Source: Methanohalophilus halophilus
Lineage (GTDB): Archaea; Halobacteriota; Methanosarcinia; Methanosarcinales; Methanosarcinaceae
Length of the DNA: 64,000 nucleotides
NCBI RefSeq assembly: GCF_001889405.1
Contig: NZ_CP017921.1
Location: forward strand, 882,057-946,056
Direction: 5' to 3'
Below the pieces are notes generated by a model, which ran no database searches, was not told the DNA's origin, and was given only the letters and a program-made list of their open reading frames with translations. The position numbers and the translations under genes were made by a program. Positions 1 to 64,000 of this stretch are shown here, one piece after another (position 1 is the stretch's first letter; each line of letters opens with the position of its first letter).

Positions 1-894
1 ATTGAGCCCTTCTATGAGTACATCCCTGCGCTTTTTAAATTCTTCGCGCATATGTACAACCGGGTCAAGTGGTCCCTGAATGGCAGCAAGGGCAGCCCTC
101 TGGGAAATGGAACATGCACAAGCCTGTACATATTGATGAACTTTTAACATTTGCTGGATGTATTCTGAAGGAGCGGTAACGTATCCCAGTCTCCAGCCGG
201 TCATCGAATAGGTCTTTGATGTTGCATTCACGGTAATTACATTGTCTGAATATTGGGCGGGGCTGACATGTTCTCCTTCATAGATAAAATGCTCATAGAC
301 CTCATCAGAAATCAGTGTAATGTCATAGTCATCTGCAATCTCGGCAAATCCTTTAATATCCTTTTTCGTCTGGACGGCCCCTGTGGGATTGGAAGGGGAA
401 TTCACGATAAAAGCTTTGGTTTTTGAGGTGATTTTTTCCATCACGTCTTCGGGTTGCATTCTCAGGTCATCGGATAGGGGCACACCGATTCCTTTCCCTC
501 CCATGATTCCTGCAAGGGATGCGTATGATACGAAACCCGGATCTGCAAGAAGAACTTCATCACCCGGGTTTACCAGTGATGCAAGTGCTATTTCCAGGGC
601 CTCTGAGGCACCGGATGTTACGATTATATCATCCGGTGTAGTGGCAATTGCATTTTCTTCCCGGAACTTTTTGCTCAATGCCTCCCTGAGTTCTATGATG
701 CCGGGTCCCAGGGTATAGCCTGTAAATCCTTCATTTATGGCATCTATAGCACCCTTTTTTACATGTTCGGGTGTGTCGAAATCCGGCTGGCCCAATCCAA
801 GATTGATGGCATCCGATCCGGCCGCTTCGAATATCTTGCGGATGCCGGATATATCAATGTCCTGTACCCTCTGTGAGAATTTCCCGGCAAACAT
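1..894 (-). CDS. Class I/II pyridoxal-phosphate aminotransferase (partial, C-terminus outside window)
   Basis: The reading frame opens at an ATG whose complement lies at 892-894 and runs off the left edge, so about 298 residues of a usual 380 or so are present. The start is MFAGKFSQRVQDIDISGIRK, typical of aspartate aminotransferase-like fold I enzymes. Visible hallmarks are a GLGQPDFDTPEH segment near residue 35, the NSPSNPTGA cofactor-contact motif, SDEVYE, and the Schiff-base lysine in ATSKTYSMTGWRLGY. The family transfers amino groups from aspartate or aromatic amino acids to 2-oxoacids; exact substrate cannot be read from sequence. It starts 3 nt after the hexuloisomerase stop and is the last visible gene of a five-gene minus-strand operon. 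Confidence 0.9.
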   Translation of the reverse strand, partial: MFAGKFSQRVQDIDISGIRKIFEAAGSDAINLGLGQPDFDTPEHVKKGAIDAINEGFTGYTLGPGIIELREALSKKFREENAIATTPDDIIVTSGASEALEIALASLVNPGDEVLLADPGFVSYASLAGIMGGKGIGVPLSDDLRMQPEDVMEKITSKTKAFIVNSPSNPTGAVQTKKDIKGFAEIADDYDITLISDEVYEHFIYEGEHVSPAQYSDNVITVNATSKTYSMTGWRLGYVTAPSEYIQQMLKVHQYVQACACSISQRAALAAIQGPLDPVVHMREEFKKRRDVLIEGLN

Positions 895-897
895 GTT

Positions 898-1500
898 TCA
901 CTCCAGTTTGGCGTGGCGCGATTTTAGATCTGCTTCTGATGCACCTGTGATAAAGATCAATTCTGCAACAAGGGCATCAAGGAAGACAAGGGAAGAAATT
1001 TCAAAGGAAGTGCCCAGGGGTGTGAGGTGGGAATATTCTCCTCTCATGTGTCTTTCAAGATAGCCGCCGGCGTCTTCCTTGCTGCGTCCCTGTATCTCCA
1101 GAGTTGCATCTGATATATGGCCAAGTGTGGAATCCTTGTTGGAGGTTACTGTTATCAGGGTTGCTCCGATATCCTTTGCAATTCTTCCCAGATCTGATAC
1201 GGAGCGCGTTTCACCTGATCCGGAAATGGCGATTACTACATCGTTTTTGTGTACTGCAGGAGTTGTAGATTCTCCTACAACATAACTTGTAAATCCCAGG
1301 TGCATGAGACGCATAGCAAAAGCTTTTCCAACAAGGCCCGACCTCCCTGCTCCCATTATAAAAATGGAATCTGCATCCATTACATACTCAATGGTTTTTT
1401 TGATACTTTCCTTGTCGATTCTCTGTGCTATGTTCTTTATTTGATCGGCCATCAATTCCATGGATAATGTGAGGTGTTCACATTCATTACAGGTATTCAT
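898..1500 (-). CDS. hxlB: 6-phospho-3-hexuloisomerase, SIS domain
   Basis: A 200-residue SIS-domain sugar isomerase, the normal length for 6-phospho-3-hexuloisomerase. It interconverts fructose 6-phosphate and 3-hexulose 6-phosphate; in archaea without an oxidative pentose phosphate pathway this feeds ribulose 5-phosphate synthesis for nucleotides. The SIS phosphosugar loop is visible as GAGRSGLVGKAFAMRL near residue 50 and ISGSGET near residue 95. A short CNEC motif near the N-terminus is unusual. The ATG is preceded by AGGAG about 10 nt upstream. It follows the unknown 169-residue gene by 5 nt. The partner synthase (hxlA or a fused fae-hps) is not in the window. Confidence 0.88.
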   Translation of the reverse strand: MNTCNECEHLTLSMELMADQIKNIAQRIDKESIKKTIEYVMDADSIFIMGAGRSGLVGKAFAMRLMHLGFTSYVVGESTTPAVHKNDVVIAISGSGETRSVSDLGRIAKDIGATLITVTSNKDSTLGHISDATLEIQGRSKEDAGGYLERHMRGEYSHLTPLGTSFEISSLVFLDALVAELIFITGASEADLKSRHAKLE

Positions 1501-1505
1501 TCTCT

Positions 1506-2015
1506 TTATTTCTCCTGTTTTTCTTTATTGTTATCCTTGTAATTTATGTTTTTTACTTTCCAGTCATCAATTTCCTCGAGATGTTCAGTTAACCGGGTGA
1601 TGTCTGAATCATCCCCATTCCAGTATATATCTATCTTTACATCTCTCTGCTGCAATTTTCTGACTATATGTTCTGCAAAAAAGAAAAGGGCCTTTTTGTT
1701 ATAGAAGGGAATGTGGAATGTAGCCCTGTAACCACCTTCACATTTAGCATAGGATACCAATACATATCCATGACTTTCATATTCTGTTATTTTCTCAAAA
1801 GGACAAACAATTTCCACTTCATGGACAGCGGATTTATCAATCCGGGAAATAGAAATAAGGATTCTTCCAACCACGACTTCAGGAGTTTGCCTGCCAAACC
1901 ACACCGATATTTTTCCGTAGGTACAAATGACATTGACGTCATCTCTACCCATTTCATAAGATGAAAGGGATTGGTTGCTGGTATTTTCCTTAATGTCTCT
2001 TTCTATGGATTCCAT
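1506..2015 (-). CDS. Hypothetical protein in ArvA/ArvB operon
   Basis: A 169-residue soluble protein that I do not recognise. It has a low-complexity polar N-terminus (about 30 residues), a beta-rich middle (ICTYGKISVWFGRQTPEVVV, then VEIVCPFEKITEYESHGYVL), and a charged lysine-rich tail. There is no zinc ribbon, signal peptide or membrane segment. It lies 14 nt after the DUF2073 gene and 5 nt before hxlB, so it is almost surely co-transcribed with the GTPase. Its position is where I would look for ArvC, a zinc-ribbon protein, but the sequence does not match one. Translation could instead begin at the internal Met22, which would drop the disordered start. Confidence 0.75.
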   Translation of the reverse strand: MESIERDIKENTSNQSLSSYEMGRDDVNVICTYGKISVWFGRQTPEVVVGRILISISRIDKSAVHEVEIVCPFEKITEYESHGYVLVSYAKCEGGYRATFHIPFYNKKALFFFAEHIVRKLQQRDVKIDIYWNGDDSDITRLTEHLEEIDDWKVKNINYKDNNKEKQEK

Positions 2016-2029
2016 AGCTTAAACAACGC

Positions 2030-2389
2030 TTATCTGTTTGAGGATACCAATGCTGTAATCATATCCCTGTCTTTTTTGAGGGTCTTGAGCTGATCGGCCG
2101 GGCCAATAAGGGTCAGTCTGCCTTTTGGGCCTTTGTTGAAAAGTTTTCCCAAAAAAGACTTTGTTTCGTGGGCTGGATATGTTTCCATTTCGATACCTGA
2201 GAATTCATCCGGTGCTATTTGTGTCATTGTCATCTCGATAAGGTTGGCTTCCTCTTCAGGACTGAGTCCTCTTTCGAGTACAAGGATTTTGCCGTTTTTG
2301 ACTTCATCAATGATGAAACGAACCTTTTCCACAGGACTCATCCTTGCAAGACGGTCCTCTGAAAGTAAATCCATTTGAATACCCTGCAT
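2030..2389 (-). CDS. DUF2073 protein, OapB/ArvB family
   Basis: A 119-residue protein matching the archaeal DUF2073 (OapB/ArvB) family by length, by the opening MDLLSEDRLARMSPVEKVRF and by the segment GKILVLERGLSPEEEANLIE. The family is conserved beside Era-like GTPases in euryarchaea. In Haloferax the GTPase has been reported as the driver of extracellular vesicle formation (ArvA), with ArvB and ArvC as conserved neighbours; the same genes were earlier called Oap, origin-associated proteins. Here it starts 6 nt after the GTPase stop. Met6 is an alternative start. Family membership is recalled, not searched; the biochemical role of DUF2073 is unknown to me. Confidence 0.8.
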   Translation of the reverse strand: MQGIQMDLLSEDRLARMSPVEKVRFIIDEVKNGKILVLERGLSPEEEANLIEMTMTQIAPDEFSGIEMETYPAHETKSFLGKLFNKGPKGRLTLIGPADQLKTLKKDRDMITALVSSNR

Positions 2390-2395
2390 TTCAAA

Positions 2396-3031
2396 TCACC
2401 CAAATCTCTTTGCAATTTCCTCATAAAGAGTATCAATGTTCTTTCCTTCAAGGGCAGATATGGCAACGAGTGGATGCTGGGGGAACGCTTCCCTTATTGT
2501 TGAAGGAGATGAATCTTCACGATCGATCTTGTTGGCAGCGATTAAGAGCGGAAGGCCGCGAGCTTCCATATTTCCTATGACAGTGACATTTACCTGTGTA
2601 AAAGGGTCCTCGGTCGCATCCATTACAAGGATTATACCGTCAAGGTTTTCCAGCCATTTGACCGCTTCAATAACTCCTTCGGTGGCTTCCTTTGCCCTGC
2701 GTTTGGATTCTGCTTCACTCATCCCCTGCTCCATGAATTCATGGAAATCTATCTTGGTGGCAAGACCGGGAGTATCTATGATATCAAGTGATAATGAATT
2801 ACCATTGCCTTTGATAGTTACTCCTTCTCTTCTCCTGGCACGACGTGTTTCATGTGCGACATTGGATACCGATCCCATGGCATCTCCTGTCCAGTCACGT
2901 AGTATGCGGTTTGCAAGGGTGGTCTTCCCTGCATTTGGGGGTCCATAAATGCCGATCCTTGCACTTTTTTTATTGAGCAGTTTCTTCAGGAAACCTGTGA
3001 AGTTTCTTTTTAATGATCTTATTACTCCCAT
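2396..3031 (-). CDS. Era-like small GTPase, OapA/ArvA family
   Basis: A 211-residue single-domain GTPase. G1 is GPPNAGKT at residues 30-37, G3 is DTPG at 86-89, G4 is NKID at 167-170, and G5 is SALEGK near 194. Before the P-loop lies a basic amphipathic stretch (SLKRNFTGFLKKLLNKK) that could touch membranes. With the DUF2073 gene downstream this fits the archaeal Era-like family named OapA or ArvA; haloarchaeal ArvA has been linked to vesicle budding. It lacks the KH RNA-binding domain of bacterial Era. It is first in the five-gene operon; a TATA-rich stretch sits in the 82-nt gap upstream. Confidence 0.87.
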   Translation of the reverse strand: MGVIRSLKRNFTGFLKKLLNKKSARIGIYGPPNAGKTTLANRILRDWTGDAMGSVSNVAHETRRARRREGVTIKGNGNSLSLDIIDTPGLATKIDFHEFMEQGMSEAESKRRAKEATEGVIEAVKWLENLDGIILVMDATEDPFTQVNVTVIGNMEARGLPLLIAANKIDREDSSPSTIREAFPQHPLVAISALEGKNIDTLYEEIAKRFG

Positions 3032-3113
3032 CTATTTCCTCCATTTATGATGTGGGAATTGTCCTCTTGATTTCTGATATTATCATTATATAAATAAGCG
3101 TCTGTTTTTCAAT

Positions 3114-4127
3114 TCAGGCACTTTCCTCTGTAGTGGCGATGGCCATATTTATAGCAGTCTCAGCAATATTTGTCCCGTATTCTGCTGTCCTCTCTATACT
3201 ATCGGCCACGGTTCCCAGTCCTACTACGGTCCCTACATCTTTTAGCTTCATAAAGGATGCATTGAGTTTGTCAACATCGGTTTTTATGTGCTGTATGTTC
3301 TCAATGGTTTTATTCGCAAGCTTCACATCACAACCATAGAGGGCATCAATTGCTTTTTCCACAGTGCTGCGTGCCTCCTCGCTCGCTTTTTCAATAGGCT
3401 CCATTATTTCTTCGGGAACAGGCCCCTGCAGTTTTCTGGTAACTCCTGCGATTCTGTGTGCATGGTCTGCAATCCTTTCCAGGGAACTTGCAACAAGTCG
3501 GAAATCATGATATTCATCAATGGATGTCTCTGTGGTATCGGCAAGCCGTGTTCCCCTGAAAAGAGAGCGGAACTGTTTTGAGATAAGTAAAAACAATCTG
3601 TCCACTTCATCATCCCTGAGCATCACATCAAGTGCAAGGTCTTTTTCACCGGTCTTGAGAGACTGGATGGCATCCTTGTGCATTGAAGTGGAAATAAGGT
3701 ACATTCTGCGGATACTTTTTTTGATGGAAACTTCTTCAGGGTTGAGTAAATCCTGTATGAGAACACCTTTGGAGGTTTCCTCGATGATTTCGGGGCCGAT
3801 TAATTTGTGGCAAACTTCTCTTATTATTTTTTTCTGCTCGGCAAGTATTCTTGGTGAAACAAGTTCGATAAGGTCATAACCGGCAACATAGGCGGCAATT
3901 ATGTTACGAATCAGGCCTTCTCCCTTGTAATTGGTGATTTCCATCTTACGTTTTTTGGGTTTTGTTGTGGTATCCAGAGTGGCTATATTAAGGGATCCAT
4001 CGGGTTGGTTTCTGACGGATACTCTGGAGCCTGCTTCAACTCCCATTCTCTGCGCCCAGGGTTTTGGGAGGGAAATAATGTATGTAGAACCTCCGGTTTG
4101 CTGTACTTTTCTTGTTTCTATATCCAT
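3114..4127 (-). CDS. Phosphate uptake regulator, AbrB/SpoVT-like plus PhoU domains
   Basis: A 337-residue protein whose N-terminus (residues 1-50, TGGSTYIISLPKPWAQRMGV) is a swapped-hairpin AbrB/SpoVT-type DNA-binding domain. Residues about 70-330 form two PhoU three-helix bundles with acidic metal-binding faces. Archaeal proteins of this layout are annotated as phosphate uptake regulators. The domain pairing suggests a transcription factor that also senses phosphate transport. No pst genes are in the window. The gene is monocistronic: the upstream 79-nt gap carries TATA-rich inverted repeats, which may be its own operator, and the next gene downstream starts after 82 nt. Confidence 0.87.
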   Translation of the reverse strand: MDIETRKVQQTGGSTYIISLPKPWAQRMGVEAGSRVSVRNQPDGSLNIATLDTTTKPKKRKMEITNYKGEGLIRNIIAAYVAGYDLIELVSPRILAEQKKIIREVCHKLIGPEIIEETSKGVLIQDLLNPEEVSIKKSIRRMYLISTSMHKDAIQSLKTGEKDLALDVMLRDDEVDRLFLLISKQFRSLFRGTRLADTTETSIDEYHDFRLVASSLERIADHAHRIAGVTRKLQGPVPEEIMEPIEKASEEARSTVEKAIDALYGCDVKLANKTIENIQHIKTDVDKLNASFMKLKDVGTVVGLGTVADSIERTAEYGTNIAETAINMAIATTEESA

Positions 4128-4148
4128 CCCTCGATTAATTCGTCATCA

Positions 4149-4192
4149 CTATATATGCGTATATAGATGGATTCATTGTATATATGTCCATC
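4149..4192. promoter_or_regulatory. Nested inverted repeats and TATA elements upstream of the PhoU-like gene
   Basis: Two inverted repeats share this gap. CTATATA at 4149-4155 pairs with TATATAG at 4160-4166 around TGCG, and GATGGA at 4166-4171 pairs with TCCATC at 4187-4192. The first lies 22 nt upstream of the PhoU-like ATG and includes TATA-like sequence. Because the encoded protein has an AbrB-type DNA-binding domain, autoregulation here is plausible. The symmetry is seen; the operator role is inferred. Confidence 0.4.
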
Positions 4193-4206
4193 GTATATAT
4201 TTTTCA

Positions 4207-4857
4207 TTAAATAGATTCTCTGTACCCGTATTTTCCAATAAGGGGTACAAAAATAACGCCGCCAAGGTTTTCCTCACTGAAGGTTCCGTCATCAAGTTTG
4301 TGGACAAGAATCAGGTTTTGCATGTATTTTCCAACCGGAATCACCATAATTCCGCCAGCTGAAAGTTGCTCTTTGAGAGGTTGAGGAATAGATGGAGCTG
4401 CGGAGGTTACACACATACGTTCATATGGAGCCTCGGGGGAATAACCGAGAGTGCCGTCGGCTTCGATGACAGTAACATTTGTATAACCCGCGCTTTTAAG
4501 ATTATTTTCGGCAAATTGCTTTAAAAAAGAGATTCTTTCAATGCTGTATATATGGCCCTCTTTGCCTACCATTTCGGCCATAACAGCAGCATTATATCCG
4601 GAACCGGTTCCGATTTCAAGAATCTTCATGCCCTTTTCTATTTTCAGGACATCACACATTATGGCTACCATATGAGGTGCTGAAATCGTTTGCCTGTTCC
4701 CTATAGGCAACGGGGAATCAATATATGCAGAATTCTTAAGATCTTTGGAAACGAAAAGATGCCTGGGAACTTTACCCATAGCTTCAAGCACCTGTTTTCC
4801 GATTCCTTCTTCTTTTATCTGGTTTACCAGTTCCTTACGTTTCTCTTCATACTCCAA
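4207..4857 (-). CDS. pcm: Protein-L-isoaspartate O-methyltransferase
   Basis: A 216-residue methyltransferase that repairs isoaspartyl damage in proteins using S-adenosylmethionine. Family signs are [20 protein letters not shown] near residue 30, [10 protein letters not shown] near 58, and SAM motif [18 protein letters not shown], near 81. The length is normal. The only in-frame start near the N-terminus is TTG at 4855-4857, with purine-rich AGGA about 5 nt and GGGGAGGGGG further upstream. The first 34 nt lie inside the preceding zinc-finger gene, so translation is probably coupled to it. Confidence 0.93.
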
Positions 4858-5477
4858 GCGGTCCTGCCCCCTCCCCAGCCTTTCTTATAGGCAACCCTGC
4901 CGAAGATTCTTTTTATATGTTTAGCCTCTACTTTGTCTCCCCTTTTAAACCTGAATTTTCCTCCGCGTATCTTTATTCTTGTGATCCTGAAGCGCTCTCC
5001 TCCAGCTTCGTATTCCAGGCCGACTTCAAAAAGTTCCTCTCCTGGTACTCTTTTTGTGTGGGGGTTGGTATTTCCTATGGATTGTACGGAAATTTTGACA
5101 TCGACTTCATCAATCGCACGTGCCCAGATGGTTTCAACATCTGCAATCTTTGCGTATTCTTCACGTTTTGTGGGTGTTTCGATGGAAGTGATCTGTATGG
5201 GGTATACGTCTTCACCGTTCTGGTCTTCAACAACCAATTCTTCGTTTGTTGTGATGACCTGTGTCTCTTCAAAAAGTGCATTTGTCTTGAATGATTCATC
5301 CCCTCTGCTGATTACTATTCTTACCGGGATGGTCTTCTCTGTCTCGATCTCTGTGGGATGCACATCACCGCAAACCTGGCACCGGACAAGCATGTTCTGT
5401 CCATCCTTCAGTATGTCGTGCCACACGAATTCCTGTGGTGAGCATGCAGGGCATGTGGTCTCGATCTCTTCACTCAT
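4824..5477 (-). CDS. HVO_0476-type zinc finger protein
   Basis: A 217-residue soluble protein with a treble-cleft or ribbon-like pair of CxxC motifs at the N-terminus (CPAC near residue 9, CQVC near 33). A beta-rich body follows and a very basic C-terminus ([20 protein letters not shown]) ends it. The layout fits the archaeal HVO_0476 zinc finger family, whose function is not established. The C-terminal basic surface suggests RNA binding, which is inference. It overlaps pcm by 34 nt, an association that may reflect a shared quality-control role or only coupling. Confidence 0.82.
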
Positions 5478-5517
5478 AATCGCCAGTTAGGTTTGAGGGT
5501 ATATATCTAATTGATGC

Positions 5518-6387
5518 TTATTGGATATTGCCGGCTGCATGAGCGGCTATGAATTCCCTTAGTAGTTTTGTACCGAGCAGGGCTGTCTGTCCACTGTCAT
5601 AGTCGGGAGCAACTTCCATAATATCAAAACCAACTGTATGGGGGGCAAAAGCATGTATCAAATCCCTTACCTGCCACGGATCAAGGCCAAAGGGCTCAGG
5701 AGTACCTGTGGCCGGGGCATAAGCAGGGTCGAGGCAGTCCATATCCAGGGAAAGGTAGAATTGTGAGGTTCCTATTTCTTTCATAACCTTTGTAGCAAGT
5801 TTTTTGGCAGAGTATTCTTTCACATTTTCCGGTGTGTAATAGGGTATGTTATTATCTTTTGCAAAATCCCACTCATCCCGGGGTCCGCTCCTTGTCCCAA
5901 TGGATACATACCTGTCGGTGATTTCTTCTAAGATATGCCGGCTGACGCACGCATGGTTATTTTTCACTCCGCCAAATTCTTCCCGCAGGTCAAAATGAGC
6001 ATCCAGTACGATCACTCCAACGTCATCATCGTCTTTTGCACATGCTTTTACCGTGGAAAGGGTCAGGGAATGCTCGCCTCCCATCATTAGGGGTATTTTT
6101 CCGTCCCTGACTATGTCTCTTGTATCATAGTAAAGGTCCCTGAGGGTTTCATCAACGGAAGAATAAACCTCAAGATTGCCGGCATCATGAATCGGAATAG
6201 ATGTGAGGTCTATATCAAAAAAAGAATTGTAGCTTTCAAAATTTTCAGACGCCTGTCTCATAGCATCCGGTGCCCTGCGGCTTCCCGGCCTGTAAGAGGA
6301 AGTCCCGTCAAAAGGGACTCCGAATACAACATATTTTGCAGCCCCGTAATCCCACAGGGCGTCCATCATAAGGGGCTGGTAGAACAT
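5518..6387 (-). CDS. speB: Agmatinase, ureohydrolase family
   Basis: A 289-residue ureohydrolase that cleaves agmatine to putrescine and urea. The two manganese sites are laid out in MGGEHSLTL near residue 102, DAHFDLRE near 125, and SLDMDCLDPAYAPATGTPEP near 209. It sits 8 nt downstream of the aIF5A gene. That neighbourhood is functional: polyamines supply the aminobutyl group that converts a lysine of IF5A into deoxyhypusine or hypusine. Length and all metal-ligand motifs look intact. Confidence 0.94.
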   Translation of the reverse strand: MFYQPLMMDALWDYGAAKYVVFGVPFDGTSSYRPGSRRAPDAMRQASENFESYNSFFDIDLTSIPIHDAGNLEVYSSVDETLRDLYYDTRDIVRDGKIPLMMGGEHSLTLSTVKACAKDDDDVGVIVLDAHFDLREEFGGVKNNHACVSRHILEEITDRYVSIGTRSGPRDEWDFAKDNNIPYYTPENVKEYSAKKLATKVMKEIGTSQFYLSLDMDCLDPAYAPATGTPEPFGLDPWQVRDLIHAFAPHTVGFDIMEVAPDYDSGQTALLGTKLLREFIAAHAAGNIQ

Positions 6388-6395
6388 TTCATTAT

Positions 6396-6779
6396 TTAAC
6401 GCAGGTCAATCTTCATTTTACCCATTGCGGTTATGTATGAAATGTCTCCTCCTTCGTTCACCCTGTCCTTGTATTCATCAGGGATTTTCATTTCGAAGGT
6501 GGAGTAGTCTTCCATATCCATGAGCTGGGCAATATCTCCTGAAACGGAAAGAACCTGTGCACTTTTCCTTTCGACAATAGGCACAAAGGTCTTTGAGGAA
6601 ACAGAGCTTACGATTGAACGTTTTTGGCCATCGAAGATACCGACTGCGTCAATCCTTGCTTTAGCAGAACCGTGTTTTCCGGGTTTGGATTTTGACAGGC
6701 CCTTGATAATGCATGGTTCATCATCGATAATTACGTATTTGCCTTCCTTGAGTTCCTTTACTTCAACCTGTTGTTTCAT
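6396..6779 (-). CDS. eif5A: Translation initiation factor aIF5A
   Basis: A 127-residue factor with an N-terminal SH3-like domain and C-terminal OB-fold. The hypusine lysine is in KPGKHGSAKARID near residue 33-37. The factor relieves ribosome stalling and acts in translation. An AGGAG Shine-Dalgarno lies about 9 nt upstream of the ATG. It leads a two-gene unit with agmatinase. Confidence 0.96.
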   Translation of the reverse strand: MKQQVEVKELKEGKYVIIDDEPCIIKGLSKSKPGKHGSAKARIDAVGIFDGQKRSIVSSVSSKTFVPIVERKSAQVLSVSGDIAQLMDMEDYSTFEMKIPDEYKDRVNEGGDISYITAMGKMKIDLR

Positions 6780-6873
6780 GCGATTATACTCCTTTGATAA
6801 ATTATGAACATTAATAGTCAGGGGTATAATTTTCGGTTCCCTTATATCAACTTAACGAACTGATTCATCGTAA

Positions 6874-7215
6874 TCAATGGCTTTTTTCCATTTCCAGTAA
6901 TTTTTTCTTTAATTCTGTGCCGCCTGCATAGCCGCCTATATTATTTCTACCAACAACCCTGTGGCAGGGTATTATCAGAGGATAAGGATTTTTATTGAGT
7001 GCCTGGCCGACTGCCCGGCTTGCTTTGCTTTTACCAATATATTTTGCCAGTTGCCCGTAGGTGCGTGTTTGTCCGTAAGGGATTTTGCGTGTGGCTTCCA
7101 GGACTTCCCTCTGGAACTTTGTAAGATGCATAAGATCCGGATCATATTTCAGGAAATCCACATACTCGCCTGCGAGATATTTCATAATGTCGCAACACAA
7201 CTGATGCATATTCAT
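6874..7215 (-). CDS. ogt: Methylated-DNA--protein-cysteine methyltransferase
   Basis: A 113-residue alkyltransferase consisting of little more than the catalytic domain. The acceptor cysteine is in PCHRVVG near residue 84 and the DNA-reading helix is in YGQLAKYIGKSKASRAVGQA. It repairs O6-alkylguanine by a suicide transfer. The N-terminal ribonuclease-like domain of Ada/Ogt proteins is missing, as in several short archaeal versions. The ATG overlaps the stop of the metalloprotease gene by 4 nt (ATGA), which fixes the start. Confidence 0.92.
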   Translation of the reverse strand: MNMHQLCCDIMKYLAGEYVDFLKYDPDLMHLTKFQREVLEATRKIPYGQTRTYGQLAKYIGKSKASRAVGQALNKNPYPLIIPCHRVVGRNNIGGYAGGTELKKKLLEMEKSH

Positions 7216-7907
7216 TTTTTGCCTTCAAAAACCTCCTTCTCGATTTTTTTGCGCTGCTTGCGCATTTTTCTCCAGCCAATGCCGTGGTATCCTATTATGG
7301 TTACGATTACTATGATTGCACCTATCAGGTAGGGGAAAGTGGATTTTAATAAAAGGGGATTGATGTTGTCACGTTGTTCATAGCTGGGATACATGATGTC
7401 TCCCCTGTCTGTGCTGTGTCCCAACCCCAGAGCATGTCCGATTTCATGCTTGGCCACTTCCTGCATATTTGCATCGCCGTATTGTACCCAGGAAAAACCC
7501 TGGTAATTTCCGACCTCCAGTACAATTTCAGCATGCAGGTATTTGTTCCCGACAATGGTGGGTCTACAGTATCCAGCCACTCCTTCACCGGCTCCTTCGA
7601 CCTTTTCAAGATTTTCCACCCAGCGAACATTTATGTCAGCATCAGGACTGTCGATGATCTTGAACACCGGCTGGTAACTGAGGGCCCCGTTACCGCCCTT
7701 TTCCCAGTAATCCAGGGCAATTTCTACCTGTTCTCTGTAGGTTGGACTGTAGTGTTCAGGCGCTTCTTTATCATCTATATATACTGTTATGGGGCTATGG
7801 TCCCAGGGTTTGTCTGATATTTTTTCAATATCTGCAAGGGACGTGCCGGTGAAAGATATCATGACGGCAAGTAGTACGAAAAGGATTTTTTTAGCCGGCT
7901 TTTTCAT
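7212..7907 (-). CDS. Membrane-anchored matrixin-like zinc metalloprotease
   Basis: A 231-residue exported protease. The sequence MKKPAKKILFVLLAVMISF is a signal peptide. The zinc site HEIGHALGLGHS is the metzincin HExxHxxGxxH, followed by the Met-turn in GDIMYP. A C-terminal hydrophobic span (PYLIGAIIVIVTIIGYHGIG) and a basic tail anchor it with the catalytic domain outside. I chose the ATG at 7905-7907, which follows GGAGG at normal distance, over an in-frame start 15 codons upstream. Substrate is unknown; surface protein processing is a reasonable guess. Confidence 0.85.
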   Translation of the reverse strand: MKKPAKKILFVLLAVMISFTGTSLADIEKISDKPWDHSPITVYIDDKEAPEHYSPTYREQVEIALDYWEKGGNGALSYQPVFKIIDSPDADINVRWVENLEKVEGAGEGVAGYCRPTIVGNKYLHAEIVLEVGNYQGFSWVQYGDANMQEVAKHEIGHALGLGHSTDRGDIMYPSYEQRDNINPLLLKSTFPYLIGAIIVIVTIIGYHGIGWRKMRKQRKKIEKEVFEGKK

Positions 7908-7989
7908 ACCAATCAGTAATCCTCCATCAAAAATAAAGATTGCCCGGGGCACAATTATATTTTAATAGAGGCAGAATTATTTTCTTTCT

Positions 7990-8757
7990 ATGTTTAAAAA
8001 GACATTAATCTTCGTCGTTGCACTTCTAATACTTCTTTCGAGTGGGTGTCTTTCTTCAGATGAAAACCAGATTGTGAATTCGACCACAACGGTTGTCAGG
8101 GTGATAGATGGGGATACTTTCGTGATGGATTCCGGGGAGAAAGTGAGGCTGATCGGGGTAGATACACCGGAGTTAGATGAACCTTATTATACAGAGGCAA
8201 AAGATTATTTGTCCAACCGGATCGAGGGTAAGCAGGTTTTGCTGGAAGGGGATAGCAGCAACCGGGATACTTATGGTCGTTTATTGAGATATGTCTGGCT
8301 TGACGGTGAACTGGTAAACAGGGAGCTTGTGGAAGAAGGACTGGCCCTGTCCAGGGCCTATGAGCCCGACACGAAATACCAGCATATTTTTGCTGAAGCC
8401 CAGCAAAATGCAAGAGATGCGAAATTGGGAATCTGGTCCTATTCGAAGAATAACAATACCGCAGTTATTTCTTATCTGGAAGCAGGCAACCATATAGGTG
8501 AGGTGAAAACGGTTGAAGGCAGGGTGGTATCAACAGCTAAAAATGAGGAGGATGGTATAATCTATCTGAATTTCCATGAGCCTTACGAAGGCTACTTCAC
8601 TGTAATTATATGGCAGGACAGCTGGTCAAACTTTCCGCAATCTCCTGATATTTACTATGAGGGTAAGGATGTGCTGGTGACAGGCAAGGTCAAGGATTAT
8701 AAGGGCACACCTGAAATTGAAATAAGTGGAGTTTCACAGATTGAAATTGTGGGGTGA
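7990..8757 (+). CDS. Lipoprotein thermonuclease (SNase) with C-terminal OB-fold
   Basis: A 255-residue secreted nuclease. The N-terminus is a lipoprotein signal peptide ending in LLSSGC, so the protein should be lipid-anchored outside the cell. Residues 35-150 form a staphylococcal nuclease domain with VIDGDTFVMDSGEKVRLIGV, DTPE, and RDTYGRLLRYVW holding the catalytic arginines and acids. Residues about 165-255 look like a separate OB-fold (VEGRVVSTAKNEEDG, VLVTGKVKDYKG). It is divergent from the metalloprotease with an 82-nt shared gap that contains TATA-like sequence on the plus side. It probably degrades extracellular DNA or RNA. Confidence 0.88.
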   Translation: MFKKTLIFVVALLILLSSGCLSSDENQIVNSTTTVVRVIDGDTFVMDSGEKVRLIGVDTPELDEPYYTEAKDYLSNRIEGKQVLLEGDSSNRDTYGRLLRYVWLDGELVNRELVEEGLALSRAYEPDTKYQHIFAEAQQNARDAKLGIWSYSKNNNTAVISYLEAGNHIGEVKTVEGRVVSTAKNEEDGIIYLNFHEPYEGYFTVIIWQDSWSNFPQSPDIYYEGKDVLVTGKVKDYKGTPEIEISGVSQIEIVG

Positions 8758-8802
8758 ATCCCGGACGAAAAATATTAATCGGCTTCTGTCGCTTTATCCA
8801 GT

Positions 8803-9612
8803 ATGGAAAACAAACTGGCAGTGGTCTTTGACAGTGCGGGGACATTGTTGCATATGTATCGTGTTGCCCGGGATATGTCCAACGGGATGATGCTGGAAGA
8901 TATAGAAAGCACGATGCTGGTGGCAGGTCGCAAAGGCAGGGCACTTGTAGTGCTCCATTCTGATATGGAGATGATACTGGAGTCACAACCCCACCGGTTA
9001 CTTTCGGATTTCATGGAAAAAGAACACGTAGAGCTGGATGTGAGTTGTTCCAATGGTGAGGTATCTCCCTCCGAAATCTCAAAAATCGCCCAGCAAAGCG
9101 ATGTGGTGCTCGGGGATGTCCAGGAGGTATTCTGCAGGGTAAAGACTCGCTGTCCCAATATCTTTTACCTGGCGTGTGGGTTTATAGTAGATGTTGTTGA
9201 GCAATCAGTAACCTATGTGGTTAGTACAGGGGGCCGCCTTTATCCTGAAAGCAAGGATACTTTGCAAGCTCTTCATCAGAGGGGAGCGGGTCTTTATATT
9301 GCCTCAGGAGATAGCATGAAAAACCTGAACAGGCTCTCCCGCTGCATAGGTGTTCCTATTGATGGGGTTTTTGATATTGCCTCAACATTTGACAAGGACA
9401 GAATAGTTAAGGATCTCAAAAAACAATACGATAAAGTAATTATGGTGGGCGACGGAATGAACGATATGCTGGCATTAAGGTCTGCTGATATAGGAATTCT
9501 TACAGTTCAGCAGGGCGACTCCCGCCCTTCAAGATTGCAGGAATCTGCTGATGTTGTGGTTGACAATATTGGAGAGGTTGTCAGGTTTGCAGATGAGGCA
9601 ATATCATCTTAA
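8803..9612 (+). CDS. HAD-superfamily protein with P-type-ATPase-like phosphorylation domain
   Basis: A 269-residue soluble protein. HAD motif I is FDSAGTLL with Asp10 as the nucleophile. The general-acid Asp of ordinary HAD phosphatases is replaced by Ala12, as P-type ATPases replace it by Thr in DKTGT. The C-terminal part holds TGGRLYPESKDTLQALHQRG, SGDS and VGDGMNDMLALRSADIG, again close to the P-type ATPase P domain. There are no membrane segments or transport domain. It lies 222 nt upstream of atwA on the same strand. Function unknown; possibly a slow phosphatase or a kinase-like or regulatory protein. Confidence 0.8.
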   Translation: MENKLAVVFDSAGTLLHMYRVARDMSNGMMLEDIESTMLVAGRKGRALVVLHSDMEMILESQPHRLLSDFMEKEHVELDVSCSNGEVSPSEISKIAQQSDVVLGDVQEVFCRVKTRCPNIFYLACGFIVDVVEQSVTYVVSTGGRLYPESKDTLQALHQRGAGLYIASGDSMKNLNRLSRCIGVPIDGVFDIASTFDKDRIVKDLKKQYDKVIMVGDGMNDMLALRSADIGILTVQQGDSRPSRLQESADVVVDNIGEVVRFADEAISS

Positions 9613-9690
9613 CACTATCAGAAGCCGGTTTTTAAAAGTTAACAGCGATATAATTATGCGTTACGTTTATGTAGTGTTCAATGTAATCCA

Positions 9691-9834
9691 GATATAAAAT
9701 ACCAGATTTAAATTTTTGGTTATGTTGGGCCTGCTCACAGGTTTATGGTTTTGTACATACCGTGCAAAAAGTTAAGTACATTTACTGTATAATCTCAAAA
9801 CAGGTCTGATAATATCCATGTTGGAGGTACTAAA
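9691..9834 (+). promoter_or_regulatory. Candidate promoter and leader of the MCR activation operon
   Basis: In the 222-nt gap before atwA, GATATAAAAT at 9691-9700 is a good archaeal TATA element. If used, it would give a leader of roughly 110 nt. GTACAT occurs at about 9754 and again at about 9776. The atwA ATG is preceded by GGAGGT at a spacing of 6 nt. Long leaders are common in Methanosarcinaceae. TATA use and leader length are inferred. Confidence 0.4.
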
Positions 9835-11448
9835 ATGTCATTATTCATCGAGATCAAAGACCTTACCATCTCTTATAATGGTGCAGCGGTCTTAAAGAAT
9901 ATCAATCTCAACATAAATGAAGGTGAAGTTGTCGGAATCCTGGGAAAAAGCGGTTCCGGTAAAACTGTACTGATGCATGCGCTTCGCGGTGCTGAGGAAT
10001 TGGATGAAATCACAGGTTCAATAATCTATCACGTTGCACGCTGCGGAAAATGTGGCTATATAGAACCACCCAGTATGGTGGGGAAGGCCTGTTCACATTG
10101 CGAAAGCAGTAATTTTGAAGCGTTTGAAGCTGATTTTGCAAAACTTGGCATTCATAATAACGAACGCAGGGCGGTATCCCGAAGGGTAGCAATTATGCTC
10201 CAGAGGACCTTTGCCCTTTATGGAGATGACAGGGTAATTGCCAATGTAGTAAATTCCCTGACAGAAATTGGTTATAGTGGCCCCGATGCAATGGAACGTG
10301 CCGTAGAATTACTGGAGGAGGTTCGTCTCTCTCACAGGATGATGCACGTGGCACGCGATTTAAGTGGCGGTGAGAAACAGAGGGTGGTTCTTGCACGCCA
10401 GCTTGTGAGAAATCCCATGCTGCTGCTTGCCGACGAACCGACAGGAACCCTTGACCCCCGGACAGCAAAAGTGGTTCATGATGTTGTAGAGGATACGGTT
10501 TCATCCCACAACATGACAATGGTAATCACTTCTCACTGGTCAGATGTCATTGAAGACCTGGCTGATAGGGCAATTATTCTTGAGGAAGGGGAAATTGTAT
10601 GTGAAGGTGATGCCTGTGATGTCTCCCGCGACTTTATGAAAATGGTTACTGACATTGGTGAATGGGAAAAAGCCAATGTAGGCGAGGACATCATCAGGGT
10701 GGAGGACCTCGTGAAAAAATATATTTCCGTTTCAAGAGGAGTAGTTTATGCCGTAGGCGGTGTGAGTTTTAATGTGAAGGAAGGTGAGATATTCGGGCTT
10801 GCAGGTACCAGTGGTGCAGGGAAGACAACTACTTCTGAAATGCTCATGGGTAATGTACAACCAACAAGCGGGGCAGTGCATGTTCGCGTTGGTGATGAGT
10901 GGGTGAATATGAGGGAACCCGGAGCTGACAACAGGGGCCGTGCGGTTCGCTACATGGGTATCCTGCATCAGGAATATGGTCTCTACACACACAGGACAAT
11001 CATCGATAACCTGACCGAATCTATTGGGATTGACCTTCCCTACGAACTTGCTACCAGAAAGGCTATCAATACTCTTGTGACAACCGGTTTTACCGAAAAC
11101 AAAGCCAAATCCATCCTTCCTAAAATGGCCGATGAGATAAGTGAAGGAGAGAGGCACAGGGTTGCTCTGGCCCAGATTTTAATGAAAGAACCAAATATCA
11201 TTTTAATGGATGAGCCTACCGGCACAATGGATCCGATTACAAGGACCGAGGTAACCAAATCCATCCTAAAGGCAAGGGAAGAGATGGGTAATACATTTGT
11301 GATCGTGTCGCATGACATGGATTTCCTCAATGATATCTGTGATCGAGTAGCACTGATGAGGGATTCAAAGATAGTTGATATCGGAGAACCAGAAACAGTC
11401 CTTTCCCAGCTTACTGAAAAGGAACTTGAGGAAGTCCCTCAACAGTAA
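9835..11448 (+). CDS. atwA: Methyl-coenzyme M reductase activating component A2
   Basis: A 537-residue protein with two ABC ATPase domains on one chain. Domain 1 has GKSGSGKTV near residue 39, signature [15 protein letters not shown] and [12 protein letters not shown]. Inside it sits a zinc-ribbon-like insert with CGKCGY at about residue 71 and CSHC about 18 residues later. Domain 2 has [10 protein letters not shown] near 325, a modified signature [15 protein letters not shown] and [11 protein letters not shown]. Component A2 supplies ATP-driven reduction of F430 nickel so that methyl-coenzyme M reductase becomes active. It leads the Mmp operon, which fits reports that A2 works with Mmp3, Mmp7, Mmp17 and McrC. 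Confidence 0.96.
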
Positions 11449-11478
11449 CTTTATTATTAAGTGCTCTCTATGTAGGGA

Positions 11479-13041
11479 TTGGAGGAATTAGGGACGATTC
11501 AAGTGCTTGTTAACGGCGAGAAGTTATCTCTCCCGGATGGTGCTACAGTACAAACAGCCATCGATACAGCAGAGGCACCCTACAAAAAAGGTGCATCCGT
11601 GGGTATTCTCAAAAAGTCGGAAAGTGTCCGCTCTGAAAGTGTAAGGGAGTATCGGGTCAAGACCACAAAAGGAGAATTACGCCTTGAAATAATTGATCCT
11701 TCTTCCGCCTCTGCCCGCAGGTGGATGGAAAGTTTCAGGCAATATGAAGGAATTTCCCTGCGCTGGAGTAGCAAGGATGCCACAGCCTTTGGACCCTTTT
11801 CGGAATCCCTGAAACCGGAAAGAAATCCCACAAAGCTGGATAAATATGATGTATTATTTTCAGCTGGGGGATATAACCCTTCTAATTTTCATCTTCTTTT
11901 TTCCCTTGCAGAGCATTCTGCAGACTACGGTGCACCCGCAGATGGTCCCTTTGCCAGGGTTGTGGGCGGTAAGAAACTTCTGACCAGTTTTGAGCGCTCT
12001 GATCGCATTCTTGAAATTGAACCCGTAATAGAATGGCAGGAATCTGCAAAACACCTGGTCACAGATGATATTAACACAGCCCTGGAGGAAGGTGACGGTC
12101 TCTTTACCTTTATCAAGGTAAAACTTGCTCTTGAATCCCCTGAAGGAGCTGAATTTTTCTTTGGTCTAATTAAGGATGGACTTTTCGAAGTTGACGATGA
12201 ATCCAGTTCTTTTATAAGTGACAGTAGTTTAAAAGGTGAGATCTGCTCCTTTGAAAACTTTGAAGCACGAAGGGATGGTGCGGTATGGGTACGAACTGCA
12301 GGTTATGGCACCGGTAAAGTGTTCATCTCACGTGATGAAAGAGCTGCCAGTGTTGTACATTCTGTAATTGGCCATATAGAACAGGGTATTGAACTTATAC
12401 ACATGGCAGGGAAGGGTCACTCTATATTTGTAAAGACGGATCCTGCTCCCATCAATATACTTGGTATGGGCTTTAAAGAAGCTGCAAAACATCTTGAAGG
12501 ACTGGGAGTTGAACTGGTACGTGAAGGGTACAAAGAAGACGATGCCAATATTGTGAAATTAAACCCTTCCAGTACTATCGATATTCTGCTGGCAAAAAAA
12601 GTAATTGCAACCGGGGCTCCGGATTCTCTGGTTATTCGTGTTGAACTGTATGATGAACTCGCCCCGAAAACCCTGGATTTCTTCAGGCACGCGGCAGGTC
12701 TTACTTTCAGGCCGATAGGTACACTTCCTGTTATGATGATATATGAGGATACATACTTATTTAAAGCCGCAAAGTCCGCTGAAAAATATAAGGAAATATT
12801 GCCGGAAAACGTGCTTGTGGACAAAACCAAAGCTTTTGAGATAGGGATTACCAACCAGGCCGCCAAAAGAATGGGTATTGTGGGAGTTAAAACAGAGGAT
12901 GACGACCTGTTTGGTCCCACCGGTGAGAAATTTTCAAGTACCAATATAATAGGAAAAATCCTTGAGCCCGAGAAATTCAAGGCATTGACTGAAAAGGATA
13001 CAATGTACGTGCTGGAAAGTAAGAAGGAGGAGATTGAATGA
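11479..13041 (+). CDS. Methanogenesis marker protein 3
   Basis: A 520-residue protein of the methanogenesis marker 3 family. The N-terminus (VLVNGEKLSLPDGATVQTAI) looks like a beta-grasp or ferredoxin-like fold. The C-terminal third contains a cyclophilin-like stretch (VIRVELYDELAPKTLDFF, then TGEKFSSTNIIG). Mmp3 has been found in the MCR activation complex with A2, Mmp7, Mmp17 and McrC, which carries electrons through complex iron-sulfur clusters. The start is uncertain. TTG at 11479 is the first start after an in-frame stop and keeps the first strand; GTG at 11503 has AGGGA 8 nt upstream. The 3' end overlaps mmp6 by 4 nt. Confidence 0.92.
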   Translation: MEELGTIQVLVNGEKLSLPDGATVQTAIDTAEAPYKKGASVGILKKSESVRSESVREYRVKTTKGELRLEIIDPSSASARRWMESFRQYEGISLRWSSKDATAFGPFSESLKPERNPTKLDKYDVLFSAGGYNPSNFHLLFSLAEHSADYGAPADGPFARVVGGKKLLTSFERSDRILEIEPVIEWQESAKHLVTDDINTALEEGDGLFTFIKVKLALESPEGAEFFFGLIKDGLFEVDDESSSFISDSSLKGEICSFENFEARRDGAVWVRTAGYGTGKVFISRDERAASVVHSVIGHIEQGIELIHMAGKGHSIFVKTDPAPINILGMGFKEAAKHLEGLGVELVREGYKEDDANIVKLNPSSTIDILLAKKVIATGAPDSLVIRVELYDELAPKTLDFFRHAAGLTFRPIGTLPVMMIYEDTYLFKAAKSAEKYKEILPENVLVDKTKAFEIGITNQAAKRMGIVGVKTEDDDLFGPTGEKFSSTNIIGKILEPEKFKALTEKDTMYVLESKKEEIE

Positions 13042-13472
13042 GCGGGGAGGATGTTGATGAGATTACAAAGATAGTGGTGATTGACTCAGAAAGTGTGCTT
13101 CCTTCTGATGCTGCGATGAAAATCTATGAGTCCGATGTAGATATTACCATTAAGGAAACCTGTTTCGGGACAATGGTGACAGGTCCGCGTGACTCGGTGG
13201 AAAAGGTAGTAGCCGAAGTAAGAGCCCTTGATCCAAATCATGTTTTTGTGAAACAGAGGGGTTTTCCACCAGGTGATAAACGTCGCTGCAGGGCTTCCAG
13301 AGGCGGAGGGCCAAGGCCGGGGTTTCATTACCTGAGAAACGAAGTAGCATCATTGCCCATCATCAGCAAAGCTCTTGATGAGTATGAGGCATATAATCCG
13401 GCTGAAAAGGAAGAATCTCCTGAAAAAATTTCACCATCCAAACTTAAAGATATTATTGAATCCAAATTATGA
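13038..13472 (+). CDS. Methanogenesis marker protein 6
   Basis: A 144-residue methanogen-specific protein. Recognisable family stretches are CFGTMVTGPRDSVEKVV near residue 43 and a conserved basic, glycine-rich segment, KQRGFPPGDKRRCRASRGGG, near 72-92. It contains Cys43 and the cysteine in KRRCRAS. The ATG overlaps the mmp3 stop (ATGA), so the two are translationally coupled. The biochemical role is not established; context ties it to MCR activation or cluster assembly. The last 30 residues are variable and charged. Confidence 0.9.
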   Translation: MSGEDVDEITKIVVIDSESVLPSDAAMKIYESDVDITIKETCFGTMVTGPRDSVEKVVAEVRALDPNHVFVKQRGFPPGDKRRCRASRGGGPRPGFHYLRNEVASLPIISKALDEYEAYNPAEKEESPEKISPSKLKDIIESKL

Positions 13473-13481
13473 GGTGACACC

Positions 13482-13937
13482 TTGGCAAAAATTTTCATCT
13501 ACCCCACTAACAGCCTTATCCTTTCTGATCTTGTTGAAAGGTTTGGCCATAAACCCCTTGCAATGATGGAGAAGATTAAGGAAAAAATCACTACAGTAGG
13601 TGTGGATTCCCCACCGATCAATATTACTCCCGAAGATCCAAAACTTGGCTTGAAATATGCTGCAGTGGAAGTTCCTGCCGGTGTGAGGGGCCGCATGGCC
13701 CTGGTGGGTCCTCAGATCGATGAGGCCGAAGCTGCGATTATCGTGCTGGATTCGTCATCTGCTTTTGGTTGCATGGGTTGTGCACGTACCAATGAACTGA
13801 CTAAGTTCCTTGCACGTCAAAAGGACATTCCCCGTCTTGAAGTAAAATATCCTCGCACCGAAGAAGAAGGTAAATATTTTGTATACCAGATTGCTGAATT
13901 CCTGAAATCCCTGCCTAAAGAGGAGGATGAAGAATGA
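13482..13937 (+). CDS. Methanogenesis marker protein 5
   Basis: A 151-residue protein that starts at TTG (13482-13484) behind GAGGTGA, 9 nt downstream of mmp6. The family signature is [16 protein letters not shown] near residue 92, where a CxxC pair sits after a serine-rich turn; it could bind metal or a cluster, which is inference. The C-terminus is acidic. It overlaps mmp15 by 4 nt. Conserved in methanogens with MCR; function unknown. Confidence 0.9.
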
Positions 13938-15178
13938 GTAATTCTGATAAAGTAAAGATAGCACTGGTTTCATGCGGTTCTGAATATGCCGGTATCCAGA
14001 AGGAACTGGAATCGGCAGCATCTTCCTTGAATGCTGAACTTGTCTTTCCGGAGATGGATGTGGCATCGCTGGATACCATAGGGCAGGAATTCGGGCTGGA
14101 AGTCGCAAGTCCGGATCTGCGTCTCATGATGGCCAGGGCAAAAGCCGTAGTAGAAGGCGTGGCTCAGGTGGACGGCGTGTTTGTTGCTACCTGTTTCCGA
14201 TGCGCTGAAGCTGCGATTGTTCGTAACGAAGTACGTCGTTATATATTTGAAGATTCAGGTCTGCCGGTTATAAGTTATTCCTTTACCGAGCGAACGACTG
14301 CAGCTACCCTGCTGACACGTATGGAAGCCCTGACAACCATTGCAAAGAGCAAACATTTACTTGCAAGGGAAAACCAGGAAGGATTAACTGCAGGTATTGA
14401 CTCTGGTTCAACCACTACCAAAGCTGTAGTTATGAAGGATAATGAGATCATTGGTGAAGGCTGGGTGCCCACCATCAAAGTGCTTGAAAGTGCTGAAAAA
14501 GCCCTTCAGCAGGCACTGGACCAGTCCGGTGTCAAGAGAGAGGACCTGCAGGCAATTGGTACAACAGGATACGGACGTTTCCTTATAGGCGATCACTTCC
14601 ATGCCGATCTTATGCAGGAAGAAATTACGGTAAATTCCAAGGGCGCAGTCTACCTTGCAAAGACACAGCAGGGTGATGCCACTGTAATTGATATTGGTGG
14701 TATGGATAACAAAGCCATTTCAGTACAGGATGGCATTCCCGGGATGTTCACTATGGGAGGCGTTTGTGCCGGTGCTTCGGGCAGATTCCTTGAAATGACT
14801 TCCAAGAGACTGGGTGTGGACATCACGGAACTCGGGGATCTTGCAATCAAGGGAATGCAGAAAAATGTAGAAATGAACAGTTATTGTATTGTTTTCGGAA
14901 TCCAGTCCCTAGTAAATTCCCTTGCCAAGGGAGCTACACCCGAAGACGTGGCGGCTGCTGCCTGCCACAGTGTTGTGGAACAAATATTTGAACAGCAGCT
15001 TCAGGAAATTGAAGTCAAAGAACCTCTTGTCCTGGTGGGTGGTTCATCCCTGATCGCAGGTGTACCCAAAGCTCTGGAAGAACTGCTCAAGATCGATGTA
15101 GTTGTTCCTCCATATTCCCAACATATCGGTGCAGTGGGTGCTGCGTTGCTTGTCTCCGGTTTTGTGGATAAGGAGTGA
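13934..15178 (+). CDS. Methanogenesis marker protein 15, BcrAD/BadFG-type ATPase
   Basis: A 414-residue protein. Residues 1-145 are a methanogen-specific domain with conserved cysteines ([20 protein letters not shown]). Residues 150-414 are an ASKHA-fold ATPase of the 2-hydroxyacyl-CoA dehydratase activator type: [36 protein letters not shown], and [13 protein letters not shown] followed about 39 residues on by NSYCIVFG. In dehydratase activators those two cysteines, contributed by both subunits, hold a bridging [4Fe-4S] cluster that makes ATP-driven low-potential electron transfer. That matches the chemistry needed to reduce F430, so a role as an activation reductase is a strong inference. 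Confidence 0.93.
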
Positions 15179-15184
15179 TTAGAA

Positions 15185-15796
15185 TTGGCAACCCTTGAAA
15201 AGTTCGTGGTTGAAACCACAGTTGAAGAGGAAGCCGCTCCATATCGAAAGATTGTATCAGATGTAATCTCCGATCTGGGGATGGCGGGCAGGATCGCAAA
15301 AATCAAAGTAGTAATAAGGCCCGAAGATTCCCTTTTCCAGCTGGCGGCAGTTGTGCGTGGTGTTCTCCCACAGGTGATATTGAAAGATTTTGCCGAAATA
15401 CAAAAAGGGGGCAGTGAAGGAGAAATTTTGATCACGATCTCTGTAGAAAAACATCTTCCACGCCTGTTGCAGATGCTCTGGGATCGGTATGGACGTGACA
15501 GCCTTGAGCAACCGGACAGGTGGACCATTTCCCTGTTTGTGGATAATCCGGAGGATGAGATGGGCTCTCTCGAAAATCTTGTTGTGGATGACCCGCGGCG
15601 CACACTCAAGTCCAACCTGGCGGATATGGCTATCAGGGTTGCTCCTGAAGGTTTCAGGGTACGTTATCATTCATTGAACGGTAATGATTTCATATTTGTG
15701 GCATCTGAGGATACGATGCAAAAAGAATGGATTGATGAAGCACACGCCATGCTTGAAGAACTAAAGGGAGATGATGCCAGTGGCAGCAGTACTTGA
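15185..15796 (+). CDS. Methanogenesis marker protein 17
   Basis: A 203-residue protein starting with TTG at 15185; AAGGAG overlaps the mmp15 stop and gives normal spacing. Family stretches include VETTVEEEAAPYRKIV near the start and EKHLPRLLQMLWDRYG near residue 83. Mmp17 was reported as part of the MCR activation complex together with Mmp7, McrC, Mmp3 and A2. The protein has no cysteine, so any cluster it helps to hold must be ligated by partners. The last 26 nt overlap mmp7. Confidence 0.91.
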   Translation: MATLEKFVVETTVEEEAAPYRKIVSDVISDLGMAGRIAKIKVVIRPEDSLFQLAAVVRGVLPQVILKDFAEIQKGGSEGEILITISVEKHLPRLLQMLWDRYGRDSLEQPDRWTISLFVDNPEDEMGSLENLVVDDPRRTLKSNLADMAIRVAPEGFRVRYHSLNGNDFIFVASEDTMQKEWIDEAHAMLEELKGDDASGSST

Positions 15797-16715
15797 ACCC
15801 TACGTCTATGAAGGCGGTGTGCACAAACATGGCCTGATTATTGAACTCCTGGAAGACCTGGGCGGCTATCTTGTACAGAGTACACCGGCTGCAACGGAAA
15901 TTAATCTTGTAATGCTGATTCCCCGTAAAGATGTCCCCCTGATGGAAGAACTTGCAAAGAAAATACTGGGCAAACTCACGCGAGCTCCCTTAACAGGTAC
16001 CGAAATAGCTGTAGTATCCCCAACCCTTGCCTACCATCATCTTCCTCATTCAGCATGTGATGTTGCCGAACATCTGCGCAGGGATGGTGCTAATACCAAT
16101 ATGCTGGGACTCGCACGTGGTATGGGCCGAAGAGTGGCTCTTTCTCAGGATTATGAAAGACGGCTAATTAACGAACATGACATTGCCGTTTACAGTTTTG
16201 GGAATTTCAGTGACTGTATAATAAATAAGAAACCCAAACTTTTCTCGGGTGTCAATGTTCCCATTGTGGCTACAGGAGGTCCGGATCTGAGTACTGGCGA
16301 TGTGGAGGGTGCCGATGTTTATGTTGGAGGCATTGGACGTGTATCTCACAGGCTGCGCAATGAAGGTGAAATGGACAGCCTTGATGTATTGAATAAAACT
16401 GTCGGGGAAGTTGTGGATAAACTGCGTGAAGAAATATCCCGGGATCCTCTTGCGGTATTGCCTGCAAGAGTTATGAAGGAGATTAAAGAGCAGGTGCCTG
16501 AAATTAATGACGTGCTAACCCCTGCCCCAATAACCCTTCAACTGGATGGTATGAGGGTGAAACTTCCCTTTGGACAATTCCATGAAAAACTGGAACAGCT
16601 GGAATTGGATGAAAATATCTCCCTCTCGGATGTGGCAAACATCACCCCTTCAAAAATGAAAGATTACATTTTAATAAAGATACGTCGTCGCTCAGAGACC
16701 GGATTTACTATATGA
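15771..16715 (+). CDS. Methanogenesis marker protein 7
   Basis: A 314-residue protein of the marker 7 family. Characteristic segments are VLEPYVYEGGVHKHGLIIEL at the start, SPTLAYHHLPHSACDVAEHL near residue 84, and SFGNFSDCIINKKPKLF near 141. The last two hold conserved cysteines and histidines suited to ligating the complex iron-sulfur clusters described for the McrC-Mmp7-Mmp17 activation module. Two tandem ATGs (15771 and 15774) begin inside mmp17. The operon continues with a CMD protein 15 nt later. Confidence 0.93.
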   Translation: MMPVAAVLEPYVYEGGVHKHGLIIELLEDLGGYLVQSTPAATEINLVMLIPRKDVPLMEELAKKILGKLTRAPLTGTEIAVVSPTLAYHHLPHSACDVAEHLRRDGANTNMLGLARGMGRRVALSQDYERRLINEHDIAVYSFGNFSDCIINKKPKLFSGVNVPIVATGGPDLSTGDVEGADVYVGGIGRVSHRLRNEGEMDSLDVLNKTVGEVVDKLREEISRDPLAVLPARVMKEIKEQVPEINDVLTPAPITLQLDGMRVKLPFGQFHEKLEQLELDENISLSDVANITPSKMKDYILIKIRRRSETGFTI

Positions 16716-16730
16716 TTAAGAGGGTGTGTA

Positions 16731-17183
16731 ATGGATCTGGAAAATATCAAGGAAATTCTTGAAAAGGATGAAGATGAAGCGGTTTCCGATGTGCTTTCAA
16801 CAGTTGAGGAACGATATGGGGAAGTCCCCTATATCCTCAATTTCATGAAAGATATGCCAGAGCTGCTAATCCCTAAAGTAATGTATGATAATTCTATAAT
16901 GCGGGAGTTTGAAAGACTTGATCCCGAAACAATCGAACTTATCTGCGTGGGTGTTGCTTCTGCACTGAGATGTGATCATTGTCTCAAGATGCATATCAGG
17001 GTTGCCCGCAGGCTTGGTTTGACAAGGGAACAGATATTCGATGCTATTCTTATAGGAGGGGCTCTCTCCAATGCCTCGGTGCTTGCAGAAGGCACACGGG
17101 CCCTTGATGAGGAGGTAAATGGTAATTCCTCTTCCTGTGACAGTGAATGTGATTCATGCAATATCACAGGTTCGGAAAGGTAA
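16731..17183 (+). CDS. Carboxymuconolactone decarboxylase (AhpD-like) protein with cysteine tail
   Basis: A 150-residue AhpD/CMD-fold protein. The helical core holds CDHCLKMHIRVARRLG near residue 81, the CxxCxxxH redox motif of the family, used for disulfide or peroxide chemistry. An added C-terminal tail of about 20 residues carries CDSECDSC, a CxxxCxxC array that could bind a cluster or metal. It is the last gene of the MCR activation operon, 15 nt after mmp7. A role in protecting or repairing the oxygen-sensitive activation machinery is inferred from position. It ends 2 nt before the convergent protease gene. Confidence 0.85.
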   Translation: MDLENIKEILEKDEDEAVSDVLSTVEERYGEVPYILNFMKDMPELLIPKVMYDNSIMREFERLDPETIELICVGVASALRCDHCLKMHIRVARRLGLTREQIFDAILIGGALSNASVLAEGTRALDEEVNGNSSSCDSECDSCNITGSER

Positions 17184-17185
17184 TT

Positions 17186-18085
17186 TTATCCCAGAAGGGG
17201 CATCCCGGCTATTAAGGCACCGGCCACGTAACCCAGAATTGCCCCGCTATTTAAAAATGGGAGGCCTGCCTGGGGTTTCCCTTTCATGACCAGGATTGTC
17301 AGGGCAAAAAATCCGATAAGGGTGCCTATCATTGCTCCGATGGCAGGAACTCCTATGAAGCCTTCATGATGAAGGAATACATTTGCAGAAACGACTATTA
17401 TTGTTGGCATTATGGCATCGCCCAATCCCATGTAGAAGGCTTCTTTTTCTCCGTCTGTTGAGGGAGTGTCCTCAATAAATGAGTAATTTCTTTTTTTGGG
17501 TATAACAAACAGGATTGGCAGTTTTAGATCCATCACGCCTTCTGCAAGGGCAATCATATGTTTTGTCTTATACACTGAGATTGCATCGTAGGCTGCAAGC
17601 AGTCCCAGCAGCACAATTGCGGGCAAAATGCCAAATGATATCCCAAAAATAGAACTTGCAGCTGCTCCTACAATGATACCCACAAAGTCTATTATGTACC
17701 ATTCAGGATGGACATAAAGCAGGATTGTGAAAACAGTTGCCATTAACAGCCCCCCGATTACCGGTCCGTCTCCCCCCAATCCTGTAAGATGGAAGAGGGG
17801 ATAGAATCCGTAATACATGGTAGAGGCCACAGCAACAAGGATGCTCATCTGGATTACCCATTTTATCTCTTTCTTGATAGCGAAAAGTAAAAACAGGGTG
17901 AATATGAGAATTGCGATTATGTAGTATATGGAATTGGTCGCGGATTGGGGATTATCTACTGCCTGCATGCCCAGGTCGTTCATTGGTTGTGCAAGGGTGA
18001 GTGCAATGATCTGGATGACCAGTATAAAGCCGGCCATTACAATCATCGGGAAGTATTCCTTGATTCCGTTTTCATTCTCGCTCAA
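17186..18085 (-). CDS. Presenilin/signal-peptide-peptidase-like membrane aspartyl protease
   Basis: A 299-residue polytopic protein with about nine hydrophobic spans. The two catalytic aspartates are in AAYDAISVYKTKHM (YD motif) and YMGLGDAIMPTIIV (GLGD motif), as in archaeal presenilin homologues. A third signature, PAL, is replaced here by a less clear GLPFLNSGAILG segment. Such enzymes cut transmembrane helices within the membrane, for example remnant signal peptides. A charged hydrophilic loop of about 30 residues lies between the two aspartates. It stands alone, converging with the Mmp operon. Confidence 0.87.
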   Translation of the reverse strand: MSENENGIKEYFPMIVMAGFILVIQIIALTLAQPMNDLGMQAVDNPQSATNSIYYIIAILIFTLFLLFAIKKEIKWVIQMSILVAVASTMYYGFYPLFHLTGLGGDGPVIGGLLMATVFTILLYVHPEWYIIDFVGIIVGAAASSIFGISFGILPAIVLLGLLAAYDAISVYKTKHMIALAEGVMDLKLPILFVIPKKRNYSFIEDTPSTDGEKEAFYMGLGDAIMPTIIVVSANVFLHHEGFIGVPAIGAMIGTLIGFFALTILVMKGKPQAGLPFLNSGAILGYVAGALIAGMPLLG

Positions 18086-18192
18086 ATTTTCTCATCCTGT
18101 TTGTATGGTACAGAACCTAATGCAACATCCATTAATTAAGTTTATGTAATACTTAAGTAGTAACATGGATTAAGTAAAATAGAGGTCTTACC

Positions 18193-18516
18193 ATGGAAAC
18201 AAGGGACATTGTTTTTTCTATCGTTATGGTTGTATCAGCTTTTGTGTTGACATATGTATGGCTGGGCAGGTTCAAATACAGTCCGGCTAACTCATTGATC
18301 GTTCTTGCTGCCATTGTAATGGTAGGAGCTCTTGCAGCGATGCTCCTTTCCCTGGATATGCGGATGCGTAAGATTGAAGAGCAGCTCGATCTAAGGGAAC
18401 GTTCTCTTCGGATTAATATTCAGAGTGTTGAAGATAACATGGGCAAAAAAATAGATACTGTCACAAATGTGGTGGATGATGCCATGGAAACCTTCAACAG
18501 AAGAAACTATCGTTGA
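18193..18516 (+). CDS. Small membrane protein with coiled-coil tail
   Basis: A 107-residue protein of no family I recognise. Residues 8-24 and 34-56 are hydrophobic and should form two membrane helices. Residues 57-105 are a charged amphipathic helix, MRKIEEQLDLRERSLRINIQ onward, likely a cytoplasmic coiled coil. It could be a scaffold for an oligomer at the membrane. AGAGGT precedes the ATG. It is divergent from the presenilin-like protease, sharing a 107-nt AT-rich promoter region. Confidence 0.75.
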   Translation: METRDIVFSIVMVVSAFVLTYVWLGRFKYSPANSLIVLAAIVMVGALAAMLLSLDMRMRKIEEQLDLRERSLRINIQSVEDNMGKKIDTVTNVVDDAMETFNRRNYR

Positions 18517-18627
18517 GCTTTTCTATTCTTCATTATTTTTAATCATCGACATCTGCCGAAAACAATATTAATGTGATGGTTTGTATGGGCAATTATCAAC
18601 AAGTTTCATAATGGTAGGGTGGGCTCA

Positions 18628-18951
18628 ATGCAAATTAATCTTAAACCAATTGGTGTCATAAAAAAATCCGGCAAAAATTCAGAAATTCTGATATATTCGG
18701 AATTTGAGCAGGTAATCAGGAATATGCTCTCCCGGACAGGTAAGACTGCTGTTGAAGGAAATGATGTGCTGGTAGTCCATAAGGGTGACAAGAAGGATGG
18801 GCATCAGTTACAGGTTTCCAGAACAACTCTCCTTGAAAGGGCAGGTAATATACTGAAGGTAGGGCGGATGAAGGCCGATGATGACTCGGTGCTGGATATA
18901 CGCCTTGATACAGATATCCAACTTCATCAAACCAATTTAAGAGGGCACTGA
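18628..18951 (+). CDS. Minimal TrmO/UPF0066-like protein
   Basis: A 107-residue protein that looks like the two ends of the tRNA methyltransferase TrmO (TsaA, UPF0066) joined without its middle. The N-terminus, INLKPIGVIKKSGKNSEILI plus EFEQVI, resembles the opening strand of TrmO. The C-terminus, LLERAGNILKVGRMKADDDS followed by VLDI, resembles the TrmO end (GN-L-V-GLDA-DGTPVLDIKP). The RPNPIG segment and the aromatic central strands are missing, so methyl transfer is doubtful. ATG at 18628 follows GGTGGG; GTG at 18619 is an alternative. It abuts fen with no gap. Confidence 0.6.
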   Translation: MQINLKPIGVIKKSGKNSEILIYSEFEQVIRNMLSRTGKTAVEGNDVLVVHKGDKKDGHQLQVSRTTLLERAGNILKVGRMKADDDSVLDIRLDTDIQLHQTNLRGH

Positions 18952-19971
18952 ATGGGTGTAGATATCGGGGATATACTGAAAAAAAAACAGGTGGGATTGG
19001 ATGATCTTGCTCACAGGACTGTGGCGATTGACGGATATAATACCCTTTACCAGTTTTTGAGTATCATCAGGCAACGTGACGGCACTCCCCTGAAGGATTC
19101 CAGGGGTAATATCACGTCCCATCTCTCCGGTATCCTGTACAGGATGACCAATCTTTTTGAAGCCGGTATAAAACCTGTTTTTGTTTTTGATGGCAAACCT
19201 CCCGATTTCAAGGCAGATACAATTAGCCAGCGTAAAAAATCCAGGGAAGAGGCTCGTACAAAATGGGATGAAGCAAAAGAAAAAGGCCTTTCAGAAGAAG
19301 CCTACAAATATGCACAGGCCTCTTCAAAGGTAGATGCCCGGATAGTGGAGGATTCCATGCAACTTCTGGATTTCATGGGAATTCCCTGTGTACAGGCTCC
19401 TTCTGAAGGTGAAGCACAGGCAGCCTATATGGTTAACAAAGGTGATGCAGATTATAGTGCTTCTCAGGACTACGATTCCCTGCTTTTCGGTGCTCCAAGG
19501 GTAGTGCGCAATCTTACAATTACGGGTAAACGCAAACTGCCGGGCAAGAATGTTTACATTGATGTAGAACCCGAATCTATTGATCTTATGCAAAATATCA
19601 AGTTGCTGGATATAGACCGTCAGCAACTGATCGGGATTGCCCTGTGTGTGGGTACTGATTATAATAAAGGGCTGGAGAAAGTCGGCCCCAAAACCGCCCT
19701 TAAATTAATAAAACAACATGGCAGTATTCATAAGGTCCTGGAGCACAGGGGTGAAACTATTGACGAGCTTGATGCAAAGATCGATTTTTTCCTGAATCCA
19801 CCTGTAACGGATGCTTATGAACTGAAATGGAAATCTCCACAAAAGGAAAAGATAGTGAATTTCCTTTGCAAACAGCATGATTTCTCTGAGGAGCGAGTTC
19901 TCAAAGCTGTAGATCGGCTTGAAAAAGCCGGCAAGCAGCGAAGCCAGCAAACCCTGGATCAATGGTTTTGA
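18952..19971 (+). CDS. fen: Flap endonuclease 1
   Basis: A 339-residue structure-specific nuclease for Okazaki flap removal and base-excision repair. Acidic metal ligands lie in [48 protein letters not shown] and CVGTDYNKG, and a helix-hairpin-helix follows ([14 protein letters not shown]). The C-terminus QQTLDQWF is a classic PCNA-binding PIP box. The ATG directly follows the stop of the TrmO-like gene. Its last 13 nt overlap the 3' end of gpmI on the other strand. Confidence 0.97.
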
Positions 19972-21515
19972 ACAATCAGGGACTTTCCTGTCATTTCTTC
20001 GGGTTGTTTTATTGAAAGCATTTGCAGGACAGTCGGTGCAATATCAGCAAGGATGCCATTTCTAATTTTGATATTTTGCCTTTCTGAGATACATATGCAT
20101 TTAACCGGATTGCTTGTGTGGGCGGTATGGGGCTGGTCTCCCTGGACTTCTTCCATTTGTTCCGCATTTCCGTGGTCGGCTATTATCAATGCTTCACCGC
20201 CTTTTTGTTGTATCTTTGCGATTACTTTTCCCACACATTCATCCACAGCCTCTACGGCTTTGATAGTCGGCTCAAAGAAACCGGTATGTCCCACCATATC
20301 CATGTTGGCGAAATTGAGTATGATCACATCATAATTTGCGGATTCAATCCTGCTGGTGAGTTCTTCAGCCACTTCATAGGCACTCATATCGGGCTTGAGG
20401 TCATAGGTTGCAACTTTGGGTGAGGGAATGAGGCATCTTTCTTCTCCTTTGAATTTCTTTTCCGCCCCGCCGTTGAAGAAAAAGGTGACATGAGCATACT
20501 TTTCAGTTTCGGCGATACGCAACTGGGACATATTTTCCCTGCTCAAAACTTCTCCAAGTGTATTTTTTATCTCTTTGGGTGGATAGGCAACAGGTACGTC
20601 CAGTTTTTCATCATACTGTGTCATGCAGACATAATGTACCTGTGGATGCTTTGTCCTCTCAAAACCTTCAAACCCATCTTCCACAAATGCATAGGTAAGC
20701 TGCCTTGCCCTGTCCGGCCGGAAATTGAACATGATCACAGAATCATTATCTTCAATTGTGGCTACAGGTTTGCCTTTCTCCTGGATAACAGTGGGTTTGA
20801 CAAATTCGTCATTTTCTCCTCTGTCGTAGGCAAGTTGTACCGCTTCCACAGGATCTTCAGCAGTTATTCCTTCTCCCAGTGTCAGGGCGTCATAGGCAAG
20901 CCGGGTACGTTCCCACCGTTTGTCACGATCCATTGCATAGTATCTGCCGGATACACTGGCAGTCTTTGAGATACCGTTTTCCCTGCAGAATAATTCATGC
21001 TCTTTCATGTCCTCAAGGGCGGCCCTGGGGGCTACATCCCTGCCGTCAAGGAAAGTATGGATGAATACTTCACTTAAGGCTTCCTTTTTAGCCATCTCTA
21101 TCAGGGCACGCATGTGTTCTATGTGACTGTGGACTCCTCCGCGGGAAAACAGGCCCATGATATGCAGTTTTGAATTTTTTTCCTTCACATTCCTGATAGC
21201 ATCAAGCAGAACCTGGTTTTCATAGATTTCCCCATCTTTGATTGCTAGGTTAATACGGGTTAGATCCTGATAGACAATTCTGCCTGCACCGATGTTTAAA
21301 TGGCCTACTTCGGAGTTTCCCATCTGCCCGTGTGGGAGGCCCACAGATTCTCCGGCAGCCTGCAAAAGGGAAGTTGGATTCTCTTTTTCGAGCCTGTCAA
21401 GACTTGGGGTATTTGCTTGTACTACAGCATTTCCTTTTCTGGTGGGGGAGTATCCCCATCCGTCCAGTATCATTAACAAGAGAGGTTTTCGGGCCAGTGT
21501 CATGTTTTCACTCAC
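19959..21515 (-). CDS. gpmI: 2,3-bisphosphoglycerate-independent phosphoglycerate mutase
   Basis: A 518-residue enzyme of the alkaline-phosphatase superfamily that interconverts 3- and 2-phosphoglycerate in glycolysis and gluconeogenesis. Metal and catalytic motifs are [10 protein letters not shown] at residue 13, [14 protein letters not shown] holding the phospho-serine near 66, [22 protein letters not shown], and ADHGNAEQ near 446. This is the long, bacterial-type iPGM rather than the short archaeal ApgM. The gene is monocistronic with a 217-nt divergent gap upstream toward the receiver gene. Confidence 0.96.
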
Positions 21516-21732
21516 GCTTTTATGCTATATAAGGAATCAGGAATGTATTATTTATTTGCAATATGTTAACCATCAAGCTTTATATGAATGACAGCAATAA
21601 ATTTATATTAAGTGGCACTTGATGAATAATAGTTCAATAATTCCCTCATAACAACACCTGTACATTTTATATGTAAGTGTTAACGGAAAGGATTCATTAT
21701 ATGTTCATGTTGAAATTTATGAAGGTCCTTTG

Positions 21733-22122
21733 ATGAAAAATGCACAAATAATGATAGTCGAAGACGAAAATATAGTTGCTATGGGGATTAAAAGCAAACT
21801 TGAATCTTTAGGCTATTCCATTCCCTGTACGGCATCTTCCGCAGAGGATGCTATACGCAAAGCCGATCTTTTTTATCCGGATTTGGTTTTGATGGATATC
21901 TTGCTGAAAGGAGAAGGTGACGGTATAGAGGCGGGAAATTATATAAGGAAAAATTTTAACATTCCTGTAATATATCTGACCGCTTATACTGATGAAGAAA
22001 CCCTTGAAAGGGCGAAATTAACACACCCGGCCGGCTATATATCCAAACCTTTCAAAGTAGAGGATATCCATACAAATATTGAGATTGCTCTGCACAAAAA
22101 TGACGTATCTGATGATTCCTGA
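21733..22122 (+). CDS. Stand-alone response regulator receiver protein
   Basis: A 129-residue CheY-like receiver domain with no output domain. The acidic pocket is IVEDENIV, the phospho-acceptor is the Asp in LVLMDILL near residue 56, the conserved Thr is in YLTAYTD, and the Lys is in [14 protein letters not shown] at 21733 follows GAAGGT at 21721-21726. The nearest neighbours are not kinases, so the cognate histidine kinase lies elsewhere. It probably signals by protein contact. Confidence 0.92.
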
Positions 22123-22143
22123 TATCATGGAGTATTTTTATAC

Positions 22144-22785
22144 ATGGCCAGGGCTTTGATTTTTGATATGGATGGCATTCTCATTGACTCAATGCCCCAT
22201 CATGTAAAAACAATTAATCGGGTATTCGGTGCTGTGGGAATACATCTCGATGAACAAACCATCTATGATATGGAAGGTTCCAGAACAGTTGACATTGTAA
22301 CTCACATATTAAAACGTAAAAATATCGATCCTGGATCTCTGGACATTGAAGGACTCCTTGCACAATATCAGGAGGAATTCAAACGGACAGCCAGTTTCAG
22401 GCCCTTTGAACAAATACGTGCGATTTTACCGGAGCTAAAGGAGCATTTTCTGATATCCATGGTTTCGGGTGCCGACAGAACAATTGTGAACCATATAGTG
22501 GATGATTTTTTCCCGGGCATCTTCGATGCGGTTATCAGCGGGGAGGATGTCATCAAGGGCAAACCCGAACCGGAGCCATTCTTAAAAGCTTCCCGTATGC
22601 TTGAAGTGAATCCCCGGGAGTGTATTGTGGTAGAAAATGCTACAAAAGGGGTAGAAGCGGCCAAAAGGGCAGGGATGTATTGTGTGGCTGTCCCTACTTA
22701 TGTTTCCCCGGATAAGCTGGAAGGCGCGGATAGGATATTTGAAGATCATGGGAAACTGGCACAGTACCTTTTATCTTTGAAATAA
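22144..22785 (+). CDS. HAD hydrolase, beta-phosphoglucomutase/phosphatase type
   Basis: A 213-residue HAD phosphatase with a helical cap (subfamily IA). Motif I is IFDMDGILIDSMPHH, motif II is MVSGAD, motif III is GKPEPEPFLKA, and motif IV is IVVENATKGVEAAKRAG. The layout fits beta-phosphoglucomutase or a sugar phosphate phosphatase; sequence alone does not settle which. It follows the receiver gene by about 20 nt and may be co-transcribed. It ends 2 nt from the convergent thioesterase. Confidence 0.88.
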   Translation: MARALIFDMDGILIDSMPHHVKTINRVFGAVGIHLDEQTIYDMEGSRTVDIVTHILKRKNIDPGSLDIEGLLAQYQEEFKRTASFRPFEQIRAILPELKEHFLISMVSGADRTIVNHIVDDFFPGIFDAVISGEDVIKGKPEPEPFLKASRMLEVNPRECIVVENATKGVEAAKRAGMYCVAVPTYVSPDKLEGADRIFEDHGKLAQYLLSLK

Positions 22786-22787
22786 GT

Positions 22788-23192
22788 TCAGGTAATATCT
22801 TCAATTCTTATCCTTTTCCGATATGCAAGTCCTTCGAAGCGGGCAACAGTGTCTGCTTCATTATCCGTGACAGTTACCGTATAGGTTGCAATTTTGGGAT
22901 TCAGTGAGGTTTCAAAGGCTTCAGCTGTCAGTGTCCCCTCGGTTGCAGCCTTTGGGTAGCTTATGTTGGCATTGATGGCTACAGCTACATTGCCGTGGGA
23001 GTTGGCAGCAGCTGCAAATGTAAAGTCTGCGAGGGTGAATATGGCCCCTCCCTGTACTGTGCCAACCCCGTTTTTATGCTTGTCCTCAATTCTCATGGAA
23101 GCTTTTGCATAGCCTTTTGAAACTTCCATCAGCTCTATACCTATATATCTGGCAAACAGGTCCTTTTTCAGCAATTCTTCCGCTTCTTTCAT
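22788..23192 (-). CDS. PaaI-type hotdog thioesterase
   Basis: A 134-residue hotdog-fold protein. The catalytic loop and helix read GVGTVQGGAIFTLADFTFAA near residue 42, typical of PaaI/YbgC acyl-CoA thioesterases. The C-terminal strand TYTVTVTDNEADTVARFEGL completes the sheet. The acyl-CoA substrate is not evident; in archaea such genes may clear stalled acyl-CoA. The gene precedes no partner and is 38 nt downstream of the MFS gene's start region on the same strand. Confidence 0.88.
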   Translation of the reverse strand: MKEAEELLKKDLFARYIGIELMEVSKGYAKASMRIEDKHKNGVGTVQGGAIFTLADFTFAAAANSHGNVAVAINANISYPKAATEGTLTAEAFETSLNPKIATYTVTVTDNEADTVARFEGLAYRKRIRIEDIT

Positions 23193-23230
23193 ACAGCAAC
23201 ATATTTCTGGTTAGATAAAAAGGTTGTTTA

Positions 23231-24481
23231 TCAGTACTTCTCATGATTTAAATCTTCAAGTTTCAATAACCTGAATGAAAGGATGAATACAATGTAAATT
23301 ATCAAAGCTGTGACAACAAATGCCTTTGCCTGAAATATTTCATAAATAATTCCTCCCACAATAAGTCCTATTATTGCTGCCATGCTGGAAAAACTGCTGG
23401 CAAATCCCTGTACAGAACCCTGATTCTGTGCTCCTGCAAGCTTTGAAATTATAGAGAGGATGGAAGGCCACATTATGCCGTTTCCAAAAGCAAAGAAAAC
23501 GGCTGCTATGTAGGTTAATACGAAATCACCTGATGTAAGTAACAAGAAATTGGTTCCAAGCAACATACTCCCGGCAATCACGAGCTGGCTGTCCCGGAAT
23601 CGTTCTGAGGCGCGGGTCAGTACAGGGCCCTGTACAATCACCATTATGATGCTCAAAAATGAGAAATATATTCCCATATCGCTGACCGACCATTTGAGTA
23701 CTTTTATGGCATGGATGGGGAATGATGTATAGAATATGTTAAAACCCAGGAATATGAAGAAATACAGGATTAAAATAAAGGGTATGTTTTGAATTTGCAT
23801 TACATGTTTTAACTTTATTTTATTTTGCTGCCGGGATATACAATGGGTTGTTGCAGGGATAAAAAGGCCAATTATTATTGTGCCTGCAATGGATATAACT
23901 ATGGTTGCAATTACAGGTATCATTTCCCCGTAGGTGGTCATGCTTAAAACACCTGCCAGTGCAGGTCCGATTATGAAACCGAGATTTGAAGCAATGGACA
24001 TTTTCCCGAAATTTTTGTTCCTGTCTTTTTCCCGGGTTATATCGGCAAGATATGCATTTGCAACAGCTACATTGCCTCCAGTGATGCCGTCAAGCGATCT
24101 GGCAATGAACAGGATTATCAGGGGAAGTGTCAGGATGAAACTGCCTGTTATTGCTGAATTCACCCTGATTAGTTCATCCAGGGGCAGGAAAAAAGCGCAC
24201 AGGAATATTATCCAGGAGAGGAGGGTTCCGATCTGGCTTACCAGAAGGATCTTTTTCCTGCCATGTATATCGGACCAGCGTCCCAGGATGGGCCCCCCCA
24301 CCAATTGAAAGGCAGGATACATGGAATTGATTAGGCCATAGATGATGGCATTCCCCCCAAATCTTTCCACAAGGAAAACAAGGAACGGGATGACTATGGC
24401 AAAACTCAGGGAACCTATGAAATTAACCGTTATTATAGGAAGCAGGGAATGCTTTGGATCGTTGCATCCGGTATTTTTCAT
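23231..24481 (-). CDS. Major facilitator superfamily transporter
   Basis: A 416-residue polytopic protein with 12 predicted membrane segments. MFS motif A is GRWSDIHGRKKILLVSQ near residue 66, and a weaker repeat, LTRASERFRDSQLVIAG, occurs in the second half. The mid-domain segment SLDGITGGNVAVANAYLADI resembles multidrug and tetracycline-type exporters. Substrate is unknown. Direction is probably export, which is inferred from these motifs. Confidence 0.88.
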   Translation of the reverse strand: MKNTGCNDPKHSLLPIITVNFIGSLSFAIVIPFLVFLVERFGGNAIIYGLINSMYPAFQLVGGPILGRWSDIHGRKKILLVSQIGTLLSWIIFLCAFFLPLDELIRVNSAITGSFILTLPLIILFIARSLDGITGGNVAVANAYLADITREKDRNKNFGKMSIASNLGFIIGPALAGVLSMTTYGEMIPVIATIVISIAGTIIIGLFIPATTHCISRQQNKIKLKHVMQIQNIPFILILYFFIFLGFNIFYTSFPIHAIKVLKWSVSDMGIYFSFLSIIMVIVQGPVLTRASERFRDSQLVIAGSMLLGTNFLLLTSGDFVLTYIAAVFFAFGNGIMWPSILSIISKLAGAQNQGSVQGFASSFSSMAAIIGLIVGGIIYEIFQAKAFVVTALIIYIVFILSFRLLKLEDLNHEKY

Positions 24482-24672
24482 CCATTAGGTATTAGAGGTC
24501 TTATCTAATAACTTTTGATGAATTCGGGATACTTCCCTCAAGGTTTCAAGTGAGTTATGGTTATGACTGAATCCGGATCGTAGTAGTTTCCGTTTTGGTG
24601 TTGTCTGGAATTATGGATTGTCATATAAGGGTTCCAGTACTCTGCAGGTATACAGTAAAATAAAAATTAATG

Positions 24673-24747
24673 CGGACCCGGTGGGATTTGAACCCACGAC
24701 CACCGGGTTAGAAGCCCGGTGCTATATCCTGGCTAAGCCACGGGCCC
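24673..24747 (-). tRNA. tRNA-Arg (anticodon TCT)
   Basis: A 75-nt cloverleaf can be drawn on the minus strand. The acceptor arm is GGGCCCG with CGGGTCC (one G-U pair). The anticodon stem is CCGGG/CCCGG around the loop CTTCTAA, giving TCT, and the T arm is GTGGG TTCAAAT CCCAC. CCA is not encoded. Downstream on the minus strand is a T-rich stretch (24656-24670) for termination, and a TATA-like CTTTTATGC lies about 35 nt upstream. The rest of the 24482-24889 gap holds no gene I can support; a TATA element CATATATATTATG at about 24828 serves ilvE. Confidence 0.95.
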
Positions 24748-24889
24748 AGGATAGTGAAGCGACATGAAATAGGATTTGGTGCATAAAAGCCTTTTGTCAA
24801 CTGTCGGGTATGAATTTGCAAATATTCATATATATTATGATAACATTTGTCCACCTTAATACTGATAAGTCATATTAAGAGGGCTGAAA

Positions 24890-25768
24890 ATGAGTGAAGT
24901 TCTGGTTTATTACAACGGTGATTATGTCCCCAAATCCGAAGCAAGCACTTCTGTCTATGACCATGGTTTCCTCTATGGTGACGGTGTCTTTGAAGGGATC
25001 AGGGCATACAACGGCAGGGTATTCAAATTAAAAGAGCATGTGGATCGTTTATTTGATTCTGCAAAGGCCATTGCAATGGAAATACCCATCAGCAGGGAAG
25101 AGATGATTCAGGCAATCCTGGAAACCCTGCGAAAAAATGATCTCAGTGATGCATACATAAGACCCATCGTATCCCGTGGTGTAGGGGACCTCGGTCTTGA
25201 CCCCCGCAAATGCAAAACTCCCAATATATTCATCATTACCCAGGAATGGGGGGCAATGTACGGGGATCTCTATGAGGTTGGTTTGAAAGCAGTCATGGTT
25301 GCAACCCGGCGCAACGCTCCCGATGCCCTCTCTCCAAATATCAAATCCCTGAACTACCTGAATAATATCCTGGCCAAGATTGAAGCCAATGCCAAGGGGG
25401 GCGACGAAGCGATATTCCTGGACGGCAACGGCTACATCTGCGAAGGTTCCGGGGATAATATCTTCATCATAAAGAATGGCAAAGTGTATACTCCTCCAAC
25501 GATTTCCAATCTGAAGGGTATTACCCGTGCAACAGCGATTGAGTTACTTGTTGAAAGAGGTTATGAGGTATTTGAGGAAAACGTAGGCCTTTTTGACTTA
25601 TTCACAGCAGATGAGGTTTTTGTAACCGGTACGGCTGCTGAAGCCGCCCCCATTACAAAGGTTGACGGAAGGCTTATCGGAGATGGAAAACCCGGGCCTA
25701 TTACCGGGGAAATGGTAAAGGCTTTCGAGGAGATCACAGGTACTACCGGTACTCCGATATATGAATAA
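24890..25768 (+). CDS. ilvE: Branched-chain amino acid aminotransferase
   Basis: A 292-residue fold IV aminotransferase for the last step of valine, leucine and isoleucine synthesis. Conserved features are [20 protein letters not shown] near residue 25, the PLP lysine in [17 protein letters not shown] near 150, [13 protein letters not shown] near 192, and [14 protein letters not shown]-like element lies about 55 nt upstream. It is followed after 24 nt by moeA, perhaps in one transcript without functional link. Confidence 0.95.
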
Positions 25769-25792
25769 GTATTGAAGGTTGCATAAACTAAG

Positions 25793-26989
25793 ATGCGCAA
25801 AATACTCAATCATCTAACATCACTGGATGAGGCCAGGCAAATTCTGGCCTCTCTGCCCGTCAATTGCGGAGTGGAACATGTTTCACTTGTACATGCCGAT
25901 GGTCGCATACTTGCAGAAAAAATAGTATCTGACATCAATGTTCCATCCTTTGCCAAGGCACTCAAGGATGGTTATGCTATCCGTGCCAAAGATGTACCTA
26001 CGCAAGGCACATGTTTGTTACTGAAAGCCTATGTACCTGCGGGAAGAGGGGATATCCTGTCCCTTGGAAAAGGTGAAGCTGTGGAAATTTCCACCGGGGC
26101 CCCGATTCCACAGGAAAGTGATTCTGTTGTTATGGTGGAAGATACCACTCTTGCAGACGGGAAAGTGTGTATCCATAGTGATGTAAGGCAAGGCCAGCAC
26201 ATCCTTGCCGCAGGCACTGATATTTCCAGAGATGAAACTGTTCTTGAAGCAGGGCAAATGTTGTCTCCTGCAAAGATTGGTATCCTTGCAGCGCTGGGCA
26301 TCAATAATACAATTGTGAAAAAACTGAAAGTGGGCATTATCTCTACCGGTAATGAATTGACCGAGCCTGGCAATCCTCTAGGTCGGGGCAGGATCTATGA
26401 TGCCAATTCCTATACACTGTCAACCGCTATCAGACGTTTGTCGGCAACTCCTGTAGCCTATGGTATAGTTGGGGATGAACCTGAAAAAGCCCGTTCTCTC
26501 CTTTTAAAGGCAGTTTCTGAATGTGATATCGTATTGACAACCGGCAGCACATCGGCAGGTTCGGATGATTTCATGTACAGGTTAATGGAAGAAGAAGGAC
26601 AAATCCGGATGCATGGCTTAAAGTTCAAACCCGGCAAACCGGTAATTATTGGATCAGTCAGGAATATTCCCGTGATTGGATTGCCCGGTAATCCTACAGC
26701 ATCCCTGATGGTATTCAATGAGATTGTGTCTTCCCTTGTAAGAAAAGGACTGGGGATTACCGCCCCTGCAAGGCAAAGGATTAAAGCAACCCTTATGGAT
26801 GATGTGTATTCAGATAACAGGCTGGAATATCATTGTGTGGAAGTAATTGATGACTGTGCCTATTCGGTGGATAAAACCTCTGCTTCAATTACAACACTGG
26901 CAAAGGCCGATGGTTACATTGTAATCGAACCGCAAATCAGTTTTGTGAAAGCCGGGAACGAGGTTGAAGTCACTTTCTTTGAAAATTGA
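25793..26989 (+). CDS. moeA: Molybdopterin molybdenumtransferase
   Basis: A 398-residue MoeA that inserts molybdate (or tungstate) into adenylylated molybdopterin. The substrate region KALKDGYAIRAKDV and STGAPIPQESDSVVMVEDT lie in the first 130 residues, and the MoaB-like catalytic domain has GNELTEPG, TTGSTSAGSDDFM and GLPGNPTASLMVFNE. The C-terminal beta domain is complete. It sits directly before modABC, so metal uptake and insertion are adjacent. Formylmethanofuran dehydrogenase is the likely main client in a methanogen. Confidence 0.95.
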   Translation: MRKILNHLTSLDEARQILASLPVNCGVEHVSLVHADGRILAEKIVSDINVPSFAKALKDGYAIRAKDVPTQGTCLLLKAYVPAGRGDILSLGKGEAVEISTGAPIPQESDSVVMVEDTTLADGKVCIHSDVRQGQHILAAGTDISRDETVLEAGQMLSPAKIGILAALGINNTIVKKLKVGIISTGNELTEPGNPLGRGRIYDANSYTLSTAIRRLSATPVAYGIVGDEPEKARSLLLKAVSECDIVLTTGSTSAGSDDFMYRLMEEEGQIRMHGLKFKPGKPVIIGSVRNIPVIGLPGNPTASLMVFNEIVSSLVRKGLGITAPARQRIKATLMDDVYSDNRLEYHCVEVIDDCAYSVDKTSASITTLAKADGYIVIEPQISFVKAGNEVEVTFFEN

Positions 26990-27027
26990 TCCTGGCTTCA
27001 TTGGCCTTTTTTAGAAACTTATTTATG

Positions 27028-27068
27028 TGCATATGTATCAATGCACCGTTATGCTCATCCATACATAT
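27028..27068. promoter_or_regulatory. Inverted repeats before modA, candidate metal-responsive operator
   Basis: GTGCAT at 27028-27033 pairs with ATGCAC at 27041-27046, and ATATGTAT at 27031-27038 pairs exactly with ATACATAT at 27061-27068. Both repeats lie in the 102-nt gap before modA, close to the TATA-like ACTTATTTATG. A ModE-type or other regulator binding here is plausible. The repeats are seen; regulator identity is inferred. Confidence 0.4.
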
Positions 27069-27091
27069 CGCTTGGAGTATAAGGTGATTGA

Positions 27092-27889
27092 ATGAAAAGA
27101 AATAATCAGATAATATTTTTGGTAGCAACAATGGCAGTCTTAGCTGTGCTAGGTGCATATTTAGTCAATTCGACTGCATCATCCGCACAGGAGGTTGACA
27201 GTGATGAAATCACGGTATCTGCAGCTGCCAGTTTGACGGAAAGTTACCGTGAGATAGTAAAACAGTTCGAGGCTGATAATCCTGATATTGAGGTCAATCT
27301 CAACCTTGCAAGTTCAGGTTCCCTGAGGATGCAGATTGAGGGAGGAGCACCGATTGATGTTTTTGCTTCAGCATCCCAGAAACACATGGATATTCTGGAT
27401 ACGAAGGATATGATAGATACTGATTCAAGACGGGATTTTGCCCGCAATAGTCTTGTTATGATAGTGCCCGCAGGTACAAACCAGATCGAAAATCTTGAGG
27501 ACCTGGACTCTGAGGATATCACAAAGATTGCCCTGGGCAATCCCAACACTGCGCCTGTAGGACGATATGCAAAACAGGGGCTGGAAGAGGCAGGGCTCTG
27601 GCAGGCTATTGAAGGCAAGACCATATTTGCGGAAAATGTGAAACAGGTCCTTGTGTATGTGGAACGAGGGGAAGTGGATGCAGGATTTGTATATATGACA
27701 GATGCACAAACTTCTGAGAGCGATAATATCAGGATTGTAGGAGAGGTGCCGGTAGATGCCGATATAAGTTATCCTGTGGCAATTCTGGCAGATTCTGAGG
27801 CAAAGGGAGCATCCGAGAAATTCATTGATTTTGTAACAGGTGCAGAGGGTAAGCGTATTCTGGAAGAATATGGATTTAAGGTAGAGTGA
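27092..27889 (+). CDS. modA: Molybdate/tungstate ABC transporter substrate-binding protein
   Basis: A 265-residue periplasmic-binding-type protein. Residues 1-33 form a signal or anchor helix (IIFLVATMAVLAVLGAYLV) without a lipobox cysteine. The mature part begins with ITVSAAASLTESYREIVKQF, the oxyanion-binding start of ModA, and contains GAPIDVFASASQKHMD and GNPNTAPVGRYAKQGLEEAG. It captures molybdate or tungstate outside the cell. GTG of modB overlaps its stop. Confidence 0.94.
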   Translation: MKRNNQIIFLVATMAVLAVLGAYLVNSTASSAQEVDSDEITVSAAASLTESYREIVKQFEADNPDIEVNLNLASSGSLRMQIEGGAPIDVFASASQKHMDILDTKDMIDTDSRRDFARNSLVMIVPAGTNQIENLEDLDSEDITKIALGNPNTAPVGRYAKQGLEEAGLWQAIEGKTIFAENVKQVLVYVERGEVDAGFVYMTDAQTSESDNIRIVGEVPVDADISYPVAILADSEAKGASEKFIDFVTGAEGKRILEEYGFKVE

Positions 27890-28563
27890 GATTTTTGCTT
27901 GAGCAGGCCATTTATCCATTGTACATAACACTGAAAATAGCCACCCTGTCAACTATACTGGTGGTTCTGGTGGGCCTGCTCATTTCATACCTGCTGGCAC
28001 GGCGGGATTTTACGGGTAAAAATTTTGTGGACATCCTGGTGACCCTGCCCCTTGTATTGCCTCCTACGGTAACCGGGTACTTGCTTGTCATATTGCTCGG
28101 GAAGAATGGTGTGCTGGGTCAATCCCTTTTTGAAATTACGGGTTATAGCATTCTTTTCACATGGCAGGCAGCCGTGATCGCTGCATTTGTGGTATCCCTG
28201 CCATTGATGGTTAAAACCACGTCCGCTGCGATAGGCAGTGTGGATCGTGAGTTGGAATATGTGGCTTATACCCTGGGTCACAGTGAACTGGAAACTGCCC
28301 TTTTTGTGACCCTGCCCCTTGCAAAGAAAGGAATTATGGCAGGGCTGGTGTTGAGTTTTGCAAGAGCTGTGGGGGAATTCGGTGCAACCCTTATGGTTGC
28401 GGGGAACATTCCCGGAAAAACGAATACCATGTCACTTTCTATTTACACCGCCTTCCAGTCAGGCAATGACAGCCTTGCCAATATTCTTGTTGTAATCCTT
28501 GTAATAATGTCACTTGTTTCCATGGCTGCAACAGCAAAACTTGTTAACAGGTGGAAGGTGTGA
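27886..28563 (+). CDS. modB: Molybdate ABC transporter permease
   Basis: A 225-residue inner permease with five to six membrane spans. The EAA loop is ELEYVAYTLGHSELETALFV followed by LPLAKKGIMAG, which docks with the ATPase. The start is GTG at 27886, overlapping the modA stop by 4 nt. Family stretches VTLPLVLPPTVTGYLLVILL and ARAVGEFGATLMVAGNIPG are typical of ModB. Confidence 0.95.
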   Translation: MRFLLEQAIYPLYITLKIATLSTILVVLVGLLISYLLARRDFTGKNFVDILVTLPLVLPPTVTGYLLVILLGKNGVLGQSLFEITGYSILFTWQAAVIAAFVVSLPLMVKTTSAAIGSVDRELEYVAYTLGHSELETALFVTLPLAKKGIMAGLVLSFARAVGEFGATLMVAGNIPGKTNTMSLSIYTAFQSGNDSLANILVVILVIMSLVSMAATAKLVNRWKV

Positions 28564-28566
28564 GGT

Positions 28567-29679
28567 ATGACAGGTAATATTCAGGTTGATATAGAAAAGC
28601 GATATTCAGGGCAGGAGGAAGCACCGGATTTTAATCTGGATGTTAATTTTACTGCTTCAAATGAACTGGTTGTCCTCTTTGGGCGTTCCGGTTCGGGAAA
28701 AACCACAACCCTGAGGTGTATTGCGGGACTTGGGAAACCTGATGCGGGTTTTATTGAAGTTAACGGCAAGGTCTACTTTGACAGTGGATCAAAAAAGAAC
28801 CTGTCTCCCCAGGACCGCAGGCCGGGTTATGTTTTCCAGAATTATGCCCTTTTTCCGCATATGAACGTGGCGAAAAATATCACTTACGGGTTAAAGGGCA
28901 AATCGGATGCTGAAAAAGAGCAAAGGTTGCATGAGATGCTGGAACTTCTGCACATAACAGGTCTGCAGGACCAGTATCCTTCCCGGCTTTCGGGAGGACA
29001 GAAACAGCGAGTTGCCCTGGCCCGCGCCCTGGCTCCCAATCCTGACATATTACTTCTGGATGAACCCTTTTCCGCACTTGATATGGTGGTCCGGATGCGC
29101 CTGCGGGAGAGGATACACAGTATCCAGGAGAAACTGGATATCCCTGTGTTGTTCATCACTCACAATCCGGTTGAAGCTTTCACCCTGGCTGACAAAGTAG
29201 TGGTATTGCATGAGGGGTCGGTGCAGCAGGAAGGCAGGCCTGAGGAAGTTTTCTACAATCCTTGCAACAGGCATGTGGCAGAACTTGTAGGGGTATCGAA
29301 TATTTTCGATGCCGATACTGCAGGGAAGTCTGAGAATGGCTTTGTTCTGGATACGGATTCGATCTCAATAACCACCACAACGAATGTTGAACAGGGTGGC
29401 AGGTATTCCTGGGGTGTGCGGCCGGAGAATGTCCATCTTCATCCTGGCGGGGAAGATATTAGCGGTTGCAATGTATTTTCCACAACTGTGCGCAGTGTTG
29501 TCAACAGGGGGGCAAGCAGGGTTGTGGCTGTGGATATTCCGGGAGGCGGATCAGTGCTGCTTTCGGAAATGGATAACCGCACCTTCGGGAAACTGGATAT
29601 CGGGCCGGGTTCGCAATGCAGGGTGGAAATCGATCCCCGGGATGTACTTGTTTTTGCCCGGGAGGATTCTGCCGATTGA
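28567..29679 (+). CDS. modC: Molybdate ABC transporter ATP-binding protein
   Basis: A 370-residue ABC ATPase. Walker A is GRSGSGKTTTL near residue 38, the Q loop is in YVFQNYALFPHMNV, the signature is LSGGQKQRVALARAL near 138, and Walker B is DILLLDEPFSALD. Residues about 285-365 form a TOBE domain (WGVRPENVHLHPGG) that in related transporters binds oxyanion and gates transport. It follows modB by 3 nt. Complete. Confidence 0.95.
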   Translation: MTGNIQVDIEKRYSGQEEAPDFNLDVNFTASNELVVLFGRSGSGKTTTLRCIAGLGKPDAGFIEVNGKVYFDSGSKKNLSPQDRRPGYVFQNYALFPHMNVAKNITYGLKGKSDAEKEQRLHEMLELLHITGLQDQYPSRLSGGQKQRVALARALAPNPDILLLDEPFSALDMVVRMRLRERIHSIQEKLDIPVLFITHNPVEAFTLADKVVVLHEGSVQQEGRPEEVFYNPCNRHVAELVGVSNIFDADTAGKSENGFVLDTDSISITTTTNVEQGGRYSWGVRPENVHLHPGGEDISGCNVFSTTVRSVVNRGASRVVAVDIPGGGSVLLSEMDNRTFGKLDIGPGSQCRVEIDPRDVLVFAREDSAD

Positions 29680-29761
29680 ATGCAACTGTAAAACCAACAA
29701 AAATTTATGGGATTGCGGAAACGGGAAAGTCTTTTTAACATTGAAGTGGTGGTAGGTGGCG

Positions 29762-30853
29762 ATGAGCGTCGAGGACGATATTGCCAATATTGAAAAAGAG
29801 ATTCGAGACACTCCTTATAACAAAGCAACATCTCATCATGTAGGTAAACTGAAGGCCAAGATTGCCCGGTTGCGTGAGGACCTCCAGAAGAAAGCTTCTG
29901 CCAAATCCGGCGGTGAAGGTTACGGAGTACGTAAATCAGGAAATGCTACAGTTACACTGGTAGGTTTCCCTTCAGTTGGTAAATCCACTCTCCTGAACCG
30001 GCTTACCGGGGCAAATTCCGAAATCGGTGCTTATGAATTCACAACCCTGGATGTTATTCCCGGTGTAATGGAACACAAAGGTGCAGCCATACAGATTCTG
30101 GATGTACCGGGTCTTGTCAGGGGTGCGGCCAGCGGACGTGGCCGGGGTAAGGAAGTTATCGCAGTTGTGCGTAACAGTGACCTGGTAGTTTTCATGCTTG
30201 ACGTTTTCCAGACAGAACACTTTGAGGTTCTCAAAAAGGAGCTTTATGATGCCGGTATCCGGCTGGGCCAGCACCCGCCTGATGTCGTGATCAAGAGGAA
30301 GGATCGCGGTGGAATTACTGTGAGCAGCACCATTGACCTTGCTCTCTCAGAGGATCTTATCAAGGCAATACTGGATGATTACAAGATAAACAATGCCCAT
30401 GTGCTTATCAGGGATGATATAGATGTGGACCAGCTTATCGATGTGGTCATGGGCAACCGTGTCTATATTCCCGATGTGACTGTCATCAATAAGGTGGACC
30501 TGGCGGACGAAAGCGTTCTGCCTAAAGTAAGGGAGAAGTTCCCGGATTCCCTGCTGATCTCTGCCAATAAGGGCACTCATCTGGAAGAGGTAAAGGACAT
30601 GATCTTCAATTCCCTGGATTTCATACGGATATACCTTAAACCCCAGGGCGAGGCTGCGGATATGGAGGAGCCGCTTATAATCCGTAAAAGAAGCACGGTG
30701 GGAGATGTGTGTGATCACCTGCATCGCGATTTCCGGGATAAGTTCAGGTATGCCCAGGTTTGGGGCGAATCGGCCAAACATCCGGGACAGCGTGCGGGGC
30801 TGGACCATGTGCTTGAGGATGAGGATATCCTGACCGTGATCATACAGACGTGA
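29762..30853 (+). CDS. DRG-family GTP-binding protein with TGS domain
   Basis: A 363-residue translation-associated GTPase of the DRG/Obg family. The N-terminus is a basic helix-turn-helix region (EKEIRDTPYNKATSHHVGKL). G1 is GFPSVGKSTLLNRLTG near residue 65, the switch is FTTLDVIPG, G3 is DVPGLVRGAASGRGRGKEV, G4 is NKVDLA near 245, and a TGS domain fills the end. ATG at 29762 and GTG at 29756 are both possible; purine-rich GGTGG lies before each. The TATA-like AAATTTATGG is in the 76-nt gap after modC. Confidence 0.94.
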   Translation: MSVEDDIANIEKEIRDTPYNKATSHHVGKLKAKIARLREDLQKKASAKSGGEGYGVRKSGNATVTLVGFPSVGKSTLLNRLTGANSEIGAYEFTTLDVIPGVMEHKGAAIQILDVPGLVRGAASGRGRGKEVIAVVRNSDLVVFMLDVFQTEHFEVLKKELYDAGIRLGQHPPDVVIKRKDRGGITVSSTIDLALSEDLIKAILDDYKINNAHVLIRDDIDVDQLIDVVMGNRVYIPDVTVINKVDLADESVLPKVREKFPDSLLISANKGTHLEEVKDMIFNSLDFIRIYLKPQGEAADMEEPLIIRKRSTVGDVCDHLHRDFRDKFRYAQVWGESAKHPGQRAGLDHVLEDEDILTVIIQT

Positions 30854-30865
30854 ACCTATTATTTT

Positions 30866-31297
30866 TCAGCCCATTGTTATCTGGATGGCAGTTGGGTATT
30901 TGCGCATGATCGAGTAGGCCATACTTTTGCCGACCCAGACCTTGCCCTGACGCATGCGATACATCTGACCGAGTTCTGACAGGATTTGCAGTGCTTCGAG
31001 GGCATATCTATCATTGAGAAAACAGCTGTCTTCCACACGGAAGTCAAAGAAAAAGAGGATGGGAAGTTTCAGGCTGTCATGCAGCTCTGAGGGCAGTTCC
31101 TCGCCCAGCATCCCGATAATCTGCCTGTCGAATACATATCTGTCTCCTGCCCGGGTTTTGGAGTGTGGCAGCTCTTCTTCAAGCAATTGGGCCAGCGTCT
31201 TTCTCTGCGCCACTATTGCCCTGTTGATCCTGCCCATTTCCCCTTTCATCCAGCGGGCAAATGCCGGGTTATCCGAATCAGGCAATCTTCCTGTCAT
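30866..31297 (-). CDS. UPF0216/DUF61 family protein
   Basis: A 143-residue archaeal conserved protein. Family stretches are WMKGEMGRINRAIVAQRKTL, then LLEEELPHSKTRAGDRYVFD, and near the end GKVWVGKSMAYSIMRKYPTA. It is predicted soluble, with no metal-binding cysteine cluster. The function is unknown. It converges on the DRG gene with a 12-nt gap. Confidence 0.85.
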   Translation of the reverse strand: MTGRLPDSDNPAFARWMKGEMGRINRAIVAQRKTLAQLLEEELPHSKTRAGDRYVFDRQIIGMLGEELPSELHDSLKLPILFFFDFRVEDSCFLNDRYALEALQILSELGQMYRMRQGKVWVGKSMAYSIMRKYPTAIQITMG

Positions 31298-31434
31298 TTA
31301 TTCCCTCCACATAATGATCTGCCGGCAACCGGCGGGGCAGAATCGCCGCAAATTAACCTTCTATCAGGAAATAAGCAGGTCCCCCTTACATAAAAATTAA
31401 GTAGGATTATGCGATTATCACAGTGAACAGTAGC

Positions 31435-31510
31435 AGTCCCGTAGGGTAGTGGTCAATCCTTTCGGCCTTTGGAGCCGAAGACCCTGGTTCGAATCCGGGC
31501 GGGACTACCA
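31435..31510 (+). tRNA. tRNA-Gln (anticodon TTG)
   Basis: The acceptor arm AGTCCCG pairs with CGGGACT at 31500-31506, the discriminator is A at 31507, and CCA is encoded at 31508-31510. The anticodon stem TCGGC/GCCGA closes the loop CTTTGGA, giving TTG. The T arm is CCTGG TTCGAAT CCGGG. A T run directly follows (31514-31520) and should terminate transcription. Confidence 0.95.
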
Positions 31511-31726
31511 GTACTTTTTTTGGATAGTTTCCTATCTTTTACTATTTTCAGGATTAATGTATTAATACACGCCCTATGCTACCTTATTTTTTTATGTGTC
31601 CTCAGAAATACAAGTCTTTTATAAATATTGGCAAATATACACGTTTTTTTACTACTGTATATACAAAAAAAGCAATTTTTATTTTAATATACTTATTAGT
31701 TTCTGTAATTTAAGTACATGACTCCT

Positions 31727-31790
31727 AAATTAGTTGCATAACAGGCAATCAAAGCAGTTTCAGATTATGCGCCATATGTACAACTAATTT
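31727..31790. repeat. Nested inverted repeat in the long AT-rich control region of the surface protein operon
   Basis: The 31511-31932 gap carries no gene I can support. It is very AT-rich with several TATA elements (near 31800 and 31850). Within it AAATTAGTTG at 31727-31736 is an exact inverted repeat of CAACTAATTT at 31781-31790, and GCATAA at 31736-31741 pairs with TTATGC at 31765-31770, nested inside. Possible readings are a regulator site pair, a phase-variation or recombination element, or a stem-loop in a long leader. Confidence 0.5.
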
Positions 31791-31932
31791 TTATTGTATA
31801 TTAATATATTTCTAGTTAACAGCGCTTACTATACGTGTATATACAAATATATTATTTATAAAAATGGAAACTTTTAAATGTGAATAACAAGATTTGTACC
31901 CCTACTAGTGATTCTAACCTTTAGTAAGAAAG

Positions 31933-34900
31933 ATGAGTGAAATAAACATGAATGGACAGAAAAATATTATAGCAATAATGAGCGGTTTGCTCATATGCCT
32001 GTTGCTTATGGGAACAGCTGCGGCTGCTCCTGCTATTGACAGTGCCTATACTGTTGATGACGATGGGGATGGGTATATTGATGCATACGAACTAACATTT
32101 AATGAAAGTGTAAACGACTCTACTTTTGATTCCAGTGCATGGACAATCGGTGACTATACCGGTTACAGTGCAACAGATGTCAGTGAGGATACAATCAGAA
32201 TAGTATTCAACGAAAAATCTACTCCTGACACAGATGTCACGCCGGATATTACTACAACAGGTCCGGGTATCTACAGTATGGCTGATGAAGCTCTTCCATC
32301 TGTCACATCAGGAGATGTCAATGAAAATGATGGAGCGGCCCCTGTAATTATTTCTCAGGAATATTTTGCATCTGATGCTGGAGATGTTGATGAAATTGTA
32401 TTAACCTTTTCAGAAAATATTGATTATGGTACTTATGAGGATGCTGACTGGGATGTTAATGCAAAAGATTTGACTGGTCTCGATGTTACTGATGGCACAG
32501 TTGTTGACAGCAACACCCTTACTCTATCAGCAACTGCCAATAATGGCATCACTTCTGCTGTTGATGAACCAACGATTGATTATGTTTTGCAGGGCACATC
32601 AAATGTTACTGATGATTCAAATGAACTCGTTGGTGTAAGCGGTTTAGTTCTTTCTGATAAAGCAGCACCTGTAATAGAGACCGTAACATCTGATGCTACA
32701 GAAGAAGATGTGCTTGGAATTGGAGATACTATTACTTTCACTGCAACTCCTACCGCAACTGAAGACGGCTTGGATATTGTTTCTGATTCCTACAATGGAG
32801 TTGATCTGGAATGGTCTACCAACGATAACGGTGCTAATTACAAGACAACTTACACTGTAAAAGAAGGTGATGACACAACAGAACCATTGCAGCTTACCGG
32901 TGTAACAGCTACAGACGCTGCAGGCAATGAAGGTCCTTCTGCAGATGGCTCTGATGTTGCAGTCACAATCGATGCTACATATCCGGAAATCGAATCTGCA
33001 CAAACAATCGATGCCAATGAGAACGGCAAGATTGATGGCTACAAGATAACCTTCACCGAAAGTGTGGATGACTCCACATACAATAACTCCCTTTGGTCCA
33101 TTGAAGATCATGTGGCTGAGGAACTGAATACTGTAAATGAAGTAGATGATTCTACTATCATTGTGAATATCAATGAAAGTGAATCCCAAGATGTAGATCA
33201 GACTCCTGATTTTGGAGTAGCAGAAGATGCTATCAGAGATGGTGCAGGCAATCCAATTCTTGGAGTAACCTCCGGTACTATTGATGTAACCGATGGTGCA
33301 GCCCCTGTAGTTCTGAATGCAACAACTGTTGACAGTGACGGTAATGGCCTGCTTGATAACTACACAATTGAGTTTAGTGAAGCAATGGATGATTCAACTC
33401 TCAACTACAGTAAGTGGACCGTTGCTGGCATGTCTATTACCGGATATGATACTGATGATGCAGAAGATGACAATATCATCATGTTAGAACTGGAAGAGGC
33501 TATCGGGTATGGAACAACAGACACACCTGATATAACAGTCTCTGGTGCAGAAGTAACCGATATTACTGGCAATGTGCTTGACAATGTTGCTGAAGGGGAT
33601 ATAGATGAATCCGATGGTGCTGGTCCGGCTATTGAATCCGTGACTTGTGATGCCACTGGTGTACTTGGAATAGATGACACCATAATATTTTCAGTAAAAC
33701 TGAATGAATCCGAATCTGATGTAACCATTCAGCCGCAAATGTACAATGGCGGTGCTCTTGAGTGGTCTACCAACGATAACGGTCAGACCTACAATGCAAC
33801 TTACACTGTAGAAGAAGGCCAGGACCTTTCAACTTCTCTGAACTTGACAGATGTAAACGCAACTGATGCTTCAGGAAATACCGGTTTATCCGTTAATGGA
33901 ACTGATATGGAAGCCACTATTGATGCAACACGTCCTTATATAGTGAATGCCACAACCATCGATTGGGATGGCAATGGAAGCATTGATGGCTATGAGATCG
34001 TATTCAATGAAAATGTAAGTGATGACACAAATAATACCAGTGCATGGTACATCGATGGTTTTACAGGGCTTGATTTTGATACTGGTGATGCAGCAAATGA
34101 CAACATCATCATTCTGAACTTCACCGAATCCGGTGATTACAATGCCAATACCGCTCCAAATGTAACCACAGATGCTGGAGCAATTGCAGATATGGCAGGC
34201 AACGACATCAACTCTACAAGTGAAACCGATGTAACAGAAGAAGATGGCGCAGCACCTGTAATCGAGTCTGTAACATCTGATGCTACAGAAGAAGGTGTGC
34301 TTGGAATTGATGATACTATCAACTTCACCGTTACAATGGCATATGAGGAAGATGTAACCATCAGTCCAACAACATATAATGATGGTGAACTTGTCTGGAC
34401 AACCGGTGATGGTGGTCTGACCTACAATGCAACTTACACTGTAGAATCCGGACAGATGAGTTATGTTGACCCATTACAGCTTACTGGTGTAAATGCTATT
34501 GATGCATCCGGCAATCCTAGTGAATCTGTCAATGGCGATGATGTGAATAAGACCATTGACGCAGGTGGACCAATCGTAGTCGCTGCTGAAACAGTAGATA
34601 TAGATTACAATGGTATGATCGATGGTTACAACCTGACATTCACCGAACCTATCAATGACAGTACTTTCAACTACGAAAACTGGGACGTTGAAGGTTACAC
34701 AGTAACAGGTTTCAACACAGAAACTCCAGACGACAGGTATGGTATCCTTGTCTTTGAAGAAGGTAGTTCCACAGACACCGATGCTGTGCCTGCATTCAAT
34801 AATGTATCTACTCCTGAAGTAGAAGATGCTGATGGATACACCATGCCAGAAGAATTTGGTGACGCAGAATATCTCAATGACTTGACTGAGGACGGTGCAG

Positions 34901-35763
34901 CACCGGTACTGATGCATGCTGAGATAGATTCATCAGAGTATCCTTATTTAGTTGATGTTATCTTCAGTGAGCCTGTGGATGAAGATGCAGAGAACGGAAA
35001 TGTCACATTTAATGACGGTTATCCTAGTCTTTCTGGGTCTGCTGAGTCTTGGTTCTTCAGGTATGATGACCAACTTCAGACAGGTGACTCCCCTGAGATA
35101 ACTGCTGTCAACAACATGATGGATGATGCTGGCAACGCTGCAGTACTCTATGGAAACAATGACGAAAATGGTGTAGTAGTCAACACCTTCAGGAAAGAGC
35201 TTAAAGCAGGTTACAACTATGTATCCTTCCCGATAGCCGATGAAGGTGACGTAAGCCTTGCAGATGTTGGTCTTGATGGAAACGAAGTTGAGTCTGTATG
35301 GACTTACAACCCACAGGACGGCTGGATTGTCGATTCAGACGATGTCTTTGAAATTGCAGGTGGAGTTGGATATATTGTTTATGCGAACGAGGATTTCTTC
35401 CTTGCTCCTAATGTGAACAACTATCCTGATAATTTCGAGTCTCCTGCATTTACAAATGTTTATGAAGGATGGAATCTTGTAGGTCATTATAAAGCATATG
35501 ATCAACCTGCATTTGATCCTAATACTAATTATTATGGTGGAGCATTTGAAACCATAGTAAACAACATGAATTTCGTAATGTATGAGCAGAGGACAGCTGG
35601 AGAACTTGGACTGCGGGAACTCAATTTAGTGTCAGATACCAATCAGCCCTTGGGTCTCTCTAATGTAAGAAATAATGAAATATCCACAGGCAATGCCTAC
35701 TGGATAAATCTGAATGAGGTCGACCAGTACTCTGCAGGTGGCTACATCTCTGTCAATGAATGA
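31933..35763 (+). CDS. Large secreted acidic repeat protein (surface adhesin or S-layer-associated)
   Basis: A 1276-residue exported protein. Residues 14-36 are a signal peptide (IMSGLLICLLLMGTAAAA). The body alternates two Ig-like modules. One begins with a calcium-type loop (DDDGDGYIDAYELTFNES; also VDSDGNGLLD, IDWDGNGSIDGYEI, VDIDYNGMIDGYNL); the other follows VTSDATEE-VLGI-DTI with YN-GELVWTT and TYTV. Many N-x-S/T sequons occur. The last 200 residues are a different domain (AGYNYVSFPI, EGWNLVGHYK) with no membrane anchor. The start may be Met6 at 31948, with GAGTGA upstream. It is probably held at the surface by partners. No close family is recalled. Confidence 0.85.
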   Translation: MSEINMNGQKNIIAIMSGLLICLLLMGTAAAAPAIDSAYTVDDDGDGYIDAYELTFNESVNDSTFDSSAWTIGDYTGYSATDVSEDTIRIVFNEKSTPDTDVTPDITTTGPGIYSMADEALPSVTSGDVNENDGAAPVIISQEYFASDAGDVDEIVLTFSENIDYGTYEDADWDVNAKDLTGLDVTDGTVVDSNTLTLSATANNGITSAVDEPTIDYVLQGTSNVTDDSNELVGVSGLVLSDKAAPVIETVTSDATEEDVLGIGDTITFTATPTATEDGLDIVSDSYNGVDLEWSTNDNGANYKTTYTVKEGDDTTEPLQLTGVTATDAAGNEGPSADGSDVAVTIDATYPEIESAQTIDANENGKIDGYKITFTESVDDSTYNNSLWSIEDHVAEELNTVNEVDDSTIIVNINESESQDVDQTPDFGVAEDAIRDGAGNPILGVTSGTIDVTDGAAPVVLNATTVDSDGNGLLDNYTIEFSEAMDDSTLNYSKWTVAGMSITGYDTDDAEDDNIIMLELEEAIGYGTTDTPDITVSGAEVTDITGNVLDNVAEGDIDESDGAGPAIESVTCDATGVLGIDDTIIFSVKLNESESDVTIQPQMYNGGALEWSTNDNGQTYNATYTVEEGQDLSTSLNLTDVNATDASGNTGLSVNGTDMEATIDATRPYIVNATTIDWDGNGSIDGYEIVFNENVSDDTNNTSAWYIDGFTGLDFDTGDAANDNIIILNFTESGDYNANTAPNVTTDAGAIADMAGNDINSTSETDVTEEDGAAPVIESVTSDATEEGVLGIDDTINFTVTMAYEEDVTISPTTYNDGELVWTTGDGGLTYNATYTVESGQMSYVDPLQLTGVNAIDASGNPSESVNGDDVNKTIDAGGPIVVAAETVDIDYNGMIDGYNLTFTEPINDSTFNYENWDVEGYTVTGFNTETPDDRYGILVFEEGSSTDTDAVPAFNNVSTPEVEDADGYTMPEEFGDAEYLNDLTEDGAAPVLMHAEIDSSEYPYLVDVIFSEPVDEDAENGNVTFNDGYPSLSGSAESWFFRYDDQLQTGDSPEITAVNNMMDDAGNAAVLYGNNDENGVVVNTFRKELKAGYNYVSFPIADEGDVSLADVGLDGNEVESVWTYNPQDGWIVDSDDVFEIAGGVGYIVYANEDFFLAPNVNNYPDNFESPAFTNVYEGWNLVGHYKAYDQPAFDPNTNYYGGAFETIVNNMNFVMYEQRTAGELGLRELNLVSDTNQPLGLSNVRNNEISTGNAYWINLNEVDQYSAGGYISVNE

Positions 35764-35783
35764 ACAGATGAATAGGTGAAATA

Positions 35784-37142
35784 ATGAGAACGACAAATGT
35801 TGTTCTCATTGCCATTTTTCTTTTTTTGTCCTGTATGACCGTGGCTGGAGCAATTCCTGGCAATCCTCATTCGGTTTATGGGCAGATTAATGATACAGAT
35901 GGCAATGGGATCAATGCCGCTAATGTTCAGTTTATATACAATGGAGAAGTGCTAGATTCTGACCTCACCGATGCAAATGGTGATTATCGAGTTTATCTAA
36001 CAGATGTGGATGAGGGTGAAACTGTTTCCATGTTTGTTGATGGTGAGGACACAGGTGAATCAATTATCTTTGACAATTATGGAGATACAGAACTCAACTA
36101 CATACTCGAAGTTACAGAAGAACCCATGCCTCACACTGTATCCGGTTACATCACTGATGCAGATGGCGATGGCTTGGATGCTGCTGAAGTCCAGTTCAGG
36201 GACGGTGGCGACACCATAATAAACGTATCTTCCACCAACGCTACTGGATATTATAATGTATCCATTTCCGGGGTTGTAGAAGGCTCTACACTTGACATGT
36301 ATGTTGATGTCAGTGCTGAAGATGCCACTAACACCGGTAATACAATCACTTTCACTCCCGGTAAATTTGAAGAGCTGGATTATCAATTTGAAGAAAAAGA
36401 CGATGATCCCTTTACTCCAAGTGGTGGATCTTCAACCAGTAGCTCCTCCGGCGGCGGAGGCGGTGGTGGCAGCACAGGTGAAGCTTTCGAGAACATTGCT
36501 TCCAAGGATGCCCAGACACAGACCGTTACAGCCGGGGCAAATGCCAACTATGAGTTCGATGGTGAGGGCAACGATGTGACCTTTGTCCAGTTCAGGGGTG
36601 CAACCAACTCCGGGCAGATCAAGGTGCTCATCGAATTGCTGAAGGATACCTCGGCCCTTGTGGATGAGGATGCACCGGGTAATGTCTACCAGAATGTCAA
36701 CATCTGGGTGGGTAATGCCGCCTTTGATGACGACAACATGGAAGATCCTGTCATCGGCTTCAGGGTAAGCATGGACTGGATGTCTGACAATGGTGTCGAT
36801 CCGGCCTCAATAGCCCTGTTCCATTATGAAAATGGATGGGAGCAGCTGGAAACCACTCAGACCGATGAGGACAGCGACTACTTCTACTTTGAGGCAGATA
36901 CAACCGGTTTCTCACCGTTTGCGATCTCCACTGTAGAAAGCAGTGCCATTCAGACACAGGATACTGGCGGTGACACCCAGACTGACAGCACCGGTGAGTC
37001 CACTGACACCCAGCAGGAAGATTCCATTGGCTCTGACAACAATTCCACTGATGTACCGGCATTGTCAACCATTGGTATAATTGGCCTGGTTGCACTCGTG
37101 GGTATCGGTGCGGCTTATTCAATGAAGAAAAAGAATTCCTGA
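35784..37142 (+). CDS. Secreted PGF-pre-PGF-type surface protein with C-terminal membrane anchor
   Basis: A 452-residue exported protein, 20 nt after the repeat protein and probably co-transcribed. A signal peptide (VVLIAIFLFLSCMTVAGAIP) is followed by two carboxypeptidase-regulatory-like beta domains (SVYGQINDTDGNGINAANVQ; TVSGYITDADGDGLDAAEVQ) near 33 and 115. A glycine/serine linker comes next. The following domain (FENIASKDAQTQTVTAGANA on to TTGFSPFAIS) resembles the PGF-pre-PGF domain of archaeal surface proteins. A Thr/Ser/Asp-rich stalk leads to a helix (STIGIIGLVALVGIGAAY) and MKKKN tail, which anchors it. Confidence 0.83.
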   Translation: MRTTNVVLIAIFLFLSCMTVAGAIPGNPHSVYGQINDTDGNGINAANVQFIYNGEVLDSDLTDANGDYRVYLTDVDEGETVSMFVDGEDTGESIIFDNYGDTELNYILEVTEEPMPHTVSGYITDADGDGLDAAEVQFRDGGDTIINVSSTNATGYYNVSISGVVEGSTLDMYVDVSAEDATNTGNTITFTPGKFEELDYQFEEKDDDPFTPSGGSSTSSSSGGGGGGGSTGEAFENIASKDAQTQTVTAGANANYEFDGEGNDVTFVQFRGATNSGQIKVLIELLKDTSALVDEDAPGNVYQNVNIWVGNAAFDDDNMEDPVIGFRVSMDWMSDNGVDPASIALFHYENGWEQLETTQTDEDSDYFYFEADTTGFSPFAISTVESSAIQTQDTGGDTQTDSTGESTDTQQEDSIGSDNNSTDVPALSTIGIIGLVALVGIGAAYSMKKKNS

Positions 37143-37143
37143 A

Positions 37144-37180
37144 TGCAGCAAACTTTGCTGCACTTACTTTTTTTATTTTT
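37144..37180 (+). terminator. Hairpin-plus-T-run terminator
   Basis: TGCAGCAAA at 37144-37152 and TTTGCTGCA at 37154-37162 are exact complements around one base, forming a stem of about 7 bp with a 5-nt loop. CTTAC and a long T-rich run to 37180 follow. It lies just after the stop of the surface protein gene and fits an intrinsic-type terminator of the two-gene operon. Confidence 0.7.
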
Positions 37181-37252
37181 CTGGAATCTAAATATTACAT
37201 CTGTGTACCGGGAAGGATTCAACCTCTCAAAGCTGGATAATAACCATTTGCC

Positions 37253-39031
37253 TCATTCACATCCGTTTTTCGTACAGGCTGTTACTGTTGCAGTGCTATC
37301 ATCCCCTTTGTTTCCAGTCTCCCCTATTTCCAGCACCTGCTCTGCCTTGCTTCCATAACGGTAAGCAGCAATTCCCTTACACTTCAACCGATAGGCCAGC
37401 GTATATATCTCCCGGAAATCTTCCACCGTAGCCTCGTGGGGCAGGTTCACCGTCTTGGCAACAGCATTATCCACATGCTTCTGGAAAGCCGCCTGCATCC
37501 TTACATGGCATTGGGGTTCAATCTCCAGTGCGGTGGCAAAAATCCTTCTGGTCTTTTCCGGTATATTCGGGCTGTTCTGCAGGGAACCCGTACTTGCAAT
37601 TTCCTCCATCAGCTGGCTGCTGTAGAATCCATGTTTCCTTGCTATCTCCTCAAAAACAGGATCGATCTCTGTCAGCCGGGTCCCCATCACATTACGGCTG
37701 TAGGTGAGGGCAAACATCGGTTCAATTCCTGAGGTGGTATTTGCAATTATGCTCAGGCTGCCTGTGGGGGCTACTGTATTCACCGTTGCATTGCGCATTG
37801 CAGGATAATCCTTTGCAAGAGCACTCCTGTGAAAATCCGGGAAACTGCCCCGCTGCTCACCAAGTTCCACAGATTTTTTCACGGATTCTTCCCGGATGAA
37901 TTTCATTACTTTTTCAGCTGTCTCAATTCCTTCCCGGCAATCATAAGGAATCCCCAGGCGTGCCAGCATAGCGGCAAATCCCATGACACCCAGGCCTATC
38001 TTGCGGTTTTGTTTTGTCCTCTGTCCGATTTCCGGGAGGGGGTATTTGTTGGCATCGATTACATTATCCAGGAAATGCACTCCTGTACGGGTCGTTTCCT
38101 TCAATTTCTCCCAGTCGATAGCCCCTTCCTTAACCATTCGCGCAAGGTTGATCGAGCCGAGGTTGCATGATTCATATGGCAAAAGAGGCACCTCTCCGCA
38201 GGGGTTTGTACTCTCTATCGTGCCGATTGCACTCATGGGATGTCTGCGGTTGATCTCATCCAGAAAAAGCAGGCCGGGGTCTCCTGTTTGCCAGGCACAG
38301 TTTAGTATCCGGTCAAAAACATCCCTTGCCTTTAATCTCTCCTTAACTTTACCGGTTCGGGGATTTACAAGCGCATAATCCCCCTTCTGGCTGACAGCCT
38401 CCATAAATTCATCCGTCACACCCACCGAGAGATTGAAATTGTGGAGCATATCCTCATTTTCCTTGGCTTCGATAAACTCGATAATATCCGGATGGTCAAC
38501 TCTCAGCACACCCATATTGGCTCCCCTGCGCCTGCCGCCCTGCTTGATCACATCCGTTGCCTTATCAAAGATCGTCATAAAGGAAAGAGGCCCGGAAGCC
38601 ACGCCTTCTGTGGAGCGTACAGGGTCTCCTTTTGGTCGCAGGTTTGAAAAAGAGAAGCCTGTGCCACCGCCTGATTGGTGGATGAGGCTCATGTCCTGCA
38701 GGGATTTGAAAATACTTTTCAGGGAATCTTCCACAGGCAGTACAAAACAAGCACTCAATTGCCCGAGATCGGTACCCGCGTTCATGAGGGTTGGGGAATT
38801 GGGAAGAAATTCCAGATCTGCCATAATCTGATAAAAATTATCTTCAGTTATTTCCGCACTGTATCCGTATCTGCTGTCAACTCTGGCAATAGCTTTTGCA
38901 ACTCTGCGGAACAACTCGCCGGGCTTTTCTGCGATTCTTCCTTCCTTATCCCTTAAAAGGTAGCGTTTTTCCAGCAATGTTTTCCCATTGGCAGACAATT
39001 TGGATTCGATTGTGCTATTCCTTTTATCCAT
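37253..39031 (-). CDS. nrdJ: Adenosylcobalamin-dependent (class II) ribonucleotide reductase
   Basis: A 592-residue enzyme that reduces ribonucleotides to deoxyribonucleotides using B12 radical chemistry, suited to anaerobes. Active-site features are SACFVLPVEDS (near 85), GGGTGFSFSNLRPKG, ESTNPCGEVPLLPYESCNLG near 276-295, and PTGSLSIIANTTSGIEP. The carboxyl end TACTKNGCE provides a CxxxxC redox pair. I chose ATG at 39029-39031, preceded by GGGG, over an in-frame start four codons earlier. The length is at the short end for the family. Confidence 0.92.
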   Translation of the reverse strand: MDKRNSTIESKLSANGKTLLEKRYLLRDKEGRIAEKPGELFRRVAKAIARVDSRYGYSAEITEDNFYQIMADLEFLPNSPTLMNAGTDLGQLSACFVLPVEDSLKSIFKSLQDMSLIHQSGGGTGFSFSNLRPKGDPVRSTEGVASGPLSFMTIFDKATDVIKQGGRRRGANMGVLRVDHPDIIEFIEAKENEDMLHNFNLSVGVTDEFMEAVSQKGDYALVNPRTGKVKERLKARDVFDRILNCAWQTGDPGLLFLDEINRRHPMSAIGTIESTNPCGEVPLLPYESCNLGSINLARMVKEGAIDWEKLKETTRTGVHFLDNVIDANKYPLPEIGQRTKQNRKIGLGVMGFAAMLARLGIPYDCREGIETAEKVMKFIREESVKKSVELGEQRGSFPDFHRSALAKDYPAMRNATVNTVAPTGSLSIIANTTSGIEPMFALTYSRNVMGTRLTEIDPVFEEIARKHGFYSSQLMEEIASTGSLQNSPNIPEKTRRIFATALEIEPQCHVRMQAAFQKHVDNAVAKTVNLPHEATVEDFREIYTLAYRLKCKGIAAYRYGSKAEQVLEIGETGNKGDDSTATVTACTKNGCE

Positions 39032-39083
39032 ACAAAACCCCATTTCAAAATTGGGTTAAAATGCTTTATAATTACCTCCAGTT

Positions 39084-40193
39084 TCAGGAGCAATCCTGGC
39101 ATTCATTACTTTGCCTTCTCTGTATCAGGGAATAGGTCATCATTACTGCCAAAAGCAACGCAAAGAAGGTTTTCACTTCTGCAGGAAGCAGATCACTTGC
39201 ACTTCCCACAATGGCCGTTGCCTCAATTCCCAGTTTTATGTATATGAGGTCGAGCAACATCCCAAATATCAGCGCAAAGAGGGCTATCATTGCGAGATAA
39301 ATGGTAACAGCCTTTTTTCCCATAAATTTTGTAACCATTGTAATGGTTGCAGCATTGGTGGCCGGCCCTGCAAGCAGGAACACAAAGGCGGTACCCGGGC
39401 TCATCCCTTTGGCAATTAGGGCAGCTGCCAAGGGTGTGGAGGCGGTGGCGCATATGTAGAGGGGAATCCCGACAAAGAGCATCAAGATCATCGAACCGAT
39501 TCCGCCTCCAAGGTAGCCTCCCACAATTTCCTCCGGTACAATATAGGAAATAAATCCTGCTATCAGCAGCCCCACAATAAGCCATTTTGCAATATCTCCC
39601 AGCAGTTCCACGTAAGCATATTTTATGGCATCAAAACCCCTCTTTTTCAGGCCTGCTTGCTCGCAATTATCACCACAACAATCACAACCCTGATTTGTTG
39701 TATCTTCGCTTTTTGAAAGCATAACGGGATTTGAAAGGCTTGTATTTGTCACGTCCTTTTCCATAATATTGCTTGTAACTCCCGCTCCCAAGGCGGTTAT
39801 GAAGGTAGCGATAGGCCTGAATACTGTCATAATGGGATCTAGCAGGGCATAGGTGATTGCGATTGAGTCAGCGCCGGTCTGGGGTGTCGATATCAAAAAG
39901 GACAGGGTAGCACCATTGTTTGCCCCTCTTTTTTTCAGGGACATTGCAGCAGGTATCACGCCACAGGAACATAGGGGCAGGGGAATGCCGGCAATAGAAG
40001 CTTTGAGGACCGAACTGAATTTCCCGGCCCCACTGCCTAGATGTCCAATAATCTTCTCATTGGAAACCACAAGTTCCAGCAGCCCTGCAATCCCAAAGCC
40101 GAGGAAAAGATAGGGTGCAGCCTCTTCGAAAAGGTACCAGGTCTCGTGTATTATTCCTGCCAGAATTTCCATAAAGCTTTGTGCAATGCTCAT
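39084..40193 (-). CDS. SO_0444-type Cu/Zn efflux permease (UPF0718/DUF318)
   Basis: A 369-residue permease with about ten membrane spans in two halves. Motifs GIPLPLCSCGVIPAAMSLKK near residue 69 and ICATASTPLAAALIAKGMSP near 248 belong to the permease family that includes SO_0444-type metal exporters. A cytosolic loop between the halves has CDCCGDNC, a likely metal-binding site. The ATG overlaps the arsR stop (ATGA), so the true start is 40193. Arsenite, copper or zinc could be the substrate. Confidence 0.87.
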   Translation of the reverse strand: MSIAQSFMEILAGIIHETWYLFEEAAPYLFLGFGIAGLLELVVSNEKIIGHLGSGAGKFSSVLKASIAGIPLPLCSCGVIPAAMSLKKRGANNGATLSFLISTPQTGADSIAITYALLDPIMTVFRPIATFITALGAGVTSNIMEKDVTNTSLSNPVMLSKSEDTTNQGCDCCGDNCEQAGLKKRGFDAIKYAYVELLGDIAKWLIVGLLIAGFISYIVPEEIVGGYLGGGIGSMILMLFVGIPLYICATASTPLAAALIAKGMSPGTAFVFLLAGPATNAATITMVTKFMGKKAVTIYLAMIALFALIFGMLLDLIYIKLGIEATAIVGSASDLLPAEVKTFFALLLAVMMTYSLIQRRQSNECQDCS

Positions 40194-40537
40194 CGGTATT
40201 CCTCGATAATATGCTGTCTGCACATTTCGATCAGCAACCTGACATGCTCATCTGCAATGTAGTAAACCGCAAAACGCCCCTCTTTCCTGACCCTTACAAG
40301 GTCTAGCTGGCGTAGTGTCCGCAGATTATGGGATATTGCAGACTGTGAGGCTTCAAGTGCTTCACTGAGTTCACATACACACATATCCCTTTCTTTGAGT
40401 AAGAACAGGATATTCAAACGTGCAGGTGATTGCAGTGCCTGGAATATGGCAGACATGCGGGTAATTGTTTCAGGTGGTGGGATTGTCAGTTTTTTTATCT
40501 GGTTTTTATCCACGCGTTTGCAGCCCGAATGATCCAT
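40190..40537 (-). CDS. ArsR/SmtB-type metalloregulator
   Basis: A 115-residue winged-helix repressor. The alpha-3-type metal site is ERDMCVCELSEAL, matching the ELCVCDL motif of ArsR/CadC proteins. The recognition helix is SQSAISHNLRTLRQLDLVRV. It sits upstream of the permease with translational coupling, the standard arrangement where the regulator represses its own operon until a thiophilic metal or arsenite binds. A palindromic element lies 19 nt upstream of the gene. Confidence 0.93.
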   Translation of the reverse strand: MDHSGCKRVDKNQIKKLTIPPPETITRMSAIFQALQSPARLNILFLLKERDMCVCELSEALEASQSAISHNLRTLRQLDLVRVRKEGRFAVYYIADEHVRLLIEMCRQHIIEEYR

Positions 40538-40555
40538 GAATACATGATCAATGTT

Positions 40556-40567
40556 TCATATATATGA
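40556..40567 (-). promoter_or_regulatory. Palindrome at the arsR promoter, candidate operator
   Basis: TCATATATATGA at 40556-40567 is an exact 12-bp palindrome and also resembles a TATA element. It begins 19 nt upstream of the arsR start. ArsR operators are often AT-rich inverted repeats overlapping the promoter. Repressor binding here would block the TATA element; this is inferred. Confidence 0.5.
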
Positions 40568-40721
40568 ATCTGTTTCTATGAGACAGGATGACGAAATGTA
40601 AAATTCCTTTTCCAGTAATTATCTAAATGATTCGGGTCGATAGTAGTATAATTATTATAGGTAAGTGGATAAATACACTTATTGGATATATGTTGTCTAA
40701 AGACAAATGGAAGGTACTAAA

Positions 40722-41297
40722 ATGAAGGTTGTAGCATTCAATGGGAGTCCCAGGGAAGACGGGAACACCGCAAAGCTCGTCAAAAATGTATTTTCAGAAC
40801 TTGAAAGACAGGGAATTGAGACCGAAATGATTCAGCTGGGAGGCATCCCTGTTATGGGATGTACTGCCTGCATGAAGTGTTTTGAGAACAAGGACCGCCG
40901 ATGTGTCATATCCAGTGACCTAATCAATGAATGCATAGGAAAAATGATTGAGGCCGACGGGATCGTTATAGCAAGTCCTACATACTTTGCCGATTTGACG
41001 ACCGAAACAAAAGCCCTGATTGACAGGGCGGGGTTTGTCGGTAAAGCAAATGATGAACTTTTCAAACATAAGGTCGCAGCAGCCGTTGTGGCTGTCAGGA
41101 GAGCAGGCGCACTCCATGCATTTGATTCCATTAACCACTTTTTCTTGATCTCCCAGATGGTCATACCGGGTTCAAGCTACTGGAATATAGGAATGGGTGT
41201 TGCACCGGGGGATGTAGAGTCTGATAAAGAAGGATTGCAGACGATGCAAACCCTTGGCCAGAACATGGCCTGGCTTATGAAAAAGATCAATGGCTGA
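40722..41297 (+). CDS. Iron-sulfur flavoprotein, NADPH-dependent FMN reductase fold
   Basis: A 191-residue flavodoxin-fold protein. FMN is bound by the phosphate loop [14 protein letters not shown] near residue 8 and by SPTYFADLT near 88. The run [17 protein letters not shown] (about residues 46-62) is the Cx2Cx2Cx7C cluster of methanogen iron-sulfur flavoproteins, which carry [4Fe-4S] plus FMN and reduce O2, H2O2 or other acceptors. I chose ATG 40722 behind GGAAGGT rather than an in-frame start 5 codons earlier. It is monocistronic. Confidence 0.9.
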
Positions 41298-41405
41298 GTA
41301 GCCATTTAGTTTCCGGTTTTTGGATATGTATTTCTACATTATGAAAATGCTTATCCATCAACTCTCTTATTTTCAAGTCTAATCAAGTGTTATTTGGACA
41401 ATTCA

Positions 41406-42569
41406 TTAAGGACGCGTGCCAAGTTCAAGTTGTGTTGTCATTTTTTCCCCATCCCTGTAATATTCAAGTTCGATCTCGTCCCCGGGCTGTTTTTCACTTA
41501 TGTGCGCTATGATCTGGTCATTGTTGAATACTTCAATCCCGTCTATTCCTACAATGATATCCCCGTTGATGAAGATTATTTCATCATTGATCTTCACCTC
41601 TTCGGCACTTTTCAGGCCGGCATCCTCTGCAGGTCCGTCTTCCACAACGACCACGACCATTACTCCTCTGGCTGCCTCCTCATTAAGGTCCATGAAATCT
41701 GCTGCCCTGGGACTTACAGGTAACATCTGTATACCAATCCAGGAATGTTCGTATTCTCCCTTCTCAATTATGGCATCGGCGACCAGGCGGGCTTTGTTGG
41801 AGGGGATGGCAAATCCCAGATTATCTCCGCTGCGTGCACGGTTGATCCCGATCACTTCCCCTGAGAGATCAATCAGCGGTCCCCCTGAATTCCCCGGATT
41901 TAACGGCGCATCGGTCTGTATCACATTGGGTATGGAAAATCCGTTTGTTGTTGGCATTGTCCTGCCGGTGGCACTGACGATTCCATGTGTCACACTTCCC
42001 TCAAGACCGAAAGGCGTACCGATTGCCATCACCATCTGTGCAGGATTTATCATGGATGAGTTGGCCATTGGCAGAGGATAGGGTTGGCAGGTTTCATCAC
42101 AGGGGATTTCATCTACTTTTAATACCGCAATATCAGAATATATATCGGTACCCGTGATTTCAGCATCCATCACCACTCCGTTACTGAAATATACTTCTAC
42201 GGAATCTGCATTTTCCACGACATGCTGGTTCGTTATGATATGCCCCTCTGAATCATAAAGAAACCCGGACCCGCCACTTCTAAATTGGTCTCCGTCGATT
42301 TCTCCTTCAGTCCTTACGGAGACAACCGAGTCAAAAACAAGTTTGTAAAGTTCTTCGTAGGTCTCACCCGCAGTGCCATTAATATTGATAATGCCGGTAA
42401 CATCACTTTCATGATCATTAATTTGTGTGTTTTCCAGACTTCCCTCATCATAAAGCACGGTTGTCAGGCTGATCCCGAGAACAAAACCAATCAGGAGGAA
42501 CAATATTGCTATCAAGGGTAGTGTACTGCCCCTTTCCTCCTTTAGCAGCGAAGTTGAGAATTGCATCAT
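41406..42569 (-). CDS. Membrane-anchored HtrA/DegP-type serine protease with PDZ domain
   Basis: A 387-residue protein. Residues 17-40 (LPLIAILFLLIGFVLGISLT) form an N-terminal membrane anchor. The trypsin-like triad is in GHIITNQHVVENA (His), DIYSDIAVLKVD (Asp) and NPGNSGGPLIDL (Ser). A PDZ domain covers about residues 285-380 (IGIQMLPVSPRAADF, IINGDIIVGIDGI). It should degrade or refold proteins outside the membrane. Two tandem ATGs (42569, 42566) start it. Complete. Confidence 0.93.
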   Translation of the reverse strand: MMQFSTSLLKEERGSTLPLIAILFLLIGFVLGISLTTVLYDEGSLENTQINDHESDVTGIININGTAGETYEELYKLVFDSVVSVRTEGEIDGDQFRSGGSGFLYDSEGHIITNQHVVENADSVEVYFSNGVVMDAEITGTDIYSDIAVLKVDEIPCDETCQPYPLPMANSSMINPAQMVMAIGTPFGLEGSVTHGIVSATGRTMPTTNGFSIPNVIQTDAPLNPGNSGGPLIDLSGEVIGINRARSGDNLGFAIPSNKARLVADAIIEKGEYEHSWIGIQMLPVSPRAADFMDLNEEAARGVMVVVVVEDGPAEDAGLKSAEEVKINDEIIFINGDIIVGIDGIEVFNNDQIIAHISEKQPGDEIELEYYRDGEKMTTQLELGTRP

Positions 42570-42613
42570 AAGATATACTGTTGGGCTTGTTTATTGACTT
42601 TTCTCTTTCTTTT

Positions 42614-43027
42614 TCAAAATCTGGAATATATACTGGCTGCGAGTTGTTCGAGTTCCTCCCTGTCAGGGTTGGAATCCACGATGGTATGCATTGACCCCCC
42701 GCCATCATTTTCATAACGAGGAATTATATGCACATGGACATGGGGTACAGTCTGCCCGGCAACCAAGCCATTGTTGATCCCAATATTAACTCCCGGCGCA
42801 CCAGTAACTCCAATTACTTTTTTAGCGATCCTGTTTACAGAAGTGAATAATTCTGCTGTCTTTTCCTCATTCATTTCCAGGAAACTTGCTATGTGTTTTT
42901 TTGGAAGTACGACTGTATGTCCTCTGGATGTCGGATAGATGTCCAAAAAAGCATAGGCATGCTCATCTTCATACACTTTGTGGGAGGCAACTTCTCCGTC
43001 TATGATTCTGCAGAATAAACAATCCAT
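42614..43027 (-). CDS. HIT family nucleotide hydrolase/transferase
   Basis: A 137-residue histidine-triad protein. The catalytic site is HVHVHIIPR near residue 96, and residues 3-8 carry CLFC, a zinc-type pair seen in many HINT proteins. It hydrolyses adenosine phosphoramidate-like substrates. ATG at 43025-43027 is the likely start; a GTG three codons earlier is also in frame. It follows a 139-nt divergent gap shared with the iron operon. Confidence 0.92.
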   Translation of the reverse strand: MDCLFCRIIDGEVASHKVYEDEHAYAFLDIYPTSRGHTVVLPKKHIASFLEMNEEKTAELFTSVNRIAKKVIGVTGAPGVNIGINNGLVAGQTVPHVHVHIIPRYENDGGGSMHTIVDSNPDREELEQLAASIYSRF

Positions 43028-43124
43028 GTTTTTCACACTTTTTATGTTTTAGTTCCTGCTTTATATTTATTGGCCTGTTTTTTTTCGGGCATACAAAACA
43101 TATATATTACACGTAGTTGTAGGA

Positions 43125-43153
43125 CATATATAAATTAGGAAAGCCTAACTTCG
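43125..43153 (+). promoter_or_regulatory. TATA element with DtxR-type iron box upstream of feoA
   Basis: CATATATAAA at 43125-43134 is a TATA element. Immediately after it, TTAGGAAAGCCTAACTTCG at 43135-43153 matches the 19-bp DtxR/IdeR consensus at 14 positions, including TTAGG and GCCTAAC. The site would sit over the transcription start, so an iron-loaded DtxR-type repressor could block the promoter. The regulator itself is not in the window. Confidence 0.65.
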
Positions 43154-43166
43154 GGTGTTTTAAAAA

Positions 43167-43412
43167 ATGACTGAAAAAACATTGGATCTATTGGATGTGG
43201 GCCAGAATGCCCGTGTAATCCAGGTAAAAGGCAAAGGTCCTTCCAGGCGGCGCCTGCTTGAAATGGGAATGGTGCCTGGTGTTGGTCTTAGTGTGATCAA
43301 AAGGGCCCCGATGGGTGACCCGGTGGATTTCAAGTTGAAAGGCTACAACCTTTCCCTGCGCAAACAAGAGGCACAGATGGTTGTTGTTGAGGTTCTGGGA
43401 GGTATACAATGA
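43167..43412 (+). CDS. feoA: Ferrous iron transport protein A
   Basis: An 81-residue SH3-like protein. The family core is RRRLLEMGMVPGVGLSVIKR followed by GDPVDFKLKGYNLSLRKQEA. FeoA is a small cytosolic partner of FeoB. The first gene behind the DtxR-type box. It overlaps the next feoA by 4 nt. Confidence 0.93.
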   Translation: MTEKTLDLLDVGQNARVIQVKGKGPSRRRLLEMGMVPGVGLSVIKRAPMGDPVDFKLKGYNLSLRKQEAQMVVVEVLGGIQ

Positions 43413-43663
43413 AATCACAGATGCCTCTTGCAATGTCTCCACCAGGGCAGTCATGCCGTATCTGTGAGGTGTGTGCCGGCAGAGGATTGAAAAGAAGGCT
43501 TGTGGAGCTGGGCCTGACTCCGAATTCCATCATCCAGCCCCTGGAATGCAGAAGGGGTTGCCTCCTTGTATCCATCAATGGTACACGTTATGCTCTGGGT
43601 AGGGGAATGGCCAATAAAATCATGGTTCAGCCTGTTTATGGGGAGGTGTCACAGTTTGGCTGA
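43409..43663 (+). CDS. Second FeoA, with cysteine cluster
   Basis: An 84-residue FeoA-like protein. After a leader it holds SCRICEVCAGRGLKRRLVE, then LECRRGC, so at least five cysteines are added to an otherwise normal FeoA fold. They could bind iron or a cluster and make the protein an iron or redox sensor; this is inferred. It overlaps the preceding feoA by 4 nt and FeoB by 8 nt, so the three are coupled. Confidence 0.85.
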   Translation: MKSQMPLAMSPPGQSCRICEVCAGRGLKRRLVELGLTPNSIIQPLECRRGCLLVSINGTRYALGRGMANKIMVQPVYGEVSQFG

Positions 43664-45644
43664 AAAAATAAAAGTTGCAGTGGCAGGTAACCCCAATGTG
43701 GGGAAAACCACGATATTCAATGCCCTAACAGGGGCACGCCAGAAGGTGGGTAACTGGCCCGGCGTTACTGTGGAAAAAAAGATAGGAACAAAGAATCATA
43801 ATGGGCATGTCCTGGAAATAATAGACTTGCCGGGCACTTACAGTTTAACGGCTTATTCAGCAGATGAGGTGGTTGCCAGGGATTATATCCTTGAAGAAAA
43901 ACCTGATGTTGTTGTACAGGTCCTGGATTCCACAAATCTGGAAAGAAATCTTTATCTCACGACACAATTGCTTGAAATGGGCACCAATCTGATTCTTGCC
44001 TTGAACATGTCAGATCGTGCTGAAATGCGCGGCGATTTTATTGATGTCCAGAGACTGGAAAGCCTTCTTGGTGTTTCCGCTATCAAAACTGTTGCAGGTG
44101 AAGGCAAAGGGATAGATGCACTTCTTGATTCTATCGTGACAAAAAAAGAGCAGAACATACCCCTGCCTCATGAGATCGGTTATGGTGGCATGGTGGAAGA
44201 GAAGATATGTGCGCTGGAGGAAATAATTAAAGGTGATCCGGAAATATCCAAACACTATCCTCCCCGCTGGATAACTGTAAAATTGCTGGAAGGTGATGAT
44301 AATGTCATTTTCAAATTATCTTCAGAAAGCATTAAAGGAAAAGTACAGGATTTCCTGTCGGCTATCGACAATGAGGAATATGAAGTTGAGATGGCAGACA
44401 AGAGATATGAATTTATAAGTACCCTGATGCCTCAGGTTTGTACAACCTGTGCTGACGAAGTATCTCCCTCGGACATGGTGGATAAGGTAGTCACCAATAA
44501 GTATCTGGGTATTCCAATATTCCTGATACTTATGTGGGGCATGTTCGAGCTGACCTTTGCTTTTGCCACTCCCTTCATGGAACTGATCGACATGTTCTTT
44601 GGGTGGCTGGCGGCAGCGGTTATCTCAAATATTGAAACTGTTTGGCTTGCTTCCCTTCTGGGTGATGGCATCATTGCCGGTGTAGGTTCTGTCCTGCTCT
44701 TTGTGCCCAATATTTTCATCCTGTTCTTTGCCATCGCCCTGCTTGAAAGCAGTGGCTACATGGCACGTGCAGCATTCATTATGGACAAACTCATGTATAC
44801 AATGGGACTGCAGGGTAAGTCCTTCATCCCGATGCTCATGGGCTTTGGTTGTTCTGTTCCGGCTATTATGGCAACCCGTACACTAGAGGATGAAAAAGAT
44901 CGCCTCATAACGATGATGGTTACGCCTTTCATGTCCTGTGGCGCAAGGTTGCCCGTCTACATACTGCTTGCAGGAACATTTTTCGGTCGCCAGGCAGGAT
45001 CGGTAATTTTTGGCCTGTACGTACTGGGGATACTTGTGGCTATTGTTTCGGCCAAACTCTTCCGGACCTTTCTCGCCAGGGGCCAACCTTCCCCCTTTAT
45101 AATGGAACTTCCCCCCTATACCAAACCTTCACTGAAGGATTCCCTGCGGCATATGTGGAATGAGGGCTACCTTTACCTCCGCAAGGTCGGGACAGTAATT
45201 ATCGGAGGAGTCGTGCTGATCTGGTTGCTTGCCTATTTCCCGCAAGGCGCGGAATATGGCAGTGCTGGCAGTCTGATAGGTTCGCTGGGTAAATTGATCG
45301 AGCCACTAGTAGCCCCACTTGGATTTGACTGGAAGATAGCCGTTGCACTGGTCTTTGGCTTTGCCGCAAAGGAAATTGTAGTAGGTTCCCTGGGAACCCT
45401 GTACGGTACCGGTGGGGGGGAAGCATTGTCCTCAGCCCTCATGGCAGATCCGGGTTTCACTCCTGCAATAGCTCTGGGTCTAATGGTTTTTACTCTGCTC
45501 TATGTGCCCTGCATAGGAGCTGTTGCAGCTATCAAGAAAGAAACAGGTTCCTGGAAATGGATGTTTTTCCAGGCAGCCTACTCGACTGCGGTAGCCTGGG
45601 TGCTGGCAATGGTGACAATCCTTGTCGGAAATATGGTTCTTTAA
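43656..45644 (+). CDS. feoB: Ferrous iron transporter FeoB
   Basis: A 662-residue protein. The N-terminal G domain has GNPNVGKTTIFNALTG near residue 12, DLPGTYSL and LNMSD, followed by a helical GDI-type region to about 270. The C-terminal part has two Gate modules with ARAAFIMDKLMYTMGLQGKS and GCSVPAIMATRTLEDEKDR, and ends in a membrane span. TTG at 43656-43658 is the start, behind GGGGAGGTG at 7-nt spacing; an in-frame start 30 codons earlier lies in feoA and encodes no conserved sequence. It imports Fe2+ with GTP-dependent gating. Confidence 0.95.
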   Translation: MAEKIKVAVAGNPNVGKTTIFNALTGARQKVGNWPGVTVEKKIGTKNHNGHVLEIIDLPGTYSLTAYSADEVVARDYILEEKPDVVVQVLDSTNLERNLYLTTQLLEMGTNLILALNMSDRAEMRGDFIDVQRLESLLGVSAIKTVAGEGKGIDALLDSIVTKKEQNIPLPHEIGYGGMVEEKICALEEIIKGDPEISKHYPPRWITVKLLEGDDNVIFKLSSESIKGKVQDFLSAIDNEEYEVEMADKRYEFISTLMPQVCTTCADEVSPSDMVDKVVTNKYLGIPIFLILMWGMFELTFAFATPFMELIDMFFGWLAAAVISNIETVWLASLLGDGIIAGVGSVLLFVPNIFILFFAIALLESSGYMARAAFIMDKLMYTMGLQGKSFIPMLMGFGCSVPAIMATRTLEDEKDRLITMMVTPFMSCGARLPVYILLAGTFFGRQAGSVIFGLYVLGILVAIVSAKLFRTFLARGQPSPFIMELPPYTKPSLKDSLRHMWNEGYLYLRKVGTVIIGGVVLIWLLAYFPQGAEYGSAGSLIGSLGKLIEPLVAPLGFDWKIAVALVFGFAAKEIVVGSLGTLYGTGGGEALSSALMADPGFTPAIALGLMVFTLLYVPCIGAVAAIKKETGSWKWMFFQAAYSTAVAWVLAMVTILVGNMVL

Positions 45645-45657
45645 TGAGGTGTATTTG

Positions 45658-46110
45658 ATGGAAAGAAATTACAATGGTTTGAAGTTCTTTTCCCTTTTGT
45701 GGGGAATACTGTATATGGCCGCAGGCCTGATTCAGGTCGGCAAGGGAGTGGGGCTTTTGCATGCTTCCTTTTTATCCTCCAGTCTGTTACCTGCTGAGCT
45801 GGCCGGAGGAATTGTACTTGTGGTAATCGGTGCAGTATTTTTCGTCGCAATCTTTGAGTTTTCAAAGGATTCCTTTGAAGGATCCGCCTATGCCTATGTG
45901 GGAATACTGCTCTGCCTGGTGTTTGGCATTCTGTATTTCCTGAGTATGGTAGCAGATCTTATCAATGCCTATATCCTTGCCATGGAAGGTTACGAAAAAT
46001 GGACATTTGTTGACAGTTTCAAACCAGCATTGTATCTGGGCATTTTATCCGGGTTTGTATATATTTTCTGGAAGAACAGGTTTAGCCCCGTAAATCAGGG
46101 AGGATTTTAA
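45658..46110 (+). CDS. Unknown four-helix membrane protein of the iron locus
   Basis: A 150-residue protein with four hydrophobic spans (LLWGILYMAAGLIQVGKG, AGGIVLVVIGAVFFVAIFEF, ILLCLVFGILYFLSMVADLI, YLGILSGFVYIFWKN). I do not recognise a family. It lies 13 nt after feoB and 1 nt before the FeoC-like gene, so it belongs to the iron transcript. The start at 45658 is preceded by GAGGTG. Possible roles are an FeoB accessory, a periplasmic-side partner or a separate transporter subunit. Confidence 0.75.
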   Translation: MERNYNGLKFFSLLWGILYMAAGLIQVGKGVGLLHASFLSSSLLPAELAGGIVLVVIGAVFFVAIFEFSKDSFEGSAYAYVGILLCLVFGILYFLSMVADLINAYILAMEGYEKWTFVDSFKPALYLGILSGFVYIFWKNRFSPVNQGGF

Positions 46111-46111
46111 G

Positions 46112-46402
46112 ATGGTTGCGGGATACAAGTATGTATTGAAAAAAATGGCAGAAATGGACCAGAGGGGCAGCATCTCCTTTAATGCTCTCTCTGAAGGAAT
46201 GGATATGAATACCCGGCAGCTAAAGGGCATGCTGGAGTTAATGGAAAATATGGGGCATGTCAGGAAAATCGGGGATATCAATGCCAGGCCCGAGCTTCTT
46301 TCCTGTGGCCCCTGCAAATCATGTGGATGCTGTAATAGTGGGATTTCCTATGGTAATACATACCAGCTTACCGACAAAGGTCGGAGGGTGTGCAGTACCT
46401 GA
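46112..46402 (+). CDS. FeoC-like winged-helix protein with cysteine cluster
   Basis: A 96-residue protein. Residues 1-55 form a winged helix (MVAGYKYVLKKMAEMDQRGS, LMENMGHVRKIGD), and the end carries SCGPCKSCGCCNSG (CxxCxxCxCC), matching the idea of FeoC, a [Fe-S] winged-helix protein of Feo systems. It may sense iron or oxygen and protect FeoB from proteolysis or regulate feo. It overlaps neither neighbour; the preceding stop is 1 nt away. Confidence 0.8.
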   Translation: MVAGYKYVLKKMAEMDQRGSISFNALSEGMDMNTRQLKGMLELMENMGHVRKIGDINARPELLSCGPCKSCGCCNSGISYGNTYQLTDKGRRVCST

Positions 46403-46420
46403 TTATATTGCCGGGTCCGC

Positions 46421-46490
46421 CCGGAAGCTGAATGCTATGATATCACTCCCTTTTGTAAACGAGCTTCCGGCCGGATCATTCATCTTTTTT
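46421..46490 (+). terminator. Long-arm hairpin and T run after the iron operon
   Basis: CCGGAAGCT at 46421-46429 and AGCTTCCGG at 46462-46470 are exact 9-bp complements separated by 32 nt. A T run follows at 46485-46490. Downstream of the FeoC-like stop, it could terminate the feo transcript or limit read-through into the convergent gene. The loop is long for a simple terminator, so another regulatory role is possible. Confidence 0.45.
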
Positions 46491-46515
46491 ATTAAGTTCA
46501 GATTTTGGAAAGATA

Positions 46516-47478
46516 TTACTCCACGGGCCTTCTGACCAGGGATCCGTCTCGCATCTTGATCGTTACATATTTGCCTTCTTCTCCGGCCTCGTATTTATTG
46601 TAACGTAAAATCTCGAATTTGCCGGCATCTGTGAGTTTCCTTATTGTGCGTATATCTTCGCGGCCGATTTTACCTTTTTTTGCAGGTGGGTCAATATTGG
46701 CCTTTTTCTTTGAATATATGGTCCCTCCTTTCATGTCCGCCCCCACATGGCTGCCTGCATCCTCTGTCAGCAGTATTCCGTTTTTCATATATGCACCGGC
46801 AAAGGCTTCACATTTACCCTCTACGTAAACTGTTCCGCCATTGAGATGGGCTGCAGTATTCATGCCGGTATCCCCTTTGATTAGCAACATTCCATTTTCC
46901 ATCAGCAATCCGCTTCCGTTACCCGCATTTCCTTCTACTGTTATGCTGGCTTCACAGTTGCAACGGGCTGCCAGGGTATTGCGCAGGATGGCGTCATTGA
47001 GCAGCAGGTTATTTCCTTCCAGTTTGTTTAGCAGAAGTTTCTCCTGCAATCCCTTGCACACCAATTCAGTTATTGACACGAATTTGCGATAACCTTCCAT
47101 ATCGGATTCCACTTCCACTATATTTCCCATGGGTTCCCCGATACTTCCTTTTACGTATAAGGCGCCGGCTACCATCCCCATCCCTGCTTCAGCGGCGACG
47201 TTACCATCAATTATGATGTTGCCGGCATTTTCTGTATTCCCGCTGCCTCCAAGATGGGATATGCTGGCGCCCATTCCCTGTGCAAGCCGTTTTGCGACAT
47301 CACCGACAATCTGTACAGTATCTTCTTTTTTGAGATGATCGACTATTTCCCTGTAGGTATATTCCGTGCCTTGCTGGTGGGGGATGAGAGAGTCCGGATT
47401 GAAATCACTATTCCAGAAAAAGTTGTAAGTATAGTCACAGAGGTTGTCCGGCGGATTTGATAGTTCGATAGTGATCAT
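46516..47478 (-). CDS. GXGXG-domain protein (FwdC / GltB C-terminal-like)
   Basis: A 320-residue protein. Residues about 75-265 form a right-handed beta-helix of GXGXG turns (GASISHLGGSGNTENAGNII, GMGMVAGALYVKGSIGEPMG, AGSHVGADMKGGTIY), as in the C-terminal domain of glutamate synthase and in FwdC/FmdC of formylmethanofuran dehydrogenase. The first 70 residues and last 50 are added, and the flanking motifs do not match FwdC. The start I chose, ATG at 47476-47478, has AAGGGC in front and lies 10 nt after the ferredoxin stop; an in-frame start 23 codons earlier overlaps it. Confidence 0.83.
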   Translation of the reverse strand: MITIELSNPPDNLCDYTYNFFWNSDFNPDSLIPHQQGTEYTYREIVDHLKKEDTVQIVGDVAKRLAQGMGASISHLGGSGNTENAGNIIIDGNVAAEAGMGMVAGALYVKGSIGEPMGNIVEVESDMEGYRKFVSITELVCKGLQEKLLLNKLEGNNLLLNDAILRNTLAARCNCEASITVEGNAGNGSGLLMENGMLLIKGDTGMNTAAHLNGGTVYVEGKCEAFAGAYMKNGILLTEDAGSHVGADMKGGTIYSKKKANIDPPAKKGKIGREDIRTIRKLTDAGKFEILRYNKYEAGEEGKYVTIKMRDGSLVRRPVE

Positions 47479-47488
47479 GTTTGTGCCC

Positions 47489-47872
47489 TTAACCATGTAT
47501 GAGTGCAGGCAGACAGCGGGTACAGACCCAGATGCTTTCTTTTTCATGTCTCAGGGGCATCAGGTATCTCTCGTTTTCATCTTTACCACACTTAAAGCAG
47601 TTTATTGACCCAGCTTCATTGTCTTTTTCTTTTGTCTCCTGCATTTCCCTGACTGCCTGCGGATTGAAATCCATTGTCTGCCTTTCTTCAATTGATATTG
47701 CATCCTGTGGGCAGACTCCGATACAGAACCCCATACCATCGCACAGCTCTTCAGATACGACTTTAGCCTTACCATCTATTATCTGTATGGCACCCTCGGC
47801 ACATGGGCTGACACATTTGCCACAACCATTACACTTATCCTCGTCTATTTTGACTATCATCCGATTTACCAT
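47489..47872 (-). CDS. Ferredoxin with C-terminal zinc-ribbon
   Basis: A 127-residue protein. Residues 8-60 hold two [4Fe-4S] binding sites (CNGCGKCVSPC and CDGMGFCIGVC). After an acidic linker, the end carries CFKCGKD and CTRC, a ribbon that may bind zinc or iron. ATG at 47870-47872 follows GGAGG. It sits between the CGGC-domain and GXGXG genes with 13- and 10-nt gaps. It should pass electrons within the operon. Confidence 0.85.
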   Translation of the reverse strand: MVNRMIVKIDEDKCNGCGKCVSPCAEGAIQIIDGKAKVVSEELCDGMGFCIGVCPQDAISIEERQTMDFNPQAVREMQETKEKDNEAGSINCFKCGKDENERYLMPLRHEKESIWVCTRCLPALIHG

Positions 47873-47885
47873 TTTCAATCCTCCA

Positions 47886-48218
47886 TTAATGATGTGTACC
47901 TTCCACAACTTCAATTCCTGCATTTTCCAGAGTCTGCATTATTGAATCCACATGAGGGCATTCCGGATAGTTTTCCATTTGCATACAGGAACTGAGATGT
48001 ACTGTTTCCACTCCGTATTTTTTCAGGGAGCGTGCAAGCCTGAAAACCCTCCTTCCCGGACACCCGCCGCATGTGAAAAAAGCTGTCATTTCTGTATTTT
48101 CCTCGTAGTCACTAAAAGCGACTGCTTTTTCATTGAATGCCTTGAAACAACCAATTCCCGGGCAGGCTTCTGCAACAATAGCACAGCGAACTACTGCTAT
48201 TTTCTTATTATCTGTCAT
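47886..48218 (-). CDS. CGGC-domain redox/metal-binding protein
   Basis: A 110-residue protein that matches the CGGC (PF08821) family by AVVRCAIVAEACPGIGCFKA at the start and FFTCGGCPGRRVFRLARSLK near residue 57, then LSSCMQMENYPECPHVD. Many cysteines suggest metal or cluster binding. The start is ATG at 48216-48218, behind GGAG at about 7 nt; an in-frame ATG 2 codons upstream is less well spaced. The first 11 nt overlap the DUF166 gene. Confidence 0.83.
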   Translation of the reverse strand: MTDNKKIAVVRCAIVAEACPGIGCFKAFNEKAVAFSDYEENTEMTAFFTCGGCPGRRVFRLARSLKKYGVETVHLSSCMQMENYPECPHVDSIMQTLENAGIEVVEGTHH

Positions 48219-48972
48219 TTGCATTCTCCTTTTGTGCTTTATCCAGTGCAGAGTCCACACTTTCCCGGATAATATAACCTGCTTTGTGCAATATGGTGTC
48301 CCCTATTTCAGGGTCATTATCCATGCTTGCAGTACAGGGATATGCATGATGGGCAGAGGAAACCGTTTCCTTGAAATCTGCAGCTTCGGTATAGACAAGT
48401 TTACGGGCAACAAACCATGTGCATCCGCAGGGAGCATCCTTTATCACCCGTGCAGTTGTAATTTCTTCATTATCAAGTATTATTTCGACTTTGGGCTTCC
48501 CAAATCCCATTTCAACAAATCTGTCAATTACAGGTTGGCCTGTTTTCTCAAGGCTGCAGAATGGCTTGGGGAAAGCATATTCTACTTCCTCGTTCTGAAG
48601 TTTTTCTGCAACTTGCCTGACAAGGCCTGCCGGGGCAAGCTTGGGATTTTCAACAGGTGCAATTAAGGCTTTTGCATGTGCTTTTTTTGCAACTGTTGGC
48701 AGGGAAGCAAATAGGTCCGGATGCAGGTCCATTGCAAGGAGCAGGTCACAGGGTTTCAGGTCAGCAGGCAGGTATTCTTCCGGCTCTTCCACAAATTCAG
48801 GCAGATCTGCGGGCAATTCATGGATTTCTGTAAGGAACCCGGAATAAGATTTGCGGCCCTGTCGACAGTGATCGCAGGCTTCCCCGCAGGATGTGCAGAA
48901 CTGATCGGAATTTATGAGATTGCCCAGTACCTTTTTCCCGAATTCCCCGCTGTACAGGACACTTATTCTAAT
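48208..48972 (-). CDS. DUF166-family protein with no canonical start codon
   Basis: The conserved N-terminal sequence RISVLYSGEFGKKVLGNLIN and the cysteine cluster FCTSCGEACDHC lie upstream of the first ATG, GTG or TTG codon, which is a TTG at 48814-48816. The frame stays open back to a TAG at 49015-49017. Here I give the start as ATT at 48970-48972, where the family-like sequence begins; no good Shine-Dalgarno precedes it at close range. TTA, ATA, CTG, or a one-base error that joins ATG 49002-49004, are alternatives. Including that start the protein is 254 residues. Family function is unknown, although early annotation called it thymidylate synthase. Confidence 0.6.
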   Translation of the reverse strand: MRISVLYSGEFGKKVLGNLINSDQFCTSCGEACDHCRQGRKSYSGFLTEIHELPADLPEFVEEPEEYLPADLKPCDLLLAMDLHPDLFASLPTVAKKAHAKALIAPVENPKLAPAGLVRQVAEKLQNEEVEYAFPKPFCSLEKTGQPVIDRFVEMGFGKPKVEIILDNEEITTARVIKDAPCGCTWFVARKLVYTEAADFKETVSSAHHAYPCTASMDNDPEIGDTILHKAGYIIRESVDSALDKAQKENANDR

Positions 48973-49004
48973 TGGTTGCGGATCTGCTAAGGTACGACCT
49001 CCAT

Positions 49005-49050
49005 GGTATATTTTCTATACCAGGTATATTGGTGATACTGATATATAAAT
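49005..49050 (-). promoter_or_regulatory. TATA box and inverted repeats before the DUF166 operon
   Basis: GGTATA at 49005-49010 pairs exactly with TATACC at 49016-49021 around TTTTC, and a third copy of GGTATA occurs at 49023-49028. ATTTATATAT (minus strand, 49041-49050) is a TATA element, so a repressor at the repeats would cover the start site. The repeats are seen; regulation is inferred. Confidence 0.5.
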
Positions 49051-49064
49051 GAGGGAGTATCTAT

Positions 49065-49205
49065 TCAGATACTGCCCAATTCAGGAAGCCAGGCAATTTT
49101 GATTATGTACAGGAGAATCAGAATTAATATTATCAGCAGGATTAATTTTTTCATTTTGTAAAAGAAAAACCCGAATGATTTGCCGATTTTGAATATAAAA
49201 TCCAT
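49065..49205 (-). CDS. 46-residue small membrane protein
   Basis: A short open frame with MDFIFKIGKSFGFFFYKMKK, then an uninterrupted hydrophobic helix (LILLIILILILLYIIKIAWL) and a short polar end PELGSI. GGTGGTGG lies before the ATG. It is 25 nt downstream of the cyclophilin stop on the same strand, so it is probably translated with it. I recognise no family. The strong positive-inside pattern and clean termination support reality, although proteins this small need expression evidence. Confidence 0.55.
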   Translation of the reverse strand: MDFIFKIGKSFGFFFYKMKKLILLIILILILLYIIKIAWLPELGSI

Positions 49206-49230
49206 TCCACCACCATACCACCTATTGTTT

Positions 49231-49656
49231 TCATTCTTCCACTACACGCAGGCGGTTCATTACATCGCCTGGCTTGATTTTATACACAACATCCATTCCT
49301 TCAATGACCTTTCCAAAAACAGTGTGCATACCGTCCAGGTGGGATTGGGGTGAATGGGTGATGAAGAACTGGCTGCCCCCGGTATCCTTGCCTGCGTGGG
49401 CCATTGACAGGGCACCCTTTGTATGCTTTCGTGGATTTATCTCGCATTTGATCGTGTAACCCGGCCCACCGGTTCCATCACCCTTGGGGCATCCTCCCTG
49501 TATCACAAAATCAGGAATAACCCTGTGAAAGTCCAGGCCGTTATAGAATCCCTGCTTGATAAGTTTTTCAAAATTGGCAACCGTGCGGGGTGCATCGTTT
49601 TCAAATAATTCAAGGACAATGTCTCCCTTGCCTGTCTCGATAATGGCTTTTTTCAT
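49231..49656 (-). CDS. Cyclophilin-type peptidyl-prolyl cis-trans isomerase
   Basis: A 141-residue cyclophilin. The active site is [20 protein letters not shown] near residue 41, then [18 protein letters not shown] near 79 and [12 protein letters not shown]. It lacks extra loops, as in short archaeal and bacterial forms. It assists proline isomerisation during folding in the cytoplasm. GGAG precedes the start, and a TATA-like ACTATAAACTG is about 50 nt upstream. Confidence 0.95.
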
Positions 49657-49722
49657 TTTGCAACTCCGTTTTAATGTCGTCTTGAGATTTGAATAATCAG
49701 TTTATAGTTATTTCGCTGGACT

Positions 49723-49758
49723 TCAGGGATAGGTATATGTCAGAATTAGAATCCCTGA
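49723..49758. repeat. 8-bp inverted repeat between cyclophilin and a possible small gene
   Basis: TCAGGGAT at 49723-49730 pairs exactly with ATCCCTGA at 49751-49758. It lies 26 nt past the stop of the 37-residue reading frame, on that frame's downstream side, and upstream of the cyclophilin promoter. It could be a transcription terminator or leader hairpin. Spacer length is 20 nt. Confidence 0.4.
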
Positions 49759-49784
49759 TATCCAACCTTACATATTCTCTGGTG

Positions 49785-49898
49785 TTATTGTAGGTGGCTC
49801 AGGTCTGTGATTCGGATAATCTCATCCCAGTCCCCCACAACATCCGATACCCCGTTTTCATCGGCCTGCAAACATCTACCTCTCCACATAATTGACAT
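49785..49898 (-). CDS. Possible 37-residue small protein
   Basis: An open frame encoding MSIMWRGRCLQADENGVSDV, then VGDWDEIIRITDLSHLQ and a stop. Its sequence looks protein-like, with balanced composition and a plausible turn, but there is only a weak GCAGAG ahead of ATG. A TATA-like TTTAAATATA lies upstream at about 49937-49947 and a hairpin downstream. It may instead be the end of a decayed gene. The 49657-50053 gap otherwise holds no recognisable gene. Confidence 0.3.
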   Translation of the reverse strand: MSIMWRGRCLQADENGVSDVVGDWDEIIRITDLSHLQ

Positions 49899-50034
49899 CT
49901 CTGCAATATTATACAGTAATTATAATGTTGTAGTCTATTATATTTAAAGATACTATTAAAATAGCTCTAAAAAAGGTTAGGGTTAGTTAAGAAGAGAAGT
50001 TGGAATTAAAAAGAAAATGGAAAGGAGAGTAGAT

Positions 50035-50060
50035 AAAGTAATACCCGGAGGTATTACTTT
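50035..50060 (-). terminator. Terminator hairpin overlapping the thiC stop codon
   Basis: AAAGTAATACC at 50035-50045 and GGTATTACTTT at 50050-50060 are exact 11-bp complements with the tetraloop CGGA. On the minus strand the stem is followed by a pyrimidine- and T-rich tract. The thiC stop codon (50054-50056) lies inside the stem, so ribosomes terminating there would affect folding. Confidence 0.7.
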
Positions 50061-51337
50061 GCAAGATCGTAGTTCTGGTTTACGATCTTCAGGGCACAGA
50101 AGTTTCCGCACATGGTACATGCATCTGTGTCTTCCGGTGCACGGCTATTCCTGACATCACGTGCAAGTTCCGGGTCAAGTGCCAGATTGTACATCTTCTC
50201 CCAGTCAAGTTCACGGCGTGCCCTTGCCATTGCCAGATCCTGGTCGCGCTTGTTGAGTTTGACCATATCACCTACGTGAGCTGCGATCTTGGATGTCTTG
50301 ACACCTTCGATAACATCTTCCTTGTTTGGAAGGGCAAGATGTTCTGCAGGGGTTACATAGCACAGGAAGTCACAGCCAGCTGCTGCGGACTGGGATGCAC
50401 CGATTGCGGTGACTATGTGGTCACGTCCCGGGGCAACATCGGTGATAAGTGGGCCAAGCATGTAGAATGGCTTGTGGTCACTCATGGATTTCATGAGTTT
50501 TACATTCATATCAACCTCGTCCAGTGGCACGTGGCCGGGGCCTTCTACAATAACCTGGAGGTCATATTCGTCGTGGGCCCTCTGGGCACATTCGGAGTTG
50601 ATGATCAGTTCCTGGATCTGTGCACGGTCGGTTGCATCGTGGATAGCACCGGCACGCATTCCATTACCGGTTGAAAGAGTGACTTCGTGTTCCTTGAGAA
50701 TTTCACAAAGGTAGTCGAAGTCTGCGTAAAGGGGATTTTCCTTTTCGTTGTGGAGCATCCAGGAGCTCATGAATGCACCGCCACGGGAGCAAAGTCCGCC
50801 ATAGCGGCCATGGGCTTTAAGCCTGTCCAGTACGATATTGTTAACACCGGTGTGGATTGCCATGAAGTTGGTACCCAGTTTTGCCTGTTCCTCGGTTGCA
50901 TTCCACAGGTCGTCTTCTGTCATGTGGACGATGGAACCGTCCCTTTTGGCTGCTGAGATAAAGGCCTGGTAGAGTGGTACTGAACCTACGGACAGATCGA
51001 TTGCGTCACATACCTTTTTCCTGATTCCGAGGAAATCTCCTCCTGTACCCAGTTCCATAAGGGTGTCCGCACCGGCTGCCTGTGCTGCCTTTGCTTTTTC
51101 AACCTCCAGTTCTTCCTCGACAATATCAGAAGATGCTCCGATGGAAGCGTTCACTTTTGTAGTAAGGCCTTCTCCAATACCACACACTCTGATGTCCCTG
51201 TAGGGGGTAACAGGTATTACGATTCTTCCAGCTGCAATTCCGCGGCGTACGAATTCAGGCTCAACACCTTCGATTTCTGCAACCTTCTTCATCTCTTCGG
51301 TAATAGTTCCGTTCTTGGCATCTGTTACGATTGACAT
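50054..51337 (-). CDS. thiC: Phosphomethylpyrimidine synthase
   Basis: A 427-residue radical-SAM-type enzyme that turns aminoimidazole ribonucleotide into HMP phosphate for thiamine. The C-terminal cluster motif is CTMCGNFC, and GNGMRAGAIHDATDRAQIQE and VEGPGHVPLDEVDMNVKLMK are intact. GAGGT precedes the ATG. The 51338-51589 gap carries TATA-like TTTAAATAAAATATATA for this gene and otherwise nothing I can support. Confidence 0.97.
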   Translation of the reverse strand: MSIVTDAKNGTITEEMKKVAEIEGVEPEFVRRGIAAGRIVIPVTPYRDIRVCGIGEGLTTKVNASIGASSDIVEEELEVEKAKAAQAAGADTLMELGTGGDFLGIRKKVCDAIDLSVGSVPLYQAFISAAKRDGSIVHMTEDDLWNATEEQAKLGTNFMAIHTGVNNIVLDRLKAHGRYGGLCSRGGAFMSSWMLHNEKENPLYADFDYLCEILKEHEVTLSTGNGMRAGAIHDATDRAQIQELIINSECAQRAHDEYDLQVIVEGPGHVPLDEVDMNVKLMKSMSDHKPFYMLGPLITDVAPGRDHIVTAIGASQSAAAGCDFLCYVTPAEHLALPNKEDVIEGVKTSKIAAHVGDMVKLNKRDQDLAMARARRELDWEKMYNLALDPELARDVRNSRAPEDTDACTMCGNFCALKIVNQNYDLAK

Positions 51338-51589
51338 GTTTTTACCTCGTTTTAATGATGGGAGATGGGTATATATTTTATTTAAACCTTATTAAAAAAT
51401 CAAGTTGTATTGATGTAAAGTGATTTTGAGTTTGATACAGATTCCAGCGGGCCGCACATGTATAATTAGTTATGAGCGTGTCGATTGCTCCTTTGAAATG
51501 GTATGCATAAAAAAGAAATCATATATAAATAACAAAATCCTATTTCTCAAAAGTAAAGTGAAGTTGTTTATAGATGCCCTCGGGCAATT

Positions 51590-52507
51590 TCATCTTTGTT
51601 GACGGCGAAGGGTACGCATTGTTTCCCTGTGGAGGGATACTACAAGGTCACTTAACATTCCGAATATGAACATCTGGATTCCCGAAATAATTAGCAATGC
51701 TGTCAGGATGGTCATTGGTATATGGGTAATACCGATCATCCATTCACTTACGACATAGATTCCCAGTAATATGCCACAAAGAGTAAGTATAGCACCGATT
51801 ATTCCGAAATAGAACATCGGATTGTGAAATTTGGCCATCTTATAGATCGTACTGCCAATCCCAAAACCATCAGTCAGGGGGTTGAGTTTCGTATCTCCTT
51901 CATCAGGACGCGGCCTGTAGGCTATTGGAACGACTTCTACGCGGTGCTCTTTTTTCATACTGTCAACAGCAATCTCTGATTCGATCTCAAAACCCGTTTC
52001 ATGGAGTTCCAGTTCCCGGATTGCCTGGTTTGTGAATCCCCTGTAGCCAGACAGGATGTCCACAAGATTTTTCCTGTAAATGACACTAAAAAATTTGTTA
52101 AGCATCTTGTTGCCGATCAGGTTCAGTTTTGTAAAAGCACCCGGATCAAAATCTGCAAACCGGTTTCCAATGACATGGTCTGCCCTTCCTGTTTCCAGTG
52201 GTTCAAGCATTGAATGAACGTCTTTAGCAAGATAGGTTCCGTCCCCGTCGATCATAATGACATAAGGGTCATCTATCATCGCAAGGGCATCCTGGACAGC
52301 CTGACCTTTTCCTTTCCCTGTCTGGGCAACAACATTTGCGCCCATATTTGTGGCAATTTCCTGTGTATCATCAGAGCTATTGCCATCAATAACAAAAATA
52401 TTCCCGAAACCTTCGGTATTGAAATCTTCAATAAGCTGGCCGATGGTGGCACCCTCATTCAATGTGGGTATGAGGATGCAAACATCTTCCCTGTAATCTT
52501 CAGTCAC
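51590..52507 (-). CDS. aglJ: S-layer glycoprotein N-glycosyltransferase, AglJ-like
   Basis: A 305-residue membrane glycosyltransferase of family 2. Residues 10-215 hold the GT-A domain (VCILIPTLNEGATIGQLIED, MIDGDGTYLAKDV with the DxD-type site, and SGYRGFTNQAIRELELHETG). Two C-terminal membrane spans follow. AglJ adds the first sugar to dolichol phosphate for N-glycosylation in Haloferax, and this protein looks like that family. It lies 10 nt after TBP on the same strand. The surface proteins at 31933-37142, with many sequons, are plausible clients. Confidence 0.85.
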   Translation of the reverse strand: MTEDYREDVCILIPTLNEGATIGQLIEDFNTEGFGNIFVIDGNSSDDTQEIATNMGANVVAQTGKGKGQAVQDALAMIDDPYVIMIDGDGTYLAKDVHSMLEPLETGRADHVIGNRFADFDPGAFTKLNLIGNKMLNKFFSVIYRKNLVDILSGYRGFTNQAIRELELHETGFEIESEIAVDSMKKEHRVEVVPIAYRPRPDEGDTKLNPLTDGFGIGSTIYKMAKFHNPMFYFGIIGAILTLCGILLGIYVVSEWMIGITHIPMTILTALLIISGIQMFIFGMLSDLVVSLHRETMRTLRRQQR

Positions 52508-52517
52508 GTTATTCCCT

Positions 52518-53069
52518 TTAAAGGAGGCCCATATTGTCCAGCTGTTGTCTTACTACTTCTACCCCTTCTTCGCAGTTTTCCGGGGATTTGCCACCGGTAA
52601 CCACCAGTTTTCCGGAACTGAATATAAGTACGACAACCTTTGGCTCATCGATTCTGTAAACGAGTCCGGGGAATTGTTCGGGTTCATATTCGATATTCTC
52701 AAGACCAAGTCCGATTGCGATTGCATTAAGGTTGAGCACAGCTTTGAGGTCAGCGGATGCAACAATGTTCTGTACGGTGATATCCGGTTTTTCGAGGGTA
52801 TCTATGCCAATACCGTTGAGCTTTTTGGCCATATCCGCAATTACGGTGTGTACATCATCTACGTTTTTGGCACCTGTACAGACCACTTTCCCGGAAGTGA
52901 AAACAAGAAACGCCGCTTTTGGGTTTGATACGCGGTATACGAGACCGGGGAATTTCTGCTTGTTATATTCTGCTCCTTCAAATTCAGCTTCGATCTTTGT
53001 AAGGTCGAATTCCTCGGCAAGTTTGGTGGAAGCTACCACATTTTCTATTTTAATGTTATAATCTGTCAT
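52518..53069 (-). CDS. tbp: TATA-box-binding protein
   Basis: A 183-residue TBP with two direct repeats of about 90 residues: [20 protein letters not shown] near the start and [20 protein letters not shown] in the second half. Each ends with FPGLVYRV or FPGLVYRI and [12 protein letters not shown] or [12 protein letters not shown]. It nucleates archaeal transcription initiation. A strong TATA element (TTTATATATTC) lies upstream. aglJ follows after 10 nt. Confidence 0.97.
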
Positions 53070-53149
53070 ATTCTCAGGTCCTTGGAAATTGAAGCAAATA
53101 ATTCCAGATAGTTTATATATTCTTATTGTTTCTTAATTTAAATACCTAT

Positions 53150-54265
53150 TTAAATAGCTTTACCTTCTTCTGCCTTCCGCAGACCCTTGATAACAGCATC
53201 ATATTTGCTTTTGACCCTCTCTATAAGGCCGCCTTCCAGGTTACGATGGCTTGGGACAAAGATATCCGCATCCCTCCCGATCTCCTCTCCTGAAGCGTTT
53301 GTTTCGTAATCCGGGGCAATTAGTATCCCATCTTTTGAAACGCCGATATGCAGATCTTTAACAATGCGTGCCACCATCTCGGTTTCCGGGGTAACCCTGG
53401 CACTTATGGTCATGGCTCTTGATCGGTATTCATTCTTAAGTTCCTCGAGCATCTCCAGGGTTTCCTTTACTCTGGCCGGGTCTCCCTCGCTTTTCAGTAT
53501 GTTAACGGCTTCTTCAAGGTCATCAAATGTGGTGGACCCGGCTTCGATAACCTCTCCTGAATAATATTTCTCCACCTTTTCCTTATATCCACGGGAAATA
53601 ACCATTTTGTAAACCGTATCAAGGGTCTGAAGTTCTTCCTCGGTGGGATTATAAGCATCTACCATGCGGTAATCTTTGATTCCACACATCTGTGCCAGGG
53701 ATTCATACATGGGGGTAAATCCGACAAACCTGCGTCCAAGCCAGCGGTCAAGTCCTTCTTTGCCACTTTGTTGTTTTGAAAGTTCTATCATCTTGTTGCG
53801 GATAAGTTCGGGTTTATTTTCCTCAAGACCGAAATAATCTGCAAAAAGAGGGGTTGTGGAGAGCAGTTTTGTCCTGCCTTGTGGGGTGCTTTCAATAAAT
53901 CCCCGGTTTTGCAATTCACGGATATGATCATATGCCTTGTTGCCGCGCATATCTACAATATCGGATTGTACTACAGGTTGATGGTAGGCTATCATGGAAA
54001 GGGTGCGTAGCATGGGAGAATTCAGCTCCCGGGGTGCAAAGGGACGGATGATATCAGAATACTTTGATCTGACCTGCATGACATATCTTTCACCCAGGTC
54101 CACGATTTCCAGACCTGCTTCCCTTTCTTCATATTCCCGGATGAGAGTTTCTACAAGTTTTGTGACCTGCTTTTTATCTTTGTTAAGTATTTTTTGCAGT
54201 TTCTGTATCTCAACTGCACTACCTGCTGCAAAAAGTGCAGCTTCAACAATTTCCCTGTCGGACAT
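53150..54265 (-). CDS. scpB: SMC-associated kleisin partner ScpB, extended
   Basis: A 371-residue protein. Residues 1-170 form the usual double winged-helix ScpB (MSDREIVEAALFAAGSAVEI, LRTLSMIAYHQPVVQSDIVD, NRGFIESTPQGRTKLLSTTP). A further 200 residues, absent from bacterial ScpB of about 190-200, carry a helical linker and a globular end (RVTPETEMVARIVKDLHIGV, then VSKDGILIAPDY). It should bind ScpA and SMC. It lies 17 nt from scpA on the same strand. Confidence 0.87.
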   Translation of the reverse strand: MSDREIVEAALFAAGSAVEIQKLQKILNKDKKQVTKLVETLIREYEEREAGLEIVDLGERYVMQVRSKYSDIIRPFAPRELNSPMLRTLSMIAYHQPVVQSDIVDMRGNKAYDHIRELQNRGFIESTPQGRTKLLSTTPLFADYFGLEENKPELIRNKMIELSKQQSGKEGLDRWLGRRFVGFTPMYESLAQMCGIKDYRMVDAYNPTEEELQTLDTVYKMVISRGYKEKVEKYYSGEVIEAGSTTFDDLEEAVNILKSEGDPARVKETLEMLEELKNEYRSRAMTISARVTPETEMVARIVKDLHIGVSKDGILIAPDYETNASGEEIGRDADIFVPSHRNLEGGLIERVKSKYDAVIKGLRKAEEGKAI

Positions 54266-54282
54266 TTTTCAAACCAACCCCT

Positions 54283-55101
54283 TCAAACAGGCTGCTCTTT
54301 ATTTCTATAAGAGTATATATACAATTCTCCGAAGAGTTCATCCTGTCTCAAACAGATTTTCCTCTGGGAAGCCATGAAAAGGAGGGATAGGTAAGTCATT
54401 ACCCTTTCTGAACGAGAGGGTATAGGATCTACGATCTCAGTAAAACTGACCTTTTCTTTCCCGTGCAGAATCTCTTCAATTATTTCTTCCAGGTCTTCGA
54501 CACGCCCCTTTATGTCTTCCTCATGAGCAATACCAAGCACATCTTCAGTGGTAGGCTCCTCTTCCATGTGGAGGACACGTTTTTGTCGCCTCTGGGTTCT
54601 TCTGGATTCAACATTTTCTGCCTTTTTCAATTCGTTTATAAGTTCCTGCAGGGTAACAGGTCTTGTAGCAGCGCGACGAATGGGCAATTTGGGTACGGGG
54701 TAGTCTTCTTCATTCTGGAATTCGAGATCATCATCAGGTATCTCTTCATCGGGTTCTTCATCTTCTTCCTGTATGATACCTGTGGATTTCATCCTGAGGA
54801 GAATGGAAGCATAAAGCAATGTCCTGCCTGAAATCCTGAGGTCCATTATCTTCATTTCTTCTATTTTTTCCAGGAATTTATCCGTAATCTCTACAATATC
54901 AATATCCCAGGGATTGATACTTTCACTTTTTGCAAGGTTTACCAGGATTTCTACAGGTTCACAGAGCACATCATCTGATAATTCCAGCTCGGCTTCGTCA
55001 ACTCCCAGTTCCTTCAACGTTTTCAGGAATTCAGGATCAATACCCTGTCCCATGTTTTCCAGCAATGGGATTTCATCGTTTTTTACCGATATACTGTTCA
55101 C
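54283..55101 (-). CDS. scpA: Segregation and condensation protein A (kleisin)
   Basis: A 272-residue kleisin. The family N-domain (EPVEILVNLAKSESINPWDI on to EITDKFLEKIEEMK) is near 46, followed by the coiled RISGRTLLYASILLRMKSTG region, an acidic linker, and the C-terminal winged helix (GKEKVSFTEIVDPIPSRSER, LSLLFMASQRKICLRQDELF). It closes the ring of SMC. The first 45 residues are an added extension. Its ATG overlaps the SMC stop by 4 nt. Confidence 0.92.
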   Translation of the reverse strand: MNSISVKNDEIPLLENMGQGIDPEFLKTLKELGVDEAELELSDDVLCEPVEILVNLAKSESINPWDIDIVEITDKFLEKIEEMKIMDLRISGRTLLYASILLRMKSTGIIQEEDEEPDEEIPDDDLEFQNEEDYPVPKLPIRRAATRPVTLQELINELKKAENVESRRTQRRQKRVLHMEEEPTTEDVLGIAHEEDIKGRVEDLEEIIEEILHGKEKVSFTEIVDPIPSRSERVMTYLSLLFMASQRKICLRQDELFGELYIYSYRNKEQPV

Positions 55102-58100
55102 CGTATTTTCACACCCGTAATACTTGTGATATTATCCTGCTGCATTGTTACACCGATTGTGCGCTCGGCAGCTTCTATCATCGGTTTTCTCAAAGAGACA
55201 ACTATGAACTGGGCATTGCTTGCCGCCTTTTTAACACGCCTGGCAACCCTTTCAGCATTTGCTCCGTCAAGGAACATGTCGATCTCATCAAAAGCATAGA
55301 ACGGTGCGGGACGATATTGCTGGATAGCAAATAAAAATGCAAGTGCTGTGAGACTCTTTTCTCCACCAGACATCGCTTCCAGTCTTTGCAGGGTTTTATC
55401 CCGGGGCTGGGCTTTGAGGGTCATACCTCCGGAGAAAGGGTCTTGTTCATTGTCCAGTACAAGTTCCCCGACACCATCGGAAAGTTCATTGAAGATTTCC
55501 TTGAAGGCATCATTGATGCCATTGTAGGTCTCCATGAATGTCTCTTTTTTAAGGTTATCATACTGGTCGATGCGATCCAGGATTTGCTCTCTTTCATTGA
55601 AAAGGATTGCTCTGCGGCTTTTGAGATCAACAATTCTCTGCTCCACTTCCTCATATTCATCTATCGCCCGCATATTCACAGGCTCCAGGGCTTCCATTGC
55701 CTTTTCAATCGAAGTTATCCTTGTACGCACGGTTTCGTAACCAGGGACTTCATCAGTCTCTTCAAGGCCACGGCGTGTGATCTCTTCGCGGAGCTGTTCG
55801 ATTTGTTCCTTCACGGCATCCAGTGTGGCCTCAAGTGCCATTTTCTGGTTCTCTGCCTTCTCATAGCGGCTTTTTACCCTGTCAACTTCATCACGCTGGG
55901 TTGAGTAGGCTATTTCCTTGTTCTCTCTTTCTCCCTGAAGCTGGCGCAGTTCACCTGTGAGTTCTTCTTCACGTTGTTTCTTTTCTTCCAGTTCGTTTTC
56001 CAGGGACGTGATCTTATTCTTGAGTTCTTCTATGCGCTCTTTCAGTGTACGCTTTTTTTCATCCATCTGGGCTATTTGTTCCCGGTTCTGTTCCATTTTC
56101 TCGGTTGCATATTTTTTATCGAGTTCAAGAGCATTGATCTGTCCGTCGATATCCCTTATCCTTCCGTCCAGGCGGCGAAGTTCCTCATCCAGGGATTCTG
56201 CCTGCTTATTGAGCTCGGGAATTTCCGAATCAGCGAGTTTTTCCTCGATCTGCATTATGTTCTGTTGCAGGGATTGTTCCCTCTCTTCCAGATGCTCTTT
56301 CTTCTCAACGGTCTCGTTCATCTCAGTTCGCATCTGCTGGCGTTGTTCTTCGATCTGCTTGAGTTCCTCGTCCTTGCTATTGAGCAACTTTTCAAGTTCT
56401 TCTCCTCGATTGCCGATTTCCTCGAATTGCATCTGTTTGCGCGCGATATCGTTTTCATACTGCTGGATTTCCTTGTTGGTGCTTGAAATATGTCCCTCGG
56501 TAGTATCCAGTTTGTTTATCGCATTGCTTCTGCGTGATTCCAGTTTGGTAAGTTCCTCGGATATTCTGACAAGTTTATCTTTTTCGGAGGCTGCAAATGA
56601 AAGGCCGGACTTGCGCTGGGACCCACCACTCATTGCCCCGCTTTTTTCAACGGTCTCGCCTTCCAGGGTCACCATACGCAGCCCGCCCATCAGTTTTCGG
56701 GCATTTTCAAGGGTATCAACAACAAGGGTGTCCCGGAATACATACCAGAAGGCTGCTTCGAACTTCGGGTCAAAATCGATAAGATCAATGGCATACCCGA
56801 TTACGCCTTCCCTGTCGGAGAGGTTTTTGTAGGGTCTGCGTGCTTCCATCTTATTCAGTGGCAGGAAGGTTGCCCTGCCCGATCTCTGGTGTTTCAGGTA
56901 AGCAATAGCCCGGGAAGCATCTTCGTCCGTATCCACCACAACAGCCTGCATTCGTCCTCCTGCAGCGATTCCCAGGGCGGTTGAATATTTCTGGTTTACT
57001 TTCCCCAGCTCTGCTATGGTGCCATAAATACCGGGCAGGCCATGTTTGTCCTTTTCCTTGATCACCGCATCTACTGCCCGGGAATACCTGCTGGTATCCT
57101 CTGCTGCCCTCACACGGGCTTCAAGCATTGCATAGTCCTGTTGTTTGCTACGTATTTCACTTTCCAGATCGCTGACAACCTTTTTTATCTGAGAACGATT
57201 GCTTTCCAGATCATCCAGGTCTTTTGTCAACCCTTCTATCTTTTCGTTGAGTTTGTCAATATCATACTGGACGGATTTGGTATCACTTTCAGAGGACTTG
57301 GCCTTTTCCTTTGCCTGTTTGATCTCATCTTCTATTTCTGCTACATCTGCGGATTTGCGACGCAGGGAATCCAGCAGCCTGTCCTCGTTACGCATGAGCT
57401 CGTTTTTCTGGGTTTTCAGCTGTTCCAGTTCGTCCTTGTTTGCAGAAAGTTCATCCCTTGTACGGGCAAATTTTTCATCCACATCGGCGATCCTGCTCTG
57501 GAGTAACATTCTCTGTGTATGTTTTTCAGAAATTTCCGATTGCAGGGTTTCCTTCTGGAAATTGTGCTCCTTAACCTTTTCCTCGATACCGTCTACCTTT
57601 CCCTTTGATTCATCGATTTCCAGGAAAAACCTGCGTCTTGCAGCATCGATCTCATCGATTTCCTGGCCTGCATATTCGATACGGTCACTGCATCCAGATA
57701 TTTCTCCACGGATCTCTTCAATTCGTCTTTTAACCTCGATCTGCTCATCTTCACCCATCTTCTGGATGCGTTGGTTGAGTAAGCGTAACTCTTCTTCCCT
57801 TTGTTCAAGGACATCTTTTTTCTGTTTAAGTTCAGAGGAGATTTTTTCCAATTTTTCCTGCTGACTGTCGTATTCCTGCCCGACTCCTTCAAGTTCGGTT
57901 TTGGCATCCTTAAGTTTAGAAAGCAGCACGAAACCCTCAAACTTCATCTTCTCTTCCTTGAGGGACTGGTATTTGACAGCCTGGTCGCGCTCTCCCTGGA
58001 GTTTTTCCTTTTGCTTATCTACTTCATCTATCAGGATATCTGCCCTTTCGATACGCTCCCTTACAACTTCAAGTTCATTGAGGGCTCTCTCCTTCTTATT

Positions 58101-58619
58101 GTCAAACTCTGCTACCCCGGCAATCTCATCTATGATCTTACGCCGCTCCCCGGCGGTCATTGTGATAATTCGTGTGACATCCCCCTGCATTACGACATTG
58201 TATCCTTCGGGTGTGACCCTTGCCTTTGCGAGATAATTGTGCACATCACCAAGACTTACCGATTTGCCATTGAAGTAGAAATAGCTGTAGTAACCATTGT
58301 CTGTGCTACGCACCTTCCGGCTGATCACGACTTCATCATTATCAACAGGAAGTTCCCTGTCCTTGTTATCAAAATATATGGTAACCTGGGCATTGTCCGG
58401 ATTTTTGCTCTTTTCCCCGTTATATATGAGGTCGGTAAGTTTTTCCGCCCTCAGAGTCCGGGAGCTGGACAACCCCAGAACAAAAAGAATACCATCAATT
58501 ATATTGGATTTTCCACTTCCGTTAGGGCCTGAAATAGTTGTGAAATCATCAAAAAAAGGGATTTTTACTTTTTTCCCGAATGATTTGAAATTCAGAAATT
58601 CTATCTTTTTAATATACAC
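55098..58619 (-). CDS. smc: Chromosome segregation protein SMC
   Basis: An 1173-residue SMC. The P-loop is GPNGSGKSNIIDGILFVLG at residues 31-49, the hinge is about 520-660 (HGLPGIYGTIAELGKVNQKY), and the long coiled coils flank it. The C-terminal head has the signature AMSGGEKSLTALAFLFAIQQ and Walker B FYAFDEIDMFLDGANA. It organises chromosomes, with ScpA and ScpB encoded directly downstream. Complete. Confidence 0.97.
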   Translation of the reverse strand: MYIKKIEFLNFKSFGKKVKIPFFDDFTTISGPNGSGKSNIIDGILFVLGLSSSRTLRAEKLTDLIYNGEKSKNPDNAQVTIYFDNKDRELPVDNDEVVISRKVRSTDNGYYSYFYFNGKSVSLGDVHNYLAKARVTPEGYNVVMQGDVTRIITMTAGERRKIIDEIAGVAEFDNKKERALNELEVVRERIERADILIDEVDKQKEKLQGERDQAVKYQSLKEEKMKFEGFVLLSKLKDAKTELEGVGQEYDSQQEKLEKISSELKQKKDVLEQREEELRLLNQRIQKMGEDEQIEVKRRIEEIRGEISGCSDRIEYAGQEIDEIDAARRRFFLEIDESKGKVDGIEEKVKEHNFQKETLQSEISEKHTQRMLLQSRIADVDEKFARTRDELSANKDELEQLKTQKNELMRNEDRLLDSLRRKSADVAEIEDEIKQAKEKAKSSESDTKSVQYDIDKLNEKIEGLTKDLDDLESNRSQIKKVVSDLESEIRSKQQDYAMLEARVRAAEDTSRYSRAVDAVIKEKDKHGLPGIYGTIAELGKVNQKYSTALGIAAGGRMQAVVVDTDEDASRAIAYLKHQRSGRATFLPLNKMEARRPYKNLSDREGVIGYAIDLIDFDPKFEAAFWYVFRDTLVVDTLENARKLMGGLRMVTLEGETVEKSGAMSGGSQRKSGLSFAASEKDKLVRISEELTKLESRRSNAINKLDTTEGHISSTNKEIQQYENDIARKQMQFEEIGNRGEELEKLLNSKDEELKQIEEQRQQMRTEMNETVEKKEHLEEREQSLQQNIMQIEEKLADSEIPELNKQAESLDEELRRLDGRIRDIDGQINALELDKKYATEKMEQNREQIAQMDEKKRTLKERIEELKNKITSLENELEEKKQREEELTGELRQLQGERENKEIAYSTQRDEVDRVKSRYEKAENQKMALEATLDAVKEQIEQLREEITRRGLEETDEVPGYETVRTRITSIEKAMEALEPVNMRAIDEYEEVEQRIVDLKSRRAILFNEREQILDRIDQYDNLKKETFMETYNGINDAFKEIFNELSDGVGELVLDNEQDPFSGGMTLKAQPRDKTLQRLEAMSGGEKSLTALAFLFAIQQYRPAPFYAFDEIDMFLDGANAERVARRVKKAASNAQFIVVSLRKPMIEAAERTIGVTMQQDNITSITGVKIR

Positions 58620-58637
58620 GCCAATCCTCTTTGGGCT

Positions 58638-59342
58638 TTAGAACGATTTCTTCTTCCTGACGATTATTTCAGAATCCTCGTCCTTGTTTTCGACAGTTTC
58701 GTATTCGCACTCATTTTTGTTTTCCAGAGGTCCCTTGTCACCGGCAATTATGTATTCACAGTTTTCGTTCTGGGTTTCTGGCTTGATGGTCTTTTCCACT
58801 TTGCGATTCTCACTTTCAGCAACGATGTACTCATCTTTTTCCTCTTCAGAAACCTCATTTTCCTGATTTTTCTCAGGAGGCATCATTTTGTCGACATCCC
58901 TGATCTGGAAGTGCATACGAGGTTTTCTTTTTTGCTCCCGGGATTTTTCGGGGGCATCATCACTGGTTTCTGCAGGCTGGGGTACAGGCTCCTTTTCCTC
59001 TGTATTAGCATCCGGACTGGCTGTTTCTTCTTCATATTTGCTCCATGCGTCGGCCTCCCTTTCTACGGGTTGCTGTTTGTTTGCCAGTTCCATTTCACGG
59101 ATACGGGATTTCTGGTCCAGGAGTTCCTCCAGGATTCCATTTATGTTTGTAGAAATTTCCTTTACCTGTTGTTCGAGTTCGACCAGCCTCTTATTTATAT
59201 CCATATCATTTCTCAATTCTTCCCGCAGTTCTGTTATAATAGAACTCTTGAGATTTGTTTTGATGTCGGATATTTCCTCTTCCTTGTTCCTGATCTGCTT
59301 TTCAAGACGTTCAATAATTAAATCTCTCTGCCCGGATTCCAT
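58638..59342 (-). CDS. Coiled-coil acidic protein upstream of SMC
   Basis: A 234-residue protein of no family I know. Residues 1-90 are a long coiled coil (LIIERLEKQIRNKEEEISDI, LVELEQQVKEISTNINGILE). The rest is acidic and disordered, with three related short blocks: EYIVAESENRKVEK, EYIIAGDKGPLENK and EYETVENKDEDSE. The tail KKKSF is basic. It is 18 nt upstream of smc. It may be a clamp or loading partner of SMC; this rests only on position. Confidence 0.78.
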   Translation of the reverse strand: MESGQRDLIIERLEKQIRNKEEEISDIKTNLKSSIITELREELRNDMDINKRLVELEQQVKEISTNINGILEELLDQKSRIREMELANKQQPVEREADAWSKYEEETASPDANTEEKEPVPQPAETSDDAPEKSREQKRKPRMHFQIRDVDKMMPPEKNQENEVSEEEKDEYIVAESENRKVEKTIKPETQNENCEYIIAGDKGPLENKNECEYETVENKDEDSEIIVRKKKSF

Positions 59343-59431
59343 CCAATTCCTCGCAAAACGTTCATTCCCTCAATATGAATATGATTTATTTATTCTTATA
59401 AATATTCTATTTAAATTATTCTTATATGCTT

Positions 59432-62101
59432 TCACTGGGCGATAATGGAAGATATATTTGTCGTGGGGTCTTTCTGGACTTCAAATACATTATCAGCCGA
59501 ATCTATAAGGGTTTCATCGTGGGATACTATCAGTATCTGACCGACTCCCATGTCCCTCATGAGGTCTATTAACTTTAAAAGCTGGTGCACATGTCCCCTG
59601 TCCAGGAACACGGTGGGTTCATCCATGATCAGGGGTGGCATTTCATTACGGTATTCTCCTCCGGCCAGTCCTTCCGAAAGCAGCCTGTAAATAGCACATC
59701 TTAATACGAGGTTAAAGATTGCCCGCTCTCCTCCGCTCAACAATTTGGGTTCCAGGGGAGTCCCATCCTTCTCATAGATGGTAAGCTCATAATCAGTATC
59801 CAGCTGGATATGTGAGTAGGCATTGTTGGTGTACATAAAGGAAAAGATTTCATTGAGCAATCTGTCCAGTGCATCAATATTGCGTGTACGCAGGTCTGCA
59901 CGCAATCTCATGTACATATCTTCCAGGTTTTCTACATCATTTCTTACAGCTTTGAGATACTTTTCCCTGTTATTGAACGTTTTTAGTTTTTCCTGCAACG
60001 CTTTTTTCCTTTTGAGGCTGGTTTCTATTTGCCCTATTTCCTTTAAAAGACCCGTTCTTTGTTTATTCTTTTCTTCAATATCCCCGATTATTTTTTCATA
60101 AGCTTGCTGGAAATCCTGCAATTTCTTTTCCAGTTTTTCGATATTTTCCTTGCCAAGTTCGTTTTCAAGTTGCTTTTTATTCCTTTTTTTCTCTGCTATC
60201 TGTTCATCAATGAAACGTACATTTTCCTGAATATCCGCAATACCTGTTTTCAGGTGTTGATGGTCACTCTGCATTTGTGTAAGATCATGCCTTATTTTTA
60301 TCAGGTATTTTGCACTTTCAAGATTTGCTTTCATTTTTTTATGATGCTCGGCGGCAGTGTTTGCAGTTTGCTGTATTTCTTTTATTTCATCTTTGGCTCT
60401 TTTAATGTGTTTTTCCAGTTCCCCAATCCTTTCTGAAAGTTCCTGTTTTTTCTTTTCATCCTCCTGGTTTTGTTTTGTCAACTCCTCATTGTAGGAGGTC
60501 ATGTTTTCCTGTTTTTGACTTATAAGCAGTTGCTTTTGTCTTTTTTCATCGACCTGTTTTTTTATTTTGTCTGCATCTTTTAAAGTGGCAATTTTTTCTT
60601 CGGCCCTTTGCGTGTCCTGGGTGATTTTTACCAGTTGCTCCTCAAGCTCTTTTTTCTGTAATTCTTCCTCTTTTGTATCATTGGCAATGGTCGAGCCCTG
60701 AAGGTCCTGTCCACATGTGGGGCAGGCTCCTTTTTCCAGCAGGTTCCTATGTTCAGTGAGTGTTTTTGAAATCTGGTCTATCCGGGTCCTGACTTCTTTT
60801 TCTTTTCCATGGAGATGACGCTGCTTGTTCAAGAGCAGGTCTTCCAATTCCTCCAGATTGTCCAGTTTCCTCTGGTCAAAACCCATTGATTGGGCCTTTT
60901 CAAGGAGTTTCCCGATCTCGCCTTCCAGCACCGAATACTCTTGATTGATTTCCTCTATTTCCTTTAACCGATTCTTTTCCTGAGTGGACCTTTTTTCGAT
61001 TGCTTCTTCCAGTGCCCTGAGATTTTGTTTTGTTTCAGTCAGGCCTTTTTGTGAATTTTCCTTTTCCTGTAGTTTCAGGCCCTGTTTGTTTTTTATCTGA
61101 CTGATTTTTTCATAGGCGTCCCGCTCTTCTTTTTCTGTACGGGTTGTGAAATCATCCACATCTGTGGTTTCGTCAAGCCCGAAATAATCATACAACTCCT
61201 GTATTTTGTTTTCAATTTCCAGAATGGATTTGTGGAGCCTGTCTCCTTCCTTCCTTTTGTTTTCCAGTGAAGTGAGAGTTTCTTTTTTTCGTTTTTCCAG
61301 CCCGTTTATTCCCCTGTCCAGTTCATCGATCTGCTTTTGGGTTCTGGAATATTGTTCGATGTGCTGGCGGTCCTTTTCGATACGAGTGCTTGTTCTGTCT
61401 CGCATCGTCTCCAGGTCTGCAACTTCCTGTTGCAATTGTTTCAAATCCGTATTCAACTGATTTTTCCTGGCAACGGGTTTGGTTGCATCAATTGTTTCAA
61501 TCTCTTCCTGCTGGTCCTTAATACGGGCATGAGTTTCAGTGATATGTCTTCCCACGCCGGTCCTGGCACTTTTTGCCCTTTCCCGGTACTCTTCCAGCCT
61601 GCCTATTTGCAAAAGGTCATCTATCATCCTCTGCCTGTCCTTTTTGCGGGCATTTATGAGAACGTCAATATCTCCCTGCCTGATATATACACAGTTCTTA
61701 TAGGCCTCTTCATCCATGCGTAGCAGATTGCGAATGGATTCATACGTCTGTGTGGCCTGGTTTACAACGACTTCCCCGTCTATCTCCAGATAAGACCTGG
61801 TGGTTGAGGCTTTGCCTGTTTCGGGATTGTTGCGAAATTCCTGAATTGCAGCGTACTCCTGTCCCTTGTGCTCGAATTCAAGATGAATTGCAGCTTCTTC
61901 ACATCCCTTGCGCACTAGGTCTGCAAGTATGAAATCTTTTGGTATGCCCCTGTGTCCGAAAAGCCCCACAAAACAGGCTTCAAGAAGGCTGGATTTTCCA
62001 CTACCGTTGACTCCTGAAACCACAGTTACCCCATCGTTGAAATCAATCTCGAGATCACTGTAACTGCGTATGTTCTTCACTTTAAGCCGCTTAAATCTCA
62101 A
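59432..62101 (-). CDS. rad50: DNA double-strand break repair ATPase Rad50
   Basis: An 889-residue SMC-like ATPase. The P-loop is GVNGSGKSSLL at 30-40, the zinc hook CPTC is at residues 460-463, and the C-terminal head has the signature LLSGGERAIFNLVLRCAIYR and LIMDEPTVFLDRGHVHQLL. The zinc hook joins two coiled coils in the Mre11 complex. Start overlaps the mre11 stop by 4 nt. Complete. Confidence 0.97.
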   Translation of the reverse strand: MRFKRLKVKNIRSYSDLEIDFNDGVTVVSGVNGSGKSSLLEACFVGLFGHRGIPKDFILADLVRKGCEEAAIHLEFEHKGQEYAAIQEFRNNPETGKASTTRSYLEIDGEVVVNQATQTYESIRNLLRMDEEAYKNCVYIRQGDIDVLINARKKDRQRMIDDLLQIGRLEEYRERAKSARTGVGRHITETHARIKDQQEEIETIDATKPVARKNQLNTDLKQLQQEVADLETMRDRTSTRIEKDRQHIEQYSRTQKQIDELDRGINGLEKRKKETLTSLENKRKEGDRLHKSILEIENKIQELYDYFGLDETTDVDDFTTRTEKEERDAYEKISQIKNKQGLKLQEKENSQKGLTETKQNLRALEEAIEKRSTQEKNRLKEIEEINQEYSVLEGEIGKLLEKAQSMGFDQRKLDNLEELEDLLLNKQRHLHGKEKEVRTRIDQISKTLTEHRNLLEKGACPTCGQDLQGSTIANDTKEEELQKKELEEQLVKITQDTQRAEEKIATLKDADKIKKQVDEKRQKQLLISQKQENMTSYNEELTKQNQEDEKKKQELSERIGELEKHIKRAKDEIKEIQQTANTAAEHHKKMKANLESAKYLIKIRHDLTQMQSDHQHLKTGIADIQENVRFIDEQIAEKKRNKKQLENELGKENIEKLEKKLQDFQQAYEKIIGDIEEKNKQRTGLLKEIGQIETSLKRKKALQEKLKTFNNREKYLKAVRNDVENLEDMYMRLRADLRTRNIDALDRLLNEIFSFMYTNNAYSHIQLDTDYELTIYEKDGTPLEPKLLSGGERAIFNLVLRCAIYRLLSEGLAGGEYRNEMPPLIMDEPTVFLDRGHVHQLLKLIDLMRDMGVGQILIVSHDETLIDSADNVFEVQKDPTTNISSIIAQ

Positions 62102-63453
62102 AGATAGTCCCCCAGATTGTATTGTCGTGGAACCTTTGTTTTCTGTGGTTTTTTCTCAACATCCTTGTCCACTGCATCGGTTTCCTTTTTCTTCTTCCTT
62201 GAAGGTTGGGATTTTTTATCTTCTCCCTTTTCAACGAAAACAGTCTCCTTATTTTGGGGTGGCTCTTCCTTCCGGGTAGTTTCAACCTGTTTTTTACGAT
62301 GAATGTTTAAGGGGATTTCCTGGCTGAAATCCAGTTGTTCTATCATCGTTGCTATAGAATTCTCTGTCTTGTGGTCGATTGTGGTTTTAGGTATGGACAG
62401 GTCCCTTATGATTTCATCAATCAACAGGCCTGCATCTGTAAGATCCATTTTTTTGATTTCTTCCCTGGCAGCAATGTCGGGATCTGAGAATATTATTTCC
62501 GGTTGATTTTCAGTCTCATCAGGGTAATTGTTTCGCAAATCGGATATGCGACTGACCAGTACTTCCTGTTTATCAAGAAATTCTTCTATCTCACTATAGG
62601 CAATATCCGCCTGTGAATTGCCTTTTAATTCAATAAAAACAACCTTATCCTTCACATCATATTCGCGGATCGTATTGAAAATGTCGCGGTATGCATCATT
62701 TTCATCTTTTATGTCCACGACGATGTGCAAAAATTCTCTCGTATTTATCTGTCGCCTGCCTATATCAATGCCCTTTTGGGAAACAGTGATTATATTATAT
62801 CCTCTGGGTTCTTCCTCTGCAGCACTGTTCCTTTCTGTGCTTCCACAGTAGGTAACCCATGTATTTTCCACCTTTGTTTTTTCATACTTGTGGTAGTCCC
62901 CGAGCAATATTGCATCCAGTGCACAGGGGAATGAATGGATTACTTCAGCCACATCCCATTCCCCAAAAGGAAACGGTTTCATTAGCTGATGCATTACAAG
63001 GATATTGTGTGTAGCTTCGCCGGTGGTTTCAAAAACGGAGTAGTCAAAAGACTGTATCTTCGGTCGGGGTATACTGTCTATACCGTAAATCGCAATTTTG
63101 CCTGCCATAAAAGGGCTGTTGCCCAGGCGCCTGACCAGACGCATGTTTTCCAGCAGATCGAGCCACTGGGTTTGCTGTTTGCTTTCATGGTTGCCCACAA
63201 TTCCCAGCAGGGGAATTTCGGCCATTTTTAATTTAGACATTATCTGAATTGTTTCGAGAATGTCTTCCAGGGTGGGATTGCGGGAATCGAACAGGTCTCC
63301 TGCATGAATTACAGCATCGACTTTCATGTCAATAGCATCATCAATGACCTTTTCAAAGGCTTCCAGAAAATCCCGGCGACGTACATCACTGTGATATTGC
63401 CGATAACCAATATGTGTATCAGCAGTATGTATTAACCTGATTTCTCTATCCAT
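62098..63453 (-). CDS. mre11: DNA double-strand break repair nuclease Mre11 with PIP-like tail
   Basis: A 451-residue metallophosphoesterase nuclease. Motifs are HTADTHIGYRQYHSD near 9, IHAGDLFDSRNP near 50, IVGNHES near 85, VMHQL near 150 and LLGDYHKYE near 185. The Rad50-binding region extends beyond 300. The last 60 residues are charged and lysine-rich, ending QYNLGDYL, which resembles a PCNA-interacting PIP box. It leads the mre11-rad50 operon and is divergent from pgiA with a 130-nt gap. Confidence 0.95.
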   Translation of the reverse strand: MDREIRLIHTADTHIGYRQYHSDVRRRDFLEAFEKVIDDAIDMKVDAVIHAGDLFDSRNPTLEDILETIQIMSKLKMAEIPLLGIVGNHESKQQTQWLDLLENMRLVRRLGNSPFMAGKIAIYGIDSIPRPKIQSFDYSVFETTGEATHNILVMHQLMKPFPFGEWDVAEVIHSFPCALDAILLGDYHKYEKTKVENTWVTYCGSTERNSAAEEEPRGYNIITVSQKGIDIGRRQINTREFLHIVVDIKDENDAYRDIFNTIREYDVKDKVVFIELKGNSQADIAYSEIEEFLDKQEVLVSRISDLRNNYPDETENQPEIIFSDPDIAAREEIKKMDLTDAGLLIDEIIRDLSIPKTTIDHKTENSIATMIEQLDFSQEIPLNIHRKKQVETTRKEEPPQNKETVFVEKGEDKKSQPSRKKKKETDAVDKDVEKKPQKTKVPRQYNLGDYL

Positions 63454-63583
63454 TGCAGCATCCCGTTCAACATAATGTTGGCCTATGTTTAAAAAGGCAC
63501 TGGAGGAAAGTTTTAAATTCTTTTGTTTATTAATATTGCCGCTGGCATCTTAAAAGGGGAATATGTCTTGAAGGAGTATGATC

Positions 63584-64000
63584 ATGTCAAATGAAATTAT
63601 TTTCGGTGGGGTTGAAAGGGTACCAGATGTACGTATGCTTTATGATATGGCTGAAGTCGTTTATGACAAAAAATGGCTTGAAGGAAGGGAAAATAAAGAG
63701 CTCTATTATATGTACAGGGACCTGTCCAAAAATCCTGGCGATCTTGATAAAATAAAATCACATAACCTCAGGTATGATATCACAATAATACCTCCGGCAA
63801 TGTTGGGAGTGGAATATGTAAAAACAGCCGGTCATTATCATCCGCAGGTGCCGGGCAGCAATCTTTCCTATGCAGAGGTTTACCAGGTACATGAAGGCAC
63901 TGCTACCTATCTTCTCCAGAAAGTTAGTGATGACAGGGTTGAGGATGTTGTGGTTGTAAAAGCCAGTGCGATGGACGTGGTGGTTGTGCCTCCGGGATAC
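63584..64000 (+). CDS. pgiA: Glucose-6-phosphate isomerase, archaeal cupin type (partial, C-terminus outside window)
   Basis: The first 139 codons of a protein of about 190 residues. The cupin metal site is GHYHPQ near residue 84, then EVYQVHEGTATYLLQ near 101, typical of archaeal cupin PGI (iron or manganese), unrelated to the SIS-domain enzyme. It converts glucose 6-phosphate and fructose 6-phosphate in gluconeogenesis and glycolysis. AAGGAG lies 7 nt before the ATG at 63584; an in-frame ATG 2 codons upstream is too close. The end lies beyond the window. Confidence 0.93.
   Translation, partial: MSNEIIFGGVERVPDVRMLYDMAEVVYDKKWLEGRENKELYYMYRDLSKNPGDLDKIKSHNLRYDITIIPPAMLGVEYVKTAGHYHPQVPGSNLSYAEVYQVHEGTATYLLQKVSDDRVEDVVVVKASAMDVVVVPPGY

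Follow-up and report, generated by a model that had tools for sequence, protein, structure and literature searches.

The operon and its four proteins

A four-gene operon lies on the minus strand of the 64-kb stretch of DNA examined here (the window, G000:C1:882057-946056), which is part of the single-contig 2.02-Mb genome of Methanohalophilus halophilus. The genes encode a long-form DUF166 protein, a CGGC-domain protein, a ferredoxin with an added cysteine ribbon and a stand-alone GXGXG beta-helix protein (Table 1). All four, which an earlier note made from the sequence had described, are recovered by Pfam and as open reading frames, and the spacing given there is reproduced exactly, with DUF166 and CGGC overlapping by 11 nt (48208-48218) and the following gaps being 13 and 10 nt. 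In comparisons between Methanohalophilus species, purifying selection is seen on each gene (dN/dS about 0.05-0.2), profile searches of the four proteins revealed no catalytic domain, and no published expression data for the locus were found in the literature. Convergent to the operon is a feoAB region (43167-46402) that holds two small FeoA-like genes, feoB (43566-45644) and a gene for a cysteine-containing FeoC-like regulator (46112-46402; PF09012, 3e-7); FeoB is also found near the operon in Methanococcoides.

Table 1. Features of the operon and its promoter, in window coordinates
Feature	Position	Strand	Evidence or remark
DUF166 protein, long form, CxxCxxxCxxC near N-terminus	48208-48990	-	PF02593, 5e-68
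CGGC-domain protein, 110 aa	47886-48218	-	PF08821, 3.3e-35
Ferredoxin with two [4Fe-4S] motifs and C-terminal CxxC...CxxC ribbon, 127 aa	47489-47872	-	Fer4 domains (Pfam)
Stand-alone GXGXG beta-helix protein, type A, 320 aa	46516-47478	-	PF01493, 6.7e-7; TIGR03122, 3e-17; both below cut-off
Shine-Dalgarno-like GGAGGT	48997-49002	-	6 nt ahead of TTA 48990; sequence and comparison with L074-L076
Candidate operator box 2, GTATA-GAAAA-TATAC	49006-49020		In tandem with box 1
Candidate operator box 1, GTATC-ACCAA-TATAC, read on the minus strand	49024-49038		Also in HxlR-alSir intergenic regions
TATA-like element, TTTATATA	49042-49049	-	Just upstream of box 1; read from the sequence

The GXGXG protein scores 29.5 bits against PF01493 (cut-off 32.5), and its AlphaFold model is a beta-helix (pLDDT 92) that among PDB structures best matches FhcC, FwdC and the GXGXG domain of glutamate synthase. 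It shares this fold with FwdC/FmdC/FhcC and with the glutamate synthase GXGXG subunits (GltB), but is a third, separate paralogue located outside those operons and below the FwdC equivalog cut-off. Its scores of 62.7 bits against TIGR03122 (cut-off 130.65) and 53.4 against NF042910 (cut-off 340), together with the absence of nearby fwd genes, do not qualify it as subunit C of formylmethanofuran dehydrogenase, and no synthase or amidotransferase subunit that would mark an archaeal glutamate synthase is present in or near 46516-48990. The earlier note was right that the GXGXG protein has no catalytic subunit of either enzyme nearby; separate GXGXG copies reside elsewhere in the genome, in a putative fwd operon (L002) and a putative glutamate-synthase operon (L004), both identified from neighbouring sequences. 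Amide transfer and formylmethanofuran chemistry were rejected as functions on these two grounds, the missing catalytic subunit and the possession by both enzymes of their own GXGXG subunits, and nothing was found in support of the amide transfer that the note had suggested. A type-B GXGXG paralogue, about 40% identical and lacking ferredoxin or CGGC neighbours, occurs in ANME-2, Methanoperedens and others (L034-L053).

In the CGGC protein, C12, C19, C24, C50-GG-C53, C78 and C87 are invariant among nine aligned orthologues, and a comparison with the PDB gave no match. A second CGGC protein of the genome (L172, G000:C1:532093-532428) is encoded by a gene overlapping that of a TfrB/HdrD-like iron-sulfur oxidoreductase. 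The ferredoxin has a mean column identity of 78% across genera, none of the cysteines of the clusters or the four of the ribbon varies, and its ferredoxin part matches, among others, the ferredoxin domain of the F420-dependent sulfite reductase Fsr (7np8, 6e-10).

The DUF166 gene has an unusual beginning. No ATG, GTG or TTG lies ahead of 48816, and a start at that position would remove the cysteine cluster. The TTA at 48990 is TTG in Methanohalophilus profundi (comparison with L074-L076) and the ATT at 48972 is ATG in Methanococcoides; here and in close relatives the standard start codon is absent (TTA/ATT, ATA). Over the 52 codons that span 48972-48817, dN is about 0-0.008 and dS about 0.13-0.16, and dN/dS in the N-terminal region is about 0.06. 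This stretch is conserved at the protein level, and DUF166 therefore starts upstream of 48816; as far as the sequence can tell, it is translated from a non-canonical codon (TTA 48990 or ATT 48972) or via an unrecognised route. The end at 48972 proposed in the earlier note needs correcting on one point, in that the codon at this position is ATT.

Seven DUF166 cysteines (Cys26, 29, 33, 36, 139, 182 and 213) are invariant in the alignment. The AlphaFold model is a Rossmann-like alpha/beta protein (pLDDT 81) with a poorly modelled CxxCxxxCxxC loop, and it has no confident match in the PDB, where weak alpha/beta matches alone were obtained (KaiC, Rossmann proteins); a search of the PDB with the sequence profile gave chance-level matches to an aldolase scaffold. 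The protein shares the DUF166 superfamily (1.8e-19) with DfsP, the DUF166 family (seleno)protein, but was rejected as its equivalog, scoring 70.3 bits against NF041372 where the cut-off is 200. Our literature search for DUF166 found two selenoprotein reviews naming the family and nothing further. DUF166 proteins of a short form that lacks the N-terminal cysteine cluster adjoin a MinD/CooC-like ATPase in another archaeal family (L182, L185, L196).

Conservation of the cassette and its enzyme neighbours

A profile search of genome contigs with the GXGXG alignment returned 184 relatives, and the best 80 of them were examined; the genera of some genomes were deduced from kinship, while named loci carry their own titles. 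A CGGC-ferredoxin-GXGXG cassette, present in this order on one strand in the window, is conserved in Methanohalophilus, Methanococcoides, Methanolobus, Methanomethylovorans, ANME-2 and ANME-3. Among the 77 named type-A GXGXG loci from these best 80 of 184 (L074-L150), 47 have the ferredoxin directly upstream, and nearly all the rest belong to Methanoperedens, in which GXGXG usually follows an FtsZ gene. A GXGXG-FtsZ partnership was rejected, this adjacency being confined to Methanoperedens.

In 60 loci anchored on CGGC or ferredoxin, each searched to within about 5 kb, the ferredoxin is found in 56, CGGC in 48, GXGXG in 47, the small siroheme reductase alSir in 28 and an HxlR-type regulator in 26, the last invariably divergent on the opposite strand; DUF166 (11/60), cupin (9/60), rubrerythrin-like proteins (6/60) and an HAO-like multihaem cytochrome (5/60) are less frequent. 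The earlier note made its reading depend on the four genes being linked in other genomes. CGGC, ferredoxin and GXGXG pass this check, whereas DUF166 fails it in part: Methanohalophilus and Methanococcoides are alone in having it within the full cassette, and elsewhere it accompanies alSir or CGGC-ferredoxin in a few genomes of other families. The note's description of an uncharacterised redox operon is upheld, and the operon is conserved by linkage across the genera of Methanosarcinaceae that have GXGXG and in ANME-2/3; most of this linkage comes from one order of archaea, so that the cases are not fully independent. In the papers searched the cassette is not described, while the type of enzyme associated with it is already known.

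Variations around the core also occur. Methanosarcina has HxlR-alSir-cupin-CGGC-ferredoxin without GXGXG, and two genera that also lack GXGXG (G012, G013) place an FprA-type flavodiiron protein and rubrerythrin upstream of CGGC-ferredoxin. In a genome of another family (G119) a single run of genes comprises FprA, alSir, an HAO-like cytochrome, rubrerythrin, CGGC, a longer ferredoxin and DUF166; in the sister genome G079 a cupin separates the longer ferredoxin from DUF166. At three Methanoperedens loci (L125, L126, L136) a gene for a siroheme reductase resembling group III Dsr-LP lies a few nucleotides upstream of GXGXG.

The recurring enzyme neighbour is a protein of 219 aa with both NIR_SIR domains (Pfam). 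We assign it to alSir, also called group I Dsr-LP, because its size and its lack of a ferredoxin domain, rather than a tree, fit the published descriptions of this small siroheme reductase (Susanti and Mukhopadhyay 2012, PMC3448663; PMC6286981). It adjoins the cassette in Methanolobus, Methanococcoides, Methanosarcina and some ANME-2, and a divergent HxlR-type regulator frequently stands beside it. In a sample of 147 genomes of the phylum, DUF166 adjoins alSir in Methanococcoides and in G139, G188 and G123, which belong to other families, and lies about 3 kb from it in G119. The alSir of the window genome itself is outside the window and unlinked to the cassette (L174, G000:C1:40701-41357, 75% identical); at that site it shares an overlap with a short rubrerythrin gene and is followed by heterodisulfide-reductase-like genes. 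The self-contained system that the earlier note supposed is not supported: the likely enzyme lies beside the cassette in relatives and at a separate site in the window genome.

AlSir occurs widely among methanogens and methane-oxidising archaea, and in metaproteomes from seeps it ranked with the most highly expressed proteins of the ANME sulfur pathway, but what it does physiologically is called unclear (PMC6286981). The group III Dsr-LP of Methanoperedens BLZ2 is reported to rise under long-term sulfide (PMC12138975); L125 is a BLZ2 contig, and its GXGXG-adjacent reductase may be the sulfide-responsive gene.

Candidate operator and HxlR-type regulator

The two boxes at the operon's promoter (Table 1) have counterparts in related genera. 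A GTATC-N5-TATAC box stands a few nucleotides after a TATA element between HxlR and alSir in Methanolobus, Methanococcoides and Methanosarcina, with ATATATAA about 4 nt ahead of the box in Methanolobus and Methanosarcina, and tandem boxes are found in Methanosarcina too. Other Methanohalophilus species retain at least one box, apart from L077, which is among the most divergent and has none. The window operon has no adjacent HxlR gene, yet it carries the HxlR-type box. The single HxlR orthologue of the genome (L203, G000:C1:1283636-1284043, 63% identical), with redox_TF_RrpA/RrpB as its best NCBIfam matches, below cut-off, is divergent from an Hcp gene (NF003658, 3e-208), and a GTATCGATAAGATAC box lies between the two.

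The strict pattern GTATCNNNNATATAC occurs once in the 64-kb window, compared with 0.03 expected, and four times in the genome, the three sites outside the window all being inside genes. The pattern GTATMN5KATAC, widened once box 2 of the window and the site at hcp had been noticed, has four matches in the window against 0.13 expected and 17 genome-wide against 14 for a control pattern. Single sites were rejected as a regulon and attributed to chance on this comparison, most of the others lying inside genes. Because single matches scarcely exceed the control, weight is placed only on tandem placement and conservation, and 49006-49038 is the only tandem pair among the 17 sites of the 2-Mb genome. 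A relaxed pattern is present in 16 of 27 HxlR-linked promoters versus 19 of 1060 random segments (1.8%), the former figure being descriptive as the pattern was derived from those promoters, with the window promoter outside the derivation. No box was found at the genome's own alSir/rubrerythrin promoter or in ANME-2/3 clusters without an adjacent HxlR. Judged from sequence comparison, the tandem GTATM-N5-KATAC boxes are likely to be the operator of the HxlR regulator.

Hcp in bacteria is under HcpR/CRP-type control. The present arrangement resembles such Hcp and nitrosative-stress regulons in its common box and in the adjacency of the HxlR orthologue to hcp, but differs in that the candidate regulator is of the HxlR type. 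For methanogens, Hcp (the hybrid-cluster protein, hydroxylamine reductase) is discussed as a nitric-oxide-related enzyme (PMC10210160).

Proposed function and alternatives

At slightly better than even odds, we consider the operon to be an inducible, HxlR-regulated redox-stress cassette, responding to oxidants, sulfite or nitrogen oxides, which supplies electrons to alSir or services it. It is probably an accessory kit against reactive sulfur or nitrogen compounds and not a stand-alone amide-transfer enzyme. The HxlR-type regulator would bind the tandem boxes that closely follow the TATA box and, as the direction of regulation that we infer, would probably repress the operon until exposure to an oxidant, sulfite or nitrogen oxide lifts the repression. 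The ferredoxin would then contact alSir and pass it low-potential electrons for the reduction of sulfite, nitrite or NO, with the CGGC and DUF166 proteins possibly acting as a cysteine/metal relay or as servicing proteins and the GXGXG beta-helix as a non-catalytic scaffold. In Fsr and group III Dsr-LP, ferredoxin clusters likewise feed the siroheme centre, but there within one chain; here a separate ferredoxin would replace the built-in domains that alSir lacks, the F420H2-dehydrogenase part is missing, and GXGXG, CGGC and DUF166 are additional.

We count in favour of the stress-cassette reading the CGGC-ferredoxin-GXGXG linkage, the adjacency of DUF166 and alSir, the Dsr-LP-like gene upstream of GXGXG, the FprA, rubrerythrin and HAO-like neighbours, the layout of box and TATA element and the HxlR-Hcp pair. 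Counting against it are the unlinked, box-less alSir of the window genome, GXGXG genes without ferredoxin or CGGC (those beside FtsZ in Methanoperedens and the type-B paralogues), the missing boxes in ANME-2/3 clusters that have no adjacent HxlR, the closeness of the single-box count to that of the control pattern and the derivation of most of the linkage from one order. A more specific version, to which we give roughly one chance in four, joins alSir and the four proteins in one modular siroheme reductase complex. This would be a split form of Fsr, made up with a dedicated two-cluster ferredoxin, the GXGXG beta-helix as scaffold and two cysteine-rich partners, and switched on by an HxlR regulator that has Hcp under its control as well; if true, it would supply alSir's missing electron donor and physiological role. 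The conserved partner set and the candidate regulator and operator make the role of alSir directly testable, and the cassette gives DUF166 and CGGC a first functional context and suggests how strict anaerobes deal with sulfite, nitrite or NO.

It is unlikely, though worth weighing, that the four proteins instead assemble or repair a siroheme/[4Fe-4S] centre or Fe-S clusters outside turnover. Their cysteine-rich, non-enzymatic make-up, the link to siroheme reductases and Hcp, and the feoAB and FeoC-like genes directly downstream in Methanohalophilus, with FeoB near in Methanococcoides, would suit such a role; that feo adjacency is, however, confined to two genera, and among the genes of the clusters none could be recognised as belonging to SUF, ISC or siroheme biosynthesis. 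Biosynthetic use of alSir and ferredoxin, either to reduce sulfite for assimilation or in reverse to yield sulfite for coenzyme M, has been proposed in both forms for alSir (PMC6286981), but HxlR-type control and the Hcp, rubrerythrin, FprA and HAO-like neighbours favour stress over housekeeping and leave it a low probability.

We give very little credence to the self-contained electron- or amide-transfer enzyme of the earlier note: GXGXG and ferredoxin do co-occur in glutamate synthase and formylmethanofuran dehydrogenase, yet this genome encodes a separate GXGXG subunit for each of the two, the four genes lack a catalytic domain and the recurring enzyme neighbour is alSir or a group III Dsr-LP. 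Scarcely more probable is that the genes are adjacent through common descent and share no function. Although the restriction of most cases to one archaeal order is what such inheritance would leave, the proteins keep 50-60% identity while the flanking genes differ, the candidate operator pair is retained, and DUF166, alSir, cupin and FprA have been repeatedly gained or lost around an unchanged core.
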